From contig CAMBRC010000009.1 of assembly GCA_945869965.1 (NCBI GenBank), positions 1-64,000 on the forward strand: DNA of 64,000 nucleotides, read 5' to 3'. The notes beneath the pieces were generated by a model that saw only the letters and a program-made list of their open reading frames with translations, had not been told where the DNA came from and made no database searches. This document shows, piece after piece, positions 1 to 64,000 of the stretch. The first letter of the stretch is position 1, and every line of letters starts with the position of its first letter. Source of the DNA: Asaia bogorensis (GTDB taxonomy: Bacteria; Pseudomonadota; Alphaproteobacteria; Acetobacterales; Acetobacteraceae). The translations under genes and the position numbers were made by a program.

Positions 1-150
1 GGATGAGGTAGCGGCTCTGGTGGATTGGTCCGAACTGGACCGCTTGCTCGCGGATATTTCGTCTGCGGCCAGGGGTGAGCTTGGCTGGCCGCCGTTGGCG
101 TTGTTTCGCGCGATGCTGCTGGCGATCTGGCATGATTTGTCGGATGTTCA
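1..150 (+). pseudogene. IS5-family transposase fragment (cut by window edge)
   Basis: The frame beginning at base 2 reads without a stop as the N-terminal part of an IS5-type transposase of the DUF772 kind. The recognisable pieces are DWSELDRLLADIS, then GWPPLALFRAMLLAIWHDLS. The similarity stops abruptly near base 150, where sequence of another element on the opposite strand begins, so the catalytic DDE region is missing. The upstream part lies outside the window. This is a dead remnant in a mosaic of insertion sequences. Confidence 0.7.
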
Positions 151-397
151 GGTAACGCCCGGAGGTCGGTTTGGACGAACGCGATAGATGCGACGGGGCC
201 ATACCGCCGGCCGTGCGGAACCAACGAAATCCCACCGGCTGCGATACTCCAACCTTCATCGCCGCCTCCTCGCTCGAGTGCCCCTCGGCGATCAACGCCC
301 AGAACCGTCGCCGATGCTCCTGCCACGCTACAGGAGGTCGCCCTGGCGATCGCAGCTTGTCCCGCAGTGCCCGTTCCGAACGTCGCCGACCCGCCAT
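151..397 (-). pseudogene. IS30-family transposase N-terminal fragment
   Basis: Read on the minus strand from the ATG at 397, this codes for about 82 residues that look like the N-terminus of an IS30-type transposase. It begins MAGRRRSERALRDKLRSPGR, continues with a helix-turn-helix-like stretch containing EEAAMKVGVSQPVGFRWF, and ends at SGRY. The frame is cut at the junction with the IS5 fragment, and the integrase core is missing. Its strand is opposite to both neighbouring fragments, which argues for successive insertions and deletions. Confidence 0.65.
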
Positions 398-437
398 CGC
401 ATCACCCTCCGTCCCAGTGTTGCGACAACCGATTGAA

Positions 438-731
438 TCCACCCAATACACGTCTGTGACATTCGGCAAGCGGTACGGCGAGGCTGGCGTCCGCCCATCG
501 ATGGGTTCGGTGGGAGATGCCTATGACAACGCGATGCCCGAGAGCTTCTTCTCCACGCTGGAAGCCGAACTTCTCAGCCGCCGCAGGTTTGCATCACAGG
601 CCGAAGCCAGGATGGCCTGCTTCAGCTACATCGAAGGCTGGTACAACCCGGTGCGGCTCCACTCCGCGCTGGGATATCGTTCGCCCATGGCTTACGAAGC
701 CGACATGCTATCCGCCATGACCGACTCCTAG
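438..731 (+). pseudogene. IS3-family OrfB C-terminal fragment
   Basis: The frame from about 438 to the TAG at 731 codes for the last part of an IS3-type OrfB integrase (rve domain). It shows the GSVGDAYDNAMPESFF motif, in which the glutamate is the last acidic residue of the DDE triad, followed by SYIEGWYNPVRLHSALGYRSP. The first two thirds of the enzyme are missing. The frame continues upstream into unrelated sequence, so the longer open frame there is a chimera and not a gene. Confidence 0.75.
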
Positions 732-1381
732 CCCGAAAGCCAACAAACCGTCCACCGAAACGGGGCAACCCCAATCCCAGTGTCCAGAGCCGGACCTTGG
801 AGACGACGACGGCAACGTTATGGTTCGACATGCTGGCGGCCCTTTTCATCCAAATGGCTGGGCAGAACCTGAGAGGCTGCCCGTTTTGTTGGATCGGTTA
901 TCGCCGACGCCTCGCATACCTTCGTGTTAACGGCGTTAAGACGACGTTAATACGATCAATGAACGACGAATTGACGTTTGCGAACGACGCAGGCCATTTT
1001 TACCTGCTAGCGATCCACCTCAGCCACATCTCACTGCCACGTTTGAAAAAAACCTAGTGAATTCTGGACGTTGAAAGCAGCATGCAGGAGCAGTCGGCCT
1101 TGAATTATTTATGATGCGTGGATGAAAAAATGAACGAATCGTCAAGCGTGGGATGCCATTGCACCATCAAGAAGGCGGCAGGCGAGGTCATACGGTAAAA
1201 ATTGCCCCACCCACCGGGAGCAGTGCGTCATTTTTGCACTATCAGGAGCGCGTCACTGGCCCCGGCTTAGACGGCGCAGCAGTTCCGAATTCACGAACCG
1301 TTGAAACGATTGACGTCCCCGCGCGCCATTTCGCCAAGGGTTGGCCAGGCAAAGCGAGCCGACAGGCCGTGCCTCCGGCAA
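732..1381. other. gene-poor stretch after the IS mosaic
   Basis: I see no convincing gene here. The short open frames have no family resemblance and overlap one another. Around 1190-1245 the bases GTAAAAATTGCCCCACC and a later ATTTTTGCAC resemble the termini of IS21-type elements, but no istA or istB coding sequence is present. The stretch is probably further insertion-sequence debris together with the downstream side of tldD. Confidence 0.4.
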
Positions 1382-2824
1382 TTAGGCCGCAGTGCCGCCT
1401 ACGGTCAGACCGCCCAGCCGTATCGTCGGCTGTCCAACGCCAACTGGCACGCCCTGGCCGCTCTTGCCGCAGGTGCCAATGCCGGGGTCAAGCGCCATGT
1501 CGTTAGCCACCAGCGCCACTTTGGTCAGCGCATCTGGCCCGTTGCCGATCAAGGTGGCGCCCTTCACCGGCGCGCCGATCTTCCCGTTCTCGATTAGGTA
1601 GGCCTCACTGGCCGAGAAAACGAACTTCCCGGAAGTGATGTCGACCTGGCCGCCACCAAAATTGACCGCATAGATGCCACGTTGCACCGACCTGATGACC
1701 TCCTCTGACGTGGCGCTGCCGCCCAGCATCACAGTGTTGGTCATGCGCGGCATGGGAGCATGGGCGTAGGATTGGCGACGACCGTTGCCGGTGGGGCGCG
1801 CACCCATCAACCGGGCGTTGAGCCGGTCGTGCAGGAAGCCGGTGAGGATGCCGTCCTCGATCAAGATCGTGCGACCGGTCGGCGTGCCCTCGTCATCCAC
1901 CGTCAGGCTACCCCGCCGGTCGGCCAGCGTTCCGTCATCCACCACTGTCACACCACGCGCAGCGATGCGGCTCCCCAGCAGGCCGGAGAAGGCGGAGGTC
2001 TTTTTGCGGTTGAAATCGCCCTCTAGGCCGTGACCAATTGCCTCGTGCAGCAGGATGCCTGGCCAGCCCGGTCCCAACACCACCGGCATCTCACCCGCGG
2101 GCGCCGGAATGCTGTCAAGGTTCACCAGCGCCTGCCGCAGTGCCTCGTCCACCGCGGCGCGCCAAGTCTCCGGCGCCACTATCCTTTCATAAGCATAGCG
2201 TCCGCCCATGCCGAAGCTGCCGGTTTCGCGGCGACCGTTGATCTCAACCACCACCGACACGCTCAGCCGCACTAGCGGCCGCAAATCGGCTACCCGTGTG
2301 CCATCGGCGCGGATGATCTGCACCGCTTGCCATTCGCCACCCAATGAAGCCATGACCTGTTTGATCCGACTGTCCCGCCCGCGCGCGTAGGCATCGATCT
2401 CCGCCAGTACGCCGGTGCGCTGGGCGAAATCCATGCCCGAGAGTGGGTTTGCGTCAGCATAGAGCCGACGGTTGGTGCCCAGGGGCGGCTCGGCTGCCAC
2501 GCCCGAGTGGCCAGACGCTACTGCGGAGACTGTTGCCGCCGCACGCTTCAGCGCATGTTCAGTCAGTTCGCCAGCATGAGCATAGCCTGCCGCTTCGCCG
2601 GCGACTGCGCGAAGGCCAAAGCCCAGCGACGTATCGAACCCAGCAGCGCGGATGCGGCCGTCATCCAGGTTAATACTCTCGCTCTCACGGTATTCCAGGA
2701 ACAACTCCCCATCATCCGCGCAGGCCAGAGCTTCACGCGTCAGCCTTTCGGCGACGTCTCGCTCCAGTGTCGCCCCATCGCGCGCAAAGAACAGGTTGTC
2801 GGTGACGGCGAGGGGGGAGGTCAT
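1382..2824 (-). CDS. tldD: metalloprotease TldD
   Basis: A 480-residue TldD of the TldD/PmbA (TldE) metalloprotease family, which degrades or matures small peptides in the cytoplasm as a TldD-TldE heterodimer. The diagnostic zinc-site motif HEAIGHGLEGDF (HExxxH) lies near residue 257, followed by the conserved glycine-rich C-terminal region with GNGRRQSYAHAPMPRMTNT. Length is normal for the family. The start ATG at 2824 overlaps the stop of ctaA by four bases (ATGA), so the two genes are translationally coupled in the order ctaA-tldD. The partner tldE/pmbA is not in this window. The functional link between heme A synthesis and TldD is not obvious. Confidence 0.93.
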   Translation of the reverse strand: MTSPLAVTDNLFFARDGATLERDVAERLTREALACADDGELFLEYRESESINLDDGRIRAAGFDTSLGFGLRAVAGEAAGYAHAGELTEHALKRAAATVSAVASGHSGVAAEPPLGTNRRLYADANPLSGMDFAQRTGVLAEIDAYARGRDSRIKQVMASLGGEWQAVQIIRADGTRVADLRPLVRLSVSVVVEINGRRETGSFGMGGRYAYERIVAPETWRAAVDEALRQALVNLDSIPAPAGEMPVVLGPGWPGILLHEAIGHGLEGDFNRKKTSAFSGLLGSRIAARGVTVVDDGTLADRRGSLTVDDEGTPTGRTILIEDGILTGFLHDRLNARLMGARPTGNGRRQSYAHAPMPRMTNTVMLGGSATSEEVIRSVQRGIYAVNFGGGQVDITSGKFVFSASEAYLIENGKIGAPVKGATLIGNGPDALTKVALVANDMALDPGIGTCGKSGQGVPVGVGQPTIRLGGLTVGGTAA

Positions 2825-3885
2825 GACAAATACTCTCCATCAATAGGGGCAGGCTGGGCACGTAATTGATGGAGCACCACCAGCGCCGCGGTTAGCACGA
2901 CTACGGCCACCGTCTGGTGCAACGTACCCAGAATGACCGGCACCATATATAGCAAGGTGGCGATGCCGAGTGCGTATTGCACCCCCACCGAAACCACCAG
3001 CACAAGCAAGCCCGGCCGGGCTTGACTGTTCCAGCCGGCCAACAGGCTGGCGGTGGCTAGGAGTGCCGTCACCGTGGCCAGCGCCCGATGGTTGAACTGA
3101 ACTGCGGCGATGTTCTCAACCCAATTCAAAAGCAGGGGGCTGAGCCGCGCATAGCCGTCCGGTATCAACCTACCGGCCATCAAGGGGAAAGTGTTGTAGT
3201 CCAGCCCTGCCCTCAGCCCGGCGACGAAGCCGCCGGCCAGGATCGTTATCGCAGCGGCAACGGCCGTGGCCTGCACCAGTCGTCGTGGCCCGATGACGCC
3301 GAACGGACCGTCGCGCAGGCCCAGCGCGGTCCACAAGATCGCTGCGTAAAGGACCAGGGCCAAGCCGAGATGCACCACAAGACGATACGGCGAGACCGCT
3401 GTAGATTCCGGGATGAACCCCGACGCGACCATGAACCAGCCTACTGCCCCCTGCATGCCGCCAAGGAGAAACAACCCTAGTAGCTTCGGCAGCAGGCTAC
3501 GCGGCACCGCACCACGCCACCACAGGACGGCCAGTGGCACAACAAAGGCAAGCCCTATCAGCCTTCCCCACAGCCGGTGCAACCATTCAAGCCAGAAGAT
3601 TTTTTTGAAGCCCTCAATCCCAAAACCCTGGTTCACCAGCGCGTATTGAGGGATCTGACGGTACAAATCATACAGCCGATTCCATTCCGCCTCGCTCAGC
3701 GGCGGCAACGTACCGCGCAGCGGCGCCCATTCCATGATCGAAAGGCCTGAGCCAGTCAGCCGCGTAGCACCGCCGATGGCAACCATCACCAGTATCATTC
3801 CGCACAGCGTAAACAGCCAGTTTGCGACGGCGCGACAATTGTGAGCCTGGTGAACGTGGGCCGCGTGAACAACGTCGATGGACAT
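2821..3885 (-). CDS. ctaA: heme A synthase (COX15/CtaA)
   Basis: A 354-residue multi-pass inner-membrane protein of the COX15/CtaA family, which oxidises the C8 methyl group of heme O to give heme A for aa3-type cytochrome c oxidase. Visible family features are GGATRLTGSGLSIMEW at the end of the first membrane helix, WLEWLHRLWGR with a heme-ligand histidine, a second histidine in RLVVHLG, the NHRALA motif and the last one in LGTLHQTV. Eight hydrophobic helices fit the family topology, and the long form is the usual alphaproteobacterial type. It is first in an overlapping pair with tldD. The rest of the cytochrome oxidase genes are not in this window. Confidence 0.94.
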   Translation of the reverse strand: MSIDVVHAAHVHQAHNCRAVANWLFTLCGMILVMVAIGGATRLTGSGLSIMEWAPLRGTLPPLSEAEWNRLYDLYRQIPQYALVNQGFGIEGFKKIFWLEWLHRLWGRLIGLAFVVPLAVLWWRGAVPRSLLPKLLGLFLLGGMQGAVGWFMVASGFIPESTAVSPYRLVVHLGLALVLYAAILWTALGLRDGPFGVIGPRRLVQATAVAAAITILAGGFVAGLRAGLDYNTFPLMAGRLIPDGYARLSPLLLNWVENIAAVQFNHRALATVTALLATASLLAGWNSQARPGLLVLVVSVGVQYALGIATLLYMVPVILGTLHQTVAVVVLTAALVVLHQLRAQPAPIDGEYLS

Positions 3886-3945
3886 AGCGCATCATACAAG
3901 GCAGCGCGGGTCGGTAAAAGACCTCCTTCCGCCGGGCATGCAAGG

Positions 3946-4470
3946 CTATCGCGGCATTGGCATAGCGATCCGTCGTCCGGTCCAGCCGGGGCGGGGGTGC
4001 TGGGCGTGAGTGTCAAAGGCTGCCTGGATGCGGGCGCGCACGTCGTCCGGCCACGGCACTACCTTGCGGATGCGCAGGTCGACATGCAGGTACATTAGTT
4101 CCTGCGTTGCTGCGCGCCGGCCGTCATCGACGCGATACATCTCATGCGCCAGATGTACGCGTTTGGCATCCACCCCGAGCACCCAAGTGACGATGCGGGC
4201 CTTCTCGGCGAGCAGCAGTTCGGCTTCATACATATTGTGTGTCTCGGCGGCGAATGTTCCGCAACCTTCCCGATCTTTGTACGAATAGCTGCAATCAAAC
4301 ACGTCAAAGATTAGATCGGTGCCGAGGTCGAAGGCCATTGTGTAGTAGGCCAAGTTCATGTGGTTGTTGCCATCAATCCAGTCCGGCTCCACCTCGACTA
4401 TGCCGCTATCAAACGGTGCTGCCCAGAAGGCGGGGTCGGTACGAGGATCGCCTTTGGGACGGTGGTCCAT
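3946..4470 (-). CDS. thioesterase family protein (hotdog fold)
   Basis: A 174-residue protein of the 4HBT-like acyl-CoA thioesterase superfamily. It carries the WIDGNNHMNLAYY motif near residue 35, which is the hotdog-helix signature with a catalytic Asp/His-Asn region, and a second conserved strand VLGVDAKRVHLAHEMY. Similar proteins hydrolyse short or betainyl acyl-CoAs, and some lie next to carnitine dehydrogenase genes; no such gene is seen here. It starts three bases after the stop of the upstream MBL-fold hydrolase gene, so both are probably on one transcript. The substrate cannot be told from the sequence. Confidence 0.8.
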   Translation of the reverse strand: MDHRPKGDPRTDPAFWAAPFDSGIVEVEPDWIDGNNHMNLAYYTMAFDLGTDLIFDVFDCSYSYKDREGCGTFAAETHNMYEAELLLAEKARIVTWVLGVDAKRVHLAHEMYRVDDGRRAATQELMYLHVDLRIRKVVPWPDDVRARIQAAFDTHAQHPRPGWTGRRIAMPMPR

Positions 4471-4473
4471 CGA

Positions 4474-5289
4474 TCAGGCCGCTCGCCAGACTTCGCCGTC
4501 CAACACGGCGCGGCCCTCATCCCGCAGCTTTTCCAGATGGGCAATCACGTTGCGCTGAGCCGCCGGGCGCAGGTTGGGCGCAATGGTCGTGTACAATGTC
4601 GCCACCAACCCCAGCGGCGTTTTAGGACCGCTTGATAGCGCCGTAGCGATCGCTTGTTCGCGCAACGTACGGTGGGTCAGCAAAGCGCGTGCAAAGGGAT
4701 GCGGATCGGAGATCATCGGCCCATGCCCCGGCAGGTACGTGGTATCGGGCCGCGCCAATAACAGGCGCAACGATGCGAAATAATCGCGCATGTTGCCATG
4801 CGGCGGGCTGACGATGCTGGTGGACCAGCTCATGATATGATCGGCGGTAAAGACAATACCGTCCCGTGCGAAGCACAAATGGTCCGACGCATGACCGGGT
4901 GTGTGAATCGCCATCCAGCCAGCCACGACGTCGCCATCGCGCATCGGCATATCCGGAATGTGCGACGGGTCCTGGCTGCGATGGAAGCTCCAGACTTGGG
5001 CGCCGGTGGCGGCCTTCAGCGCTGATACCGCGCCGAGATGGTCGGGATGGGTGTGGCTGAGAAGGATGCGTGCCACCCGCCCGGCAGTCGCGCGGACAAT
5101 ATCGGCCACATGCGCCGCTTGGTCGGGGCCGGGGTCGAGCACCGAAAAACCGTCGGCGTCCTCGATCAGATAGGTGTTCGTTCCATTGTACGTCATCGGC
5201 CCTGGGTTGTCGGCGACGATGCGGGTGATACCTGGCAGCACCGGTAGCACTTCACCGCGTGGCGGCGCGGGTTCCGTCAGGAAGGCCAT
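4474..5289 (-). CDS. MBL-fold metallo-hydrolase (LACTB2/glyoxalase II-like)
   Basis: A 271-residue metallo-beta-lactamase-fold hydrolase. The zinc-binding HTHPDHLGA motif (HxHxDH) lies in the first third, followed by HTPGHASDHLCF and FTADHIMSWSTS for the remaining metal ligands. A C-terminal helical tail with a winged-helix-like stretch (ALSSGPKTPLGLVATLY) is typical of LACTB2-like members. The start at 5289 was chosen because GGGG lies about nine bases upstream; an open frame continues to an ATG at 5322. The three-base gap to the downstream thioesterase suggests coupled expression and perhaps a shared thioester-hydrolysis role, which is inference. Confidence 0.83.
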   Translation of the reverse strand: MAFLTEPAPPRGEVLPVLPGITRIVADNPGPMTYNGTNTYLIEDADGFSVLDPGPDQAAHVADIVRATAGRVARILLSHTHPDHLGAVSALKAATGAQVWSFHRSQDPSHIPDMPMRDGDVVAGWMAIHTPGHASDHLCFARDGIVFTADHIMSWSTSIVSPPHGNMRDYFASLRLLLARPDTTYLPGHGPMISDPHPFARALLTHRTLREQAIATALSSGPKTPLGLVATLYTTIAPNLRPAAQRNVIAHLEKLRDEGRAVLDGEVWRAA

Positions 5290-5362
5290 CTTCATCCCCT
5301 TTTTCATTGAGGTATTAAGCATGCGTCACGTGTCGGACGCCATGCGCCTCGCACAAGTGCCT

Positions 5363-6907
5363 CTATCGCGGCGGAGATTGGGGCCGGCGAGCAAAGACCG
5401 CAAAGCGGCCATGCCGCCCCACCTCGACGTAGTGCGCCCAAGTCGCGGCGAAGCTCGGGTCGCGGTTGAAATAGTCGATCAAATTGAACGCGATACCGTC
5501 GCATGCCGGGATGGCCGCGAAGCTATCGATCACCACAGCATCGGGCGGCGCGTGGGTAAAATCCGCGATCACGCCAACGTAAAACGCGACCTCCGCCCCG
5601 CTCATATCACCAAAATCTCGGTAGCGAGCGTGGCCGGGAGAGCAATCTCTATAGAGCCCCTCGAGGAGCCAGATGCTCATTGCCCGCAGCGTCATGCGGA
5701 CGTTCGCATAGTTCAACGCGGGGAAGACTGGCGCGATCCCCGGCGACAGTGCCAGCACCCGCCCGCCGCCGGCCTCCGGACGCAGGATACTGGTCAGCGC
5801 ATACGCGTCGCTTCGGCGCCAGCCAAGCTGATTCCACGGCGCCTCGCCCTGCGCGACCAGATACAATCCGAACAGGCTCGCCAACCAGGCTGCGCAACCA
5901 ACCGCCCCAAACGGGGTTGCACCAACCTGCAGTCGATCAAGCCAGCGCGCCGCCAACACGGTGGCAAGCGTGCAACCGAAAAACTCAACCGGCAAGATGT
6001 GATAGGACCAACCCTTGTGCTGGGCCAGTGCAGCGCCCAGCGTCGCCAGCCCCGCGAGTGCCAGTACGCGTGGCAATGCCGCCGCCTGGCACAACGCTAA
6101 AACAACTAGCGGCACGAACAATATCACTGCCGCGCCCAGCCGCGGCTGCGCCAGTAAGTCCCACGTCGTCTGATGTCCGGAATCCAAGTAATATGCCAGC
6201 GCCAGTGGCACCACATTGGTCAAATACTCGGGGAAAACAAGCAACATTCCGACAAGGTAACCGCACCACAGCGCAGCCATTACCCACGGAACCTTATCGC
6301 GCAGCACAGCCGACCCTTGGTGACGGTACAGCCCGCCAACCAGCACGGCCCCCTCCACCAGCGCCGGTACGGCCAGGAAATGTGGCTTAAGGGCGAAACC
6401 TATGGCCGCGACCGAGGCCGCCAGAAGTGCTCGCCGTGGTACGCGTCCGTCCATTCTTTGCGCAGCCGCCAGCAGATATGGCATCGACAGCATCACCATA
6501 AGCGCTTCACGTTGCCCAAAATCATACCCGGCACCAAACCCGATAAGCCCCGGCAGCGCATCCAATAGAACGCGCTCTACCGGTCCTTCGCCGGTCCTGT
6601 CTCGTACGGACAGTGTAAGACGCCAAAGCATCAAACACAGGGCGACCAGACAGGCCTGCAGGGCCAAGATACCGCCCAGCCCGCTGACGCGGCCCAGCAC
6701 CGCTGGCAGCAGATTCAGCACGTAGATCAGCGGCGGATTGACATCGACCATATCAATATAGAGCCGCTCACCGGCCAGCCAGCGCTCGCTGAAACTCAAT
6801 ACGGCGGCGACGTCATGGTTTACCGGCGGCGCCAGTATCATCGGAACGAACAGAAGTCCTGGCAGCAACGCTGGCCACACGCGACAAGAAGGACGGATGA
6901 AGCTCAT
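5363..6907 (-). CDS. GT-C fold membrane glycosyltransferase-like protein
   Basis: A 514-residue protein with about ten to twelve hydrophobic segments. Near the N-terminus an acidic loop follows the first helix (PPVNHDVAAVLSFSERWL, then DMVDVNPPLIY). This layout of short helix, Asp-containing periplasmic loop and 'NPPL' is seen in GT-C glycosyltransferases that use polyprenyl-phosphate sugars. The start at 6907 is preferred because translation from the upstream ATG at 6979 would run into the methyltransferase gene, which is divergent with only 63 bases between the starts. With the GT2 and SMR-like genes across the divergent promoter it could be the transferase of a three-part glycan-modification system. 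The sugar and acceptor are unknown. Confidence 0.65.
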   Translation of the reverse strand: MSFIRPSCRVWPALLPGLLFVPMILAPPVNHDVAAVLSFSERWLAGERLYIDMVDVNPPLIYVLNLLPAVLGRVSGLGGILALQACLVALCLMLWRLTLSVRDRTGEGPVERVLLDALPGLIGFGAGYDFGQREALMVMLSMPYLLAAAQRMDGRVPRRALLAASVAAIGFALKPHFLAVPALVEGAVLVGGLYRHQGSAVLRDKVPWVMAALWCGYLVGMLLVFPEYLTNVVPLALAYYLDSGHQTTWDLLAQPRLGAAVILFVPLVVLALCQAAALPRVLALAGLATLGAALAQHKGWSYHILPVEFFGCTLATVLAARWLDRLQVGATPFGAVGCAAWLASLFGLYLVAQGEAPWNQLGWRRSDAYALTSILRPEAGGGRVLALSPGIAPVFPALNYANVRMTLRAMSIWLLEGLYRDCSPGHARYRDFGDMSGAEVAFYVGVIADFTHAPPDAVVIDSFAAIPACDGIAFNLIDYFNRDPSFAATWAHYVEVGRHGRFAVFARRPQSPPR

Positions 6908-6970
6908 GCGTCGCCATCCTCCGCGCCGCTGGCGTTCGCGGCAAGTCACCCCCTGCGCGCGAGTGCCAAA

Positions 6971-7720
6971 ATGTGCCACACACAGTGCATGGAGTCAGCT
7001 GAATACGCCTTGATGGACGAAGTCGAAGAAAGCATGTGGTGGTACCGCGCCCTCCATGCCCGCATCGGTAAAACGCTGGACGGCGCGCGCGGTCGTGTGC
7101 TCGACGCCGGTTGCGGCACTGGCGGCCTGCTAGCGCGGCTGCGCGGCCGGCCCGGCATTGAACTGTACGGCCTGGAGTACGCCGCCGAAGCCGCTCGGCG
7201 CGCCGCGGTGAAATCAGACGCAACTATCGTGCGCGGCAGCATCAATGCACTGCCCTTCAGCGATGGCAGTTTCGCCGCGGTCGTGAGCGCGGATGTGCTG
7301 TGCCACGGCGCGGTCGATCCCACCTCGGCGCTGGCCGAATTGCGTCGTGTGCTCGCCCCGGGCGGCCTGCTGGTGCTGAACATGCCATCGTACCAGTGGT
7401 TGATGAGCGTGCACGATCGCAAGGTGCACAATGTCCGTCGCACAACGGCCGGCAATCTTTGCCGCGACCTTACTGCCGCCGGCTTCAAGCAGGTGCAATC
7501 CCAATATTGGAACACGCTGCTGCTGCCGTTGATGATCCTGCAACGTAAGGTGCTGGCCCGGCGCAATGACGGCGAAACAATGTCCGATGTCGCCGTGTTT
7601 CCGCCTATCATCGATGCCATATTCCATGCGCTGACGGAGTTGGAACGATACCTGGGCTTGAAGCTGCCCGCTGGCGGCTCAATTCTGGCTACCGCCCGCA
7701 AACCGGCAGCAGAAAGCTGA
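6971..7720 (+). CDS. class I SAM-dependent methyltransferase
   Basis: A 249-residue methyltransferase with a Rossmann-like SAM-binding fold. Motif I is VLDAGCGTGGLL around residue 43, followed by the acidic position in LYGLEYA and by VVSADVLCHGAVDP and ELRRVLAPGGLLVLNMPSY, which match motifs IV and V. The beginning (YALMDEVEESMWWYRALH) resembles methyltransferases found in polysaccharide and lipid-glycan clusters. It starts a plus-strand run with the GT2 gene 31 bases downstream. The ATG at 6971 is used; the ATG at 6989 is also possible. A role in methylating a sugar or lipid carrier product is inference from context. Confidence 0.83.
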   Translation: MCHTQCMESAEYALMDEVEESMWWYRALHARIGKTLDGARGRVLDAGCGTGGLLARLRGRPGIELYGLEYAAEAARRAAVKSDATIVRGSINALPFSDGSFAAVVSADVLCHGAVDPTSALAELRRVLAPGGLLVLNMPSYQWLMSVHDRKVHNVRRTTAGNLCRDLTAAGFKQVQSQYWNTLLLPLMILQRKVLARRNDGETMSDVAVFPPIIDAIFHALTELERYLGLKLPAGGSILATARKPAAES

Positions 7721-7751
7721 CCCTAATTCCCGAGCCCAGGACATCACCCAG

Positions 7752-8846
7752 ATGGTGCGTTACATCCCAAAGTCAGTGCCCACCGCCGCCACTGGTCCGA
7801 TGAACCTGGTAGCCACGCCGCCGATCGGCCTGTCGATCGTAGTGCCGGTGTATCGCGGCGCTGCCACCGTCGCCTCGTTGGTCGAGGCACTGGCCGCGCT
7901 GCGTCCGGAAGGCGGCATGGAGGTCGTGCTGGTCAACGACGGCAGCCCCGACAATTCCGCCGATGTCTGCCGCGCCATCGCCGCCGACCCGCCCAAAATC
8001 ATCGGCACCGAACGCAGGCTGCCGGTGGTTTACATCGAGCACGCACGCAACTACGGCGAGCACAACGCGGTGATGACCGGGCTGCGCCATGTTCGTGGCC
8101 ACTTCGTCATCACCATGGACGACGACCTACAAAATCCGCCGGAAGAGGTGGTCAAACTGTATGACCACGCCCGGCTGGGCAACTGGGACGTGGTTTACAC
8201 CCGCTATGCCAGCAAGAAGCACGCGCCCTGGCGCAATCTGGGCAGCAGCTTCGCCAACAAGGTAGCGGATTGGCTCCTGGACAAGCCGAAGGGGCTTTAC
8301 CTCTCCTCCTTCCGCTGCATGTCCGCCCTGGTGGTGCGCAGCGTCACCCGCTATCGCGGCCCATATCCCTATATCGACGGCCTTATCATGGAGGTGACGC
8401 AACGTATCGACAGCATTGAGGTGCGCCACCTGCCGCGCGCCGAGGGGCGCAGCAACTATACGATGAAGCGCCTGGTTCGGTTGTGGCTGAACCTGGCAAC
8501 CAGCTTTTCACTGGCGCCGCTGCGGTTGGCGATCCTGGCCGGCATCGCCATGGCAACCCTTGGCATGGCCGGCGCCGTGTTCACCATCTTCGAGGCGCTA
8601 TTCAGCCGTGAAACTCCCTCCGGCTGGGCCTCGACCATGACCGTGATCCTGCTGCTATCAGGCGTACAGTCGATGATCCTCGGCGTGATGGGCGAGTACA
8701 TCGGCCGCACCTTCCTGTCAGCCAACGGCAAGCCCCAGGGCACTGTGCGGTTGATCGAACGCAGCAGCCCCACCTCTGCCATGACTAGTTCCACGATACC
8801 CGCCCGCGCCATGCCAGTGACGCCCGACCGCACCGAAGCGGCCTGA
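7752..8846 (+). CDS. glycosyltransferase family 2, polyprenyl-phosphate type
   Basis: A 364-residue GT-A fold glycosyltransferase. The N-terminal catalytic part shows SIVVPVYRG, VLVNDGSPDNS and the metal-binding MDDDLQNPPEEV, which is the DDDLQ motif typical of DPM1/GtrB/ArnC-like enzymes that load a sugar onto a polyprenyl phosphate. RNYGEHNAVMTGL also fits this group. Two hydrophobic helices follow near residues 250-310, which would place the active site on the cytoplasmic face. An alternative start is the ATG at 7800. It is five bases upstream of the SMR-like gene, so the two are almost certainly co-translated. Confidence 0.87.
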   Translation: MVRYIPKSVPTAATGPMNLVATPPIGLSIVVPVYRGAATVASLVEALAALRPEGGMEVVLVNDGSPDNSADVCRAIAADPPKIIGTERRLPVVYIEHARNYGEHNAVMTGLRHVRGHFVITMDDDLQNPPEEVVKLYDHARLGNWDVVYTRYASKKHAPWRNLGSSFANKVADWLLDKPKGLYLSSFRCMSALVVRSVTRYRGPYPYIDGLIMEVTQRIDSIEVRHLPRAEGRSNYTMKRLVRLWLNLATSFSLAPLRLAILAGIAMATLGMAGAVFTIFEALFSRETPSGWASTMTVILLLSGVQSMILGVMGEYIGRTFLSANGKPQGTVRLIERSSPTSAMTSSTIPARAMPVTPDRTEAA

Positions 8847-8851
8847 GGCGG

Positions 8852-9184
8852 ATGGACTTTCACTGGGTAATCCTCGCCGCGGCAATCATCACCAGCATGG
8901 CGGGCCAGACCTTGCTCAAGGGCGGCGCCGGGGCGGCTGACTTCATTGCCCAATTGCTCGACTGGCGCACCGTCGTTGGGCTCGGCCTCTATGGCGGAGC
9001 CGCCATCCTATACATCATCGCCTTGCGACGCATCCCGATGTCGGTCGCCTTGCCCTGCACGGCGATCTCATACGTCGCCATCGCGCTGATCGGCCATTTT
9101 GCCTTCGGTGAAGCTCTTGGCTTGCAACACGTCGCCGCCCTCGCCCTAATCTGCACCGGCGTGGTGCTATTGGCCCTAGCGTAG
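8852..9184 (+). CDS. SMR/EamA-like small membrane protein, possible lipid-linked sugar flippase
   Basis: A 110-residue protein with four predicted membrane helices, the size and topology of small multidrug resistance-like proteins and of the ArnE/ArnF flippase subunits. Visible family traits are the first helix ending GQTLLKGGAG, a central ALRRIPMSVALP and the last helix GVVLLALA. Its position directly behind a polyprenyl-phosphate glycosyltransferase gene points to flipping of the lipid-linked sugar rather than drug export; that is inference. A glutamate in helix 1, as in true SMR drug pumps, is not seen. Confidence 0.72.
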   Translation: MDFHWVILAAAIITSMAGQTLLKGGAGAADFIAQLLDWRTVVGLGLYGGAAILYIIALRRIPMSVALPCTAISYVAIALIGHFAFGEALGLQHVAALALICTGVVLLALA

Positions 9185-9251
9185 CGAAGGGGGAAGCCAG
9201 GACGCTACCGCGCCATTGCCCCCGCCCAGCGCCCGCCTCTATCATCGCGCC

Positions 9252-10244
9252 ATGCGCAATCTGTTGACCGATATTTCCGGCATCGCGGTGGGTCACGCCA
9301 CCGATCTCGCGGTCGGCACCGGCGCCACAGCAATCATATTCGACCAAGCCGCGGTGGCCTCAGCGGTGATCCTCGGCGGCGCGCCAGGCAGCCGGGATAC
9401 GGCGCTGCTGGAGCCGGAGATGACCCAGCAGCGGGTAAACGCGTTCGTATTCTCGGGCGGCTCTATCTATGGGCTGGATGCGGCTGGTGGCGTCCAGGCT
9501 TGGTTGCGCGAACAAGGCCGCGGCCAGCGATTGCGCGATGCGCTGATCCCGATCGTGCCCCAGGCGATCATTTTCGACCTGCTGAACGGCGGCAACAAGG
9601 ACTGGGGCCGCTTCTCGCCCTACCGCGACCTCGGCTGGGACGCGGCCGCTTCCGCCACCCACGGCGCCTTCGCCCTCGGCACCGTCGGCGCCGGCACCGG
9701 CGCCACCACCGCCACCGTCAAGGGCGGCCTCGGCTCAGCCAGCGTGCGGATGAAGGAGGGCTACACCGTCGCCGCCCTCGTCGCCGTCAACGCCGTCGGC
9801 ACCGCCACCATCGGCGACGGCCCGCATTTCTGGGCCGCGCCCTACGAAGTCGGCACCGAATTCGGCGGCCTCGGCCTGCCACCGTGCGTAACGCCTGACG
9901 ACCTCGCCCCCCGCCTGAAGGGCATGCCACCGCCCGCCACCGCCACCACCATCGGCCTGATCGCCACCGACGCCACCCTGACCAAGGCCCAGTGCAAGCG
10001 CCTGGCCATCATGGCCAATGACGGCCTCGCCCGCGCCATCCTGCCCGCCCACGCCCCCGGCGACGGCGACACCGTCTTCTCCGCCGCCACCGGCGCCCTG
10101 CCCCTGGCCGACGAATTCGACCTGACCCTGATCGGCCATGCCGCCACCCTGGTATTCGCCCGCGCCATCGCCCGCGCCGTCTACGAAGCCACCGCCCTGC
10201 CCTACCCCCCCGGCCTCAAATCCTGGAAGGACCGCTGGAGCTGA
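9252..10244 (+). CDS. P1 family peptidase (DmpA/L-aminopeptidase-D-esterase-like)
   Basis: A 330-residue member of peptidase family S58 (DmpA), N-terminal nucleophile-type enzymes that cleave themselves into two chains and hydrolyse small peptides or beta-peptides. The family core is clear: LTDISGIAVGHATD at the start, FVFSGGSIYGLDAAGGV, then GTVGAGTGATTATVKGGLGS, and TTIGLIATDATLTKAQ where the new N-terminal Thr/Ser of the second chain is expected. The start at ATG 9252 fits the family beginning better than the upstream ATG at 9216. It stands alone between the glycan cluster and the broken Hint gene. Its biological substrate is unknown. Confidence 0.85.
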   Translation: MRNLLTDISGIAVGHATDLAVGTGATAIIFDQAAVASAVILGGAPGSRDTALLEPEMTQQRVNAFVFSGGSIYGLDAAGGVQAWLREQGRGQRLRDALIPIVPQAIIFDLLNGGNKDWGRFSPYRDLGWDAAASATHGAFALGTVGAGTGATTATVKGGLGSASVRMKEGYTVAALVAVNAVGTATIGDGPHFWAAPYEVGTEFGGLGLPPCVTPDDLAPRLKGMPPPATATTIGLIATDATLTKAQCKRLAIMANDGLARAILPAHAPGDGDTVFSAATGALPLADEFDLTLIGHAATLVFARAIARAVYEATALPYPPGLKSWKDRWS

Positions 10245-10314
10245 ATCACCGCCGCGATTGACGTGCCAGTCGTCGGCGTCGCCAACTGCACCCGGCAACA
10301 AGGACCGCCAAACC

Positions 10315-11057
10315 ATGGCACTGCAAGCAAAGGTAGAGTTCTCGTCCCAACGCCTCCCGACCCAGACAACCAACTAAAGGTTGACGCTCCAGAACACGGG
10401 CACCACCCCGATCGGGGCATTGTGGTTCGCCCGCGACGACATCGCCGGAACCAACCTGATCAATACGTTCGATATGACGGTAGGCGCCAGTGCCGCGCCC
10501 ACCGGATGGACCGCGATCGTAACCCACAATGGCCCGCCGAACGACCAGGGTGCCCCCTGGACCGACGGCTACGGCATCCTTTGGACCGCCAACACCCCGC
10601 AAGACCGCCTCCTGCCAGGCGCCACCCTGTCCGGTTTCGATTTTCGTCCAGCGTCGGGCAATTCGCCATCACTGGCCCATCGCAGTTCAGCGCCAATTCG
10701 GGCACCGCCCACACTGTTGTCTATGAGACCTCCCCGTCGGGCGGCCCAGGTTTCGGCTTCACCGCCGGCGCCCCCGAAGGTGGCCTACTGCCCAGGTTGT
10801 ACACGACCGCCGAGCTGACAAGCACGGAACCCGACCACGGCCCGGATCCATACATCTACGGCGTCACCTTGCGAAATCTGGGAACAACCGACATCGGCAC
10901 ACTCTGGTTCGCCTGGGACGACGTGCCGGACCAGAACTTCATGCCCACGCCGCCGGGCATTCTGATGGGACCGCCGAACTGGCAAGCCACCGTCACCCAT
11001 AACGGCCCCACCGACGGCTAAGGCATTAAGTGGGTCGGTCCGCCCATCGCGCCAGGG
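10315..11057 (+). pseudogene. broken N-terminal repeat region of the Hint-domain protein
   Basis: This is the decayed front part of the gene that continues at 11058. From the ATG at 10315 the frame reads MALQAKVEF and meets a TAA at 10375, then continues in the same frame with LTLQNTGTTPIGALWFARDD. At the TTTT run at 10641-10644 one base is missing; the next frame continues FSSSVGQFAITGP and a second unit, GVTLRNLGTTDIGTLWFAW. A second TAA at 11019 interrupts DG-stop-GIKW, and the same frame then runs into the Hint gene. Two repeats of roughly 125-150 residues can be aligned across the lesions (LWFA..DD, VTHNGP, GF.FSS, VYET/VYQT). Both TAA codons stand where tyrosine is expected (YGVTL and GYGILW in the other copies). 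Confidence 0.75.
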
Positions 11058-12164
11058 ATGACCCAGAGCGGATTCTCCTTCTCCTCAACTGTCCGTCCCA
11101 GTGCCTTTCAGGGACCATCGCCAATCGATCCCAACTTCCAGATCGCTTCGTCCTTCGTCTACCAAACCACACCGTTCAGCGATCCCGGCCTCCTCTTCAA
11201 CGTCGCCTGCTTCCGCCAAGGCACCCGCCTGCGCACGCCGGCCGGCTGGTGCGCCGTCGAGGACCTCGCCATCGGCGACGTCGTGATCCTGCGCGACGGC
11301 ACCACTGCGCCGGTCAAATGGCTCGGCTGGCGCACCATCGATTGCCGGCGCCACCCGCGCCCGCGCAGCGTCTGGCCGGTCCCCATCGCGCCCCACGCCT
11401 TCGGCCCCGGCCGCCCAGCCCGCGACCTGTTCCTCTCGCCCGACCACGCCATCTTCACCGCCGGACGCCTGGTACCCGCATACCTCCTGGTCAACGGCGC
11501 CACCATCACCCAGGACCCGGTGGACAGCGTGACCTACTGGCACGTCGAATTGCCGTCCCACGCCATCGTCTCCGCCGAGGGCCTCGCCGCCGAGTCCTAC
11601 CTCGACACCGGCAACCGCGCCGCCTTCGCCAACGCGCCCCACACCATCATGCTGCACCCCGATTTCAGCCGCACCATCTGGGAGCGCGAAGGCTGCGCGA
11701 AGCTGTTGCTCAAAGGCACTGCCCTGACCCGCCTGCGCACCCGCCTCCTCGCCCGCGCCGAACGACTTGGCCACTCACTGACCGACGACCCCGGCCTGGA
11801 CATCCTGGTGGACGGCGTCCCCGCCCGCCTGTTCACCGCCGACCACCGCGTGATCGTCACCCTGCCGCCCGGCACAAGCGAAATCCACCTGCGCTCCCGG
11901 ACCTGGACCCCCGCCGAAACCACCCCCGCCGGCCAGGACCCAAGGCGCCTCGGCGTGGCCATCGCCAACCCGCGCTTCGACCTCGCCCCGGCCGCGATCG
12001 ACGACCCCCGCCTGGCCACTGGCTGGCATCCCCACGAGGGCAAGCTGCGCTGGACCGACGGGAACGCCACGGTCCAGGCGCATGGCGCCCGCCGCTTCGA
12101 CTTCGACCTGATGATGATCGGCCGCCACTGGAAATCGACGCGCGGCCGGCTGCGCATAGCGTAA
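11058..12164 (+). CDS. Hint (Hedgehog/intein) domain protein, 3' part of a broken gene
   Basis: A 368-residue open frame. The first 50 residues are the end of the second N-terminal repeat (FSFSSTVRPSAFQGP, VYQTTPFSDPGLLF). From ACFRQGTRLRTPAGW onward it is a Hint_2 type domain: the Cys that opens the domain, VEDLAIGDVVILRDG, VKWLGWRTID, LFLSPDHAIF with the conserved His, and VPAYLLVNGATI. Such domains self-process or form an ester at the catalytic Cys and are common in large secreted or surface proteins of Acetobacteraceae. No stop separates it from the upstream repeats except the TAA at 11019, so it is probably the C-terminal two thirds of a longer protein. It could still be translated from the ATG at 11058. 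Confidence 0.72.
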   Translation: MTQSGFSFSSTVRPSAFQGPSPIDPNFQIASSFVYQTTPFSDPGLLFNVACFRQGTRLRTPAGWCAVEDLAIGDVVILRDGTTAPVKWLGWRTIDCRRHPRPRSVWPVPIAPHAFGPGRPARDLFLSPDHAIFTAGRLVPAYLLVNGATITQDPVDSVTYWHVELPSHAIVSAEGLAAESYLDTGNRAAFANAPHTIMLHPDFSRTIWEREGCAKLLLKGTALTRLRTRLLARAERLGHSLTDDPGLDILVDGVPARLFTADHRVIVTLPPGTSEIHLRSRTWTPAETTPAGQDPRRLGVAIANPRFDLAPAAIDDPRLATGWHPHEGKLRWTDGNATVQAHGARRFDFDLMMIGRHWKSTRGRLRIA

Positions 12165-12166
12165 CC

Positions 12167-12562
12167 TCAGCCAATCCCCAGATCGGGAAAAGTCTGAAAC
12201 TCCAACATGTACCCGTTCGGGTCCTTCGCCATGAACCCGGTCACGCCATAGGCTTCGCTGTATCGCGGCGGACCCTCGGGGACAACGCCGTGGGCGGTGA
12301 GGTGGCGGTGCCACCCCTCCACATCGGGCGTGACAAAGCTGACGATCACGCCTTTCGGTTCCACGAAGCGGCCAGGGCGGACCTGGCAAACGCCGACATA
12401 GCTCGCCGGACCCTGGCGGAAAATGCGGCACCCGCCGCCATTTTGACCGGTCTGCTCGGCCGCCAATTCCAGACCTAGCACCTCGCCATAGAACTGGCCG
12501 GTGGCGACAAGGTCGTGGGTGTAGATCCAGGTGATCGAGCGCGCGACATCAGGATGTGCCAT
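12167..12562 (-). CDS. VOC family (glyoxalase/bleomycin-resistance fold) protein
   Basis: A 131-residue single-module protein of the vicinal oxygen chelate superfamily. The beginning ITWIYTHDLVATGQFYGEVLGLEL and the end GVTGFMAKDPNGYMLEFQTF show the paired beta-alpha-beta-beta-beta units, with a metal-ligand-type Glu in YMLEFQ. The substrate cannot be predicted. Its stop lies two bases from the Hint gene on the other strand, and the upstream fzlA gene ends ten bases before it, so it probably shares a transcript with fzlA. Confidence 0.82.
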   Translation of the reverse strand: MAHPDVARSITWIYTHDLVATGQFYGEVLGLELAAEQTGQNGGGCRIFRQGPASYVGVCQVRPGRFVEPKGVIVSFVTPDVEGWHRHLTAHGVVPEGPPRYSEAYGVTGFMAKDPNGYMLEFQTFPDLGIG

Positions 12563-12572
12563 GGGAAAGACC

Positions 12573-13241
12573 TCAAAAATCCAGGTTAGCGTAGTGATCC
12601 GGCGGCGTCATGCCCGACACGCGTTCGGTCAATAGCGGACGAAAGCTCGGGCGCGACTTCATGCGAGCGTACCACTCGCGCACCGCCGGCGCACGCTGCC
12701 AGTCGACATCTCCGGTGAAATCTAACACCGACAAATGGGCAGCAGCGCAGAAATCGGCCAATGAAATACTGGCGCCGGCAAGATAGCGCCGATGCTCGGC
12801 CAGCCAACCGAGATAGTCCAGATGCGACTTGATGTTGGCATAGCCCGCACGCAGCAGCGCGGCATCGGGATGCCCACGTCCCGACATGCGCTTCATGAAC
12901 TTCTCGCCAGCCAGGTTGCGCGTGACCTCGGCATCAAACTTCTCGTCGAACCAGGCCAGCAGGCGCCGCACCTCGACCCGCTCGGCCAGCGTGGTGCCCA
13001 TCAGCGGCGTGTCAGGATACGCCTCCTCAAGGTATTCGCAGATCACCCCGGAATGCGGGACGGCGAGGCCATTATCCTCCAGCAACGTGGGCACGGTGCC
13101 GGCTGGGTTCAGCTCCAGGTATTCATCCCGCGGCTCCCATACTTTTTCCACCCGCAGCTCGAACGGCAGCTTCTTTTCGGCCAGTACCAGCCTGACCTTG
13201 CGGCACACGGGAGAGAGGGGGAGGTGATACAGGTAACGCAT
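12573..13241 (-). CDS. fzlA: FtsZ-binding glutathione S-transferase-like protein FzlA
   Basis: A 222-residue GST-fold protein. The opening RYLYHLPLSPVCRKVRL and the closing tail DHYANLDF match FzlA, the essential alphaproteobacterial protein that binds and curves FtsZ filaments and promotes constriction. Other family traits are VWEPRDEYLELNPAGTVPTL, RRLLAWFDEKFDAEVT and SRPSFRPLLTERVSGMTPP. The start at 13241 was chosen because the frame upstream of it has no family sequence. Unlike catalytic GSTs, FzlA does not need glutathione for its known role. A plain GST of unknown function is the alternative, but the C-terminal tail makes FzlA likely. Confidence 0.8.
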   Translation of the reverse strand: MRYLYHLPLSPVCRKVRLVLAEKKLPFELRVEKVWEPRDEYLELNPAGTVPTLLEDNGLAVPHSGVICEYLEEAYPDTPLMGTTLAERVEVRRLLAWFDEKFDAEVTRNLAGEKFMKRMSGRGHPDAALLRAGYANIKSHLDYLGWLAEHRRYLAGASISLADFCAAAHLSVLDFTGDVDWQRAPAVREWYARMKSRPSFRPLLTERVSGMTPPDHYANLDF

Positions 13242-13372
13242 CGCCGGATTATCGCACTGCCGCGCAGCGCCGCCAACCGTGCAGCGGCCGTGGCGCATGG
13301 GCAGCGGCCGCGCCGCATGGCATGCTGACGGCGGCCGGTGCGTGCGCCGGCCCAATGATGGGGAGGACCAGA

Positions 13373-14962
13373 ATGAAACGTCGCGCCTTTGTGGCTGGCA
13401 CCGCGGCCGTGATGGCCGCGCCAATCCGATCCGCCCTAGCCCAGCCGGCCATCGGTGGGCAGGCGCGGACGCTGGTCTTCGTCCCCACCACAAACCCGCC
13501 AAGCTATGACCCTGTGTGGACCACAGCGCAGGCAACCCGCAATGTCGCGCTAATGATTTATGAGACGCTCTACACCCGCGACAGTGCGCTCAACCCGCAT
13601 CCGCACATGTTGGAAGGGCATCTGATCGAGGATGGCGGCCGGCGCTGGACCATGAAGCTGCGCCAGGGCCAATTGTTCCACGACGGCACGCCGGTGCTGG
13701 CGCGCGACTGTGTCGCCTCGATCCGGCGCTGGATGGTGCGCGACCCGATCGGCGCCACCATAAAGGCGCGGCTTGATTCGCTGGAGGCAACCGACGACCG
13801 CACCCTGGTCTGGCGCCTCAACAAGCCCTTCCCCTTCCTGCCAAATGCACTGGCAAAGACCCAGCCAACCTGCGTCATCATGCCCGAGCGCCTGGCCGGT
13901 GACCCGTTCAAGCAAGCGGCCGAACCGATAGGCAGTGGACCGTTCCGCTGGATCGCCGACGAGTTCGTGAGCGGCAGCCGCGCCGTGTTCGCGCGCAACG
14001 AGCGCTATGTGCCGCGCCAGGAGAAGGTCGACTATGCCAGCGGCGGCTACCAGGTGAATTTCGACCGCGTCGAGTGGCGGATCATCCCCGATGCCGCCAC
14101 CGCTGCCGCCGCTCTGGCCACCGGCGAGGTCGACTGGATCGAGGTGCCACTGCCCGACCTGTTGCCGATGCTGCGCCGCGCGCCCGGCGTAACGGTCGGT
14201 CGACTGGACACGCATGGCATTTTTTCGGCCCTACGGCCAAACTTCGTGCAGGGTCCTACCACCAATGCAGCGGTACGGCGCGCGATGATCGCCTCGATCG
14301 ACCAGACCGACACCATGACCGCGGTGATGGGCGAGGATCGTACCGGCTGGCGGGCGCCGGTCGGCTTCTTCGTGCCCGGCACCGAAAGCGCCAGCGAAGT
14401 CGGCATGGACGCCGTGCGCAAGCGCCCGACAGATGCCGCGATCAAGGCGGCGCTGAAGCAGGGCGGCTACAACAATGAGCGGATCGCCTTCATGCATCCG
14501 ACCGACCCGCCTGCCTATTCCGCCCTGTGCCAGGTGGCGATCGCCGCCTTTCGCCGCGTTGGGCTGAACATCGACGAACAGGTGACCGACTGGAGCACCG
14601 TCACCCAGCGCCGCAACAGCCGGGAACCGCTGGAGAAGGGTGGCTGGTCACTGTTCCCGTCGGGGTTTCCGGCAGTGGACTATGGTAACCCAGTGCTGGC
14701 CGGCAGCATGCGCAGCAACGGCAGCGGCGCCTGGGTCGGCTGGCCCGAGAACCCCACGTTGGAGGCGCTGCGCGAAGCCTGGATCGACAGCACCGACCCC
14801 GCCGAACAGAAACGCCTGTCGGAACAGTTGCAGGCCGAGTGTTTCAGTTACGTGCCATACGTGCCGTTGGGCCAGTACCTCCCTGCCAGCGCTTGGCGCA
14901 ATACCGTCAGCGGGCTGCTGGCCGGGCCGGCGCCGGTGTTCTGGAATGCGAGGAAGGGGTGA
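13373..14962 (+). CDS. ABC transporter solute-binding protein, family 5 (tandem copy 1)
   Basis: A 529-residue extracytoplasmic solute-binding protein of the DppA/OppA type (SBP_bac_5). The N-terminus KRRAFVAGTAAVMAAP is a Tat-like signal with twin arginines and an AlaGln-rich cleavage region (SALAQPAIGG). The core shows LYETLYTRDSALNPHP-like sequence, LEGHLIEDGGRRWTMKLR, FHDGTPVLARDCVASI and MPERLAGDPFKQA. It is the first of three tandem paralogues. No permease or ATPase genes accompany them, so the transport partner must be elsewhere or shared. The ligand is probably a peptide, nickel complex or opine-like compound; it cannot be told from the sequence. Confidence 0.88.
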   Translation: MKRRAFVAGTAAVMAAPIRSALAQPAIGGQARTLVFVPTTNPPSYDPVWTTAQATRNVALMIYETLYTRDSALNPHPHMLEGHLIEDGGRRWTMKLRQGQLFHDGTPVLARDCVASIRRWMVRDPIGATIKARLDSLEATDDRTLVWRLNKPFPFLPNALAKTQPTCVIMPERLAGDPFKQAAEPIGSGPFRWIADEFVSGSRAVFARNERYVPRQEKVDYASGGYQVNFDRVEWRIIPDAATAAAALATGEVDWIEVPLPDLLPMLRRAPGVTVGRLDTHGIFSALRPNFVQGPTTNAAVRRAMIASIDQTDTMTAVMGEDRTGWRAPVGFFVPGTESASEVGMDAVRKRPTDAAIKAALKQGGYNNERIAFMHPTDPPAYSALCQVAIAAFRRVGLNIDEQVTDWSTVTQRRNSREPLEKGGWSLFPSGFPAVDYGNPVLAGSMRSNGSGAWVGWPENPTLEALREAWIDSTDPAEQKRLSEQLQAECFSYVPYVPLGQYLPASAWRNTVSGLLAGPAPVFWNARKG

Positions 14963-14964
14963 CG

Positions 14965-16548
14965 ATGAAGCGCCGCAGCCTGCTTGCCGGTGCCGCCGCC
15001 ACTGCCGCATCACACGCCATCGCCCAGCCGGCGATCGGAGGCCGCGCGCGCACCCTGGTGCATGTGCCGCAATCGAACCTAACCAGCCTCGATCCGGTCT
15101 GGACCACGGCGGCGGCCACCCGTAACCACGCCCATCTGGTGTTCGAGACGCTGTACGGCCGCGATTCCAAGCTCAACGCCCGCCCGCAAATGCTCGAAGG
15201 CCATCTGGTCGAAGACAACGGCCTGCGCTGGACCATGAAACTGCGGGAAGGCCTGCGCTTCCATGACGGCGAGCCGGTTCGTGCGCGTGACTGCGTCGCT
15301 TCGATCCGCCGTTGGATCAAGCGCGACCAGATCGGCCTGTCGATCGAGGCGCGCATGGACGAACTCGTCGCCACCGACGACCGTACGCTGGTCTGGCGGC
15401 TGAAAAAGCCCTTCTCGGCGCTGCCTTACGCGCTGTGCCGCCACCAGCCATCCTGCATCATCATGCCGGAGCGCCTGGCCCTGACCGACCCGTACAAGCA
15501 GGTCACGGAGATGGTCGGCAGCGGCCCGTTCCGCTTCGTCGCCGACGAGTACGTCACCGGCAGCCGGGTGATCTACGCGCGCAACGACCGCTACGAGCCC
15601 CGGCCGGAGCCGGTCGATTATTGCGCCGGCGGCATCCGCGCCCTGGTCGAGCGGGTGGAGTGGCGCATCATCTCCGATGCCGGCACCGCGGTCAGCGCGC
15701 TGCTCACGGGCGAGGTCGACTGGATCGAACAACCCTTGCCCGACCTGCTGTCACGGTTGCGCCGGGCCCCCGGCGTCGTCGTCGCCCCCACTGACATCTA
15801 CGGCACCTTCGCCGCCCTGCGTTTCAATCACCTGCATGCCCCCACCAGCAACCCCGCCATCCGCCGCGCCATGCTCGCTTGCGTCGACCAAATCGAAGTG
15901 ATGACCGCTATGATGGGCGACGCGAAGGAGCTTTACCGTGCGCCGGTCGGCTACTTCCTGCCCGGCACGCCGAGCGCCAACGATGCCGGCATGGAGGCCG
16001 TGCGCACCCGCCTGTCCGAACCCACCATCCGCGCGATGCTGAAGGAGGCGGGCTACAACGGCGAGCGGATCGTGCTGCTGCACCCCACCGACCAGACCTT
16101 CTACGATGCCGCCAGCCACGTGGTACTCGACGCATTCCGCCGCGTCGGCCTGAACATCGACGACGTGACCACCGACTGGGGCACCGTGGTGCAGCGCCGC
16201 GCCAGCCGCGAGCCGCTGGACAAAGGCGGCTGGTCGCTGTTTCCGCACGGCCTGCCGGCGGCAGAATACCGCGACCCGATTTTTGCCAGCACCGTGCGCG
16301 GCAACGGCCAGGCCGGCTTCTTCGGCTGGCCGACTGACCCGATCGGCGAAGCGCTGCGCGACCGCTGGATCGACAGCACCGACCCAGCCGAGCAGAAACG
16401 CCTGGACGCCGAAATCCAGGCCCAGGCATTCCGACAGGTGCCGTTCATCCCGCTCGGCCAGTATTTCCCACCGGCGGCTTGGCGCAGCACCATCACGGCC
16501 CCGCAGAAGGGCGTGGTGCCGGTCTTCTGGGAGGTCGCCAAGTCTTGA
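14965..16548 (+). CDS. ABC transporter solute-binding protein, family 5 (tandem copy 2)
   Basis: A 527-residue paralogue of the preceding protein with the same architecture: a Tat-like leader (KRRSLLAGAAATAAS, cleavage near AIAQPAIGG), then TSLDPVWTTAAATRNHAHL and a family-5 binding core with RFHDGEPVRARDCVASIRR, MPERLALTDPYKQV and HPTDQTFYDA. The start ATG at 14965 is two bases after the stop of copy 1, so both are on one transcript. Copy 2 looks closer to copy 3 than to copy 1 (for example both have FYDA and RNHAHL), which suggests two rounds of duplication. Confidence 0.88.
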   Translation: MKRRSLLAGAAATAASHAIAQPAIGGRARTLVHVPQSNLTSLDPVWTTAAATRNHAHLVFETLYGRDSKLNARPQMLEGHLVEDNGLRWTMKLREGLRFHDGEPVRARDCVASIRRWIKRDQIGLSIEARMDELVATDDRTLVWRLKKPFSALPYALCRHQPSCIIMPERLALTDPYKQVTEMVGSGPFRFVADEYVTGSRVIYARNDRYEPRPEPVDYCAGGIRALVERVEWRIISDAGTAVSALLTGEVDWIEQPLPDLLSRLRRAPGVVVAPTDIYGTFAALRFNHLHAPTSNPAIRRAMLACVDQIEVMTAMMGDAKELYRAPVGYFLPGTPSANDAGMEAVRTRLSEPTIRAMLKEAGYNGERIVLLHPTDQTFYDAASHVVLDAFRRVGLNIDDVTTDWGTVVQRRASREPLDKGGWSLFPHGLPAAEYRDPIFASTVRGNGQAGFFGWPTDPIGEALRDRWIDSTDPAEQKRLDAEIQAQAFRQVPFIPLGQYFPPAAWRSTITAPQKGVVPVFWEVAKS

Positions 16549-16666
16549 CAGCGTACCGGAAATTCATGTGCGGGACGGAGTCCTGCGTGCCAGACTGACT
16601 CGATGGCGCCACCAGAGCGTCTACCTGAAAAAATTTGCCCTGGGGGCAACGTCCGGAGTCCAAACC

Positions 16667-18256
16667 ATGAAACGCCGCAGCTTCCTCGCAGGCGCGACCA
16701 CAGCGCTTGCCGCCACCCAGGCCCGGGCCCAGGCACCTTCCGTTGGCGGGCGCGCCAAGACTATCATCCACGTGCCGCAGGCCAACCTGACCAGCCTCGA
16801 TCCAGTTTGGACCACCGCCGTCGTAAGCCGCAACCATGCCCATCTGATTTGGGAAACGCTGTACGGCCGCGACGGACAGCTAAACCCGCAGCCGCAAATG
16901 GTCGAGGGCCATCTGATCGAGGAGAATGGCCTGCGCTGGACCATGAAACTGCGCGAGGGACTGAACTTTCACGACGGCACCCCGGTCCTGGCGCGCGACT
17001 GCGTCGCGTCGATCAAACGCTGGATGCGACGCGACCCGATCGGCCAGACCATCGGCGAGCGAATGAACGAACTCGCGGCGGTCGACGATCGCAGCTTCGT
17101 CTTCCGCCTCAAGAAGCCCTTCTCCTCCCTGCCCTATGCCCTCGCGCGCACACAGCCCTCGCCGGTGATCATGCCAGAGCGCCTGGCGCTGACCGATCCG
17201 TTCAAGCAAGTGCCGGAAATCGTCGGCTCCGGCCCGTTTCGTTGGGTTGCCGACGAGTATGTCGCCGGCAACCGGGCCGTGTATTCAAAAAATGAGAAAT
17301 ACAACCCGAGGCCAGAGCCCGCCAGCTTCTGCGCCGGCGGCTATCGCGTCATGGTCGACCGGGTAGAATGGAAGATCATCCCCGACGCCGCCACCGCCGC
17401 CAACGCGCTGGTCAACGGCGAGGTGGACTGGCTCGACGCACCGTTGCCCGACCTGCTGCCGATGCTGCGCCGCGCCGACGGTGTGCGCGTGGAGCCGGTC
17501 GACATCTACGGCACCTTTGGCGCCTTCCGCTTCAACCAGTTGCACGGCGCCACTGCCAATGCCGGGGTGCGGCGCGCCATGCTGTCGGCCCTGGACATGG
17601 TCGAGGTGATGACGGCGGTGATGGGCGACGACAAGAGCCTGTTCAAGGCCCCGGTCGGCTACTTCCTGCCCGGCACACCGAGCCAGAACGACGCCGGGAT
17701 CGAGGCAGTGACGCGCAGGCGCAGCGAGGCGGATTTGCGCGCCATGTTGAAGCAGGCTGGCTATGGCGGCGAGCGCATCCTGCTCCTGCATCCCACCGAC
17801 CAGACCTTCTACGACGCGATGTGCCATGTCGCGACGGCAGCGTGGAAAAAGATCGGCCTGAACATCGACAGCGTGCACACCGACTGGGGCACCGTGGTGC
17901 AGCGTCGCACCTCCAAGGAGCCACTGGAGAAGGGCGGCTGGTCGGTTTTCCCCTCGGGCTTCCCGGCCGCCGAGTACCGCGATCCGATCTTCGCCACCAA
18001 CCTGCGCGGCAACGGCGCTGGCGCTTGGTTCGGCTGGCCAACCGATCCCGTCGTGGAAGAGATGCGCGATCGCTGGATGGACAGCACTGACGCCGCAGAA
18101 CAAAAACGGCTGGACCGCGAGATCCAGGCGCGCAGCTTCGAGACCGTCCCCTTCATTCCGCTCGGCCAGTACATGCCGCCAGCCGGCACACGAAAAAGCC
18201 TGACCGGAATCCTGAAGGGAGCGGTTCCGGTGTTCTGGAACGTGCAGAAGGCATAG
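16667..18256 (+). CDS. ABC transporter solute-binding protein, family 5 (tandem copy 3)
   Basis: A 529-residue third paralogue. The leader KRRSFLAGATTALAATQARA contains the RRSFL twin-arginine motif and ends with an AlaGlnAla-type cleavage site. The core repeats the motifs of copies 1 and 2: TSLDPVWTTAVVSRNHAHLI, NFHDGTPVLARDCVASIKRW, MPERLALTDPFKQVPEIVGS and GWSVFPSGFPAAEYRDPIF. A 118-base gap separates it from copy 2, long enough for its own promoter. An MFS transporter gene follows 86 bases downstream and may not be functionally linked. Confidence 0.88.
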   Translation: MKRRSFLAGATTALAATQARAQAPSVGGRAKTIIHVPQANLTSLDPVWTTAVVSRNHAHLIWETLYGRDGQLNPQPQMVEGHLIEENGLRWTMKLREGLNFHDGTPVLARDCVASIKRWMRRDPIGQTIGERMNELAAVDDRSFVFRLKKPFSSLPYALARTQPSPVIMPERLALTDPFKQVPEIVGSGPFRWVADEYVAGNRAVYSKNEKYNPRPEPASFCAGGYRVMVDRVEWKIIPDAATAANALVNGEVDWLDAPLPDLLPMLRRADGVRVEPVDIYGTFGAFRFNQLHGATANAGVRRAMLSALDMVEVMTAVMGDDKSLFKAPVGYFLPGTPSQNDAGIEAVTRRRSEADLRAMLKQAGYGGERILLLHPTDQTFYDAMCHVATAAWKKIGLNIDSVHTDWGTVVQRRTSKEPLEKGGWSVFPSGFPAAEYRDPIFATNLRGNGAGAWFGWPTDPVVEEMRDRWMDSTDAAEQKRLDREIQARSFETVPFIPLGQYMPPAGTRKSLTGILKGAVPVFWNVQKA

Positions 18257-18342
18257 GAAGCACCCCGGCCGTCGATTCTGGCGACGAAGCGGGCATCTAG
18301 AGGCGATTGACCGCCGCTGGACGCGCCCCCAACGTAGCGGCG

Positions 18343-19557
18343 ATGAAGTTTCTTCCCTGGCTGTCCGCTCCCGTGTGGCTAAAAGCGCTGGCCGCCGCAA
18401 TGCTGGCGCAGACCACATCGACGTTTATGGGCCAATCCCTGCCGGTACTGGCACCATTGCTGACCGCCTCAGCCGGGGTTGCGCCGGAGCGAATCGGCAA
18501 TCTGTCGTCGCTCTCCTCATTGGCCAGCATCATCTATATGGCAGTCGGAAGCCCGATATTGGCGCGATTGGGCCCAGTGGCCTGCCTTCAACTCGGCACG
18601 GCAGTCGCAGTGCTCGGGCTGGCAGTCGCCTCGATCGGCGTCTGGCCGGCGCTGATGTGCGGCGCCTTGTTGATGGGGTTGGGTTATGGGCCCACACCGC
18701 CTGCCGGCAGCCGGATGTTGCAGGCGACCGCCCCGCCGGCACACCGCTCGCTGATCTTCTCGATCAAACAGGCCGGCGCGCCGGCGGGCGGTACGTTGGC
18801 CGGGCTGATCATAGCCCCGGTGGCCGTGGCGTTCGGGGGTATGCCGGCGTTGATGCTGGCAATGGCCGCCGGCGGGCTGTCAGTGCTGGCGACCAATCCT
18901 TTGCGTCGCAAGCTGGACGCCGACCGTGACCCGACCCGCTCGGTGCATCCCCGCGTCCTGTTCAGCCGGCGCAACCTGGCGGTGCCGTTCGCCACACTGA
19001 AACGCGCGCCAGCGCTGCTGCCGCTGACGGCTCTCGCCTTCTCCTTCGCGATCACCCAAGGCGCGCTGTACAGCTTCTCGGTGACATACCTGAACCAACG
19101 CGGGTTGAGTCTGGCAGCTGCCGGCTTTGCTTTTGCCTGTTTGCAAGCCTCCGGCACGGTGGCGCGCATCCTGCTGGGCTGGGTGGCCGACCGGACTGGC
19201 CGGGCGGCATTGAACCTAGTGATCCAGGCCTTCTTGGCAGCAGCCGCGGTGACTGCCTATGCGCTGGTACCATCCGATGCGCCACTGGCGGTGATCGCAG
19301 CAATGGCTGGTCTGGCCGGCTTCTTCGGCGCTTCCTGGAATGGCATCTACCTCGCCGAAGTGGCACGACTGGCACCGCCCGGCGCGGTGGCGGATGCTAC
19401 CGCCGGCTCGACCATGCTGTGTTTCACCGGCTACGTGATCGGCCCGACACTGTTCGCCGCCGCGGTGCCGTTGCTGGGATGGGAGGTGCCGTTCATCCTG
19501 TGCGGAGCGCAACTAGCGTTGATGGGCGCGGTGCAAGGAATTCTGCTTCTACGGTAG
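18343..19557 (+). CDS. MFS transporter
   Basis: A 404-residue major facilitator superfamily protein with about twelve hydrophobic helices. The segment MGLGYGPTPPAGSRML and the central IFSIKQAGAPAGGTLAG are typical of the cyanate/oxalate-like and YfcJ-like branches of MFS. LLGWVADRTGRAALN matches the loop motif between helices 8 and 9. The ATG at 18343 starts cleanly before the first helix; an upstream TTG at 18307 is less likely. The substrate is unknown. The location behind three solute-binding proteins may be accidental. Confidence 0.83.
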   Translation: MKFLPWLSAPVWLKALAAAMLAQTTSTFMGQSLPVLAPLLTASAGVAPERIGNLSSLSSLASIIYMAVGSPILARLGPVACLQLGTAVAVLGLAVASIGVWPALMCGALLMGLGYGPTPPAGSRMLQATAPPAHRSLIFSIKQAGAPAGGTLAGLIIAPVAVAFGGMPALMLAMAAGGLSVLATNPLRRKLDADRDPTRSVHPRVLFSRRNLAVPFATLKRAPALLPLTALAFSFAITQGALYSFSVTYLNQRGLSLAAAGFAFACLQASGTVARILLGWVADRTGRAALNLVIQAFLAAAAVTAYALVPSDAPLAVIAAMAGLAGFFGASWNGIYLAEVARLAPPGAVADATAGSTMLCFTGYVIGPTLFAAAVPLLGWEVPFILCGAQLALMGAVQGILLLR

Positions 19558-19906
19558 AACGAAAAGGCTGGGGACGGGTCATCGCGGCCTGAAACCGTAC
19601 GTTGGAGCGCGCACGAGGCCACCTCCACACTCGCGCTTCGGCCGAAACCGAAGAATTCATGCTTCCAAACGCAGCGATCCAGCCGCAATAACGCAACATG
19701 TCGATTGGCAGACGCGAATGGATCTATCGGCACTGTTTTTTGGACGATCGAATTTTCGCGGCCGAGCTTCGCCGCACCAGGATTTTCCCGGCGAAGTCCC
19801 GCTTTTTCACCAACCTGCCACTCCGCGCTGCATAACGGGATTGATCCCTCCGCATACTTTGTCGCACAATCCAACGCTACTTCCCTGCGCCCGGCGCATC
19901 TCACCG

Positions 19907-19922
19907 TGGCGTGGATTTTGCC
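19907..19922 (+). promoter_or_regulatory. sigma-54-like promoter upstream of aapQ, within a 454-base intergenic region
   Basis: The bases TGGCGTGGATTTTGCC fit the sigma-54 -24/-12 pattern TGGCACG-N4-TTGC at the invariant GG and GC and at most other positions. It lies about 90 bases before the aapQ start, which leaves room for a leader. The rest of the 19558-20011 gap holds no gene I can support; a frame open upstream of aapQ has no family similarity. Aap transporters are under nitrogen control in rhizobia, which makes sigma-54/NtrC control here plausible. I found no clear NtrC dyad. Confidence 0.45.
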
Positions 19923-20011
19923 ACGCTCCATCGGATTTCACGCAAAAGCCGCGAAATCCCTCTCTCAATGCCGCCGTCGCTGGCGGGCCAACGATAAGGC
20001 GCCTGCGGACC

Positions 20012-21223
20012 ATGTCCTCAACATCGATCGACCCGCGCATGGCCGGCGCCCGCAAGGCGCCTGGCAAGGGATTGACGCTCCGCTGGTCCGATCCGCGCTT
20101 TCGCGCCATCGTCTGGCAGGTTATCATCGTGGGACTGATCGTGGCCGGCATCTGGTACCTCGCCTCAAACACCGCCAACAACCTGCAACAGCGCCGCATT
20201 GCCACCGGCTTCGGCTTTCTCGACCGCGCGGCCGGCATTCCGATCGGCGAGCACCTGATCCCCTACGACCCGTCCATCAACACCTACGGCCGCGCCTTCC
20301 TGGTCGGCGTCCTCAACACCCTGATGGTCACTGTCATTGGCGTGTTCCTCGTGTCGATCCTCGGCACCGTCATCGGCATTGCCTCGTTGGCCAACAACTG
20401 GCTGCTGTCCCGTCTCTGCCGTGCCTTCGTCGAAGCCATGCGCGACGTTCCGCTGCTGCTGCATCTGCTGTTCTGGTACGCTCTCCTGCTGACTTTGCCG
20501 GCGGTGCGCGATGCGCTGTCGCTGATGCCGGCGGTGTTCCTGTCCAATTCCGGACTGAAGATCCCCCTGCTGATCTGGGAACCCGCGCACAGCGCTGCCA
20601 TGCTCGGCCTGGCTGCCGGCGCCACCGCCACCTGGCTGGCCGCGCGCCGCGCCACTGGCATCCAACAAGCCACCGGACTGCGCCCAAGAATCTGGCCTAT
20701 CGCCCTCGCCGGGCTGGTGGTGCTGCCGGCACTCATCTGGGCCGCCATGGGCGCACCATTCGCACTGGAAGTGCCGGTCAAGGGCCGGTTCCGCTTCGAC
20801 GGCGGCGCCAATATCTCGTCCGAATTCATGGCCCTGATGATCGGCCTAGTACTCTACCACTCCGCCTATGCTGCCGAGATCGTGCGCAGCGGCATCCTCT
20901 CGGTCGCCTCCGGACAATGGGAAGCCGGTGGCGCCCTCGGCCTCAAGCGCGCCACCATGCTGCGCCAGATCGTGCTGCCCCAGGCGCTGCGGGTGATCAT
21001 CCCGCCAATGACCAGCACCTATCTTGGCGTCGCCAAGAACTCCTCGCTCGCCGTCGCCATCGGCTATCCCGACCTCGTCTCGATCGTCAACACCACGCTG
21101 AACCAGACCGGCCAGGCAATCGAGGGCATCGCCCTGATCATGGGCGTCTACCTCAGCATCAGCCTCAGCATCTCGCTGTTCATGAATTGGTACAACACGC
21201 GCATGGCGCTGGTGGAGCGCTAA
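20012..21223 (+). CDS. aapQ: general L-amino acid ABC transporter permease AapQ
   Basis: A 403-residue inner-membrane permease of the polar amino acid (HAAT) family, AapQ type. The end of the protein has the EAA-type loop GQWEAGGALGLKRATMLRQI followed by VLPQALRVIIPP, which contacts the ATPase. The periplasmic insertion typical of AapQ/BztB is present (NLQQRRIATGFGFLDRAAG). The start ATG at 20012 matches the family N-terminus. It overlaps nothing and is followed one base after its stop by aapM. The usual first gene aapJ, for the solute-binding protein, is absent from this position. Confidence 0.92.
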   Translation: MSSTSIDPRMAGARKAPGKGLTLRWSDPRFRAIVWQVIIVGLIVAGIWYLASNTANNLQQRRIATGFGFLDRAAGIPIGEHLIPYDPSINTYGRAFLVGVLNTLMVTVIGVFLVSILGTVIGIASLANNWLLSRLCRAFVEAMRDVPLLLHLLFWYALLLTLPAVRDALSLMPAVFLSNSGLKIPLLIWEPAHSAAMLGLAAGATATWLAARRATGIQQATGLRPRIWPIALAGLVVLPALIWAAMGAPFALEVPVKGRFRFDGGANISSEFMALMIGLVLYHSAYAAEIVRSGILSVASGQWEAGGALGLKRATMLRQIVLPQALRVIIPPMTSTYLGVAKNSSLAVAIGYPDLVSIVNTTLNQTGQAIEGIALIMGVYLSISLSISLFMNWYNTRMALVER

Positions 21224-21224
21224 G

Positions 21225-22367
21225 ATGAGCACGGCCACGACAACCCACACCCCGGTCGCCCACCGCGACCAGCCGCCAATGCTGGTCGCCGGCCCTATCG
21301 CCTGGGCCCGCACCAACCTGTTCGGCTCGATCTGGTCCAGTCTGGTCACCCTGGCGCTGGCCTATTTCCTGATCAAATCCGCCGTCAGCTTTATCGACTG
21401 GGCGTTCCTGAAAAGCGTCTGGACGGTGCCGATGGACCCGGTCACCGGCAAGCTCGACCCCGAGACTTGCCGCGCCGCCAAAGGCACTGGCGCCTGCTGG
21501 GCGGTGATTTGGGACAAGTACCGCTTCATCCTGTTCGGCCGCTACCCGTTCGACGAACAATGGCGCGCCGCCATCGTGATCGTGCTCTTCCTCGGCCTGT
21601 TCGTCGTCTCCGCCATGCGCCGCTTCTGGCGCAAGGAACTGGCATTGATCTGGGTCGGCACGCTCAGCGCCATCGGCCTGCTGATGTGGGGCGGCGTGTT
21701 CGGCCTCGACTACGTGCCGCAAGACGAATGGGGCGGCCTGCCGATCACCCTGATCCTGTCCACCTTCGGCCTTGCCTTCGCTTTCCCGATCGCCGTCCTG
21801 GTCGCCCTCGGCCGCCGCTCCACCAAGCTGCCGGCGGTGAAACTCCTTTGCGTGGTCTATATCGAAGTGATCCGCGGCGTGCCGCTGATCTCGGTGCTGT
21901 TCATGGCCAGCGTGATGTTCCCGCTATTCATGCCGGTCGGCCTCAACCCGGACAAACTGCTGCGCGCCCAGGTGGCGATCATCATCTTCGCCGCCGTCTA
22001 CCTCGCCGAAGTCATCCGCGGCGGCCTCCAGGCGCTGCCCAAGGGCCAATACGAAGCCGCCGACGCGCTCGGCCTCAGCTACTGGAAAAAAACCTTCCTG
22101 ATCATCCTGCCGCAAGCCCTGCGCCTGGTCATCCCGCCCTTGGTGAACACCTTCATCGGCTTCTTCAAGGACACCTCGCTGGTGCTGATCATCGGCATCT
22201 TCGACCTGCTGACCTCCGGCAAGGTCGCGGTCACCGACCCGATCTGGCAAGCCTTCAGCACCGAAGTCTACATCATGCTCGGGCTGATCTACTTCTGCTT
22301 CTGCTTCTCCATGGCACGCTACAGCCGCGGCCTCGAAAATGAATTCAGCAAATCCGTAAGGCGCTAA
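21225..22367 (+). CDS. aapM: general L-amino acid ABC transporter permease AapM
   Basis: A 380-residue second permease of the Aap system. The C-terminal half has the transport fold with GLQALPKGQYEAADALGLSY, then IILPQALRLVIPPLVNTF and FKDTSLVLIIGIFDLL, which are characteristic of AapM/BztC. The N-terminal part adds extra helices as usual for this family (ITLILSTFGLAFAFPI, IEVIRGVPLISVLF). Its start is one base after the aapQ stop, so translation is coupled. A palindromic repeat lies between its stop and aapP. Confidence 0.93.
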   Translation: MSTATTTHTPVAHRDQPPMLVAGPIAWARTNLFGSIWSSLVTLALAYFLIKSAVSFIDWAFLKSVWTVPMDPVTGKLDPETCRAAKGTGACWAVIWDKYRFILFGRYPFDEQWRAAIVIVLFLGLFVVSAMRRFWRKELALIWVGTLSAIGLLMWGGVFGLDYVPQDEWGGLPITLILSTFGLAFAFPIAVLVALGRRSTKLPAVKLLCVVYIEVIRGVPLISVLFMASVMFPLFMPVGLNPDKLLRAQVAIIIFAAVYLAEVIRGGLQALPKGQYEAADALGLSYWKKTFLIILPQALRLVIPPLVNTFIGFFKDTSLVLIIGIFDLLTSGKVAVTDPIWQAFSTEVYIMLGLIYFCFCFSMARYSRGLENEFSKSVRR

Positions 22368-22368
22368 G

Positions 22369-22505
22369 GAAGATGTTCTTTTTTGAAAAAAAGAACCAAA
22401 AAACTTTTATCCATTGGACCCGTGCCACTCCACCGGCACGCCGCCAATGGATAGGAAGTTTTTTTGCTTCTTTTTGTTCACAAAAAGAAGAATCTTCCCT
22501 TGCCT
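22369..22505 (-). repeat. AT-rich palindromic intergenic repeat, copy A
   Basis: A nested palindrome of about 135 bases inside the aap operon. The centre has TATCCATTGG facing CCAATGGATA, with GTGCC/GGCAC inside; two hairpins flank it (TTCTTTTTTGAAAAAAAGAA and CTTCTTTTTGTTCACAAAAA). The same element occurs in the other orientation at 46181-46315 (shared TGGATAAAAGTT, GGTTCTTTTTTTCAAAAAAG and AAAAAGAAGCAAAAA). Such dispersed elements can act as RNA hairpins; here it could reduce read-through from aapM into aapP. Confidence 0.75.
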
Positions 22506-22535
22506 CCCTTCGCGCCCCCCAAGGAGACTTCCAGC

Positions 22536-23288
22536 ATGGCCGCTGATACCCCGGACGCCATCGTCCTCGACAAGGTCAACAAGTGGTTCGGCCAGCTCCA
22601 TGTGCTGCGCGACGTCTCGATGACCGTTGCCCACAAGGAAAAGGTCGTGGTCTGCGGTCCCTCCGGCTCCGGCAAGTCCACCCTGATCCGCTGCATCAAC
22701 CGCCTGGAGACCCACCAGGAAGGCCGCATCGTGGTCGACGGCACCGAGCTGACCGACGACACCAGAGCGCTGGACACCATCCGCAGCGAAGTCGGCATGG
22801 TCTTCCAGTCCTTCAACCTGTTCCCCCACCTCACGATCCTGGAAAACTGCACCCTGGCGCCGATCTGGGTGCGCAAGATGCCCAAGGCCGAGGCCGAAGC
22901 CGTCGCCATGGAATTCCTCACCCGAGTCAAAATCCCCGAACAGGCACTGAAATACCCCGGCCAGCTCTCCGGCGGCCAGCAACAGCGCGTCGCCATCGCC
23001 CGTGCCCTGTGCATGCGCCCCAAGATCATGCTGTTCGACGAACCAACCTCGGCCCTTGACCCCGAAATGATCAAGGAAGTGCTCGATACCATGATCGGCC
23101 TGGCGGAAGATGGCATGACCATGGTCTGCGTCACCCATGAAATGGGCTTCGCCCGCCAGGTCGCCGACCGCGTGATGTTCATGGACCAAGGCGAAGTGGT
23201 CGAAAGCGGCACCCCAACCCAGATGTTCGAAGACCCGCAAACCGATCGGCTCAAACTGTTCCTCAGCCAGATTCTGCGGGGTCACTGA
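22536..23288 (+). CDS. aapP: general L-amino acid ABC transporter ATP-binding protein AapP
   Basis: A 250-residue ABC ATPase of the GlnQ/HisP/AapP group that powers amino acid uptake. Walker A is GPSGSGKST, the signature is [15 protein letters not shown], Walker B is [13 protein letters not shown], and the H-loop is [12 protein letters not shown]. The start ATG at 22536 is preceded by AAGGAGA eleven bases upstream. It completes the AapQMP membrane complex; the binding protein AapJ must come from another locus. Downstream, a weak hairpin of the type CTTTTCG/CGAAAAAAG at about 23310-23335 may be the terminator and resembles half of repeat A. Confidence 0.94.
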
Positions 23289-23392
23289 AGGCCAGCGGCA
23301 GGGAGTATCTTCTTTTCGGCCGCTTCGAAAAAAGTCTCTGTCTAGCAAATTTTCTTTTGCATCGCCGATATTCGTTGGTTAGTATCCGGCGC

Positions 23393-23839
23393 ATGGAAAC
23401 ACAAGCACCCTCCCTCGGCGACAAGATCGCCCACCTGCGCCGCACGGCGCAGGCACAGGAGAAGTGCGTCTGGATTCCGTCCGCTATCCACACCCTGATC
23501 ATGGCCGCCCTGGCCCGCATTTTCGGCCGCCTGGAACAGATTTTCCAGCTCTGGCAATCCGGCACACTGCCCACGCCGCCCGCCGACGCGTCGCGTGCAC
23601 CCGCACGGGCGCGACCCGTTCGACCTCCCGCCGCCGGGCCCGCCGTCCTGCGCCCGAAATCCGCCCGTGCGCCAACCGTCTGGCCGGCCCGCGCCCGGCC
23701 CCCCCTGATACCCCGCCCCCTGATACCCCAACGACTGCCGGCGCGCCGGCGGCCAATCGCCGCCGGTCGCGCCCACCGCGCCCGCCACCCGCAGAATACG
23801 CCCTTGGGCAGCCGAGCGCAGCCGCGTCCTATTTATTAG
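23393..23839 (+). CDS. small conserved-looking hypothetical protein
   Basis: A 148-residue protein with a well-formed N-terminal part (LGDKIAHLRRTAQAQEKCVW, then IPSAIHTLIMAALARIFGRL) that could be an amphipathic helix followed by a helical region, and a long Pro/Ala/Arg-rich, low-complexity C-terminus. I recall the N-terminal part from unnamed proteins of Acetobacteraceae, but no function is known to me. The second half may only be a GC-rich open frame, so the true protein could be shorter. It lies alone between aapP and a convergent GST gene. Confidence 0.5.
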   Translation: METQAPSLGDKIAHLRRTAQAQEKCVWIPSAIHTLIMAALARIFGRLEQIFQLWQSGTLPTPPADASRAPARARPVRPPAAGPAVLRPKSARAPTVWPARARPPLIPRPLIPQRLPARRRPIAAGRAHRARHPQNTPLGSRAQPRPIY

Positions 23840-23857
23840 GTTATCAAAACAATAAGT

Positions 23858-24445
23858 CTATCCCTTGAACGCCGGCCGCGCCGTGCACCGCCCCAGCCAC
23901 TCCGCCACTCGCGGATACTTCGACAAATCCAGCTTCGCCGGAAACGCCCAGGACAGCACGGCGGCGACGTTCAGGTCGGCCGTCGAAAACGCCGTGCCAA
24001 CCAGCCAGGCGCGCCCGCCCAAATGACTGTCCAGCACCTTCAGCGGCCGCTCCAGCGCGGCGGTATGCTCGGCTTCCTTGCCATCACCGCGCCCGAACGC
24101 GGCCATCAGCAGCGCCAGCAGCGGCTTCTCCACCTCGGTCATCGCCCAGAAACTCCACTGCGTGACCAGCGCCTCATGCTCCAGCGTCGGCGACGCGAAC
24201 CCGGTGCCGGCGCCGTACTTCTTCGCCAGATAGAGGTTGATCGCCAGCGACTCGAACAGCGAGAAATTGCCATCCACCAGCGCCGGAATACGCTGGTTCG
24301 GATTGGCGCCGGCCAGTGCCGAAGACTCCCGCGTCTTCTGGAAATGCACGGGATCGTTGACGTGCTCCACACCCAATTCGCGCGCCATCCACAGGACGCG
24401 CGCCGCCCGCGATTGCGGCATGCCATAGATCGTGACGATAGACAT
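23858..24445 (-). CDS. glutathione S-transferase family protein
   Basis: A 195-residue GST. The thioredoxin-like N-terminal half has VTIYGMPQSRAARVLWMARE with the catalytic-type Ser, and the substrate-binding NPNQRIPALVDGNFSLFESL, where SLFES binds glutathione. The C-terminal helical half ends YPRVAEWLGRCTARPAFKG, the typical GST close. The ATG at 24445 is taken because the family begins there; the longer frame upstream is not GST-like. It lies downstream of the MFS gene on the same strand, separated by 53 bases. Confidence 0.88.
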   Translation of the reverse strand: MSIVTIYGMPQSRAARVLWMARELGVEHVNDPVHFQKTRESSALAGANPNQRIPALVDGNFSLFESLAINLYLAKKYGAGTGFASPTLEHEALVTQWSFWAMTEVEKPLLALLMAAFGRGDGKEAEHTAALERPLKVLDSHLGGRAWLVGTAFSTADLNVAAVLSWAFPAKLDLSKYPRVAEWLGRCTARPAFKG

Positions 24446-24498
24446 TGTTGCCTCCCCTCGATTGATCCGCCGATCCTGCACCCAAGCGCGCAAGCGGT

Positions 24499-25656
24499 CT
24501 ATCGCCTCCCAACCGGAATCAGACAAAGCATCGCGACAGCCGCCACCAGCCCCATCGCCCCCAACGCCGCATGCGCCGGCAAGAACTCCAGCAACGGCGC
24601 CACCAGAGTCGGCATCAGCGCCTGCGCAACCTGGCTTGGCAATGCCATCCGCCCCATCAACGTGGCATAGCCACGCGGCCCAAAGACATGCATCGGCAGC
24701 ACCCCGCGAGTGATGGTCAGGATGCCGTTGCTGATTCCATAGCAGATCGCAAAAACCACCGCCGGCGCCCCAGCCAACAGCAGCAGCACGCCCACCGGCA
24801 GCATCACCGCGCCGATCCACGCCGAGATCATCGGCGTCAGGTATTTCGCCAACCGCCACTCAATCATCCGGCTCGCCACCTGCGACGGCCCTATCACCAT
24901 GGCACAAAGCACTGCCTCGTCGGTGGTCAGCCCGACCCCGGTCAGCAGCAACAACAGATGCAGCGTGACGATGGCGCCGATCGCCGCGCGCAGGGTGAAG
25001 AACGTCGACAGCAACCGGAACAGAAACCGTTGGCGCGAGGGCGTCGGCGTGGCAATTTCGCCCACCGGACGCGGTACCGGCGGCGCTGCCGGTCCAGCGG
25101 AGGGGATGCGCCAGAGCAAAACCGGCAGGATGACAAAAACGGCGACGCCGGCATACAGCACCACCGCCGGCCGCCAGCCCCAATGCGCAGCCAGCCAGGT
25201 CCCCATCGGAAACCCCAACGTGCCGCCGAACCCCGCCAGTAACGTAACCCCCGTCATCGCCGGTCGCGCCTCGGCCCCCAGCAACCGCCCAATGGTCGAG
25301 AACGCGGTATCATACAAAGCCAATGCCATTCCGAGCCCCAAGACGGTCCATCCGACATACCACCACACCACCGAGGGTGCTGCCGCCAACACCAGCAGCC
25401 CGGCCGCCGTCACCACCTGCCCGGCCGCCAGCACCGGCTTGCCGCCGTTGCGATCGATATACCGGCCAACGGCGGGCGCGCAGAACCCGGCAATCAGCAC
25501 CGCCCAGGAGAACGCACCGAGCAACAACGTGCGCGACACCCCAAGATCGGCCGCCACCGCCCCGGTCATGGTGGCCGGGATGTAGTACGTGGTGCTCCAA
25601 GCCAGCAGTTGGGTGAAGCCGAGCGTAAGTGCCAGCCGGCGCTGCAGGGGGTTCAT
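24499..25656 (-). CDS. MFS transporter
   Basis: A 385-residue MFS protein with twelve likely helices. The start LALTLGFTQLLAWSTTYYIP and the loop AVGRYIDRNGGKPVLAAGQ resemble the YcaD/arabinose-efflux-like branch of the superfamily. GVLPMHVFGPRGYATLMGRM is another conserved stretch. Its start overlaps the stop of the IMPase gene by one base (TGATG), so both are co-translated. The substrate is unknown. Confidence 0.83.
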   Translation of the reverse strand: MNPLQRRLALTLGFTQLLAWSTTYYIPATMTGAVAADLGVSRTLLLGAFSWAVLIAGFCAPAVGRYIDRNGGKPVLAAGQVVTAAGLLVLAAAPSVVWWYVGWTVLGLGMALALYDTAFSTIGRLLGAEARPAMTGVTLLAGFGGTLGFPMGTWLAAHWGWRPAVVLYAGVAVFVILPVLLWRIPSAGPAAPPVPRPVGEIATPTPSRQRFLFRLLSTFFTLRAAIGAIVTLHLLLLLTGVGLTTDEAVLCAMVIGPSQVASRMIEWRLAKYLTPMISAWIGAVMLPVGVLLLLAGAPAVVFAICYGISNGILTITRGVLPMHVFGPRGYATLMGRMALPSQVAQALMPTLVAPLLEFLPAHAALGAMGLVAAVAMLCLIPVGRR

Positions 25657-26435
25657 CAGAACCCGGCAATCGCCCGCAACGCCTCCGCCACGCCAGGGGC
25701 GGCGGCGCAGATCGGATTCCCGTCAGTCAAGCCGAACCCCTCCAAGAATGGTGAAACCTCGGCACCGGCCTCGGCCAGGATGCTCAATGCGCCCGCGACG
25801 TCCCACAGGTTGATGTGCAACTCGATATACCCATCGATCCGCCCGGCAGCGACATCAGCCAGCCCCAGCGCCCCGGAGCCGCCAGCCCGCAGCATAGCGC
25901 CGGCTGCCATCACCCCCTGCGACAACGTGTGGAACGCCGTATTCGGCCGGCGTGGCGACCAGCCGCATTCAACCATCCCGCGCGCGAGGTCGGTGGTGGC
26001 ACTAGCCCGGATCGCGGCACCATTTAGAGTTGCGCCGCCGCCGTCGCGTGCCGCGAAGATCTCGCCCAAGGCGGGGGCAACGAGCACACCGGCCAGAGCC
26101 CGCCGGCCCTCGATCAGCCCGACCGAGACGCACCATCGCGGGGCACCGCGGGCGAAATTCGAAGTCCCGTCGATTGGATCGACCACCCAAGTAAGCTGAC
26201 CCGCTTGGCCCATGCCACTTTCCTCGCCTTGGAACCCGTCCGTGGGGAAGGCGTCCAGCAGTTCGCGCTTGAGAAAGGCTTCCACCGCGCCATCGGCCTC
26301 GGTTAGCCAGTCCTGGTGGCCCTTCATGCTCGCCATCGCAGCCCCCGGCGGAGGGGCCAGCGACAGCGCAAGTTTACCCGCAGCGGCAGCCAATTTGGCG
26401 GCGGTTTCCAGGCGGCGGTCCAGGGCAATCGACAC
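25656..26435 (-). CDS. inositol monophosphatase family protein
   Basis: A 259-residue magnesium-dependent phosphatase of the IMPase/HisN family. The metal ligands are in GFQGEESGMG (Glu), WVVDPIDGTSNFARG (DPIDGTxN) and HINLWDVAGALSI (WDxAG). The GTG at 26435 is the best start because GAGGAGAG precedes it; a longer open frame upstream lacks family sequence. Possible roles are inositol phosphate, histidinol phosphate or PAP hydrolysis; the sequence does not decide. It is translationally coupled to the MFS gene downstream. Confidence 0.85.
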   Translation of the reverse strand: MSIALDRRLETAAKLAAAAGKLALSLAPPPGAAMASMKGHQDWLTEADGAVEAFLKRELLDAFPTDGFQGEESGMGQAGQLTWVVDPIDGTSNFARGAPRWCVSVGLIEGRRALAGVLVAPALGEIFAARDGGGATLNGAAIRASATTDLARGMVECGWSPRRPNTAFHTLSQGVMAAGAMLRAGGSGALGLADVAAGRIDGYIELHINLWDVAGALSILAEAGAEVSPFLEGFGLTDGNPICAAAPGVAEALRAIAGF

Positions 26436-26534
26436 GATGCTCTCCTCACGGCAATGAATGGTGTTACGCCGAACCCGTGCCGTGCGAAATCCATCTGTCT
26501 TGCGTTGCGCCGCGCGGCATCGGAGACTCAGTCC

Positions 26535-27233
26535 ATGAAAATCATCGGCCTCACCGGCGGCATCGGCATGGGCAAGTCCACAGCCGCCAGCTTTTTCAGA
26601 CGAGCCGGCATCCCGGTGTTCGACGCCGACGCCACCGTGCACGCTTTGCAGTCGCCCGGCGGGCGGGCGATCGCGCCGATCGGGGCGTCCTTTCCCGGCT
26701 CGGTGAAGGATCGGGCGCTCGACCGGGCGGCGCTGCGCAGCGCAGTGCTCGGGCAGCCCGACGCCCTGAAGCGGCTGGAGCGTATCGTGCACCCGTTGGT
26801 GCGCGATGAAGAACGGCGCTTTGTTCAGCGCGCCCGCAGAGCGAGGGCGAGGGCGGCAGTGATGGATATTCCGCTGCTACTGGAAATTGACGGCATCCGC
26901 CGCGTCGACCTGGTGCTCGCCGTATCGGCGCCACGCGCAGTGCAGATCCATCGCGTCGGCCTGCGTCGGCGCATGGACCGGGCACAGATCGAGGCAGTGA
27001 TCGCGCGCCAGATGCCGGATCAGGAAAAGCGCCGCCGCGCTGATGTCGTAGTGCGCACTGGGCTGTCGCGCTTCAGCACAATGACCCAACTAAGACGGCT
27101 TCTATCCGCGCTGCGCTCGGATGGCCCGGCGCCGCGTCCACATGTGCGACGCATTCGCGATATGCGAGCCATCGACTGCACGATCCCCGGCCGCGCTTGG
27201 CTTGGCCGTGCCCGTTTCAAGAAGGCACGGTAA
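26535..27233 (+). CDS. coaE: dephospho-CoA kinase
   Basis: A 232-residue P-loop kinase that catalyses the last step of coenzyme A synthesis. The beginning KIIGLTGGIGMGKSTAASFF holds the Walker A motif, followed by VFDADATVHAL and VMDIPLLLEI, both conserved in CoaE. The C-terminus has about 30 residues beyond the usual length (rich in Arg and Pro). The stop overlaps the start of dnaQ by one base (TAATG). The coaE-dnaQ order is common in alphaproteobacteria. The start ATG at 26535 fits the family N-terminus. Confidence 0.93.
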   Translation: MKIIGLTGGIGMGKSTAASFFRRAGIPVFDADATVHALQSPGGRAIAPIGASFPGSVKDRALDRAALRSAVLGQPDALKRLERIVHPLVRDEERRFVQRARRARARAAVMDIPLLLEIDGIRRVDLVLAVSAPRAVQIHRVGLRRRMDRAQIEAVIARQMPDQEKRRRADVVVRTGLSRFSTMTQLRRLLSALRSDGPAPRPHVRRIRDMRAIDCTIPGRAWLGRARFKKAR

Positions 27234-27919
27234 TGCGCTCAGTACTGTTCGATACCGAAACCACTGGGCTCGATCCGTTGACCGGCGACCGGGTAATCGA
27301 GATCGCGGCGATCGAGTTGCTGAACGATCTACCGACCCGCAACACCTTTCATCGCTTGGTGCATCCCCAGCGCGATGTGCCGCCGGAATCGACGCGGGTG
27401 CACGGCATCACGCTGGACAAGCTTCGCGACGCGCCGCGCTTTGCCGAGATCGTCGACGACATGCTGGCGTTCTTCGGCGACGCCAATCTAGTGGCGCACA
27501 ACGCGCCGTTCGACTTCGGCTTCCTCAACGCCGAGCTCGCCCGCTGCAACCGCCCGAAGCTGGCGCGCGAGCGGATGATCGACACGCTGGTGCTGGCCAA
27601 GACGCGCTTTCCCGGCATGCCCAACAGCCTCGACGCGTTGTGTCGCCGTTTCGCCATAAGCCTGTCGGAACGCACCACCCACAACGCGCTGCTGGATTGC
27701 CGGCTGCTCGCCGAGGTCTATGTCGAACTCACCGGCGGGCGACAACGCGCGCTTTTGCCGGGCGAGAATGAAGAAGGGCAGCCTCAGATGCCAACAGTCC
27801 AGTACGACGCCATCGGCGCGCGCAACGCGCGGCTGATCGCACCAACAGACGCAGATCTGACCGCCCACGCGAGCTTCGTCGCCACGAAGGTAAAGGGAGC
27901 GATCTGGGATGCGAAATAG
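27233..27919 (+). CDS. dnaQ: DNA polymerase III epsilon subunit (3'-5' proofreading exonuclease)
   Basis: A 228-residue DEDDh exonuclease that proofreads for the replicative polymerase. Motif I is FDTETTGLDP, motif II is LVAHNAPFDFGFL and motif III is THNALLDCRLLAEVYVEL with the catalytic His and Asp. The C-terminal tail after about residue 185 is the part that binds the alpha subunit. It is overlapped by coaE at its start. No unusual change is visible. Confidence 0.94.
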   Translation: MRSVLFDTETTGLDPLTGDRVIEIAAIELLNDLPTRNTFHRLVHPQRDVPPESTRVHGITLDKLRDAPRFAEIVDDMLAFFGDANLVAHNAPFDFGFLNAELARCNRPKLARERMIDTLVLAKTRFPGMPNSLDALCRRFAISLSERTTHNALLDCRLLAEVYVELTGGRQRALLPGENEEGQPQMPTVQYDAIGARNARLIAPTDADLTAHASFVATKVKGAIWDAK

Positions 27920-28084
27920 CGCGGGATTGGCCGACGATGAAGGTCTGGGTTTCGCGGGTGCGAAAAGAGGTGTCTCGGGATATTCGGACAAGGCGGTAGA
28001 TGGATTTTCTACCTGACAGCGGCGATGCTGCCGCCGATCAGCAGCGAACTTGACGAAGCGAGCATGACGGACGTACAGCCCAGG

Positions 28085-28770
28085 CTTCAAGGCGATGGCG
28101 GTGCTAGCGGCGATCAAGGGGGAGAAGACGCTGACGGAACTATCCAAGCTGCTTGATGTGGACCTGCACCAGGTTACGGCCTGGAAGTCGCGGTTGCAAC
28201 AAGATGCAACCGGGATCTTCGTTCTGGTGCTGCGGCACCCGTGGTCAACCTGAGGCTCCTGCATGCCACACGTCGAAAGCTGACGCCGCAGCAGGTATTT
28301 TAGTCCGGGCACTCAGCAAGGCCGGCGTGCCTAGCACAAAGCGATGATCGACCGTGGGGATGACCTGCCGCTTACGCAGCAGGCGTCGCTGCCGCGGCTG
28401 AAGCGAAACAGCATCTATCATCTGCCTCGTGCTGTTCCCCGGCTAGGCTTGTGATCTTGCGCCGGATCGATGCGCTGCTCCTAGACCACCCGCTTGCAGG
28501 CAGCCGGATGCTGGCGCTCTCCTGCGCGCCGAGCGCGTGGCGATCGGGCTACTGGACCAGAAGATCGCGATCAGCACGGATGGTCGCGGCGCCTGGCGGG
28601 ACAGCTTGTTCGTCGAGCGGCTGCGGCACCCGGTGAATTGCAGGGAGGTGTATCTGCAGGCCTATGACAGCGTGAGCGATGCGCGTGTCTCGCGCGGGCG
28701 GTGTCTGAACTCCTACAACGCGCACAGTCACATTCGAGCCCTGGGGGGCCGGACGCCGGTGCGGTGATCA
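28085..28770 (+). pseudogene. degraded IS3-type element (OrfA and OrfB remnants)
   Basis: Several reading-frame pieces in the correct order match an IS3-type transposase. The first, around 28090-28225, resembles OrfA (FKAMAVLAAIKGEKTLTEL, then VDLHQVTAWKSRLQQD). The next, at about 28340-28440, resembles the start of OrfB (MIDRGDDLPLTQQASLPRL). A further one at about 28455-28540 has RRIDALLLDHPLAGSRML. The last, to 28770, has ISTDGRGAWRDSLFVERL and VYLQAYDSVSDARVSRGR from the integrase core. Frameshifts and deletions separate them, so no transposase can be made. I see no clear terminal repeats, and nothing assignable in 28771-28994. Confidence 0.75.
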
Positions 28771-28994
28771 GAATTATCCGACCGACGCGCCGCCCAGAGA
28801 GACCGTGACCTTTGTCCATCGCAACAACGGCGAATGGGTCATGCGCTTGCACCGCTTCGCCTTGGTGACTGTCGCCGCCCGAACAAGTCAAATCCAGCAT
28901 CCTGGCTTGGTCCAATCGAGCCAGGCCGAAACTCAGCAAATTTTGCTGTCGACTTGCCCGGTCGAGAAGAGCCCAGGCTCGGTCTTGCGGTCCT

Positions 28995-29789
28995 TCAAAC
29001 CACTGGCGAAGCCCCGCCGTCGACGTTGGTGGCGGTGCCTGTGATGTAGCTTCCGGCGTCCGAGGCCAAGAAGCAGGCGAGGTTGGCAAACTCTTCAGCG
29101 GTTCCCATGCGGCCGAGCGGGATGGGGGCACCAGTATTGGCGATGTGTTGTTCCAAGGTGATGTTCTGGCCTTTCGCCACCAGGGCGGCGTGGCCGCGTG
29201 CGACTTGGTCAGTGACGATCAGCCCAACCAACATGGCGTTCACCAGGATGCCGTGCGGGGCGCCTTCGCCGGCCAGCACCTTGGTCAGCGCCATGCCGGC
29301 AGCGCGGGTGACGTGGGTTGGGGCGCCATTGGCCTTGGGGGCTTTGGCACCGGTGTTGAGTACGTTGATAATTCGGCCCCAACGGCGCTCCTTCATCTGC
29401 GGCCAAGCCAGACGTGCGAGGCGGATGGCGGCGAATAGCTTAAGGTCGATGTCGTCCTGCCAAATCTGGTCAGTGATCGATTCGAATGGGCCAGTGCGCG
29501 ACTGCCCGGCATTGTTCACCACGATATCGATGCGGCCAAGTTCAGCCATCACATGGTCGTAGCCCTGCTTGATCGAGGCGGCGTCGGCGACATCGCAGGC
29601 AATCGCGGCAACCTTTCCGGTGCCTACGCCGGCCAGGCGTGCCTTGGCTTCGGCCAGCGGCCCTTCGCTGCGCGCGATCAACGCGACACCATCGGCGCCA
29701 GAGGCCAGGAAGCGGCGGGCCATTGCCAGGCCAAGGCCCTTGGAGCCGCCAGTGATCACCGCGGTGCGGCCAGCCATTGAGATATGCAT
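28995..29789 (-). CDS. SDR family oxidoreductase with altered active site
   Basis: A 264-residue short-chain dehydrogenase/reductase. The cofactor site TAVITGGSKGLGLAMARRFL (TGxxxGxG) and the structural NNAGQSR motif are normal. The usual Ser and YxxxK catalytic residues are not where expected: the region reads INVLNTGAKAPKANG, then PTHVTRAAGMALTKVL, with Thr and Arg at the Tyr and Lys positions. Length and C-terminal GSYITGTATNVDGGASP are normal. Such changed SDRs exist as a known divergent branch, so the protein may have an unusual reaction or be non-catalytic. The start at 29789 is the first ATG. Confidence 0.83.
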   Translation of the reverse strand: MHISMAGRTAVITGGSKGLGLAMARRFLASGADGVALIARSEGPLAEAKARLAGVGTGKVAAIACDVADAASIKQGYDHVMAELGRIDIVVNNAGQSRTGPFESITDQIWQDDIDLKLFAAIRLARLAWPQMKERRWGRIINVLNTGAKAPKANGAPTHVTRAAGMALTKVLAGEGAPHGILVNAMLVGLIVTDQVARGHAALVAKGQNITLEQHIANTGAPIPLGRMGTAEEFANLACFLASDAGSYITGTATNVDGGASPVV

Positions 29790-29861
29790 CGTGGGATTCC
29801 TCGTGGTTTCTGAACTGAGAAAGGAAGATTTCGTTTGCGGTAGAACGACAACATACTTCCT

Positions 29862-31040
29862 TTATACTGCGGCCCCGCAATACCGCCCATTGCGCGCCAG
29901 GATGACACCTGCCTTCATCACCAGCTTTCGGGCCGGCCGGTTGGCAACGGCCTCGGTGGGTGTTTCGGCATCGACGGCAATCAGGTCAGCCGACGCGCCG
30001 ACGACCAGGTGATGCGCCGGCAGGCCGAGGGCGACGGCATCACTGCACAGCGACAATGCGACCGCGATGTCGGCATCACTTCGAAAGCCCTGGCGCAAGG
30101 CGATCAAAAGGGCACGCTCCAGCATATCGCCGTTGCCGAAGGGCGACCAAAGATCGCGGATATTGTCGCTGCCGGCATGGATGACCACGCCGCGGGCGCG
30201 CAAGGCGTGAACTGGGGGCACTGGGCCGGCGGAGGGGGAGGAGGTCAGGATGTGGACGCCGGCTGCGGCCAGGGCGTCGGCGGTGGCGGCGAAGTCGGCG
30301 GCGTCGATGGTGCCGAGGCTGAAGGCGTGGCTGATGGTGACGCGGTGCTGCAGGCCGATGGCAATGGTGCGGAGGGCGATGTCGCGGAGCTGGGCGTTGC
30401 CGGCGGCGTCGCGGTCATGCAAGTGAATGTCGATGCCGCGGTCGAAGCGCTGGGCGAGGCCGAAGACGATGTCCAGATGTGCTTTCGCATCGCCATCGAT
30501 GCTGGCGGGATCGAGGCCGCCGACGAGGTCAGCACCTTCGCGCAGCGCTTGCGCTAACAGGTCGGCGACGCGCGGGCGAGTGATGATGCCGGATTGCGGG
30601 AAGGCGACAACCTGGATGTCGGCCTGGCCCTTGAAGCGCGCGACCAGGGCCATGGTGGCGTGGAAGTTGGAGAGCCCGTGGGCGTCGTCGATGTCGGTGT
30701 GGGTGCGCAAGGCGGTAGTCCCGCTGGTGATCATCTGGCGCAGCAGGTTGGCGCCGCGCTCGGCCACCGGCGGGAGCGATGCGCGACCGATGCGTTCATT
30801 CTCGATCCGCTCGCGCACCGTGGCCGCGCCGCTGTTCGACTGCCAGGGCAGGCCCCAGACGGTTTTGTCGAGGTGAACATGGCCATCGACCAGCGACGGC
30901 AGCAGCAGTGCGCCGGCCATGTCGGTTCCTGGCCGGCCGGCGGCGGGCGTGATCGCGGCGATTCGGCCATGGGCGATGGCGACATCCACCGGGCCGGTGG
31001 CGCCGGATCCGTTCGGCAGGCGTGCATTGGTGAGCAACAT
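29862..31040 (-). CDS. amidohydrolase family protein, cytosine deaminase-like
   Basis: A 392-residue metal-dependent amidohydrolase. Metal-site motifs are GHVHLDKTVWGLPW near residue 57, then THTDIDDAHGL, DIHLHDRD and TISHAFSLGTID, the arrangement of the cytosine deaminase/AtzC-like branch. An aspartate is present in VVIHAGSDNIRDLW. The start ATG at 31040 was chosen because the family N-terminus (LLTNARLPNG) begins there. It is divergent from a second amidohydrolase gene with only 45 bases between the starts, so both share a regulatory region. The two probably act in one catabolic pathway on a cyclic amide or N-containing ring; this is inference. Confidence 0.86.
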   Translation of the reverse strand: MLLTNARLPNGSGATGPVDVAIAHGRIAAITPAAGRPGTDMAGALLLPSLVDGHVHLDKTVWGLPWQSNSGAATVRERIENERIGRASLPPVAERGANLLRQMITSGTTALRTHTDIDDAHGLSNFHATMALVARFKGQADIQVVAFPQSGIITRPRVADLLAQALREGADLVGGLDPASIDGDAKAHLDIVFGLAQRFDRGIDIHLHDRDAAGNAQLRDIALRTIAIGLQHRVTISHAFSLGTIDAADFAATADALAAAGVHILTSSPSAGPVPPVHALRARGVVIHAGSDNIRDLWSPFGNGDMLERALLIALRQGFRSDADIAVALSLCSDAVALGLPAHHLVVGASADLIAVDAETPTEAVANRPARKLVMKAGVILARNGRYCGAAV

Positions 31041-31085
31041 CGTGCCAGTTTGGCCCTCTCGCCGCCGCGCGCCAAGGACCGTTTG

Positions 31086-32324
31086 ATGCTCGACCTCGTG
31101 ATCCGCAATGCACGGCTGCCAGACCAGATGGACACGGTCGATATCGGCATCGCCGGTGGCCGGATCGCGGCCGTGTCGGCCCGGCTGCAATGTGATGCCC
31201 CGGGACTGGATGCTGGTGGCCGGCTGGTCAGCGCCGGGCTTGTGGAAACCCACATCCACCTCGACAAGACCTGTATCCTCGACCGCTGCCGGGCAGCCGA
31301 GGGGTCGGTGGCCGAAGCGGTGCGCGAGACCACCGCCGCCAAACGCGGCTTCACGCCGGAGGATGTTTATGCCCGTGGCCAGCGGACGCTGGCGAAGTGC
31401 ATTTGCTATGGGACCACGCGGGTGCGCACCCATGTCGAGCTGGACCCGGCAATTGGGATGCGGGGCTTTGAGGGGGTGCAGGCGCTGGCACGGGACTATG
31501 CCTGGGCAGTGGAGATGGAGATCTGCGTCTTTCCGCAGGAGGGGTTGTTGAACAATCCGGGCACCGAGGAACTGCTGGTGGAGGGGCTGAAGCGAGGCGC
31601 GAAGCTGCTGGGTGCGGCACCCTATATCGACAGCGATCCGCGTGGGCAGATTGATCGCATCTTTGCCTTGGCGCGGGATTTCGATGTGGATATCGACATG
31701 CATCTGGATCTGGGCGAGGACCCGTCGCAGATGCAGGCGGAATACGTGTGCGATATGACCGAGCGGTTCGGCTGGGGCGGACGGGTGACGATCGGGCACG
31801 CAACCCAGCTGTCGATGTTGCCGCCGGCGCGCGCTGCTGCGGTTGGCCGGCGGTTGGCCGAGGCCGGGGTGGCGGTGACGATCCTGCCATCGACCGATCT
31901 GTATCTGATGGGACGAAGTCATGGGCATGCCGTGCCCCGGGGCGTGGTGGTGGCCGAGCCGCTGCGGGCGCTGGGGGTGTTGTGTTCGGTGGCCACCAAC
32001 AATGTGCTGAATCCATTCACGCCCTATGGTGATGGGTCGTTGATGCGGATGGCCAATCTGTATGCGAACGTGGCCCATGTGGGCCGGCCGGATGAACTTG
32101 CTGCTTGCTTCAGCATGGTGACCGATATGGCGGCGCGGGTGTTGCGGTTGGCCGACTATGGGGCGACGGTGGGGAATCCGGCGGACCTGGTAGCTTTCGA
32201 CGCTTTTGACCCGGCGGACGCGGTGGCGGAGATTGCCCAGCCGTTGTGGGGAATGAAGGCTGGGCGACTAAGCTTCAGCCGGCCATTGGCGATGCTGCAT
32301 CGGCCGGGGACAGGGAGGGGATGA
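31086..32324 (+). CDS. amidohydrolase family protein, cytosine deaminase-like
   Basis: A 412-residue amidohydrolase of the same branch as the divergent gene. Motifs are VETHIHLDKTCILDR, the His-containing RTHVELDPAIG, DIDMHLDLGEDPSQ, VTIGHATQLSM and CSVATNNVLNPFTPYGDG, where the Asp of the classic family is replaced by Asn-Asn in the ATNN segment. Its end overlaps the next gene by four bases (ATGA), so it is translationally coupled to an alpha/beta hydrolase. It may hydrolyse a cyclic amide and the hydrolase the product. Confidence 0.86.
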   Translation: MLDLVIRNARLPDQMDTVDIGIAGGRIAAVSARLQCDAPGLDAGGRLVSAGLVETHIHLDKTCILDRCRAAEGSVAEAVRETTAAKRGFTPEDVYARGQRTLAKCICYGTTRVRTHVELDPAIGMRGFEGVQALARDYAWAVEMEICVFPQEGLLNNPGTEELLVEGLKRGAKLLGAAPYIDSDPRGQIDRIFALARDFDVDIDMHLDLGEDPSQMQAEYVCDMTERFGWGGRVTIGHATQLSMLPPARAAAVGRRLAEAGVAVTILPSTDLYLMGRSHGHAVPRGVVVAEPLRALGVLCSVATNNVLNPFTPYGDGSLMRMANLYANVAHVGRPDELAACFSMVTDMAARVLRLADYGATVGNPADLVAFDAFDPADAVAEIAQPLWGMKAGRLSFSRPLAMLHRPGTGRG

Positions 32325-33208
32325 TGGCGACAATTACGTCGGATGACGGGGTTCGGTTGTACTACGAGGAGACCGGGCGGGGGGTTCCGGTGGTGTTTGT
32401 GCATGAGTTTGCCGGGGATTATCGGGCGTGGGAGCCGCAGATGCGGCATTTCGGGCAGCGGTATCGGGCGATTGCGTTCAATGCGCGGGGGTATCCGCCG
32501 TCCGAGGTGCCGGGGGAGGTTGGGAAGTACTCACAGGCGCGGGCGGCGGATGACATCGCTTCGGTGATGGATGCGCTGAATATCAGCCAGGCGCATGTGG
32601 TTGGGTTGTCGATGGGGGGATTCGCGACGCTCCATTTCGGGTTCCGGCATGGGGGACGGGCGCGGTCGCTGGTGGTGGCGGGGTGCGGGTATGGGGCGGA
32701 ACCGTCCGAGCTGGAGAAGTTCCGGGCGGAAGGGGCGAATACGGTGGCGTTCATCCGGGAGCACGGGATGAGGGCTTTTGCCGAAAGGTATGCGTATGGG
32801 CCGACGCGGGTGCAGTTTGAGAACAGGGATCCGCGGGGGTTTGCGGAATTCAAGGCGCAGTTGGCGGAGCATGATCCGGTGGGGGCGGCGTTGACGCAGC
32901 TTGGGGTTCAGCGGGAGCGGCCTTCGTTGTGGGAGTTGACGGGGGAGATGAAGGGGTTGGGGGTGCCGACGTTGGTTTTGACGGGGGATGAGGATTGGCC
33001 GTGTCTGTTGCCGGGGGTTTTGATGAAGAACCATATTCCGGGGTCGGCGCTGTCGGTGATGCCGAATTGTGGGCATGGGATCAATCTGGAGGACCCGGAT
33101 CAGTTCAACCGGATTGTGGGGGATTTCCTGGCGCAGGTGGATTCCGGGCGGTGGCCGCGGCGGGATCCTCGGGCGGTGGGGGGGAGTATTACGGGGATGC
33201 GATCGTAA
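32321..33208 (+). CDS. alpha/beta hydrolase
   Basis: A 295-residue hydrolase of the alpha/beta fold. The oxyanion strand is VVFVHEFAGDYRAWEPQM, the nucleophile elbow is VGLSMGGFATLH (Ser), the acid lies in LTGDEDWPCLLPG and the catalytic His is in NCGHGINLEDPDQF. Either ATG of the ATGATG pair can start it; the first gives a four-base overlap with the amidohydrolase gene. It is probably part of the same catabolic unit. The substrate is unknown. Confidence 0.88.
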   Translation: MMATITSDDGVRLYYEETGRGVPVVFVHEFAGDYRAWEPQMRHFGQRYRAIAFNARGYPPSEVPGEVGKYSQARAADDIASVMDALNISQAHVVGLSMGGFATLHFGFRHGGRARSLVVAGCGYGAEPSELEKFRAEGANTVAFIREHGMRAFAERYAYGPTRVQFENRDPRGFAEFKAQLAEHDPVGAALTQLGVQRERPSLWELTGEMKGLGVPTLVLTGDEDWPCLLPGVLMKNHIPGSALSVMPNCGHGINLEDPDQFNRIVGDFLAQVDSGRWPRRDPRAVGGSITGMRS

Positions 33209-33250
33209 TATTCTGATTACGCAATGATATAAGCGTGGTTGGATGGGAGG

Positions 33251-33904
33251 TCAGATTCGGGCTTGTCGGCGTCGGGGGGCGTGGAGGGACGGGTAGAGGG
33301 GTGGGGGGAGGCCGCGGCGGTGGGTGCTGCGCCAGAGGGTGTGGGGGCTGGGCGGTTCGGGGGGTTGGATGGGCGGGGTGGGGCGCGGGGGGCGGATTCG
33401 GGGCGGGCGCGGGGGGAGGCGTAGGTTGGACGGGAGGTCGACGCCGAGGAGGCGGGCGAGCGGGCGCAGGGTGCGGCCGAGGGGTTTGAGGGCTTCGGGC
33501 GGGGCGGCGGCGAGGAGGGCGCGGGTCTCGGGGGCGTCGATGAGGAATTGGAGCTGGGACATGTAGGTGGCGGCGTGGTGGCCGAGTTTCTGGACAATCC
33601 AGGCGCGGCTGTGCGGGAGGTAGGTGGCGGGCGGGCCACCTTTGGCGGCGGGCCGGGGGGTGGCAGGGCGGAAGGTGCCGGCGGCGAGGCGGGTCAGGAG
33701 GCGGGCGAGGCGCTGGCCGGCGCGGACGATGCGGGCGTGCAGCGGCATGTGGACGGGGCCGAGGGCGGGGGCGTAGCGGTTGAGGAGGGCGAGGAGGGGG
33801 GTGAGGATGGCGGCCAGGCGGGCGGCGAGGTCGAGGGCGGCGGGGAAGCGGATTCCGGGTGTGCCCGGGGTTGGGGGGTTGAGAGGGGGTGGGTTCATGT
33901 TCAT
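33251..33904 (-). CDS. hypothetical protein, Pro/Arg/Leu-rich
   Basis: A 217-residue protein on the minus strand. The first 150 residues look like folded helical sequence (IRFPAALDLAARLAAILTPL, ARIVRAGQRLARLLTRLAAG, SRAWIVQKLGHHAATYMSQL, FLIDAPETRALLAAAPPEAL) and the rest is Pro/Arg-rich low complexity. I recall similar unnamed proteins in several Acetobacteraceae, often more than one per genome. The starts at 33904 or 33898 are equally good. The overlapping plus-strand frames are GC-rich shadows. No function can be given. Confidence 0.55.
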   Translation of the reverse strand: MNMNPPPLNPPTPGTPGIRFPAALDLAARLAAILTPLLALLNRYAPALGPVHMPLHARIVRAGQRLARLLTRLAAGTFRPATPRPAAKGGPPATYLPHSRAWIVQKLGHHAATYMSQLQFLIDAPETRALLAAAPPEALKPLGRTLRPLARLLGVDLPSNLRLPPRPPRIRPPRPTPPIQPPEPPSPHTLWRSTHRRGLPPPLYPSLHAPRRRQARI

Positions 33905-34073
33905 GATACGTTCTATACACCGGTTGGCATTGAGGTGCAAGATTTTTTTCAGGGATGAGGGGGGGAGGTAGATTCCGACGCTGGCGACTTGGCGGCGGAG
34001 GGTGGCGTATGGGGGCATGCCCGCCGGGCGGATTTTCCGTCTTGGCGTGGTTTGTTGTCCGAAGGGACCCATT

Positions 34074-34661
34074 ATGAAACGCAAAACGCTGCTTCTCGCG
34101 ACCGGGCTGATCAGTGCCGTGCTGTCCGGCCAGGTGTTTGCCCAGCAGGGCACCACATCGCCAGCGGTTCCGACGCCGGGCACCGCGGCGCCGCTGGCCA
34201 CGACCGCGCCGACCAATACCGGCACGACCGGGGTGACGCCGACGGGTTCGGCGACCACCGGTACCGGTACCACTGGGACCGCGGTCACTGGTGTGGCGAC
34301 GGGCTCCACCGCCACTTCGCCGGCCGTCATGGTGCCGCGCGGGGTTGCCGTGGTGACGCCGATGGACCCGATGAAGATCGACCATATGTCGCTGCGCCAG
34401 GGGATGCGCACCTCGAAGGTGGTGGGCATGACGGTGGTGAACAGCGCCAACGAGACGCTGGGCACGATTGACGACCTGATCGTGATGCCGAACGACACCG
34501 TGACCTATGCGGTGCTGTCGGTCGGCGGGTTCCTGGGGATGGGGGCGCATTACATCGTGGTGCCGTACTCGTCGCTGGAGGCGCGCGACAAGCAGATGCG
34601 GCTGCCGAATGCGTCCAAGGAGTCGCTGAAGGCGCTGCCGACTTATAGCTACCCGGCGTAA
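34074..34661 (+). CDS. PRC-barrel domain protein, secreted
   Basis: A 195-residue protein with a signal peptide (KRKTLLLATGLISAVLSGQ, cleavage near VFAQQG), a low-complexity Thr/Gly/Pro linker of about 60 residues, and a C-terminal PRC-barrel: SKVVGMTVVNSANETLGTID, then DLIVMPNDTVTYAVLSVGGF and GAHYIVVPYSSLE. Such periplasmic PRC-barrel proteins are common in alphaproteobacteria and often have several copies; their role is poorly known and may involve envelope stress. It is divergent from the hypothetical gene at 33251 and ends at a clear terminator. Confidence 0.85.
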   Translation: MKRKTLLLATGLISAVLSGQVFAQQGTTSPAVPTPGTAAPLATTAPTNTGTTGVTPTGSATTGTGTTGTAVTGVATGSTATSPAVMVPRGVAVVTPMDPMKIDHMSLRQGMRTSKVVGMTVVNSANETLGTIDDLIVMPNDTVTYAVLSVGGFLGMGAHYIVVPYSSLEARDKQMRLPNASKESLKALPTYSYPA

Positions 34662-34680
34662 GGCTGGGGTGAGGCAAGGG

Positions 34681-34713
34681 GGGAGCCGGCCTTGGGGCTG
34701 GCTCCCTTTTTTT
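34681..34713 (+). terminator. rho-independent terminator after the PRC-barrel gene
   Basis: A strong GC stem, GGGAGCCGGCC pairing with GGCTGGCTCCC around a short TTGG loop, is followed by seven Ts. It lies about 20 bases after the PRC-barrel stop codon. Confidence 0.9.
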
Positions 34714-34790
34714 GTGTTTGCGGGGTGGGATGGGGTGTTCGGAGGGGCGTCGGGGGAGGTTGGGTGCGCTGGTGGGGGTTGGGCTTGGGG

Positions 34791-35117
34791 TCAGCGGCGG
34801 GTGATGGCGGCCATGTAGGTGCGCAGGACGGCGTTCATGCGGGTCTGGTAGCCGGGGCCTTGGGCGCGGAACCAGGCGATGATGTCGGCGTCGAGGCGGA
34901 GGGAGAGGAGCTGCTTGGGGGCGGGGGTGACGGGGATGGCATCCTTGTACCAGTCCTCGGGGATATCCTTCCAATCGGGGTCGGTGGCGATGGAGGCTTC
35001 GAGTTCGGCCTCGGTCATGCGGTCGAGGCGGTTCCAGTCGGTGCGGTCTTCGCCACGGTCACGTTTGGCGCGGATTTCCTCAAGGGTATAGCGCTTGATG
35101 CTGGTCTCGTTCGCCAT
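34791..35117 (-). CDS. brnA: BrnA-type antitoxin
   Basis: A 108-residue protein of the BrnA antitoxin family. The N-terminal half (KRYTLEEIRAKRDRGEDRTD) is the toxin-binding type of region, and the C-terminal half has the ribbon-helix-helix DNA-binding motif KQLLSLRLDADIIAWFRAQ followed by YQTRMNAVLRTYMAAI. It neutralises the BrnT ribonuclease toxin and usually represses its own operon. The toxin frame upstream overlaps its start, the normal brnT-brnA order. The inverted repeat at 35356-35375 is a good operator candidate. Confidence 0.87.
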   Translation of the reverse strand: MANETSIKRYTLEEIRAKRDRGEDRTDWNRLDRMTEAELEASIATDPDWKDIPEDWYKDAIPVTPAPKQLLSLRLDADIIAWFRAQGPGYQTRMNAVLRTYMAAITRR

Positions 35118-35355
35118 GGCGGGCCCTCCGGGCGGAGATGACGCGGATGGTTGATCCGCGCAAGGTGAAGACCAGGGCTATGTAAGCCCCTTCGATGAGG
35201 CCGATCGCGAGCCGGCGGTCTTCGTCGGCCGTGGATCGCGCCGGCAGGATGAGGTGCGAACCGGCGAAGACTTCGATGGCGCGCAGAAAATCGATGCCGT
35301 GCTTGGCGATGGTGGTGAGGCGCTTGGCTTCGTCCCACTCAAATTCGGGCGACGT
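35080..35355 (-). CDS. brnT: BrnT-type toxin, no canonical start codon
   Basis: The frame reads FEWDEAKRLTTIAKHGIDFL, then AIEVFAGSHLILPARST, EDRRLAIGLIEGAYIALVF and RGSTIRVISARRARHGE, which is the BrnT ribonuclease toxin of the RelE-like superfamily, about 88 residues and complete at the C-terminus. It overlaps brnA by 38 bases. Upstream of FEWD no ATG, GTG or TTG occurs in frame before a TGA; the codons are ATA, AAT, AGC, TAC, ACG, TCG, CCC, GAA. The toxin may therefore be start-lost and silent, or may use ACG or ATA. The start given is only the ACG position. This small gene is easily missed because no ordinary start exists. Confidence 0.68.
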   Translation of the reverse strand, partial: TSPEFEWDEAKRLTTIAKHGIDFLRAIEVFAGSHLILPARSTADEDRRLAIGLIEGAYIALVFTLRGSTIRVISARRARHGERDQHQALYP

Positions 35356-35389
35356 GTAGCTATTTATGTAGCTACGACACCAACGTCAA
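35356..35389 (-). promoter_or_regulatory. brnTA promoter with overlapping inverted repeat (operator candidate)
   Basis: On the minus strand TTGACG (-35) and TAAATA (-10) are 17 bases apart. The perfect inverted repeat GTAGCTA-N6-TAGCTAC at 35356-35375 covers the -10. This fits autorepression by BrnA. The predicted transcript would begin only about ten bases before the toxin frame, leaving no room for a normal ribosome binding site. Confidence 0.6.
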
Positions 35390-35623
35390 GAGTGTGGTTG
35401 TCGCTGGATGGTGCGATTCCAAAGCGAACTGCACCCTACGCTCGCTAGCGGGGAAAATGATGGTCATGCGGCGTCCTCCCGAAGGGGCATCGAGGGGCCG
35501 GACCGGGGTTCTGGCGGCGCTTGGCGGGAGGGACCCGACGCGGCGTTGTTAGGCGGGAGCAGGTTAGCATGGGGTGGGGCAGGGGGGGGAAATTCGGTGG
35601 GAATGTTATTGCCGCACGACGCT

Positions 35624-35653
35624 TTGACATTTTTCGGACCGCTCTGTTACCAT
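35624..35653 (+). promoter_or_regulatory. promoter of the SIR2-NTPase locus
   Basis: A perfect -35 TTGACA at 35624 and a -10 TACCAT at 35648 are separated by 18 bases, with transcription expected near 35660. A strong GGAGG lies six bases before the GTG at 35679. The rest of the gap 35390-35623 holds no gene I can support. The promoter lies at the point where the base composition changes from GC-rich to AT-rich, so the locus probably arrived with its own promoter. Confidence 0.6.
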
Positions 35654-35678
35654 CATATTGCTCACTTGGAGGTATATT

Positions 35679-36077
35679 GTGCAAAAGAACGCAGCCGTCC
35701 TTAACGAAGATCGGTTCCCTGGAAATGCGGCTGCGTACGAAGGATTGCAAGAGATCATCGCCTCAGGCCGCGCGCTGGGTTTCGTTGGCGCTGGAGCTAG
35801 CGTCCCACACTTCCCGACCTGGAAGAAATTGCTCTCAAATTTCCTGACCGAGGCAATTGAGACGGGACGCATCACCAATGAAGGTGATAAAATGGAACTT
35901 ACTCGACTGATAGAGAGCGATATTCTTGAAGCTGCGACCAGTATAGAATCAAGCTTTGGTCATGAAATATTTCGAGCTAAATTAGCTCGCATTTTTTCGT
36001 CGTCAGAAAATAAGGTTACCAAAATTCACCATCTTTTGTCGAAGCTCTCATTTTCGGCGCATGTTACTACAAACTAA
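35679..36077 (+). CDS. SIR2-like domain, N-terminal piece of an interrupted defence gene
   Basis: A 132-residue open frame that begins with GTG after a good GGAGG. It holds the first half of a SIR2_2-type NAD-binding domain: ASGRALGFVGAGASVPHFPT (the GAGAS nucleotide loop) and LLSKLSFSAHVTTN. It stops at TAA 36075 exactly where the conserved TTNYD motif should continue with Tyr; the following bases in the same frame read DSGIE and lead into the next open frame. In SIR2 effectors of anti-phage systems this domain destroys NAD to abort infection. The stop sits between the catalytic Asn and Asp. It is best read as the first part of one gene of about 1,040 codons. Confidence 0.72.
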   Translation: MQKNAAVLNEDRFPGNAAAYEGLQEIIASGRALGFVGAGASVPHFPTWKKLLSNFLTEAIETGRITNEGDKMELTRLIESDILEAATSIESSFGHEIFRAKLARIFSSSENKVTKIHHLLSKLSFSAHVTTN

Positions 36078-36137
36078 GATTCTGGAATCGAGGCGGCTAC
36101 GGTCAAAAATAGAGGGCGTCTCCCGATAGGATTAACC

Positions 36138-37787
36138 ATGGACCAAATAACTGAAGTCGAAAGACTGATACGCGGGGAATTTTCTGAAGAAGAGGGTATC
36201 CCTGTTCTTCATCTGCATGGCATGCCATCGAACCCAAAAGGGATGACTATTTCATCGACAGACTACATGGAGTTTTATACCAACCCGAAGAAGCTTGACG
36301 TTCTAAAATGGCTTTGGTCGAGTGAACGCCTATTCATAGTGGGATTCAGCTTCGGCGATCCCTATCTCATGCGCCACGCAGTTCATACGGTACGACTATC
36401 CATCGTCGAGCCACGGCACTTTGCGTTGATTGGTTGGGATGAAGCCAAACCTTATTCGAACTTGGTAAGACAGCGGTTTCTCACAAGTTATCGGATCACT
36501 CCAATCTTCTACCTGATCCGTACGGACCCTGTCTCAGGCGTCGAAGATCATGCGGATCTGGAACAAATTTTAGAGATGCTTGTCAGTTTTTGCGCCGCTT
36601 GCGCCGGGCATTCAGCTGAGGCGAGTGATCAGAATACGACGCCCAGCATTGATGAAGTTGGGGAAGAGGAGCAAGAACAAGAAGAATCGGCTGCGCGGGC
36701 GTTGTCGATATGGACGCGCGAGGCCGAAGGCAAGCTTTTTGCCGGGCCAAGCGGCCGTACCCTTTATGTCGCTCCAAATATTTACATCAGCAACTACGCA
36801 AGTGGTAACGAAATTCCGATTGAGAGTGAGAGGGAAAAAGTTGATGTAGATTACATTGTTCGATCGACAGAATCGCTTATCATCGCTACTCATCCCGAGT
36901 ACGGCGGCACTATGTTATGCAGTAGAATTTTTAAGGCGCTGAAGGGTCACGGAGTCGAGTGTCACTTTTATAACGCATCGTCGTTGCCGAAATACAGAAA
37001 AAAACTTTTGGAAGTGTTTATTGCGCCGCTGGGTAGGGATCAATCAGTAAACCAGATTTTGATTTTAGATGATTTCGATTGTGGGCGCCATGAGAGGTTG
37101 CTTCGAGAGCTTATGGGACTCAAAATATTCTCGCGATTTATAATTTTGTCAAAGAACGTTGATGCCGAAACAGAATTTAATATCTACAATGCCGAAGAGA
37201 CAGAGAAATTTAAGGTCCTGACTCTCGGGCACCTCGAAAGGTCGGATATTAGGTCTTTAACGAAACAATACTTTGATACAGAAGACGAATATTTATCGTC
37301 GGCAATTGTAGATAAGATATATGGCGACTTAATTGGGCTTTGCATTCCACTGACGCCTTCGAACATCATAATGTATTTATCAATTCTCCACAGGGAAAGT
37401 GACTTTCAGCCTATAAATCGAATAGAGATAGTTGATCGTTACGTTCATTCTCTTTTATCTCGGCCGAGCAATGTTTTTGGGACAGCCTTGTCAGCCAAGA
37501 ACAAGATCGAGATAATTGGAAAATTTACGTACTGGTTGCACAAGTCCAGAAAAACGTTTGCGACTGTCTACGATTGGAACGATTTTTGTATGCGGCATAA
37601 ATCTGACAGCTTACTGTCATTTGATCACGGAAAACTTCTTGAAGATGTTCTCCGAGACCGAATATTTATTGAAATAGAAGGAAAGTATATTTTCGGTATA
37701 GAGTGTTTTATCCCTATTTTATTGGAGCGCATGTCGCGCCGAGGCATGAATTGCTGCGAGAGATGGTTGATAGCGAAGAATATTTAA
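36138..37787 (+). CDS. SIR2 second half and NTPase-like region, middle piece of an interrupted defence gene
   Basis: A 549-residue frame, in phase with the upstream SIR2 piece, so only the TAA at 36075 separates them. Residues 1-130 complete the SIR2 fold (VLHLHGMPSNPKGMTISSTD with the catalytic-type His, then LFIVGFSFGDPYL). After a Glu-rich linker (about 175-185) comes an NTPase-like region: IIATHPEYGGTMLCSRIF stands where a P-loop would be, but with Gly in place of the Lys, and ILILDDFDCGRHE looks like Walker B. The last 25 residues are out of frame with the real continuation: a missing T in the TTTT run at 37706-37709 makes the frame end early. Composition is much richer in A+T than both flanks. 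SIR2 joined to a STAND-like NTPase is the layout of Avs5-like defence proteins. Confidence 0.7.
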   Translation: MDQITEVERLIRGEFSEEEGIPVLHLHGMPSNPKGMTISSTDYMEFYTNPKKLDVLKWLWSSERLFIVGFSFGDPYLMRHAVHTVRLSIVEPRHFALIGWDEAKPYSNLVRQRFLTSYRITPIFYLIRTDPVSGVEDHADLEQILEMLVSFCAACAGHSAEASDQNTTPSIDEVGEEEQEQEESAARALSIWTREAEGKLFAGPSGRTLYVAPNIYISNYASGNEIPIESEREKVDVDYIVRSTESLIIATHPEYGGTMLCSRIFKALKGHGVECHFYNASSLPKYRKKLLEVFIAPLGRDQSVNQILILDDFDCGRHERLLRELMGLKIFSRFIILSKNVDAETEFNIYNAEETEKFKVLTLGHLERSDIRSLTKQYFDTEDEYLSSAIVDKIYGDLIGLCIPLTPSNIIMYLSILHRESDFQPINRIEIVDRYVHSLLSRPSNVFGTALSAKNKIEIIGKFTYWLHKSRKTFATVYDWNDFCMRHKSDSLLSFDHGKLLEDVLRDRIFIEIEGKYIFGIECFIPILLERMSRRGMNCCERWLIAKNI

Positions 37788-38797
37788 GTGTTGATGATCT
37801 GCCGGAAGTTATTACAGCATTGGGAGGAGACAATTCGTATATTGTGAATGCTTTGTCGGAGCGGCTTACGGCGGTCGTGAATGACGTTGTGTCGGGGTTT
37901 CCGACAGCAACCGTTGATCCTTTAGCGTTCATGGAATGGCCACGTCGCGCGATCGAAGAGGATCATCTTTGGAAGCCGATCGCTGAGAGATTGGAGGCCG
38001 GTCCGGCTAAATCTGAGATACGGGACGAGATTAAGAGGTCGTACTTTGGCGAGCGCCGGACCGAGAATCAATTCGTCAAACTTTATGATGCAAATACACC
38101 GGAACGGAAGATGACGAACTATGCTCACGCCTTGATAGCGGCTCTTAAGAATAGTGATGCAATAGAAGGGAGTTTAAAAATAAAGGGGGTGAATGCGATA
38201 TTGTGTTCGGATTTTGTTGTGTATCGAGTGGGGTTAGCCATGTCTCGGGAAATCTCGACGTCGAGATTTTGCTTCTGGAATGGGGTATTATTTATTAATG
38301 AAAAGCCGACTGATTCATCGGCAGAAGAGGATGTAGTGCGCCGCCGCACGTTGTCGTTAATTATAGAAATGCCTAGAGCTGTTGCATCAGCGTCCGTAGC
38401 GCGATTTGCCACTCGCAAGTTGAATGAAGTATTCTCGATCGCAATTAAGAATTGTGAAAGCACAAACATGCTTTCTATTTTGACGCTATACGCCGCTATC
38501 ATCAGAACAAAACCGAACAATTGGGAAGAAACAGCTGAACGGGTGTTGCGGGGAGTCGGGAATACGGCGTTGTATCTTTATCATATGATTATCATTACAA
38601 TGAACGAATTTCATGAAGAACTGAACACCGTTCGGGATCGCGCATTGTTAAAACGGCTCATTGGTATAATGAAAGCCAAACGCGATTTGGGAGAAGACAA
38701 GCCTGGAGCCAAGTTAATTGCAAACGTATTAAAGCAACTGGACGAAAGAGATGCTTTCACGCGCCGGAGTGCGCTTCGGGATCCCCCAGTGGAATGA
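37703..38797 (+). CDS. C-terminal helical region of the interrupted SIR2-NTPase gene
   Basis: A 364-residue frame beginning at a GTG without a ribosome binding site and overlapping the previous frame by 85 bases. Adding one T at 37706-37709 joins the two frames smoothly (GIECF, then [16 protein letters not shown]), which is the 'FxYFxA' stretch normally found after the winged-helix part of STAND-like proteins. The remainder is predicted helical and has no motif I can name; this region would be the sensor in a STAND protein. It is AT-rich like the two upstream pieces. The last codons run to within a few bases of a GC-rich intergenic repeat. Confidence 0.6.
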
Positions 38798-38842
38798 GGT
38801 CCAGGGGCTCGGCCCCTGGTGGGGTTTGGGGCGAAGCCCCGA
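38796..38842 (+). repeat. GGTCCAGGG-type GC-rich intergenic repeat, copy 1
   Basis: Two hairpins in a row: CCAGGGGCTCGGCCCCTGG and GGGGCGAAGCCCC. The same unit occurs at 55013-55062. It lies between the 3' ends of the SIR2-NTPase locus and maeB and could terminate both convergent transcripts. Confidence 0.75.
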
Positions 38843-38855
38843 TCTTGGCTTTTCG

Positions 38856-41141
38856 CTACGTCTTCACCGCCTGATGCGCCGCAATGGTGGCGATGTCGAC
38901 GATTTGGCTGACGCTGGAGTCCATGGCGATGAGTTGGACGGCGTGGCTGAGGCCGATCAGGAGGGGGCCGATGGTGCCGCCGCCGCCCAGGCGGGGGGCG
39001 AGGCGGGAGGTGATGTGGGCGGAGTGGAGGCCGGGCATGACGAGGATGTTGGCGGGGCCGGTGAGGCGGCAGAAGGGGTATAGGGCGCGGTAGTCGTCGT
39101 CCAGGGCGACGTCGGGGGACATTTCGCCGTCGTATTCGAAGTCGACGTTGCGGGCGTCGAGGATTTTGACGGCTTCGCGCATGGTGTCCGACAGCTCGGT
39201 GTGTTGGTTGCCGAAGGTTGAGTAGCTGAGGAGGGCGATGCGGGGTTCGTGGCCGAGGCGGCGGGCGGCGGTGGCGGCACCGATGCAGATTTCGGCGAGC
39301 TGGGTGGGGTTGGGGCGGAAGTGCATCAGGGTGTCGGCGATGAAGATGGTGTGGCCGCGGTCGCCGAGCATGAGGGTGAGGCCGAAGGCGATTTCGTTGG
39401 GGGCGGTGTCGATGGCGTGGCCGATGTCGGTGAGGCAGACGGCGGTTGAGCGGGTGAGGCCGGTGACCATGGCGTCGGCGTCGCCGGTGGCGACCATGCA
39501 GGCGGCGAAGACGTTGCGGTCCTGGTTGACCATGCGCTGGCAGTCGCGGATCAGGTAGCCTTGGCGCTGGAGGCGGCTGTAGAGGAATTCGGCGTATTTG
39601 GTGTTTCGGCCGGAGAGGCGGGCGTTGTGGATTTCGATGTTTTCGACGTCGCCGAAGCCGAGGGCGGCCATGGTGGCGCGGACGCGGTCTTCGCGGCCGA
39701 TGAGGATGGGGGTGCCGTATCCGGCGTTGCGGAAGGCGACGGCGGCGCGGACGATTTTTTCTTCCTCGCCTTCGGCGAAGACGACACGGCGGGGGTTGGC
39801 GCGGACGGACTCGCTGATGGAGTCCAGGGCGTTGGCGGTGGGGTCCAGGCGGCCGGTGAGTTCGCGGGTGTATCGGCGGAGGTCGGCGAGGGGTTTGCGG
39901 GCGACGCCGGAGTCCATGGCGGCGCGGGCGACGGCGGGGGGGAGGGTTGAGATGAGGCGGGGGTCGAAGGCGTTGGGGATGATGTATTCGGGGCCGAATT
40001 GGAGGCGTTTGCCGCCGCCGGCTGCGTTGACTTCGTCGGGGACGTCTTCGCGGGCGAGGAGGGCGAGGGCTTCGGCGGCGGCGATTTTCATCGGTTCGTT
40101 GATGGTGGAGGCTCGGACGTCGAAGGCACCGCGGAAGATGTAGGGGAAGCCTAGGACGTTGTTGACCTGGTTGGGGTAGTCGGAGCGGCCGGTGGCGATG
40201 ATGGCGTGGGGGGAGGCGGCGCGGGCTTCTTCGGGGGTAATCTCGGGGTCCGGGTTGGCCATGGCGAAGATGATGGGCTTGTCGGCCATGCGGCGGACCA
40301 TGTCCTGGGTGAGGGCGCCTTTGACGGAGAGGCCGAAGAAGACGTCAGCACCTTCGATGGCGTCCATGAGGGTGCGGGCTTCGGTTTTGACGGCGTGGGC
40401 GGATTTCCACTGGTTCATGCCCTCGGTGCGGCCTTGGTAGACCACGCCTTTGGTGTCGGCGAGGGTGATGTTCATGGGGTGCATGCCCATGGCCTTGAGG
40501 AGCTCGACGCAGGCGATGGCGGCGGCGCCGGCGCCGTTGACGACGAGTTTGGTGGTTTTCAGGTCGCGGCCGGTGAGGTGGCAGGCGTTGATGAGGCCGG
40601 CGGCGGCGACGATGGCGGTTCCGTGCTGGTCGTCGTGGAAGATGGGGATGTCCATGAGTTCGCGCAGGCGTTGCTCGATGACGAAGCACTCGGGGGCCTT
40701 GATGTCCTCCAGGTTGATGCCGCCGAAGCTGGGGCCGAGGTAGCGGACGGCGTTGATGAACTGGTCGACGTCTTCGGTGTCAATGCAGAGGTCTATGCCG
40801 TCGACGTCGGCGAAGCGTTTGAAGAGGGCGACCTTGCCTTCCATGACGGGCTTGGCGCCGAGAGCGCCGAGGTTGCCGAGGCCGAGGACGGCGGTGCCGT
40901 TGGAGATGACGGCGACCATGTTGCCCTTGGAGGTGTAATCGTAGACGAGGGAGGGGTCGCGGGCGATGTGCAGGCAGGGCTCGGCGACGCCGGGGGAGTA
41001 GGCGAGGGAGAGGTCGCGGGCGGTGGTGAGCGGTTTGGTGAGGCGGGTGGCGAGCTTGCCGGGGGGGTAGGCGGCGTGCATGGCGAGGGCTTCCTCGCCG
41101 GAGACGCGGGCGGTGCGGGTGTCGCTGGTGCCGTCGGCCAT
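38856..41141 (-). CDS. maeB: NADP-dependent malic enzyme with C-terminal phosphotransacetylase-like domain
   Basis: A 761-residue two-domain protein. Residues 1-430 are malic enzyme: [40 protein letters not shown] (metal and malate site) and [19 protein letters not shown] (dinucleotide site). The rest is the phosphotransacetylase-like domain typical of MaeB ([39 protein letters not shown]). It decarboxylates malate to pyruvate and makes NADPH. Next to mutS and glnD in rhizobia, its homologue is here separated from mutS by an IS5-type element and a radical SAM gene. Length is normal. Confidence 0.94.
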
Positions 41142-41199
41142 GTGGGGTCCCCCGATTATGGCGATTTGGGTGCATCATGGACCTGGGGGCGGGTTGGGG

Positions 41200-42043
41200 C
41201 TAGATGGCGTTGACATTCAGGATTCCGGCACGGCCGGAAATCTGATTCAAGCTCCTTTCTGGGAGCGTCGGCTGGCATCGGTTCGGTTGATGTTGAAGGA
41301 CCAGCAGTGGGAGCGGATTGAGCCGCATCCGCCTGGCAAGTCGAGCGATCCCGGCAGGACCGGTGTGGATAATCGTCTCTTTGTGGAAGCAATCCTGTGG
41401 CTCGCGAGAACCGGTGTTCCCTGGCGTGATCTGCCGGATTATTTTGGGAATTGGAATAGCGTGTTCATCCGCTTCTCCAGATGGTCCAAGGACGGCGTGT
41501 GGGACCGGCTATTTACGGCGATGGCCGACGATCCGGACTTTGAATACATCATGATCGACTCCACCATCGTCCGCGCGCATCAGCATGCAGCGGGTAAAAA
41601 GGGGGCGCTGAAGCTCGCGCGATCGGCCGCTCGCGCGGCGGATTGACCACAAAGATCCATGCCGTGGTAGATGCTATGGGCAATCCATTGCGGTTTATCA
41701 TCACGCCGGGGCAGGCCAGCGACATCACACAGGCCGAAAATCTGATCGAAGGCATGCCTGCCGAGCATGTTCTGGGCGACAAGGGCTATGATACAAAATT
41801 GCTGCGCGATGCAATTGCCGAACAGGGTGCCGTCGCGGTGGTTCCGCCCAGAACAACTTCACCTCAGGTTCATTGCGACTTCGCGCTCTACTGCGAGCGC
41901 AATTTGGTCGAACGCTTCTTCCTCAAGATCAAGCATTTCAGGCGCATCGCCACACGCTACGAACAAACGCCGAGAGCCTTCCTCTCGATCCTGTCAATCG
42001 CCTGCGCGTTCATCTGGACACGCTGAATGTCAACGCCATCTAG
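41200..42043. mobile_element. complete IS5-family insertion sequence (IS427-like)
   Basis: An element of about 836 bases. The two ends are perfect inverted repeats (ATGGCGTTGACATTCAG at the left, its complement at the right, 42023-42039) and CTAG flanks both sides as the likely target duplication (41200-41203 and 42040-42043). It encodes a transposase in two frames. Perfect ends and intact duplications indicate a recent insertion. It sits 59 bases upstream of the maeB start codon on the far side of its promoter region. Confidence 0.9.
41290..42026 (+). CDS. IS5-family transposase, two frames joined by -1 frameshift
   Basis: Frame 1 (41290-41646) codes for LKDQQWERIEPHPPG, then WLARTGVPWRDLPDYFGNW and IMIDSTIVRAHQHAAGKK; the Asp in MIDST is the first acidic residue of the DDE triad. 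The second frame (from the overlap to 42026) continues GRSRGGLTTKIHAVVDAMGN, LGDKGYDT (second Asp) and NLVERFFLKIKHFRRIATRY (Glu). The frames overlap after AAAAAGGGGG; a -1 slip there joins KKGG to AEARAIGRSRGG, the sequence expected in intact relatives. This is the programmed arrangement known in IS427-type elements, so the transposase is probably functional. Confidence 0.85.
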
Positions 42044-42166
42044 GGGCGCGGTTGTGTCGCGGCAGGAGAGCCTCCGGCGGCAAAAGGCCGGGGGCGTCTT
42101 GATCCCATTCATTTGGCCGGGGCTGATCCGGTGCAAATGCGGGCTGCGATACCGATTGCCCTCTCG

Positions 42167-43414
42167 CTATGCCGTGGCTGGGGGCCGGCCGAAGAGGCGG
42201 CGAAATCCACGGCGGATTGCCTCGATGACGGCAACGCCGGTCAGCATGGCGATGCGGCGATAGACGTGGCGGTGGTAGTCCATGATGCTCGGGGACGGGC
42301 ATCGCGCACACACCACATCGCCGCCAGGCAGAGCAGGGTTGGCGATGTGGGCGCGCGCGGTGCGGAACGCGTCGTTGTTGACCACGTCGGCCAGGGCGTA
42401 TTCACCATGGCGGCCGAGCGAGCCGAAATCATCGGATTCCTTGAAGGTGGTGCAGCATGGCGAGACCGTGCCATCCCAATTCAGCGTGGTCGTGGTGTAA
42501 TGCCAGCCACAGCGCGAGCGCATCGGCGCGCCGGAAACATGGGTGGCGTATTGCGGGTTGACGGGCGCCCATTGGGCGATCTCCGCCCGTTCCTCGTCGG
42601 TCAGGTCGTAGCGGTCGGTGTCCAGAAAGGGCGGTCGGACGTTGATCCGGTCGAAGCCGAAGTCGGCGGCCATGGTGCGGGCGCGCTCGATCTCGTGCTC
42701 GTTGAAGCGGAAGACGATGAACTGCCAGGAGAGCAGGGGGGTGGAGCGCCCGAGGCGCTTTCGTGCGGCGGCCAGCCGGCGCATGTTGGCGCAGATCAGG
42801 TCGAAGTCGGACTTGCGGCGGTAATGCTGGTGGGTGGCGGCCGAGGCGCCGTCAAGCGAGACGCTGATTTCGCCGATGCCGCTGGTGATGATCCTGTCGA
42901 TCCGCTCGTCGCTGAGCCGCAGGCTGAGATTGGTGCTGATGGTGCTGACGATGCCGCGCGCCCGCGCCATGGCGATCAGGGTGTCGATGCGCGGATTGAG
43001 CAGCGGCTCACCCCAGTTGAAGAAATCCACCATGAAGACGTCGTCGCCGACCTGGTCCATCAGCTTGCGGAACAGTTCCTCGTCAGCATGGCCGGTGCGG
43101 CGCTCCGCCATGCCATTGCCGGTGGGGCAGAGTAGGCAGCCGAGCTGACAGGCGTTGGTCACGTCGAACACCAGCTTGACCGGACGGGCGCGAACCGATG
43201 CGGTGCCGCGCAGATATTCGCTGTAGCCGCGTGCCAGATTGGCATAGGCGCGCCACCCTTTGAGGCGCGGCGCGGTGCGGGCGGTTTCACTGTAGCGCGC
43301 CCGCAACCGTTGCAGCAGTCCGCCTGTTCCGGTGGCGGGTGTATCCGGGCTCGGCGGTGCCATCGGGCCAAGGGGTTGTCGCTCGGCAGTCGTTGCGTCG
43401 GCCGGCATGCCCAT
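42167..43414 (-). CDS. radical SAM/SPASM domain protein
   Basis: A radical SAM enzyme of about 415 residues. The [4Fe-4S] cluster motif is CQLGCLLCPTG (Cx3Cx2C) near residue 85, followed by FFNWGEPLLNPRID (GEP loop) and SVSLDGASAATHQHYRRKSD. A C-terminal SPASM-type cluster region begins RCGWHYTTTTLNWDGTVSPC and ends with CARCPSP. Such proteins modify peptides or sugars; no precursor peptide is evident beside it. The start is uncertain: ATGs at 43417, 43414 and 43408 are close together, with GGAAGG just upstream. It lies divergent from mutS with about 180 bases between. Confidence 0.85.
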   Translation of the reverse strand: MGMPADATTAERQPLGPMAPPSPDTPATGTGGLLQRLRARYSETARTAPRLKGWRAYANLARGYSEYLRGTASVRARPVKLVFDVTNACQLGCLLCPTGNGMAERRTGHADEELFRKLMDQVGDDVFMVDFFNWGEPLLNPRIDTLIAMARARGIVSTISTNLSLRLSDERIDRIITSGIGEISVSLDGASAATHQHYRRKSDFDLICANMRRLAAARKRLGRSTPLLSWQFIVFRFNEHEIERARTMAADFGFDRINVRPPFLDTDRYDLTDEERAEIAQWAPVNPQYATHVSGAPMRSRCGWHYTTTTLNWDGTVSPCCTTFKESDDFGSLGRHGEYALADVVNNDAFRTARAHIANPALPGGDVVCARCPSPSIMDYHRHVYRRIAMLTGVAVIEAIRRGFRRLFGRPPATA

Positions 43415-43596
43415 CATCCTTCCGTGGGCAGGCCGGTGCATTGCCGTCCTGATGGCCCCACACTGAACCGCGGTCGCCGGGAACACCAGCCCGGATCGCG
43501 CGAAATGTCGGGCGCTGTTGCGCTGTCCCAGCGGGATGAAAGCGGGTCCGCCTGGCTTCTCTGTCGGGAAACCTGGAGGGCTGCTAAATCATCGGC

Positions 43597-46179
43597 ATGA
43601 ACACGACTCCCGCCACCCCTGCTCCCAAGGACGCCACGCCCGCGATGGCGCAGTGGTTTGCGTTGAAGGCGGAGCATCCGGATGCGTTGTTGTTTTTCCG
43701 GATGGGCGATTTCTACGAGATGTTTTTCGAGGATGCGGTGGCGGCGGTGGCGGCGCTGGATATTGCGTTGACGCATCGGGGGGAACATGCGGGGAAGCCG
43801 ATTCCGATGTGTGGGGTGCCGGTGCATGCGGCGGAGGCGTATCTGGCGCGGTTGATCCGGCGGGGGTTCCGGGTCGCGGTTGGGGAGCAGATGGAGGACC
43901 CGAAGCTTCGGGTGGGCAAGGCGCCGATCAAGCGGGCGGTGGTGCGGCTGATTACGCCGGGGACTTTGACCGAGGATGCGCTGTTGGAGTCGGCGCGGGC
44001 GAATTTGTTGTTGGCGGTGTGTGAGATCGGGCGGGTGGTGGGGGCGGCCTGGCTGGATGTTTCGACGGGGTTGTTTGAGACGCAGGAAGTGGCGGCGGGG
44101 GGGGTGCCGGCGTTGCTGGGGCGGTTGGATCCGGCGGAGATCTTGGTGGCTGGGGGCATTGATCTGGGGGATTGGGCGAGCAAGCGGGGGCCGGAGCAGG
44201 CGGTGCCGTCGGCGGCGGTGGCGCAGCGGAAGTTGGCCGAGGCGTTTGGGGCGGTGAGTCTGGAGGCGTTTGGGGCGTTCAGCGAGGCGGAGGCGGGGGC
44301 GGCCTGGCTGGCGCTGGAGTATGTGCGGGGGACGCAGGCGGGGCAGATGCCGCGGTTGGCGCCGCCGGTGCCGTTGGGGGTGTCGGGGCGGCTGGAGATG
44401 GATGCGGCGACGCGGGCGAGTTTGGAGGTGACGCGGGCGCGGGATGGGGGGGTGGCGCATACGCTGCTGTCGGCGGTGCAGCGGACGCAGACGGCGGCGG
44501 GGGCGCGGTTGCTGGCAGAGTGGCTGGGGGCGCCGCTGACGGAGATTTCCGCCATCTCGGCGCGGCAGGATGGGTGGGTTTGGCTGTTGGCGCATCCTGG
44601 GGTGGCGGTGGAGCTGCGGGCGATTCTTCGAGGGGTGCCGGATATGGCGCGGGCCCTCGGGCGGTTGTCGCTGGGGCGCGGGGGGCCGCGGGATCTGGTG
44701 GCGTTGGCGCAGGGGTTGGGGGCGGCGCATGCGGCTGTTGCCGTGTTGGATGGGCCGCTGCCGGGGGTGCTGGCGGCGGTTGTCGCGGGGCTGGATGTGG
44801 CCCGGGGGGTGCAGGGACGGTTGGCGGCGGCGCTGGCGGAACCGGCGCCGGTGCGGATGGAGGATGGGGCGATCCGGGCGGAGTTCGATGCCGAGCTGGA
44901 TGCCGAGCGTGGGTTGCGCGATGACAGCCGGCGGGTGATTGCCGGGATGCAGCTGGATTTCGCCCAGCGCTATGGCGTGGCGAGTTTGAAGATCAAGCAC
45001 CATGCGCAGTTGGGGTTTGTGGTGGAGGTGGGGGCGGCTTCGGTGGAGAAGCTGCGCGGGTTTGCCGAGTTGACTTTGCGGCAGGGGATGGCGAACGGGG
45101 CGCGATTTACCTGTCCGGAATTGTCGGAATTGGACCGGCGGATATCAGAGGCGGCGGAGCGGGCGTTGGCGCGGGAGCGGGCGATTTTTTCGCACCTTGT
45201 GGCGGCGGCGTTAAAGGAAGCCGATGCGCTGGCGGGGTGTGCGGCGGCGCTCGCGCGGCTGGATGTGTTGCTGGGGTGTGCGCGGTTGGCGGAGGGAGGA
45301 ACCTGGTGCCGGCCGGAGTTGGGCGAGGATGAGGCGCTGCATATCAGTGCCGGGCGGCATCCGGTGGTGCAGGCCGCGCTCGCCGGCTCGGCGGTGTTTG
45401 TGCCGAATGACTGCAATCTTTCGGCGGATCGGCGGGTGTTGTTGCTGACCGGGCCGAACATGGCGGGCAAGAGCACGTTTCTGCGGCAGAACGCGCTGGT
45501 GGTGATCTTGGCGCAGGCGGGATTGCCGGTGCCGGCGGCGGCGGCGCGGATCGGGATTGTGGATCGGTTGTTCAGCCGGGTGGGGGCGTCGGACGATCTG
45601 GCGCGCGGGCGGTCGACCTTCATGGTGGAGATGACGGAGACGGCGGCGATTTTGCACCAGGCGGGGCCGCGCAGCCTGGTGGTGGTGGATGAGATCGGGC
45701 GCGGGACGGCGACGCTGGATGGGCTGGCGATCGCCTGGGCGGTGCTGGAGGCGCTGCATAATTCGGTGCGGTGCCGGACGATCTTCGCCACCCATTTCCA
45801 TGAGTTGGCGCAGCTGACAGCGGAGTTGCCGCGGCTGGCACCGCATACGATGCGGGTGAAGGAGTGGAAGCAGGACGTGGTGTTCCTGCATGAGGTCGCC
45901 GAGGGGGCCGGCGGACGGTCCTGGGGCGTGCATGTGGCGCGGCTGGCGGGCGTGCCCTTGCCGGTGGTGAAGCGGGCCGGTTCGATCCTGGCGGCGCTGG
46001 AGACGCGGGCGGGGCGGCTGACAGAGGCGGCGGCGCTGCCGTTGTTTGCCGCGGCGGCACCGGAGACGGAAGTCGAGACGGTCGATCATCTGCGCGAGGC
46101 GGTGATGGCGGTGGATCCCGACGCGCTGACGCCGCGCAAGGCGCTCGAAGCTTTGTATCGGTTGAGGGGGTTGGTATAG
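43597..46179 (+). CDS. mutS: DNA mismatch repair protein MutS
   Basis: An 860-residue mismatch recognition ATPase. The N-terminal domain has LLFFRMGDFYEMFFEDAV with the mismatch-wedge Phe in the GDFYE motif, and the C-terminal ATPase has LTGPNMAGKSTFLRQNALV (Walker A), TFMVEMTETAAILHQA, VVVDEIGRGTATLDGLAIAW (Walker B) and FATHFHELAQL. Length and order are standard. It is followed after repeat B by glnD, as in rhizobia. A frameshift or missing residue is not seen. Confidence 0.96.
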   Translation: MNTTPATPAPKDATPAMAQWFALKAEHPDALLFFRMGDFYEMFFEDAVAAVAALDIALTHRGEHAGKPIPMCGVPVHAAEAYLARLIRRGFRVAVGEQMEDPKLRVGKAPIKRAVVRLITPGTLTEDALLESARANLLLAVCEIGRVVGAAWLDVSTGLFETQEVAAGGVPALLGRLDPAEILVAGGIDLGDWASKRGPEQAVPSAAVAQRKLAEAFGAVSLEAFGAFSEAEAGAAWLALEYVRGTQAGQMPRLAPPVPLGVSGRLEMDAATRASLEVTRARDGGVAHTLLSAVQRTQTAAGARLLAEWLGAPLTEISAISARQDGWVWLLAHPGVAVELRAILRGVPDMARALGRLSLGRGGPRDLVALAQGLGAAHAAVAVLDGPLPGVLAAVVAGLDVARGVQGRLAAALAEPAPVRMEDGAIRAEFDAELDAERGLRDDSRRVIAGMQLDFAQRYGVASLKIKHHAQLGFVVEVGAASVEKLRGFAELTLRQGMANGARFTCPELSELDRRISEAAERALARERAIFSHLVAAALKEADALAGCAAALARLDVLLGCARLAEGGTWCRPELGEDEALHISAGRHPVVQAALAGSAVFVPNDCNLSADRRVLLLTGPNMAGKSTFLRQNALVVILAQAGLPVPAAAARIGIVDRLFSRVGASDDLARGRSTFMVEMTETAAILHQAGPRSLVVVDEIGRGTATLDGLAIAWAVLEALHNSVRCRTIFATHFHELAQLTAELPRLAPHTMRVKEWKQDVVFLHEVAEGAGGRSWGVHVARLAGVPLPVVKRAGSILAALETRAGRLTEAAALPLFAAAAPETEVETVDHLREAVMAVDPDALTPRKALEALYRLRGLV

Positions 46180-46180
46180 G

Positions 46181-46315
46181 AAGGAAGAATCTTCTTTTTC
46201 TGTAGAAAAAGAAGCAAAAAGACTTTCATTCATTTGCGCGTGTCGCCTGCCGTTCTTTATGGATAAAAGTTATTTGGTTCTTTTTTTCAAAAAAGAACAT
46301 GCTCCCTTGCCTTCC
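46181..46315 (+). repeat. AT-rich palindromic intergenic repeat, copy B
   Basis: Copy of the element at 22369-22505 in the opposite orientation. It has the hairpin CTTCTTTTTCTGTAGAAAAA, a central part that has lost most of the inner palindrome, and the closing hairpin GTTCTTTTTTTCAAAAAAGA. It starts two bases after the mutS stop codon and may act as a terminator or RNA-stabilising hairpin before glnD. Confidence 0.75.
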
Positions 46316-46397
46316 TGCCTTCGGCCGATTCCACCTGGCATCGGCGGCCCTCACCTGAACGGTTGCGCCCGTTGTGACAGGGGTTAACATCGGCTGG

Positions 46398-49214
46398 ATG
46401 CTTGAACCGACCAACCTTGCCGATCTCGCGGATGGCGCGCTGACCCAGTTGCGCACAGCGCTGCGTGGTACGGATGACGCGCCGTTGGAGCGCGATGCGG
46501 CGCTGGCGGTGCTGCGTCGGCATTTGGGGCGCATGCAGGTGCTGATGCGTGACAGCTTCGAGCAGAGCCGCATCCAGGGGCTGGAGGCGGCCGGGGCGCT
46601 AAGCCGGCTGACAGATACGCTGGTGGTGGCACTGCACGAGCATGCGCTGGCGGTGACACCTGGCCAGGTGGGGCGGCTGTGCCTGGCGGCGACCGGCGGC
46701 TATGGCCGCGGAGTGCTGGCGCCATTCAGCGATATCGACCTGCTGTTCCTGACGCCGGGCGACGCTTCGCGCGACGCTCAGGCGGCGGTGGAGTTCATGC
46801 TCTATATCCTTTGGGATCTCGGGCTCAAGGTCGGGCACGCCACGCGCTCGATCGAGGATTGCCTGCGTGAGGCGCGCGGCGACATCACGGTGCGCACCTC
46901 CCTGCTCGACGCACGCCACATTGCCGGCGATGTGCCGGTGTTCGAGGCCTTCCAGGAGGCGTTCCGTGCCGCCTGTGCCGAGGCCGGGGTTGCGAAGTTC
47001 ATCGCCGCCAAGCAGGCCGAGCGCGATGCCCGGCACCGGCGCTATGGCGACACGCCGTTCGTGGTGGAGCCGAATGTGAAGGAAGGGCGCGGCGGGCTGC
47101 GCGACCTGCAGACGCTCTATTGGATCAACAAGTACATCTATCCCGACACCACCTTTGCCCAGCTGGTCGGGGCCGCGGCGACGCCGGGTAGCGTGATAAT
47201 GACGGCGGACGAACACCGCCACATGCGACGGTCGTGGGACTTCCTGTGGACGCTGCGGTTTCACCTGCACTACGTGGCCGGGCGGGCCGAGGACCGGTTG
47301 ACCTTCGACCTGCAACCGGTGATCGGCGCGCGCATGGGCTATACCCGGCACGGCCGGCAGGATGGGGTGGAGCGCTTCATGCGCCATTTCTTCCTGACCG
47401 CGCGCGAGGTGATCCGACTGACCCGGGTGCTGGAGCCGGCGCTGGTGCGCGCCGCCCTCGGGCCGCCGGCGACGGCGCGGGAGGCGGATGCGAAGCTGCT
47501 GGCGGTGGGGTTCGTGCTGGCGGACGGCAAGCTGTTGCCGGTGGCGGGGCGGGAGTTCGACAAGGAACCGATCCAGATGCTGCGCTGCCTGCAGGTAGCG
47601 CGCGACCGCAACCTGACGCTGCATCCGCTGGCAGTGCGGCAATTGATCCGCAATGAGCGCCGGGCGCAGGGGCTGCGCGGCAATACCGAGGCGGCGGCGA
47701 TCTTCCTCGATCTGTTATGTGGGCGCGATACCGAGCACAACCGGGCCGATGGCGCGCAGTGGCTGTCGATCATGAACGAGAGCGGCATTATCGGCCGGCT
47801 ATTGCCCGACTGGGCGCGCATTGTCGGGCAGATGCAATTCGACACCTATCACGTGTTCACGGTGGACGAGCACACGATCGAGGCGGTGCGTATCCTCAAT
47901 ACGCTGGAGCGCGGCGAGCTGGCGCTGATCGCCCCCGTGGCGAGCGGGTTGGTCGATCATCTGCAGAGCCGGCGGGCGCTGTATGTAGCGATGCTGCTGC
48001 ATGACATTGCCAAGGGGCGCGGCGGCGACCATTCCGAGCTGGGCGCCGAGGTGGCCCTGCAGGTGGGTCCCGCGCTCGGCCTGTCGGCGGAGGAAACCGA
48101 GATGGTCTCCTGGCTGGTGCTGCACCACTTGCTGCTGAGCCAGAGTGCATTCAAGCGCGATATCGATGACCCCAAGACCATTCTCGACCTAGCCGAGACG
48201 ATTCAGTCGCCAGAACGGCTGCGACTTCTGCTGGTGCTGACGGTGGCGGACATGCGGGCGGTGTCGGCCAAGGTGTGGAACGGCTGGAAGGCGACCTTGC
48301 TGCGCGAGCTCTATGCCCGCGTCGCCGAGGTGCTGGCGGGCGGGCTTTCCACCGCCGAGCGCGATGTCCGCGTCCAGCGCGCCAAGGAGGCGGCGCGGCT
48401 GTTGCTGTCGGACTGGCCGGCGGACGCGGTGGAGACGTTTCACGCCCTGGGCTATGGCGGCTACTGGCTGTCGTTCGATCCCGAGACGCATGCGCGCCAC
48501 GCCCGGATGATCCGCGCGGCCGAGGCACGACAGGCGCCGCTGACGGTGGACACCCAGCCGTTGCCGGCGCGCGCCGTCACGGAAGTGACTGTTTACGCCG
48601 CCGACCATGCCGGGCTGTTCAGCCGGATCGCCGGTGCATTGGCCGTGGCCGGCGCCTCGATCGTGGATGCGCGCATTCATACCCTGACCAACGGGATGGC
48701 GCTGGATACGTTCTGGATCCAAGACGCGGCCGGCGGCGTGTTCGACGCGCCGCACCGGCTGGCTCGGCTGGCGGTGCTCATCGAACAAGCGTTGTCGGGG
48801 CGCTTGAAGCTGGCGACGGAAATCCGCAAGGCCAACAAGGCGGTGCTGGGCCAGCGGTTGCGGGCGATCCATGTGCCGCCGCGGGTGGTGATCGACAATC
48901 ACGCGTCCAACACCCACACGGTGGTCGAGGTGAACGGGCGCGACCGGTCGGGGCTGTTGCACGACGTAACGGCGGCGATCAGCGAACAGGGCCTTCAGAT
49001 CGCCTCGGCACATGTCAGCACCTACGGCCAGCGAGCGGTGGACGTGTTCTATGTCAAGGACGTGTTCGGCCTGAAGGTGGAGAACGAGCGCCGGCTGAAC
49101 CAGCTGCGCGAGGCGATCCTGGCTGCGCTCGCCAGCCCCGACGAAGTGGCGGCCACGCCCCCGGCCCCGGTGCGGCCGGAACGGCGGCGGCGGCGCTCGG
49201 CGACGACGGGGTAA
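46398..49214 (+). CDS. glnD: PII uridylyltransferase/uridylyl-removing enzyme GlnD
   Basis: A bifunctional nitrogen sensor of 938 residues (946 if the GTG at 46374 is used). The nucleotidyltransferase site is LAATGGYGRGVLAPFSDIDL (GG...DxD), the HD domain has YVAMLLHDIAKGRGGDHSEL for uridylyl removal, and two C-terminal ACT domains bind glutamine (VTEVTVYAADHAGLFSRIAG and VEVNGRDRSGLLHDVTAAI). It uridylylates PII proteins when glutamine is low and so controls NtrC activity. This fits the sigma-54-like promoter before aapQ. The gene follows mutS and repeat B. Confidence 0.95.
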   Translation: MLEPTNLADLADGALTQLRTALRGTDDAPLERDAALAVLRRHLGRMQVLMRDSFEQSRIQGLEAAGALSRLTDTLVVALHEHALAVTPGQVGRLCLAATGGYGRGVLAPFSDIDLLFLTPGDASRDAQAAVEFMLYILWDLGLKVGHATRSIEDCLREARGDITVRTSLLDARHIAGDVPVFEAFQEAFRAACAEAGVAKFIAAKQAERDARHRRYGDTPFVVEPNVKEGRGGLRDLQTLYWINKYIYPDTTFAQLVGAAATPGSVIMTADEHRHMRRSWDFLWTLRFHLHYVAGRAEDRLTFDLQPVIGARMGYTRHGRQDGVERFMRHFFLTAREVIRLTRVLEPALVRAALGPPATAREADAKLLAVGFVLADGKLLPVAGREFDKEPIQMLRCLQVARDRNLTLHPLAVRQLIRNERRAQGLRGNTEAAAIFLDLLCGRDTEHNRADGAQWLSIMNESGIIGRLLPDWARIVGQMQFDTYHVFTVDEHTIEAVRILNTLERGELALIAPVASGLVDHLQSRRALYVAMLLHDIAKGRGGDHSELGAEVALQVGPALGLSAEETEMVSWLVLHHLLLSQSAFKRDIDDPKTILDLAETIQSPERLRLLLVLTVADMRAVSAKVWNGWKATLLRELYARVAEVLAGGLSTAERDVRVQRAKEAARLLLSDWPADAVETFHALGYGGYWLSFDPETHARHARMIRAAEARQAPLTVDTQPLPARAVTEVTVYAADHAGLFSRIAGALAVAGASIVDARIHTLTNGMALDTFWIQDAAGGVFDAPHRLARLAVLIEQALSGRLKLATEIRKANKAVLGQRLRAIHVPPRVVIDNHASNTHTVVEVNGRDRSGLLHDVTAAISEQGLQIASAHVSTYGQRAVDVFYVKDVFGLKVENERRLNQLREAILAALASPDEVAATPPAPVRPERRRRRSATTG

Positions 49215-49249
49215 TGACCCGGTAGGATACGCTGTGGTATGAAAGAACC

Positions 49250-49861
49250 ATGCTCGTCTTCAAGTTCGCCACCTGTGTGACGCCGATCCTCGCCCTGGCT
49301 GCCATGCTGGGCGCCGCGCACGCGCAACCGACCAAGCCACCGAGTGATGACGGGCGCGCCGCTCCGTTGTCGCTGCAATCTCAGCTGGGCTCGATTCCGC
49401 TGGTCTCGCCGCGCGCCGGAGCCAAGGCGGCGATGGAGCGGGTGGTGCGGATCACCCAGGTTGCTGGGCGCGAGGTGGTGGGCGACACGCGGGTAATCAG
49501 TTGTCCGGATACCGGCTGCCAGCAGGTCATTAGCCTGGTGGTGGACCGCGTGGCGCAGAGCTTCCTGATGGACATCCAGTTTGTCCGTCACGGCACCTAT
49601 GTGGCGCTGCAATCCCGCTCGGCGGCAATCGGCGGGGTGATGGATTTTCGCCAGGGCAAGCCGGGACCGGTATTCATCCGCGGCACAGAGACTGACGCCA
49701 CGGAGCATTTGTTGAGCTTTGTGACCGCGGTCGCGACATCGCTGCGGCGGCTGGAAACGGGCATGGACGGCAAGACGCTGGCCAGCGGCAATGTGTACAA
49801 CCGCAAGCAGTCGCCCGACATCGTGCTAAAGCTGGTGATCGAGCGCGCGAAGGAGAAATAA
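49250..49861 (+). CDS. secreted hypothetical protein
   Basis: A 203-residue protein with a signal peptide (LVFKFATCVTPILALAAMLG, cleavage near AHAQPTK). The mature part has two cysteines in ISCPDTGCQQVISLVVDRVA that could form a disulfide, and a beta-rich region with VRHGTYVALQSRSAAIGGVM. I do not recognise the family; it does not show the IalB signature. It begins 35 bases after glnD and is convergent with the large minus-strand fusion gene, with eight bases between their stops. Its role is unknown. Confidence 0.65.
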   Translation: MLVFKFATCVTPILALAAMLGAAHAQPTKPPSDDGRAAPLSLQSQLGSIPLVSPRAGAKAAMERVVRITQVAGREVVGDTRVISCPDTGCQQVISLVVDRVAQSFLMDIQFVRHGTYVALQSRSAAIGGVMDFRQGKPGPVFIRGTETDATEHLLSFVTAVATSLRRLETGMDGKTLASGNVYNRKQSPDIVLKLVIERAKEK

Positions 49862-49869
49862 CCGGCGCC

Positions 49870-52800
49870 TTATGGCAGCACTGGCAGTGCCAGCCGATCG
49901 GTGGCGCCAGACAGTATGTCAGTAAGTCGGACATGCCACAGCCCCGACGGATCGCTGGCGGCGAGTGGCAGCGGCCAGCTCGCGGTGCCCTTGCGCAGCG
50001 TGACATTGCCGGACAGGCTGGGACGCGGAGCGCCGTCCGGGCCGCTGACATCGACGCGCAGGACCGGGGCCGTGGCCAACGACGGACCGGCGAGGCCCAG
50101 GCGCAACACCGCCACCTCGCCGGCGCGGATGCCCGGCGGCGCAGCAAGGGTGGGAGACGGCAGGCGGGCGGGCGACAGCGCCAGCAGCAACGGCTCGGCC
50201 CCGGTCAGGCGCAGGCGCAATCGGCCGGGTTCGGACTCCGCGATACGGATGCCGCGACGCAAATCGGTGGCGCTGTGGCCAGGCGGCACGGTCAAGACGA
50301 TGTCGGAGCTGCCATCGATAGCCGTCTGTTGCAACCCGGCCAGGATGACGCCGCCGTTGCGCAGGAGGCGGGTTTCGATACCCGGATGCGGGGCGCCATT
50401 GGCGGCGGCGACGCTGATGGTGGGTTGCACCCGCGCCCGGGTCAGCAACGCGGCAAGGGCCGGCAGCGCGCGGACGTCGTCGTCCGGCAGATGGGCCGTG
50501 GCACGGGCCGGCGCGAGGTCGGTGAGTTGCGGGCGCGGCAAAAGGCGGCTGCGCCCGTCATAGCGCCCGACCTCGCCCATCGTCAGCACGATACCGCCGC
50601 GGGCGACGAAGCCACGGATCTCGGCGGCTTCGGCATCGGACAGCGCGATCACCTCGGGCAGCACCAGCAGGCGCAGGCCGCCGCCGCTCTTGGCCGCGTT
50701 CTTGTCCATTGGCCGCAGCGCGCCGCCGGCCACGAGATCAGCGGTGAGCCAGCGCGGCTGGGCGCCCAATGTGGACAGCAGGCGCGCGGCGCGCATGCGG
50801 GCGGCGCGGTGCGGCGGGACCGCGTTCCACTCGGTTTCGGCATTGCGCGCGGTCCAATCGCCGCCTTCACGCAAGCGCGCGAGCATCCATTGGGTGCGGA
50901 AGCTGGCTTGGGAATAGACGATGGCAACCTGGTCAAAATGCGGGGTGCTGGCGATCAGCTGGGCGCCGATGCCGCCGGCCAACTCGCGGATGGTCGGCGC
51001 CAGCGCCAGCCCGCGCGGACCCGGCGTTCCGTCCTGGGCCAGGAAGTCGCTGTTCTCATCCCATACCACCAAGCCACGGCTGCCCAGCAGGGCGGCGCGC
51101 CAGATCTGGCCGGCCTCCGCCGGGCCGCTGCCGAAGGAAGTACTGAGCAGCACCAGGGCAGGGTTCAGCGACCGGGCGATCTCGACGTTGTTGGCCTCGT
51201 TGTAAGGCTCGATGACATCCAGCGCCGTGGCGAGCAGGCCGTAGTCGTAGCCGCCCCAGCCAGGGATCTGCGCCCCGCCGATGCCGGCCAGCGCCGTCGT
51301 GTCGGCGGCATGCACCGCGTCGGTGCCGGCGCGCAGGGCGCGAGCGAAGGCGATGTCCATCCACGCCTTGAAGTCGGCCCAACCGGACCAGTTGCGGTCG
51401 GTGCGGGTCATCGCCTGGGTGGTGGTGGGCGGCATGACCGTGTCCCAGGCAGCGAAGCTGGCGCCCCATTGGCGATTGAGCGCCGCGAGGTCGCGATATT
51501 GGGTGCGCAGCCAGCCGCGAAAGCCTGCAAGCGACGCCGGGGAAAAATCGAAATCCCAGGCGGCGGCGAGATCGGCGATCGCCGCCTCGTCGGCCAGGTT
51601 GTAGAAATACGGACCAAACGGCGCCTGGTGGCGCACCGTGGCCCGCAGCCGTTCCTGGATGCGCGCGATCCAGACGGGATCGGACAGGCTGGGTTCGCGT
51701 AAGTTGACCGAGGCATCGGCCGGGTTTTCGCGCTGCCGGCGGCGGGTTTCGTCCCATAGCCAGGTGACCGAGGGGTGCTCCGGGCGCCAACGGTGATAAT
51801 TGGCGTAGAAGTCAGTAGCGATGTTCTCGACATACCAGCGGCCATTCCCGGCGATCAGCGGCGCGGTCTGCCGGTCGACGGCGGCAGGGTCGTATAGCGC
51901 TGCCCGGCTGCCGATCGCCTTGCCACCCGCCACGCCAAGAGTTTGCAGCGTGCGATAGGCAGCGGCGTCGCGGCCCTGCCACATCATGGCGTGCCAGTCG
52001 GTCCACCCCGCCCCGGTTGCCTGCGGTCCCGGCCGAGCGATGAAACGCGCCTCGGCGTGACGTGCGGGTTGGCCGGTCAGGTTCAGCACGGCGGCGAGGC
52101 GATTCTCCATCGCCAGCGCGCTGCGCATGTCGAGCGGGATCGCTACCTCGCGGACGGCGCGCAGGTCGAGTGTCGTGCGGCGTCGTTCGACCACGCGCCC
52201 AAGCGTGTCGGTCCATTCAAGCGCCAGGCTGCCGGTCGCCGTGACCGGGGCATCGAACCGCCAGACAGCGGTAGCGACCGGGCCACCCTGGAGCGCCACG
52301 GTGGGCGGCACGAGCGTATCGGCCCAGCCATACGATGGCATCGCAGTGGCAAGTCCGGCTGCCAACAGCGCCACCAGCCTCGGCTGGCGCCCCCATGTCA
52401 GCACCACCGGCAGGAGCACGAAGGTGACCAGCAGCGTGGCGCCGAGGCTCCAAAGCAGCAGTGCCCCCATGCTGGCGGTGCCCGGATGGCCGCTGGCGGC
52501 CAGCGAGCCAAACGCGGTGGCCGTGGTCAGCGCGGAAAACAATACCGCACGGGCGGTGGCGGTGCCCAGGAAGCGAGTAGCGCCGGCGCTGCGGTTCAGC
52601 ACGAAGTAGATGTTGAACGACACGCCCACGCCGAGCAGCAGCGGCAGTGCCACGATATTGGCGAAGTTGAGCGGTAGCGGCAGCAACACCGCCACCGGCA
52701 CCGTCAACAGCGCAGAGGCCAGCAACGCCCCCATCACCAGCGCCACATCGCGCGGCCGGCGCATGATTGCTAGCAGCAGAACGGCGATTGCTACCACGGC

Positions 52801-54960
52801 GCCGATGGCAGCCGTACGAAATGCGCCAACGATAGTGCCTGCCGTCTCGGTGATCGTGACTGCTGATCCGCCGGCTCCGGGGGCGACTGCCCGCACCTGC
52901 TCGACAAAACGATGCAGCCCCGCCGCGTCCCGGCCCTCCGGCTTGGCGCTGACCTGCACCCGCACCCGCCCATCCGGCAGGCGCCAGTCCCGCGCCAGCT
53001 CGGCCGGCAGCTCGGCCAGGGTCACCGGTCCGGCCTGGAGCGCCTGGCGCAAGCGGTCGAGCTGGGCCGGCAGAAAGCGGGTCAGGGCGGCGTCCATCGC
53101 GACCAGCCGGGCGTCTGGCGCGGTGGCCAGTATGGCGAGTGCGGCCGCGATGCCGTGCATGGGGTCGCCGGGTTTCAGGCGAGGCAGCACGCGCTCGATC
53201 TCGGCGCGCGCGGTCTGGATCGCCAGGCGCAGATCGGCCGGCGTGACCGGGGCTGCGGCGGTGCGCGGCGCCAGTGTGGCGCCCAGGATGCTGGCGGCAT
53301 CGGCCACCAGCGGCAGTTTGGCTGCCTGTCCGGCCGGCACCAGGCTGGTCAGACTGACCACCTCGGCTACCAGCGGCAGGGCGCGCAGCCTCACCATCAG
53401 CGCATCGGCCTCCTCCGGCGAGCCCGCCAAGACATCGGCGGTGTACGGCGAGGTCAACGGATCATCCATCAGCACACGCAGGGTGGCCATCGCCTCGGTG
53501 CCGGCATCCTTGGTGTGCAGCGGGTCGCTGTCGAATTCGAGCCGCGGCAACAGCACGACGCCCAGCAGGCACAACACCGCGAACGCCGCCGCCACCGGCA
53601 ACCGCGCGCGCAACAGCATGACCTCGGCCCGTCCGGCCCAGGCAAAGCCGATCTCGGCGGCCTCGCCGCGCGGCTGCAACAGAATCAGACAGGCCGGCAG
53701 GAAGGTCAGCGTGCAGACGAGCGCCACCAGCATGCCAGTACCCGCGATCAGCCCGAGCTCGGCCACGCCGCGAAAGCTGGTTGGCACGAAGGCGAGGAAC
53801 CCGGCGGCGATGGCCAAGGCGGCCAGTACGATCTGCGGCCCGACCGACAGCATGGTCTCGGTCAGCGCCAGGCTGGCATCCCCGGCATCCAGCCGCTTCT
53901 CGCGGTAGCGCACGCAGAACTGGATGGCGAAGTCGATGGCGATGCCGACAAACAGCACGGCGAACGCGATCGAGATCAGGTTCAGCGACCCCACCGCGAG
54001 TGCAGCAAACCCGGTGGTGAGCAACAGGCCAAGCACCAACGTGGCGACAATGGCCACGATCAGCCGCCAGGAGCGCACCGCCAGCACCAGCCAGAGCAAC
54101 ACCAGCGCCGCGCTGATGATCATTCCGGTCGCCGCCCCCTCCGCCACGGTGGCGAATTCCTCGTCGGCCAGGGCGACCGTGCCGGTGACGTGGACGGTTG
54201 CGCGTCCGGCCTTGACCGCCGGGATCCCCGCAGCGGCGGCACGCAAGACGGCGGTGGCGGCCCCGCCGGGCTCCAGGGCGCCAAGGTCGAGCCGCGCCTT
54301 CGCCAGCACCAGGCGGCGCGGCCCGGCAAGCTCGACCAGTTTGCCGCCCAACAGGCGCTGCCAGGAGAGCGGTGATGGCGTGCCGGCGGCGGCATCGGCC
54401 AGCGCGCGCTCGAAGCCCTGCAGGGCCGGCCGAAAGCTGTCGAGCGAGGCTTCGCCGCGGTCCACGCCCATGGCGACCAAGGCCAGAGTGGCGAACAAGC
54501 CGCGCGCGCTGGGATCGGAGGCGAGCTGGCCAAGGAAAGGCTGGGCGTCGATCGTGCGGTCGAGCAATTCGGCGAGGTCCGGCTCGTCGAGAAACAACAG
54601 GGCGTTGCGGGCGAACCACGGATCAGCGTCCGGCCGGCGGGCAAAGCGGAAATGCACCGTGTCAGCCGACAATGCGGCGGCCAGGCTGGCGGCGGTTTCC
54701 TCGGCCTCCTCGGGCGTGGCGCCCTCGACCACGGCGACCAGGAGGTCGCTGAACTGCGGAAACGCCGCCGCCAAGGCAATCTCGCGCTGGCGCCAGGGCA
54801 GGGCGGCATCGAACAAGGCATCGGTGTCGGTGGTCACGCCGAGGCGCAATGCCGCCAGCGCGGCGCCGAGTACCCCGAGGACCAGTCCAACCAAGACCAC
54901 CTGCCGGGCGCGATGGCGGCAGAATTCGGCGGTAGCGGCAAGCAGAGACGGCAAAGTCAT
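49870..54960 (-). CDS. hpnN: HpnN-like RND/MMPL transporter fused to a glycoside-hydrolase-like C-terminal domain
   Basis: An uninterrupted frame of 1,696 residues. Residues 1-865 are an HpnN-like MMPL/RND transporter: the start TTDTDALFDAALPWRQREIA, LLFLDEPDLAELLDR, VGIAIDFAIQFCVRYREKRL in the membrane part and a second membrane half ending LLPVVLTWGRQPR. HpnN moves hopanoids to the outer membrane and is about 870 residues in other bacteria. At residues 865-880 a signal-peptide-like helix (VALLAAGLATAMPSYGWA) follows, and residues 880-1696 resemble a GH42-type TIM-barrel with a glutamine-amidotransferase-like tail (LAALNRQWGASFAAWDTV, VIEPYNEAN, GLVVWDENSDF). The join has no stop or frameshift. 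The start at 54960 is chosen because the frame further upstream is repeat and mprF sequence. It is last in the operon lysK-mprF-hpnN. Confidence 0.68.
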   Translation of the reverse strand: MTLPSLLAATAEFCRHRARQVVLVGLVLGVLGAALAALRLGVTTDTDALFDAALPWRQREIALAAAFPQFSDLLVAVVEGATPEEAEETAASLAAALSADTVHFRFARRPDADPWFARNALLFLDEPDLAELLDRTIDAQPFLGQLASDPSARGLFATLALVAMGVDRGEASLDSFRPALQGFERALADAAAGTPSPLSWQRLLGGKLVELAGPRRLVLAKARLDLGALEPGGAATAVLRAAAAGIPAVKAGRATVHVTGTVALADEEFATVAEGAATGMIISAALVLLWLVLAVRSWRLIVAIVATLVLGLLLTTGFAALAVGSLNLISIAFAVLFVGIAIDFAIQFCVRYREKRLDAGDASLALTETMLSVGPQIVLAALAIAAGFLAFVPTSFRGVAELGLIAGTGMLVALVCTLTFLPACLILLQPRGEAAEIGFAWAGRAEVMLLRARLPVAAAFAVLCLLGVVLLPRLEFDSDPLHTKDAGTEAMATLRVLMDDPLTSPYTADVLAGSPEEADALMVRLRALPLVAEVVSLTSLVPAGQAAKLPLVADAASILGATLAPRTAAAPVTPADLRLAIQTARAEIERVLPRLKPGDPMHGIAAALAILATAPDARLVAMDAALTRFLPAQLDRLRQALQAGPVTLAELPAELARDWRLPDGRVRVQVSAKPEGRDAAGLHRFVEQVRAVAPGAGGSAVTITETAGTIVGAFRTAAIGAVVAIAVLLLAIMRRPRDVALVMGALLASALLTVPVAVLLPLPLNFANIVALPLLLGVGVSFNIYFVLNRSAGATRFLGTATARAVLFSALTTATAFGSLAASGHPGTASMGALLLWSLGATLLVTFVLLPVVLTWGRQPRLVALLAAGLATAMPSYGWADTLVPPTVALQGGPVATAVWRFDAPVTATGSLALEWTDTLGRVVERRRTTLDLRAVREVAIPLDMRSALAMENRLAAVLNLTGQPARHAEARFIARPGPQATGAGWTDWHAMMWQGRDAAAYRTLQTLGVAGGKAIGSRAALYDPAAVDRQTAPLIAGNGRWYVENIATDFYANYHRWRPEHPSVTWLWDETRRRQRENPADASVNLREPSLSDPVWIARIQERLRATVRHQAPFGPYFYNLADEAAIADLAAAWDFDFSPASLAGFRGWLRTQYRDLAALNRQWGASFAAWDTVMPPTTTQAMTRTDRNWSGWADFKAWMDIAFARALRAGTDAVHAADTTALAGIGGAQIPGWGGYDYGLLATALDVIEPYNEANNVEIARSLNPALVLLSTSFGSGPAEAGQIWRAALLGSRGLVVWDENSDFLAQDGTPGPRGLALAPTIRELAGGIGAQLIASTPHFDQVAIVYSQASFRTQWMLARLREGGDWTARNAETEWNAVPPHRAARMRAARLLSTLGAQPRWLTADLVAGGALRPMDKNAAKSGGGLRLLVLPEVIALSDAEAAEIRGFVARGGIVLTMGEVGRYDGRSRLLPRPQLTDLAPARATAHLPDDDVRALPALAALLTRARVQPTISVAAANGAPHPGIETRLLRNGGVILAGLQQTAIDGSSDIVLTVPPGHSATDLRRGIRIAESEPGRLRLRLTGAEPLLLALSPARLPSPTLAAPPGIRAGEVAVLRLGLAGPSLATAPVLRVDVSGPDGAPRPSLSGNVTLRKGTASWPLPLAASDPSGLWHVRLTDILSGATDRLALPVLP

Positions 54961-55003
54961 CAACGGCATCCACAATCTGGCGGCCGCGCTTGGCCGAAGG
55001 CGC

Positions 55004-57088
55004 TCAATGATCGAGGTCCAGGGTCTCGGACCCTGGTGGAGTCGAGGGGCGAAGCCCCCGCCTTTCTTCCCGCCCCCCAACCGCAAGCTCCGGCAGCAAT
55101 GGCAACAAGACGGGCAAGTCGCGCTCGGCAACGCAGGCCAGGAATCTGGTCGCGTGCGGCACGGGTGAATCTTCGGCATCGGCGCGCGGCAGCCCGGCGG
55201 CGTCGAGCGCCAGGGCAGCCAGACCGATATCGCCATAGACCGGCAGCAACGCGCGTCCGGCGCGCCAGACGGCGGGATGCAGCCCCTCCTGCACCGCGAG
55301 GTCGCGCAGCCGCCAGATCGCGGAAACACGGTCCGATGCGGCGCCGGCCGGATCGCCGAAGCCGAGTAGCACGCCGTCGACGCGGCGGAACGGGATCGCG
55401 GCGCGTCCGGCCTCGCCCCACAACAGCCCGTCGGCCTGGGGTGGCGGTTCCGCGCCTAGGGCGCGATAGCGAGCTTGTGCGTCGGCGTCCCAGAGGTTGG
55501 CGGTCACTCGGCCGGGGCGGACCAGGCCCCAGATCGCCACCGGCCCGATCAGCACCGCGAGCAGCACGCTGACTCGCACCACGTTCGGCAGGTCGGGCGA
55601 CAGCACCAGCTGCCACCAGGATTCGCGCGCCAGCAGGGTCAGGCGCGGTTCGAAGGTGGCCAGCATCAGCACGCTGCCGGCCAGCAGCAGCGGCGCGGCG
55701 GCACGCGTCGGGTCCAGCCCGCCGCTGAGCAGCCGCGCCTGACGATAGAACAGGCGGCGGAACGGCGAGAGCAGGCCGGCGGCGGCCAGCAGCAGCCCGG
55801 GGATCCAGAAATGCTCGCCGCGCACCGCGGTGACTACGGCCACGATCAGCAGCAGCGCGATCGTCAGCCCCCAGGCCAGCGTCACGCGCCGGGTCAGCGC
55901 AATCGACAGCACCACAAGGGCCGCGCCGATCAGGCTGGGAACAAAGGCACCGGCCGGGTTGAACAACGGCTCCAGCCAGGACGGCAGGCTCCAGGCCGGC
56001 GCGATCCAGGAATAATCGCCCAGCGCATCCACCGCCCCCATCCCCAGCAGCATCGCGCCGCACAGCGCGACGGCCCCCACCACGGTGGCGACCGCAAAAT
56101 CCGGCTGGCTCCAGCGCGCGATGGTCTGCACCCCGGCGAGCGTGGCGGTGCCGGCCATCACGCCACGTCCGCGCAACAGCATTTCGTTGCCGGCAAACAG
56201 CGCTCCGGCGAGGAACAGCGGTACGATGTAGTAATACAGCCGGAACACCACGATCCCGCCCACGATCACAGGCGGTTCCAGATAGGGCGACAGCCCAAGC
56301 AGGATCACGGTGTCGAACACCCCGATGCCGCCCGGAATATTGGCGGCCAGCCCTGCCAAGTAGGCCGCGACATAGATGCCCATCAGGCCGATGAAGGACA
56401 GGCCTGGGATCGGCGGCAACAGCGCGTGCAGGATGGCGGCTGTGACCGCCATGTCCGCTGTGGCCAACAGGGTTTGCAGCAGCGCCATGCGCCAGGACGG
56501 CAAGTCGACGTCGTGGCCGAACACCCGCACCCGGCCGATCGCGCCGGACAACACGACATAGGCCGCGGCGGTGAACAGCAGCGCCGCGGCGATCAACTGG
56601 CGCATCCAGTCGGGCAGGCGGCTGGTCGAGATCGGCAGCGCCTGCGGCTCGGCCAGCAGCACCACGCCACCGAGCACCAGCCCGCCGAGGATGAAGGTCA
56701 GCGAGCAGAACGCCACCACCTTGCCGATCTGCAGCGGAGTCAGGCCCCAATGGGCATACAGCCGGTAGCGCACCGCGGCACCGGACACGGCCGCAAATCC
56801 AAGATTATGCGCCAGGGTATAGGCGCAGAACGACGCAAACGCCGCGCGGCCATAGCTGACCGCCCGCCCGGCATAGATCGTCGCCATCCGGTCGTAGACG
56901 GTCAGCAGCGCATAGGCCGCCAGCGTCCAGCCGACGCCAATCCAGAGCTGCACCGTCGGGATTGCCGCCAGCGCCGCCTTGATGTCAGCCAGCTTGAGGG
57001 ATTGAAACTCGTGTTGCACCACCCAGATCGCGCCACCGAGCAGGGCAACACCGAGCACCGCGGGTAGATGACGCAGCGCCGCCTTCAT
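55004..57088 (-). CDS. mprF: MprF-like lysylphosphatidylglycerol synthase/flippase with shortened C-terminal domain
   Basis: A 694-residue membrane protein. The N-terminal two thirds are the flippase part: YAGRAVSYGRAAFASFCAYT, NLGFAAVSGAAVRYRLY, GLAANIPGGIGVFDTVILLG and a further block of six to eight helices. The C-terminal soluble part begins like the synthase domain (LWGEAGRAAIPFRRVDGVLL, GFGDPAGAASDRVSAIWRLR) but is only about 150 residues where MprF normally has some 300, so much of the catalytic half is missing. The last 17 residues (RGLRPSTPPGSETLDLD) are encoded by a GC-rich intergenic repeat. It may be a truncated or flippase-only form. It follows lysK by 18 bases, in keeping with the need for Lys-tRNA. 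Confidence 0.75.
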   Translation of the reverse strand: MKAALRHLPAVLGVALLGGAIWVVQHEFQSLKLADIKAALAAIPTVQLWIGVGWTLAAYALLTVYDRMATIYAGRAVSYGRAAFASFCAYTLAHNLGFAAVSGAAVRYRLYAHWGLTPLQIGKVVAFCSLTFILGGLVLGGVVLLAEPQALPISTSRLPDWMRQLIAAALLFTAAAYVVLSGAIGRVRVFGHDVDLPSWRMALLQTLLATADMAVTAAILHALLPPIPGLSFIGLMGIYVAAYLAGLAANIPGGIGVFDTVILLGLSPYLEPPVIVGGIVVFRLYYYIVPLFLAGALFAGNEMLLRGRGVMAGTATLAGVQTIARWSQPDFAVATVVGAVALCGAMLLGMGAVDALGDYSWIAPAWSLPSWLEPLFNPAGAFVPSLIGAALVVLSIALTRRVTLAWGLTIALLLIVAVVTAVRGEHFWIPGLLLAAAGLLSPFRRLFYRQARLLSGGLDPTRAAAPLLLAGSVLMLATFEPRLTLLARESWWQLVLSPDLPNVVRVSVLLAVLIGPVAIWGLVRPGRVTANLWDADAQARYRALGAEPPPQADGLLWGEAGRAAIPFRRVDGVLLGFGDPAGAASDRVSAIWRLRDLAVQEGLHPAVWRAGRALLPVYGDIGLAALALDAAGLPRADAEDSPVPHATRFLACVAERDLPVLLPLLPELAVGGREERRGLRPSTPPGSETLDLDH
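55013..55062 (+). repeat. GGTCCAGGG-type GC-rich repeat, copy 2, inside the 3' end of the mprF-like gene
   Basis: Second copy of the unit at 38796-38842: CCAGGGTCTCGGACCCTGG and GGGGCGAAGCCCC hairpins. It reads through in the mprF frame and supplies its last codons, so the repeat either inserted into the gene end or the stop has moved downstream. Confidence 0.75.
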
Positions 57089-57106
57089 CCTACCCTAGCC
57101 ACCCCG

Positions 57107-58690
57107 TCACGCCGGTTCGCGAGCTAGCGCCCCGTCGATCAGCGCCATGGTCTCTGCGATGCCGTACAGGGCGATGAACTGGCCGAAGCGCGGGCCTTCC
57201 TGCTGGCCCAGCAGCACCTGGTACAGACAACCAAACCAGGCGCGCAGTTCCGGGAAGGAATGACGCTTGCCGATCTCGTAAAGTACATCCTGGATCATCT
57301 CGGCTGGCGAGTCGGGGGCGAGCTTGGCGAGTTCGCCGTGCAGATCAACCAGCGCGGCGCGCTCGATCTCCGAGGCGGCACGATACTGCTTCGCCGGACG
57401 GACGAAGTCGCGGTAGTAAGCCAGTGCATATTCCACCAGCCGTGCCAGCAGCGGCATGTCCTCGGGCGTGGCGCCGGGGTTATAGCGGCGGATGAAGCCC
57501 CATAGGATATCGGGGTTCTCGGCATTCACCACGCTGGCCAGGTTGAGCAGCATGGCGAAGGACAGCGGCGAATGCGCCTCCTGCGGGATGCGGCCGTCGT
57601 GGATATGCCAGACGGGGTTGGCGGGCTTTTCGTGCGCCGCCTGGCCCTGGCCCTTCAGCGCATTGGCGATGTACTCGTCGACCGCCTTGGGGATGACGTC
57701 GAAATACAGCCGCTTGGCGCGCTGCGGCTGGTTGTACATGTATTGGCTGAGCGATTCCGGCGGGGCGTAGCGCAGCCATTCCTCCACCGAGAGCCCGTTG
57801 CCCTTGGACTTGGAGATCTTCTGCGCCTGTTCGTCGAGGAACAGCTCATAGGTGAAGCCGACCGGCGGCGTGCTGCCGAGGATGCGGCAGATGGCACCGG
57901 ACAACCTGACGCTGTCGATGAGATCCTTGCCGGACATTTCGTAGTCCACGCCCAGCGCATGCCAGCGCATCGCCCAATCGGCCTTCCACTGGCACTTGCC
58001 GCCGCCGCCAAGGATGCAGGTCTCGTACCGCGCCCCGGTGGCAGGATCGGTCCATGCGACCATGCCGGTTTCAGTGTCCAGCACCTCCAGCTTCACCTGC
58101 ATCACCACATCGGTCTCGGGATGCACCGGCAGGATCGGCGAATAGGTGGCGCGCCGGTCCGGGCCGAGCGTCGGCAGGATCACGCCGACAATCTGGTCGT
58201 GCTTGCGCAGGATCTGCCGCAGCGCGTCGTCAAAGCGGCCAGAGGCATAGTACTCGCTGGACGAGGCGAACTCGTATTCGAAGCCGAAGCTGTCCAGAAA
58301 GCTCTGCAGCCGGGCGTTGTTGTGCGCACCAAAGCTCGAATGGGTGCCGAACGGGTCGGGGATACGGGTCAACGGCTTGCCGAGATAGCCGGCCAGCATG
58401 TCCTTGTTCGGCACATTGTCCGGCACCTTGCGCAGCCCGTCCATGTCGTCGCTGAACGCCAGCAGCTTGCTCGGCAGCCCGGTCAGTTCGGTAAACGCGC
58501 GCCGGACCCAGGAGGTGCGCGCGACCTCGCCGAACGTGCCGATATGCGGCAGCCCGGATGGCCCGTACCCGGTTTCGAACAACGCCACCGGCTTGCCCGA
58601 TTTCTCCATCCGCTCGACCAGCTTCTGCGCCTCCTCGAACGGCCAGGAACGGGGCATGACGGGCGTCGGAGGGAGGGGGCTGGCGGACAT
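57107..58690 (-). CDS. lysK: lysine--tRNA ligase, class I
   Basis: A 527-residue class I lysyl-tRNA synthetase, the form that replaces the usual class II enzyme in many alphaproteobacteria. The nucleotide-binding HIGH-type motif is GLPHIGTFGEVART near residue 48 and the second is AQKISKSKGNGLSVEEW (KMSKS-type). A cysteine-containing CILGGGGKCQWK lies in the insertion. Length is normal. It is first in a minus-strand operon with mprF and hpnN and is divergent from the helicase gene (90 bases between starts). Confidence 0.94.
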   Translation of the reverse strand: MSASPLPPTPVMPRSWPFEEAQKLVERMEKSGKPVALFETGYGPSGLPHIGTFGEVARTSWVRRAFTELTGLPSKLLAFSDDMDGLRKVPDNVPNKDMLAGYLGKPLTRIPDPFGTHSSFGAHNNARLQSFLDSFGFEYEFASSSEYYASGRFDDALRQILRKHDQIVGVILPTLGPDRRATYSPILPVHPETDVVMQVKLEVLDTETGMVAWTDPATGARYETCILGGGGKCQWKADWAMRWHALGVDYEMSGKDLIDSVRLSGAICRILGSTPPVGFTYELFLDEQAQKISKSKGNGLSVEEWLRYAPPESLSQYMYNQPQRAKRLYFDVIPKAVDEYIANALKGQGQAAHEKPANPVWHIHDGRIPQEAHSPLSFAMLLNLASVVNAENPDILWGFIRRYNPGATPEDMPLLARLVEYALAYYRDFVRPAKQYRAASEIERAALVDLHGELAKLAPDSPAEMIQDVLYEIGKRHSFPELRAWFGCLYQVLLGQQEGPRFGQFIALYGIAETMALIDGALAREPA

Positions 58691-58780
58691 GGCGGGAACC
58701 TAGTGGATTTGGGCCGTCGGGGGAAACCTCCGGTCCCAGGCTTTGTTGGGCAGGGAACGCAACTCTCCTATAGTAGGCCG

Positions 58781-61579
58781 ATGGCGCTGCCTCCTTCCTC
58801 GTCCGATTCGCCTGTGGTGGTGGCCCCCGCTGTGGTTGCAGGCGCCGCGCGTGCTGCAATCCTGACGGTAGATGGCGAGATGCTGTCGCTGCCGGCCGCG
58901 GCGGTGGGGCGGGAATTGCGCGGCCAGGTGCCACTGCTGGTGCATGCGCCGGCAACCCTGCGGCGGCTGGATCTCGGCCCTGTGCCGGCGCTCGACCTGT
59001 TGGAACTCTTCGCCTTCGTGCTGCCCGCCCGCTCCGCCGCCCCGACCCCGCGCGGCCTGGCCCTCGCCCTGGATATGGACCCGCCCGCCCCGGGCCTGGA
59101 GAACGCCGCCGCCGCCCTGCCGGACATTGCCGCCACGCTACTGTCGCGCCTGATACAGCTGCGCGGCGCGCCGGTCGCCAAGCCGCTATCCGAACTCGCC
59201 GCGCGCATGGGAAGCGGCGGCTGGGGCTGGACCGAGGCGGTGCTCGCCGCCCTTGGCCTACCCGGCGCAGTGGCCTCCGACGAACCCCTGCGGGTGTGGA
59301 AACGCCTGCCGGAGTGGGAGGAACTGCCGCCCGCTCCGCCCCCCTCCGCCCTCGGCGTCACTCCGGACGAAGCGCGAACCCGCCTCGCCGCCATCCTCGG
59401 CGACAGCGCGGAGGCACGACCCGGCCAGTCCGACTACGCCGCCGCCGTCACCGACGCCTTCGCCCCGCGCGAACAGCGCGGCGACCCCCACCTCGTCCTG
59501 GCCGAAGCCGGCACCGGCACCGGCAAGACGCTGGGCTACGTCGCCCCCGCCAGCCTATGGGCCGAACGCAACAAGGGCGCCGTCTGGGTCAGCACCTTCA
59601 CCCGCCACCTGCAACGCCAGGTCGAAGGTGAGATGGCCCGACTGATCCCCAACGCCGCCGACCGCCGCCGCCGCGTGGTGGTGCGCAAAGGCCGGGAAAA
59701 CTACCTCTGCCTGCTGAACCTCCAGGACGCCTTAGGCCCCGTGCTCTCCGGCGGCGGCCACGGCGTGGTCCCGCTCGGCCTGATCGCCCGCTGGGCCATG
59801 GCCACCAATGACGGCGACATCCAGGGCGGCGACCTGCCCGGCTGGTTCGCCGACCTGTTCGGGGCCGCCTACACCGCCGGCCTGGCCGACCGCCGCGGCG
59901 AATGCATCCATGCCGGCTGCGAACACTGGAAGAAGTGCTTCATCGAACACACTATTCGACGCGCGCGAGGGGCCGAACTCGTCGTCGCCAACCACGCCCT
60001 GGTGATGGCCCAAGCCGTCTGGGGCGGCCTGGACGACAACGCCGTCCCCACCCGCTACGTCTTCGACGAGGGCCACCATCTGTTCGACGCCGCCGACAGC
60101 GCCTTCTCCGCCGTGCTGTCCGGCCTGGAAACCGTCGAGCTGCGCCGCTGGCTGCTTGGCGCCGAGGGCGGCCGCTCGCGCGCGCGCGGACTGCGCCGCC
60201 GCATCGAGGACCTGGTGGCCGCACGCGACGACCTGATCGCGCCGCTCGACGCCGCCCTGACCGCCGCGCGCGCCCTGCCGGCCGGCGGCTGGCAGGACCG
60301 TCTCGGCCTCGAACTGCCGGCGTTGGACGGCGAACAGGGCAACCCGACCGAAGCCTTCCTGCGCTTGGCCCGCCAACAGGTCCTCGCCCGCGTCCAAGGT
60401 GACGGCGCCGCACTCGGTGCCCAGGAATGCGACCTCTACCCCGCCGGCCCCGACTTTCCCGAGCGCGCCGCCGCCCTGGCCCGCGCCCTGCACCGCCTCG
60501 CCACCCCGCTCAAAACCCTGACCAAGCGCCTGGCCGCCCGGCTGGAGGACGAAGCCGAGGAAATGGACGAAGCCACCCGCAACCGCATCGAGGCCGCCTG
60601 CCGCACGCTCAAGCGCCGCGCCATCGACCCGCTGGCGGCCTGGGAAGCGATGCTCGCCGCCGTCGGTGCCACCCCGCCCGCCCCCGGCGAACGGCCCGAG
60701 CACATCCTGTTCCTGCGCCTGGACCGCCGCGGCCTGGAAGACCGCGACGTCGGCCTTCACCGCCACTGGCTCGACCCCACCATCCCCTTCGCCACCACCC
60801 TGGCCCGCCCAGCCCAGGGCCTGCTGGTCACCTCCGCCACCCTGCGCGACGCCGGCGCCACCGACATCGAAGCCGCTTGGGCCGATGCCGAAGCCCGCGT
60901 CGGCGCCACCCACCTGCCCAGCCCGGCCATCCGCGTCGCCGTCGCCTCGCCCTTCGACTACGCCGCCCAGACCCGCGCCTTCGTCGTCACCGACGTCAAC
61001 ACGCGCGAGATCGCCGCCCTGGCCGCCGCCTACCGCACCCTCTTCCTGGCCTCCGGCGGCGGCGGCCTCGGCCTGTTCACCGCCATCGCCCGCTTGCGCG
61101 CCGTCCACCAGAAGATCGCCGCCCCGCTGGAGGAAGCCGGCATCCCGCTGCTCGCCCAGCACGTCGATGTCATGGATAACGCCACCCTGGTCGACATCTT
61201 CCGCACCGAGGAGGAAAGCTGCCTACTCGGCACCGACGCCATGCGCGACGGTGTCGATGTCCCCGGCCGCGCGCTCCGCCTGGTGGTCTTCGAACGCGTG
61301 CCCTGGCCCCGGCCGGACATCCTGCACCGCGAACGCCGCGTCCACCTCTCGGGCGGCGACACGACGGGCTACGACACCCGCGTGGCCCGCTTCCGCCTGC
61401 GCCAGGCCTTCGGCCGCCTGATCCGCTCGGCCACCGACAAGGGCGCCTTCGTCCTGCTCGACCGCTCCACCCCCACCCGCCTGCTCTCCGCCTTCCCGCA
61501 AGGCGTCGCGGTCCAGCGCGTCGGCCTGTCCGAAGCGGCGGCCCAGGTGCGCGAATTCCTCGCCGCGCCGCGCAGCTGA
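58781..61579 (+). CDS. ATP-dependent DNA helicase, DinG/XPD type
   Basis: A 932-residue superfamily 2 helicase. Walker A is LAEAGTGTGKTLGYVAPASL near residue 245. A likely iron-sulphur cluster region follows with cysteines at ENYLCLLNL, GECIHAGCEHWKKCF. Motif II is YVFDEGHHLFDAAD (DEGH box) and motif VI is RFRLRQAFGRLIRSATDKG. The first 160 residues resemble a degenerate DnaQ-like fold (PALDLLELFAFVLP; GLENAAAALPDIAATLLSRL) without the acidic catalytic residues, which is inference. The ATG at 58781 is the start that gives the family N-terminus; the frame upstream is antisense to lysK. DinG-type helicases unwind R-loops and G-quadruplexes. Confidence 0.88.
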   Translation: MALPPSSSDSPVVVAPAVVAGAARAAILTVDGEMLSLPAAAVGRELRGQVPLLVHAPATLRRLDLGPVPALDLLELFAFVLPARSAAPTPRGLALALDMDPPAPGLENAAAALPDIAATLLSRLIQLRGAPVAKPLSELAARMGSGGWGWTEAVLAALGLPGAVASDEPLRVWKRLPEWEELPPAPPPSALGVTPDEARTRLAAILGDSAEARPGQSDYAAAVTDAFAPREQRGDPHLVLAEAGTGTGKTLGYVAPASLWAERNKGAVWVSTFTRHLQRQVEGEMARLIPNAADRRRRVVVRKGRENYLCLLNLQDALGPVLSGGGHGVVPLGLIARWAMATNDGDIQGGDLPGWFADLFGAAYTAGLADRRGECIHAGCEHWKKCFIEHTIRRARGAELVVANHALVMAQAVWGGLDDNAVPTRYVFDEGHHLFDAADSAFSAVLSGLETVELRRWLLGAEGGRSRARGLRRRIEDLVAARDDLIAPLDAALTAARALPAGGWQDRLGLELPALDGEQGNPTEAFLRLARQQVLARVQGDGAALGAQECDLYPAGPDFPERAAALARALHRLATPLKTLTKRLAARLEDEAEEMDEATRNRIEAACRTLKRRAIDPLAAWEAMLAAVGATPPAPGERPEHILFLRLDRRGLEDRDVGLHRHWLDPTIPFATTLARPAQGLLVTSATLRDAGATDIEAAWADAEARVGATHLPSPAIRVAVASPFDYAAQTRAFVVTDVNTREIAALAAAYRTLFLASGGGGLGLFTAIARLRAVHQKIAAPLEEAGIPLLAQHVDVMDNATLVDIFRTEEESCLLGTDAMRDGVDVPGRALRLVVFERVPWPRPDILHRERRVHLSGGDTTGYDTRVARFRLRQAFGRLIRSATDKGAFVLLDRSTPTRLLSAFPQGVAVQRVGLSEAAAQVREFLAAPRS

Positions 61580-61764
61580 AACCGACTGTTGCGCACTACC
61601 AACTTCCGCGGCGCCGGTTCGCGGCTGCGAACAACGTGCGCCAGCTGAAATCCGGCAGTAACATCGGCGTGACAATGAGGGTCCATAACTACGTCGCGGC
61701 ATTGCCTGCGCGCCCCACCATGGTTGCAAGGTGACAACCATACCAGCATGTTTTAGAGAGGTTT

Positions 61765-62979
61765 ATGGCGCTTCGACCGCAGTCCACCGCCTTCACCTTC
61801 CTGATCGGTGCGCTCGCGGCGCTGCCGCCCCTGTCCATCGACCTCGGCCTGCCGGCGTTGACCCTATTACAATCGGGCCTCGGCGCCACGCCGGCCCAGG
61901 CCGCGCTGACCCTGTCGCTGTTCCTCGCCGGCTTCGGCGCCGCACAACTGGCGATGGGCCCGCTCGCAGACCGCTACGGGCGCCGCCCAGTCATGCTGGC
62001 CGGCATGACGCTGTACGCCCTGGCCGGGCTGGGCTGTGCCCTGGCGCCCAGCATCGAGGCTTTGCTGGCTTTCCGCCTGCTCGAAGGCATCGGCGCCGCC
62101 GGCGGCACCACCCTGGCCATGGCCGTGGTGCGCGACAGCTTCGACGGCCAGGCCGGCCGCATCAAGATGAGCCAGGTCAGCATGGTCATCACCATCGCGC
62201 CGATCATCGCGCCAACCCTCGGCGGATTGCTGCTGCTGTTCGGCGAATGGCGGCTGATCTACGCCGCGCTGACGCTGGCCGGCGCCATGCTGGTCCTGGC
62301 GGTCTTCTTCGGCCTGGCGGAAAGCCGTCCGGCGCTGCCCGGCGCCCGGCTGGACCTCGCCGGCCGCTACGCCGCGGTGTTCCGCCACCGCCGCACCATG
62401 GGCTACGTGCTGGTCAACACGTTGGGCTCGGGCGGCCTGTTCGCCTTCATTTCCGGCTCGCCGCTGGTGCTGATCGGCACCATGGGCGTCAGCATCCAGA
62501 TGTTCGGATTGCTCTTCGCCATCACGTCCTCCGGCATCCTGCTGGGCTCGACGATCAACAACATCCTGGCTCGGCGCGGCGTCGCCGCCTGGCTGCCATT
62601 GGCCGTCGGCCTGTCGGTGGCGCCGCTGGCCGCCCTCGGCGCGGTGCTGTTCCTGCTAGCCGGGGTCGAGCGGCTGGAAACCTTCATCCCCTTCATCGTC
62701 CTGGTCGGCGTCTGCCGCGGCCTGTCGACCCCGAACATCACCCATGCCGCGCTCGAGCCAGTGCCCCATCATGCCGGGGTGACGGCCGCCCTGATGGGCT
62801 GCGGCCAGATGCTGTGCATGGCACTGTCCGGCGTGCTGGTGGCGGTGCTGTATCCGAGCTGGGGCGCGCTGGGGCTGGCGCTGCCGATGCTGGGCTTCTT
62901 GGTCGCCGGGCTGGTCTCGTGGCTGATGGTCGAACACGGCGAGCGGGTGCGTCGGATGGACGAGAACGCCGCCAGCTGA
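61765..62979 (+). CDS. Bcr/CflA family multidrug efflux MFS transporter
   Basis: A 404-residue MFS protein with twelve hydrophobic helices. PLSIDLGLPALTLLQSGLGA and GFGAAQLAMGPLADRYGRRP are the marks of the Bcr/CflA drug-resistance group (short periplasmic loop, then the MFS A-motif). Motif C-like GEWRLIYAALTLAGAML follows. It begins after a 185-base gap from the helicase gene. AGAGAGG ten bases before the ATG is a fair ribosome binding site. Substrates could be drugs or small metabolites. Confidence 0.85.
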   Translation: MALRPQSTAFTFLIGALAALPPLSIDLGLPALTLLQSGLGATPAQAALTLSLFLAGFGAAQLAMGPLADRYGRRPVMLAGMTLYALAGLGCALAPSIEALLAFRLLEGIGAAGGTTLAMAVVRDSFDGQAGRIKMSQVSMVITIAPIIAPTLGGLLLLFGEWRLIYAALTLAGAMLVLAVFFGLAESRPALPGARLDLAGRYAAVFRHRRTMGYVLVNTLGSGGLFAFISGSPLVLIGTMGVSIQMFGLLFAITSSGILLGSTINNILARRGVAAWLPLAVGLSVAPLAALGAVLFLLAGVERLETFIPFIVLVGVCRGLSTPNITHAALEPVPHHAGVTAALMGCGQMLCMALSGVLVAVLYPSWGALGLALPMLGFLVAGLVSWLMVEHGERVRRMDENAAS

Positions 62980-63065
62980 CCCCCCGGGGGGCTAAACCCG
63001 CGTGACATGTCATACTGTCCCGGCGATTTTTGGCCGCGACTCGGCCCATGGCTCGGGATGGATAC

Positions 63066-64000
63066 ATGACACTGGACTGGCTGATATTGGGCGCCGCCGC
63101 GCTCGCCGTACTGCTGGCGCTGGTCACAGCGCTGGCCGTGCTGCGCCAGGGCGCGGCCCACGCCACATCCATCGAGCGCCTGCGCCTCCTCGCCGAACAG
63201 GTGCGAGCCGGCCAGGACGGCGCCGCGGCCAACCAGCGCACCGCCCTGGCCGACACCGAGCGCGCCATGACCACCGCCCTGGGCGCAAGCGGCACCGCCC
63301 TGCGAAGCGAGGTCACCGGCGCGATCGACGGACTTCGCGCCAGTAACGAGGCCCGCCTCGCCTGGATCGCCCAGACCCTCGCCGAACAGCTCCGCACCCT
63401 GGCCGAACAAACCAACGCCGCCGCCCAGGTCCAGCGCGGCGAAGTCACCACCATGCGCGCCGAAATCAACCAGCAGCTCACCCAAGTCCGCGAGGGCAAC
63501 GAGAAGAAGCTCACCGAAATCCAGGCCACGGTCAGCGAGCAACTGACCAAAACCGTCGAAGCCCAGATGACCACCAGCTTCGCCCGCGTCACCGAGCAGT
63601 TCGCCCAGGTGCAGAAAGCCATGGGCGAAATGCAGGCCGTCGGTGCCCAGATCGGCGACATCAAGCGCCTGTTCGGCAACGTCAAGACTCGCGGCGGCTG
63701 GGGCGAAACCCAGGTCCGCGCCATGCTCGACGACGTCCTCCCGCCCGGCGCCTACGACACCAACTGGAAGCCCCGCCCGGACAGCGACGACGCCGTCGAA
63801 TTCGCCATCATCATGCCCATGCGCGGCGAAAACCGCCCGCGCCTGCCAGTCGACGCCAAATTCCCCGTCGAGGACTACGAACGCCTGCTGAGCGCGCTGG
63901 ACGCCGCCGACCCCGACGCCGAACGCAGCGCCCGCCGCGCCCTCGGCCAGCGGGTGCGCGCCGAGGCCAAGAAGATCGCCGACAAATACATCGTCCCGCC
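63066..64000 (+). CDS. rmuC: DNA recombination protein RmuC (partial, cut by window end)
   Basis: The first 311 residues of an RmuC protein. It has one N-terminal membrane helix (LDWLILGAAALAVLLALVTA), a long coiled coil of about 130 residues (AEQVRAGQDG to VSEQLTKTVEAQM) and the start of the nuclease-like core: IKRLFGNVKTRGGWGETQVR, then AMLDDVLPPGAYDTNW and RLPVDAKFPVEDYERLL. RmuC limits recombination at inverted repeats. The end lies outside the window. Confidence 0.92.
   Translation, partial: MTLDWLILGAAALAVLLALVTALAVLRQGAAHATSIERLRLLAEQVRAGQDGAAANQRTALADTERAMTTALGASGTALRSEVTGAIDGLRASNEARLAWIAQTLAEQLRTLAEQTNAAAQVQRGEVTTMRAEINQQLTQVREGNEKKLTEIQATVSEQLTKTVEAQMTTSFARVTEQFAQVQKAMGEMQAVGAQIGDIKRLFGNVKTRGGWGETQVRAMLDDVLPPGAYDTNWKPRPDSDDAVEFAIIMPMRGENRPRLPVDAKFPVEDYERLLSALDAADPDAERSARRALGQRVRAEAKKIADKYIVP

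Follow-up and report, generated by a model that had tools for sequence, protein, structure and literature searches.

A decayed Hint_2 gene with two unnamed front units, predicted to be β-sandwiches, in Asaia bogorensis

Hint domains and the layout of the broken gene

Pretoxin Hint domains release a C-terminal toxin in other families than the one treated here. The BIL domains, according to PMC7765530, can cleave at their own N-terminal end and are located in the hypervariable regions of bacterial proteins that are not conserved, and the Hog domains are described, in PMC2362128, as a Hint domain joined to a recognition region. The Hint_2 family (PF13403) is tabulated among the families that are enriched in marine bacteria of fast growth (PMC12487129) and among modules for plant biomass (PMC4189754). 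A literature search joining "Hint domain" with "Acetobacteraceae" returned nothing.

The window, a stretch of 64,000 nucleotides of Asaia bogorensis, holds a gene at 10315-12164 that was originally predicted to be a decayed Hint gene, as confirmed by two in-frame stops, a frame change and a strong Hint_2 match. Its parts and its flanks are the following:

10315-12164, + strand: broken Hint gene, its translation interrupted by two stops in frame and by one change of frame
10315..10784, + strand: β-sandwich (predicted) unit 1, broken, about 157 codons; stop at 10375-10377, frame change near 10640
10785..11204, + strand: β-sandwich (predicted) unit 2, broken, about 140 codons; stop at 11019-11021
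11208..11609, + strand: Hint_2 domain (PF13403); Cys1 codon at 11208-11210, SPDH and YWHVEL..H segments kept
11610..12164, + strand: C-terminal tail, class I (by eye), about 170 residues, without Pfam match
9252..10244, + strand: left flank, unbroken gene, presumably a P1/DmpA-type peptidase; marks the syntenic site in the sister species
12167..12562, - strand: right flank, unbroken gene, which we take to be of the glyoxalase type; bounds the syntenic site on the right

The gene starts with the ATG at 10315, and its last open frame runs, in translation, from 11022 to the stop at 12162-12164. The frame change was placed near 10640 because the similarity to the unit switches frames there, the first-frame match reaching 10653, and the bounds of the units are approximate. 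All three lesions are concentrated in about 650 bases, and the genes on either side are unbroken: on the left, the open frames of three neighbours measure 364, 110 and 330 codons, and those of their counterparts in the sister species 364, 110 and 331; the right neighbour has 131 open codons, and both it and the next gene have full-length matches in that species (131 and 222 residues). In the strain of the window, the full protein is no longer made.

The Hint_2 match scores 148.2 bits against a curated cut-off of 28.4 (150.9 bits in a six-frame search) and runs to about 11609, beginning exactly at the Cys codon 11208, in agreement with the predicted opening of the domain with Cys. In an alignment comprising the window gene, four relatives and 12 of the 14 paralogue loci L002-L015 (L013 and L015 being left out), all 17 rows keep Cys1 together with the His of SPxH and that of the YxHxxL segment, Cys1 being present by selection, as the rows were cut at the CxxxGT motif; the assignment of catalytic roles among these residues is our assumption. 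The end of the match, taken by itself, reads ESYLDTGNR, without His-Asn; intein motifs that lack a C-terminal His-Asn are the mark of type B BIL domains, for which the gene would at most be a candidate. The predicted model of Hint domain and tail is poor (pLDDT 56.7, pTM 0.40), and its Foldseek rows, in which inteins head the list and rank 12 is a bacterial intein-like domain, were used solely for the intein likeness of the Hint part; a bacterial intein-like domain was the best match in a PDB profile search with Hint and tail (E 0.033). As for the tail, no Pfam family matched the window sequence at E ≤ 1. By eye, 13 of the 17 aligned tails form one class and the other 4 a second, and that of the window belongs to the larger one (class I), common to eight of the twelve aligned paralogues of the same genome.

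Compared to the BIL domains, as described in PMC7765530, the gene has in common Cys1 and the His of SPxH, in a Hint_2 match over the cut-off, and a variable host protein, but it differs in the conserved tail of about 170 residues behind its Hint domain. With the Hog domains of Hedgehog and its nematode relatives it shares the succession of a variable N-terminal part, a Hint domain and a C-terminal region (PMC2362128); however, the window protein is bacterial, and the likeness to this Hint with a sterol or adduct recognition region (SRR or ARR) is one of layout. The best reading of 10315-12164, as judged from sequence, would be a pseudogene of a modular Hint protein, whose front units may have been cut off or transferred by the Hint domain at Cys1.

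The front unit, its predicted fold and its relatives

The two units of the window are 53% identical over 80 residues (E 1.5e-9), with a local score of 126 compared to a maximum of 56 in 1000 shuffles, and the motifs LWFA..DD, VTHNGP and FSS noted in the original prediction are present in both. Among nine units, two of them partial, the invariant columns include WFA, TH, DG and two Phe. It had also been claimed that the repeat resembles no domain that can be named, and this holds for named families but not for the predicted fold, a common β-sandwich. Neither Pfam nor NCBIfam gave a match at E ≤ 1 with the unit pieces of the window, Pfam gave none above cut-off for the unit in four intact bacterial relatives, PHROGs left the unit unmatched in the proteins of an intact orthologue (L032) and of a phage contig (L033), and the best row of a PDB sequence-profile search with the unit had an E of only 0.13. 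Below threshold, CBM49 was matched in three of the four intact relatives and a DUF in the fourth; the CBM49 profile reached 14.6 bits at best against a cut-off of 23.4, which it missed, and the CBM2 and CBM3 profiles gave no row at E ≤ 1 with the window pieces or the relatives.

The AlphaFold model of the unit, made from a six-row alignment, has a pLDDT of 83 and a pTM of 0.79 and is nearly all β. Foldseek against the PDB placed CBM3a (E 1.9e-3), a chitinase and CBM2-type domains in the first rows, at a TM of about 0.42 and with zero rows at E ≤ 0.001, and in a viral structure library the best row was a Tupanvirus protein (E 5e-4, TM 0.42). In VIA-align, the best row was the copper-binding YcnI (PDB 8um6, 7mek; Z 9.4, 98 residues, 2.5 Å), followed by δ-COP (8.7), chitinase (8.4), CBM2 (row 6qfs, 95 residues, 2.8 Å, with a Z of 7.9, a level that, per the tool, may mean merely a common arrangement) and cohesin (7.6). 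As CBM2 lies 1.5 Z under YcnI and level with unrelated sandwiches, the modelled fold is taken as a common β-sandwich, which gives no function. YcnI itself, besides its first place, is only 13% identical to the unit and has no profile match listed. The likeness to CBM2, CBM3 and CBM49 consists of the predicted β-sandwich, the first Foldseek rows and the weak CBM49 match in three of four relatives, but the profile score of the unit is under the cut-off and its Z is level with those of δ-COP and cohesins. The unit is an unnamed module whose likeness to CBMs, as modelled, is weak, and it may be a binding module.

Homologues with the unit upstream of a Hint domain were found. In the sister species, the intact frame L032 (G857:C352) of 644 residues has two units, Hint_2 and the tail, and is the sole intact two-unit gene found, which agrees with the claim that the decayed gene preserves a two-unit architecture; three more distant intact frames of the same family (L019, L020 and L021) have one unit, Hint_2 and tail. 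A further relative, L022 (G014:C354), has one unit and a Hint domain; its frame changes close to the beginning, and the gene is cut near the end of the Hint domain, at the start of a frame that is presumably moaC-like. A single-piece query matched 6 of 299 genomes of the family, the window's own included, one of these matches (L023) being judged chance. With six-row profiles, the unit was found in 6 of 397 genomes of the family and 2 of 9 of the genus (profile A4), in 4 of 395 genomes of the order, all four in the family and one of them with a remnant (L027), and in 1 of 398 genomes across the phylum, the window's own (profile A1); in the family, order and phylum profile scans, at most ten first-look candidates were scored per genome, and absence of the unit elsewhere is thus not proved. 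A contig scan with the unit gave four loci, L032 and L029-L031, the latter taken as L019-L021, and a contig search with the window's own piece gave no relative. Among 72,556 plasmid records, no unit match was found at E 1e-5. Two candidates were set aside: L023 (G251, E 5.8e-4) is a stretch between or across unrelated frames, with no Hint-like frame among the listed ORFs, and L027 (G445) looks like a short remnant, with no Hint-like frame of at least 100 residues listed.

Other parts are found in front of Hint_2 as well. The Hint-and-tail piece of the window has 16 matches in its own genome, itself included, and Hint_2 is matched 9-21 times in each of the nine genomes of the genus, a count that includes some fragments at contig ends or from split genes. 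When ten of the twelve paralogue frames were scanned (E ≤ 0.001), a known module preceded Hint_2 in three, namely three phage tail collar domains (L004, G000:C60:3620-4621), a subtilase (L006) and an M10 serralysin with RTX (L011), and nothing known in seven. The two-unit front may be one of several unrelated front parts attached to Hint domains in these bacteria. Regarding other members of the family, four short Hint_2 frames and a cut one lie side by side in G244:C251 (L073), and four lie in a row in G212:C232 (L074), all of about 320-400 residues and with a part behind the Hint domain that is shorter than in the window gene. The frame L013 (G000:C41:18908-19405), in the genome of the window, has a class I tail with no Hint ahead of it and may be a further Hint gene that was broken or cut. 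In the sister species, the copy closest to the subtilase-Hint gene L006, L059 (G857:C460:5326-5732), has its Hint match split over two frames and a front without similarity, and is likely also broken.

The unit is also found in a phage tail protein. The genes of the viral contig IMGVR_UViG_3300025916_000413 (8978 bases) read as tail and baseplate genes, and its last frame (L033) combines DUF2612, fn3 and proline-rich linkers with one unit, whose identity to those of the bacteria is 40-49%. This protein holds at least one copy of the unit of the window gene, as the contig ends just behind it; it differs in that no Hint domain is seen. That the unit is a phage-derived tail module acquired by a bacterial Hint gene, and not a bacterial module acquired by a phage, is possible but doubtful. 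Such an origin fits the phage tail protein itself, the paralogue with three collar domains, and the rarity and patchiness of the unit in the family (six of the 397 genomes). However, this contig alone carries the unit across three viral-contig scans, none of 50,697 phage records matched it at E 1e-5, and the tree of the nine units has no starred branch, so that no direction can be read from it.

The syntenic site and the divergence of the gene

The window gene and L032 share neighbours that are 92-99% identical. Of the six genomes of the genus in which the syntenic site can be read, the window's included, two carry the gene there; G033, G297 and G119 are unreadable there and outside this count. 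In G274, about 39 bases separate the matches to the two flanking genes; in G212, the distance is 389 bases, with chance-level matches alone to the L032 protein (E above 5); and in G244 and G171 the flanks enclose a different gene, which resembles a solute-binding protein encoded in the window. The right neighbour, on the opposite strand, is also at the site in these four readable sister genomes without the Hint gene.

Comparing the window gene with L032, the identity is 43% in the units and 83% in the Hint domain, against 92-99% in the flanks. Five neighbours have a dN of 0.008-0.041, the Hint domain a dN of 0.10 and a dS of 0.32, and the tail 0.17 and 0.38, while the units reach a dN of 0.54 (0.46-0.63) and a dS of 0.88 (0.70-1.13), where, at 43% identity, the dS is rough and alignment error inflates both values. 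Moreover, units at the same position in the two genes are 48% and 44% identical, and those at different positions 53% and 48%; same-position units being no closer than the others fits, as far as sequence can tell, an exchange or an old duplication, between which the tree of the nine units does not decide. Pseudogene decay should be even, suggesting that the front units were probably replaced, or were fast-changing, before the gene was lost. That the divergence of the units stems from decay alone is improbable: the window copy is a pseudogene, and the dS of its units overlaps that of the left-flank peptidase (0.53-0.87), but decay should have hit the whole gene alike, and the Hint domain differs strongly from the units in both dN and dS. 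As the unit dS is rough and shows this overlap, unit replacement stays a lead.

The idea that Hint genes of this kind have fast-changing fronts in general is only partly borne out. In two other Hint genes of the same two genomes, dN is 0.02 and 0.04 in the Hint domain, 0.07 and 0.03 in the tail and 0.04 and 0.07 in the front, one of the sister copies being cut by a contig end and the other ending early. In both readable-front pairs with the same sister species, the front is about as similar as Hint and tail together, with 92 versus 93% for L010-L057 (L057 cut by a contig end) and 88 versus 88% for L011-L056 (L056 ending 59 residues earlier). Among ten pairs with three species that exceed 60% identity in Hint and tail, and with L006-L059 left out, as L059 is split between frames, the front was more than 20 points lower than Hint and tail in three (L008, L009 and L012).

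It could be argued that the lesions are sequencing or assembly errors in an intact gene, given that the assembly is a draft of 209 contigs. This is very unlikely, because three separate lesions fall within about 650 bases of one gene with unbroken neighbours on both sides, and the dN of the window Hint domain and tail exceeds that of the two other Hint genes, a difference which fits relaxed constraint, but equally a gene that simply changes faster.

Proposed mode of action and meaning for the family

Regarding function, we consider it slightly more probable than not that the locus once coded for a modular protein that processes itself and has since been inactivated, where export, cleavage and binding by the units are inferred. 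Such a protein would leave the cell with no need of a Sec signal, perhaps through type I secretion guided by its C-terminal part. Then, the Cys1 of the Hint domain would activate the preceding peptide bond as a thioester, from which the two-unit N-terminal part may be released or attached to a nucleophile, and the units might bind a polymer or a surface, by analogy with CBM-type and phage-tail modules. The original suggestion of a surface or secreted protein is made plausible by the partners of Hint_2 and of the unit, namely the M10 serralysin with RTX, the subtilase, the phage collar domains and the phage tail protein, but it is not backed by the N-terminus, as the four intact relatives have no strongly hydrophobic N-terminal stretch, judging by hydrophobicity. 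No RTX match was found in the window protein or its intact relatives, and with no Sec-like stretch either, export is a guess; the genome has two type I secretion adaptors over cut-off, with no link to the Hint gene shown.

A bolder extension, to which we give little credence, would make Hint_2 and tail a bacterial counterpart of the Hog domain, where the tail would recognise an acceptor and the Hint domain would transfer interchangeable front modules, here the two β-sandwich units, onto it at the cell surface or matrix, with modules being exchanged with phage tail proteins. Lastly, a polymorphic-toxin-type protein, in which the Hint domain would free a C-terminal toxin as pretoxin Hint domains do elsewhere, is highly improbable, because the variable part is the N-terminal one and a variable toxin domain behind Hint is absent, the tail being conserved (one class, by eye, in 13 of 17 rows) and without a Pfam match at E ≤ 1, and the next gene lies on the other strand and is also at the site in the four readable sister genomes without the Hint gene.

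Returning to the inactivated self-processing protein, the window gene is a modest finding, an unnamed module within a known kind of architecture. The modular architecture of Hint_2 proteins was known already, and the family is expanded in the genus and little described; to its front modules the gene adds an unnamed family, predicted to be of β-sandwich fold, which occurs both in Hint proteins of bacteria and in a phage tail protein. Should these modules be released or attached by Hint_2 proteins, one cleavage assay could test a whole set of proteins.

Follow-up and report, generated by a model that had tools for sequence, protein, structure and literature searches.

A hopanoid transporter gene fused to a GH42-like enzyme gene in one genus of Acetobacteraceae, with a signal peptide retained at the joint

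In the window (the whole 64,000-nucleotide stretch of DNA that was analysed), we identified a minus-strand open reading frame of 1,696 codons (54960-49870, with an ATG at 54960 and the stop codon at 49870-49872) that joins an HpnN-type hopanoid transporter to a glycoside hydrolase-like enzyme and is open from end to end, as the first-pass annotation had read it. This fusion is genuine, occurs throughout the genus and has a single origin. The complete account that we propose, in which a small indel in an ATGA overlap created a genus-wide fusion gene with an internal export signal, whose product is probably cleaved to give an enzyme for envelope sugars, appears reasonably probable. The features of the locus are:

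52396..54960, minus strand: HpnN-type RND/MMPL hopanoid transporter, residues 1-855 (TIGR03480; phmmer to 5khn/6wu0)
52321..52395, minus strand: joint, residues 856-880 (WGRQPRLVALLAAGLATAMPSYGWA), the enzyme's former signal peptide (comparison with 14 unfused pairs and seven fused congeners)
49873..52320, minus strand: GH42/GH167-like periplasmic enzyme domain, residues 881-1696 (AlphaFold2, Foldseek and conservation in 55 sequences), with an N-terminal beta domain, a (beta/alpha)8 barrel, a GH42M-like domain and C-terminal beta domains in the predicted structure
55004..57088, minus strand: MprF-like protein, co-directional with hpnN and separated from its upstream end by 43 bp (NF033480, 311 bits, below the cut-off of 600; synteny)
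57107..58690, minus strand: class I lysyl-tRNA synthetase (LysRS), first gene of the same-direction run (PF01921, 406 bits; NF001968, 818 bits; synteny)
49250..49861, plus strand: convergent conserved neighbour (synteny), with no match in Pfam and NCBIfam searches

The genome is a draft of 209 contigs, which would leave room for an artefact of sequencing or assembly that joins two genes, and the annotation had itself named the signs of one, namely a stop or frameshift near 52360, or separate genes in close relatives with this copy an isolated error. A search of related genomes instead recovered the same fusion, in divergent sequences without an internal stop, from seven other species of this genus, which has been seen solely in metagenomes; an error is thus rejected, and we regard its probability as negligible. 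Six congeners showed 73-74% identity along the full query or the greater part of it, and congener G004 showed 80% and 67% identity over two parts of the fused protein; the fused copy of G002 ends early at a contig edge. No separate copies of hpnN or the enzyme gene were seen in the fused congeners, and only one HpnN is present in the genome of the window. A further relative in the genus (G006, genome 68% complete) gave no match in the fusion search. The phylogenetic tree of the enzyme domain united the eight fused copies, which appear to derive from metagenome-assembled genomes, with a support of 100, and this single clade branches from within the copies linked to hpnN. Both halves are under constraint, with pN/pS values of 0.12-0.45 and 0.11-0.62. 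No paper that treats HpnN, hopanoids and glycoside hydrolases together was found in the literature searched, in line with the earlier remark that no such fusion was known; the HpnN-enzyme fusion is lineage-specific and, for the topics searched, an earlier report was not found.

The transporter part matches TIGR03480 over residues 8-855 with 890.1 bits, above the curated cut-off of 751.85 bits, and scores 801.4 bits against the stricter HpnN model NF052374, under its cut-off of 1100. It is homologous from end to end to the solved HpnN 5khn (phmmer against 5khn/6wu0, E 7e-144, residues 7-854) and retains the TM4 aspartate (Asp343), which is invariant in 24 aligned sequences. The assignment to the HpnN type therefore stands, whereas the proposed length of about 870 residues was slightly too long, since the domain stops at about residue 855 by TIGR03480. 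The difference from known HpnN proteins lies beyond this point: the family model stops at 862 positions, just past the last helix, while the query adds a 25-residue signal peptide and an 816-residue enzyme. The TM10 motif GVGVSFNIYF (residues 777-786) contains no Asp, like that of 5khn (GVGVAFKVYF).

Unfused relatives point to the way in which the two genes were joined. Seven other genera of Acetobacteraceae (g5, g21, g52, g95, g107, g129 and g138) have the enzyme gene directly after hpnN as a separate gene, which agrees with the earlier proposal that an adjacent transporter gene and exported hydrolase gene may have fused. The same locus is marked in unfused genera by the gene corresponding to 49250-49861, followed by GlnD and MutS (L068, L104, L106, L109, L111, L113 and L132), and the MprF-like gene is the conserved upstream neighbour of the fusion across the fused genus. 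This MprF-like protein, encoded between LysRS and hpnN, has 694 aa versus approximately 669 aa in congeners, and its match to the catalytic C-terminal domain is confined to roughly the leading third (positions 26-98 of the 298 in the profile). In our count, ten of the 14 unfused pairs showed an ATGA overlap that puts the enzyme gene in the -1 frame (L060, L061, L104, L106, L107, L109, L110, L111, L115 and L131). At the position of this stop/start overlap, the fused frame has the TGG codon of Trp856 (52395-52393); several congeners read TGG-AAG-CGC (W-K-R) where L060 and L104 carry ATGAAGCGC, and the split relatives read ATG-AAG-CGC (M-K-R). The length of the HpnN tail varies among relatives.

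Loss of a stop codon had been suggested as the origin of the fusion. Because the enzyme lies in the -1 frame in most unfused relatives, simple stop loss is disfavoured, and a small frameshift within the ATGA overlap appears to be the better explanation; for example, one base inserted in ATGA would convert the stop TGA to TGG and at the same time put the enzyme in frame. The ancestor would have had hpnN followed by an exported GH42-like enzyme gene, probably with the ATGA overlap, and a small indel in the overlap would have united the two frames. The two states and the clade of fused copies are seen directly, and the exact mutation is our inference from them.

A signal-peptide-like stretch at the join had also been noted, and we could place it at residues 856-880, both from its composition and from relatives in which the same stretch is a free N-terminus. 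The joints of all eight fused species contain at least two positively charged residues and a hydrophobic core, and their -3 and -1 positions are occupied by small residues; the -1 residue is Ala in each case, and -2 is variable (W, A, G, Q or H). The joint sequence evolves fast, yet the features of a signal peptide are kept. In the predicted structure it forms a short helix (860-872, pLDDT below 50) apart from the last HpnN helix (826-854). A separate translation start at the joint was judged unlikely, since no conserved in-frame ATG is present there among the fused congeners.

Since signal peptidase-like residues at -3 and -1 are kept in all eight species, an argument whose weight depends on the age of the fusion, cleavage at the joint seems more likely than tethering, and one gene may give two separate proteins. 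The ribosome would make a single chain, whose HpnN domain would insert into the inner membrane and, as is general for RND proteins, finish on the cytoplasmic side; the old signal peptide would then act as an internal export signal that moves the enzyme domain to the periplasm. Judging from the retained -3 and -1 residues, the probable cleavage site of signal peptidase I lies after Ala880, and the cut would yield HpnN and the released periplasmic enzyme in equimolar amounts.

The second part of the frame had been described as a GH42-type barrel with a tail, and further analysis supports a barrel of this kind but not standard GH42 membership. The PF02449 (GH42) profile matches the full protein with 29.1 bits (gathering score 21) at residues 1138-1211, a partial match covering 78 of 376 profile positions, and 54 of 55 relatives match it as well. 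Structure prediction with AlphaFold2 from the 55-sequence alignment gave a confident model (mean pLDDT 93.6) with a (beta/alpha)8 barrel of the GH42/GH167 type. The best Foldseek matches were 9whd (GH167, E 2.8e-21) and 6ptm (a GH42 exo-carrageenase of Bacteroides, E 2.4e-20), followed by GH42 beta-galactosidases. These two best fold matches share 13-14% identity with the query (TM-scores 0.43-0.52) and say nothing on its substrate; for the solved GH167 structure 9whd, the values are 14% and 0.43-0.49. In the fused copy of G004 (locus L066, 5172-9953), the enzyme part lacks its N-terminal beta domain, and the signal peptide directly abuts the barrel region.

Twenty-five columns are invariant among the 55 sequences, including Glu1045, Asp1124-Glu1125 and Glu1251 (Glu165, Asp244-Glu245 and Glu371 of the domain), which lie at the ends of barrel strands in the model. 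Glu1125 occupies the putative acid/base place after strand 4 and is invariant in 55/55 sequences, preceded by an invariant Asp rather than Asn. The clan GH-A nucleophile sits at the end of strand 7. By conservation and the model, a Glu is absent from this place in the enzyme, where the strand ends in T1274-S1275-F1276 with Thr in 53 of 54 sequences, a comparison based on strand order without residue-level superposition. In the GH42 enzyme BiBga42A, Glu318 is the nucleophile, and Asn159 and Glu160 are found at the acid/base place (PMC10688820). GH42 beta-galactosidases such as BiBga42A (PDB 8ibr) share with the query the (beta/alpha)8 barrel and the Glu after strand 4, and some members also the GH42M-like middle domain, but they differ in having Asn-Glu instead of Asp-Glu and a nucleophilic Glu at strand 7; identities are 12-14%, and in the listed matches the query-normalised TM-score does not exceed 0.54.

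Because strand 7 ends without Glu, the enzyme is, by sequence and model, clan GH-A-like at the acid/base but lacks a defining GH42 feature and is no standard GH42 member. With this Glu missing, the domain might be a pseudo-enzyme, able to bind a glycan but not to cleave it; we consider this improbable in view of the 25 invariant columns, several of whose acidic residues lie at barrel strand ends like those of active enzymes. An active enzyme is the reading we prefer: conservation suggests that Glu1125 is the acid/base in a catalytic arrangement unlike that of standard GH42, in which either Glu1251 or Glu1045 might serve as the nucleophile or the substrate itself might assist. The target would most likely be a sugar on a glycan or glycolipid of the envelope, which the enzyme would cleave or transfer.

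Of 102 Acetobacteraceae genera sampled, 28 contain the enzyme family; apart from the genome of the window, it occurs in one genome of a class-wide sample of 289, and one contig of Salinisphaera carries it as well. The genome of the window encodes a squalene-hopene cyclase (TIGR01507, 766.9 bits) and HpnI, the enzyme making GlcNAc-bacteriohopanetetrol (PMC12583986), so that the substrate might be a glycosylated hopanoid. The annotation had suggested that a glycosidase tethered to the exporter could trim a glycolipid: in an uncleaved chain, a membrane-bound enzyme beside the transporter would act on a glycosylated hopanoid or other lipid (e.g., GlcNAc- or GlcN-bacteriohopanetetrol) during its passage through the periplasm. 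The tandem arrangement of the unfused gene with hpnN in seven genera would fit such a role, and the invariant Asp-Glu at strand 4 could in principle allow substrate-assisted catalysis on an N-acetyl sugar. On the other hand, the joints of all eight species are of the cleavage type, many genomes carry the enzyme without linkage to hpnN, and HpnI is common in the family whether the enzyme is present (54 of 61) or not (184 of 238), a weak difference from a hand count that ignores kinship. We therefore consider the tethered form unlikely. Its more specific version, an uncleaved bifunctional transporter-enzyme that removes or transfers the sugar of a glycosylated hopanoid during HpnN transport by a mechanism unlike that of other GH42-type enzymes, is more doubtful still.

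Relatives of the enzyme are also found, away from hpnN, in polysaccharide-type contexts. In six loci (L037, L043, L046, L055, L105 and L119), genes for exported right-handed beta-helix (NosD-like) proteins precede the enzyme gene, and in two of them (L037 and L055) a GT2 synthase-like gene and a DUF4864 gene are also nearby. Because of these neighbours, the substrate need not be a hopanoid and may be a surface polysaccharide. The same contexts are consistent with a near-neutral fusion, that is, an accident in the ATGA overlap that is tolerated because signal peptidase separates the parts, with the enzyme acting on exopolysaccharide and unrelated to hopanoids. In the unfused G211 (L132, 5717-8068), the enzyme gene is broken into three fragments that occupy different frames, possibly a pseudogene or an assembly error; the enzyme may accordingly be dispensable. 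However, seven genera retain the link to hpnN, all eight species examined retain the fusion, and the beta-helix relatives of the fused genus are located elsewhere in the genome; we give near-neutrality only tentative credence. In G114, which is hpnN-linked and lacks the beta-helix-enzyme arrangement, a beta-helix relative adjoins glycosyltransferase and O-antigen-ligase-like genes.

The favoured reading thus remains a fusion product that is probably cut into a transporter and a periplasmic enzyme, and the more striking one of a tethered machine trimming glycolipids, although possible, is not favoured. The fusion illustrates how translationally coupled bacterial genes can join with little change to their parts if a signal peptide at the joint can re-separate them. 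It also draws attention to a GH42-like enzyme family, found mainly in Acetobacteraceae in this sampling, that combines an unusual active site with repeated linkage to a hopanoid transporter, and this linkage makes a tie between hopanoid transport and envelope sugars testable.
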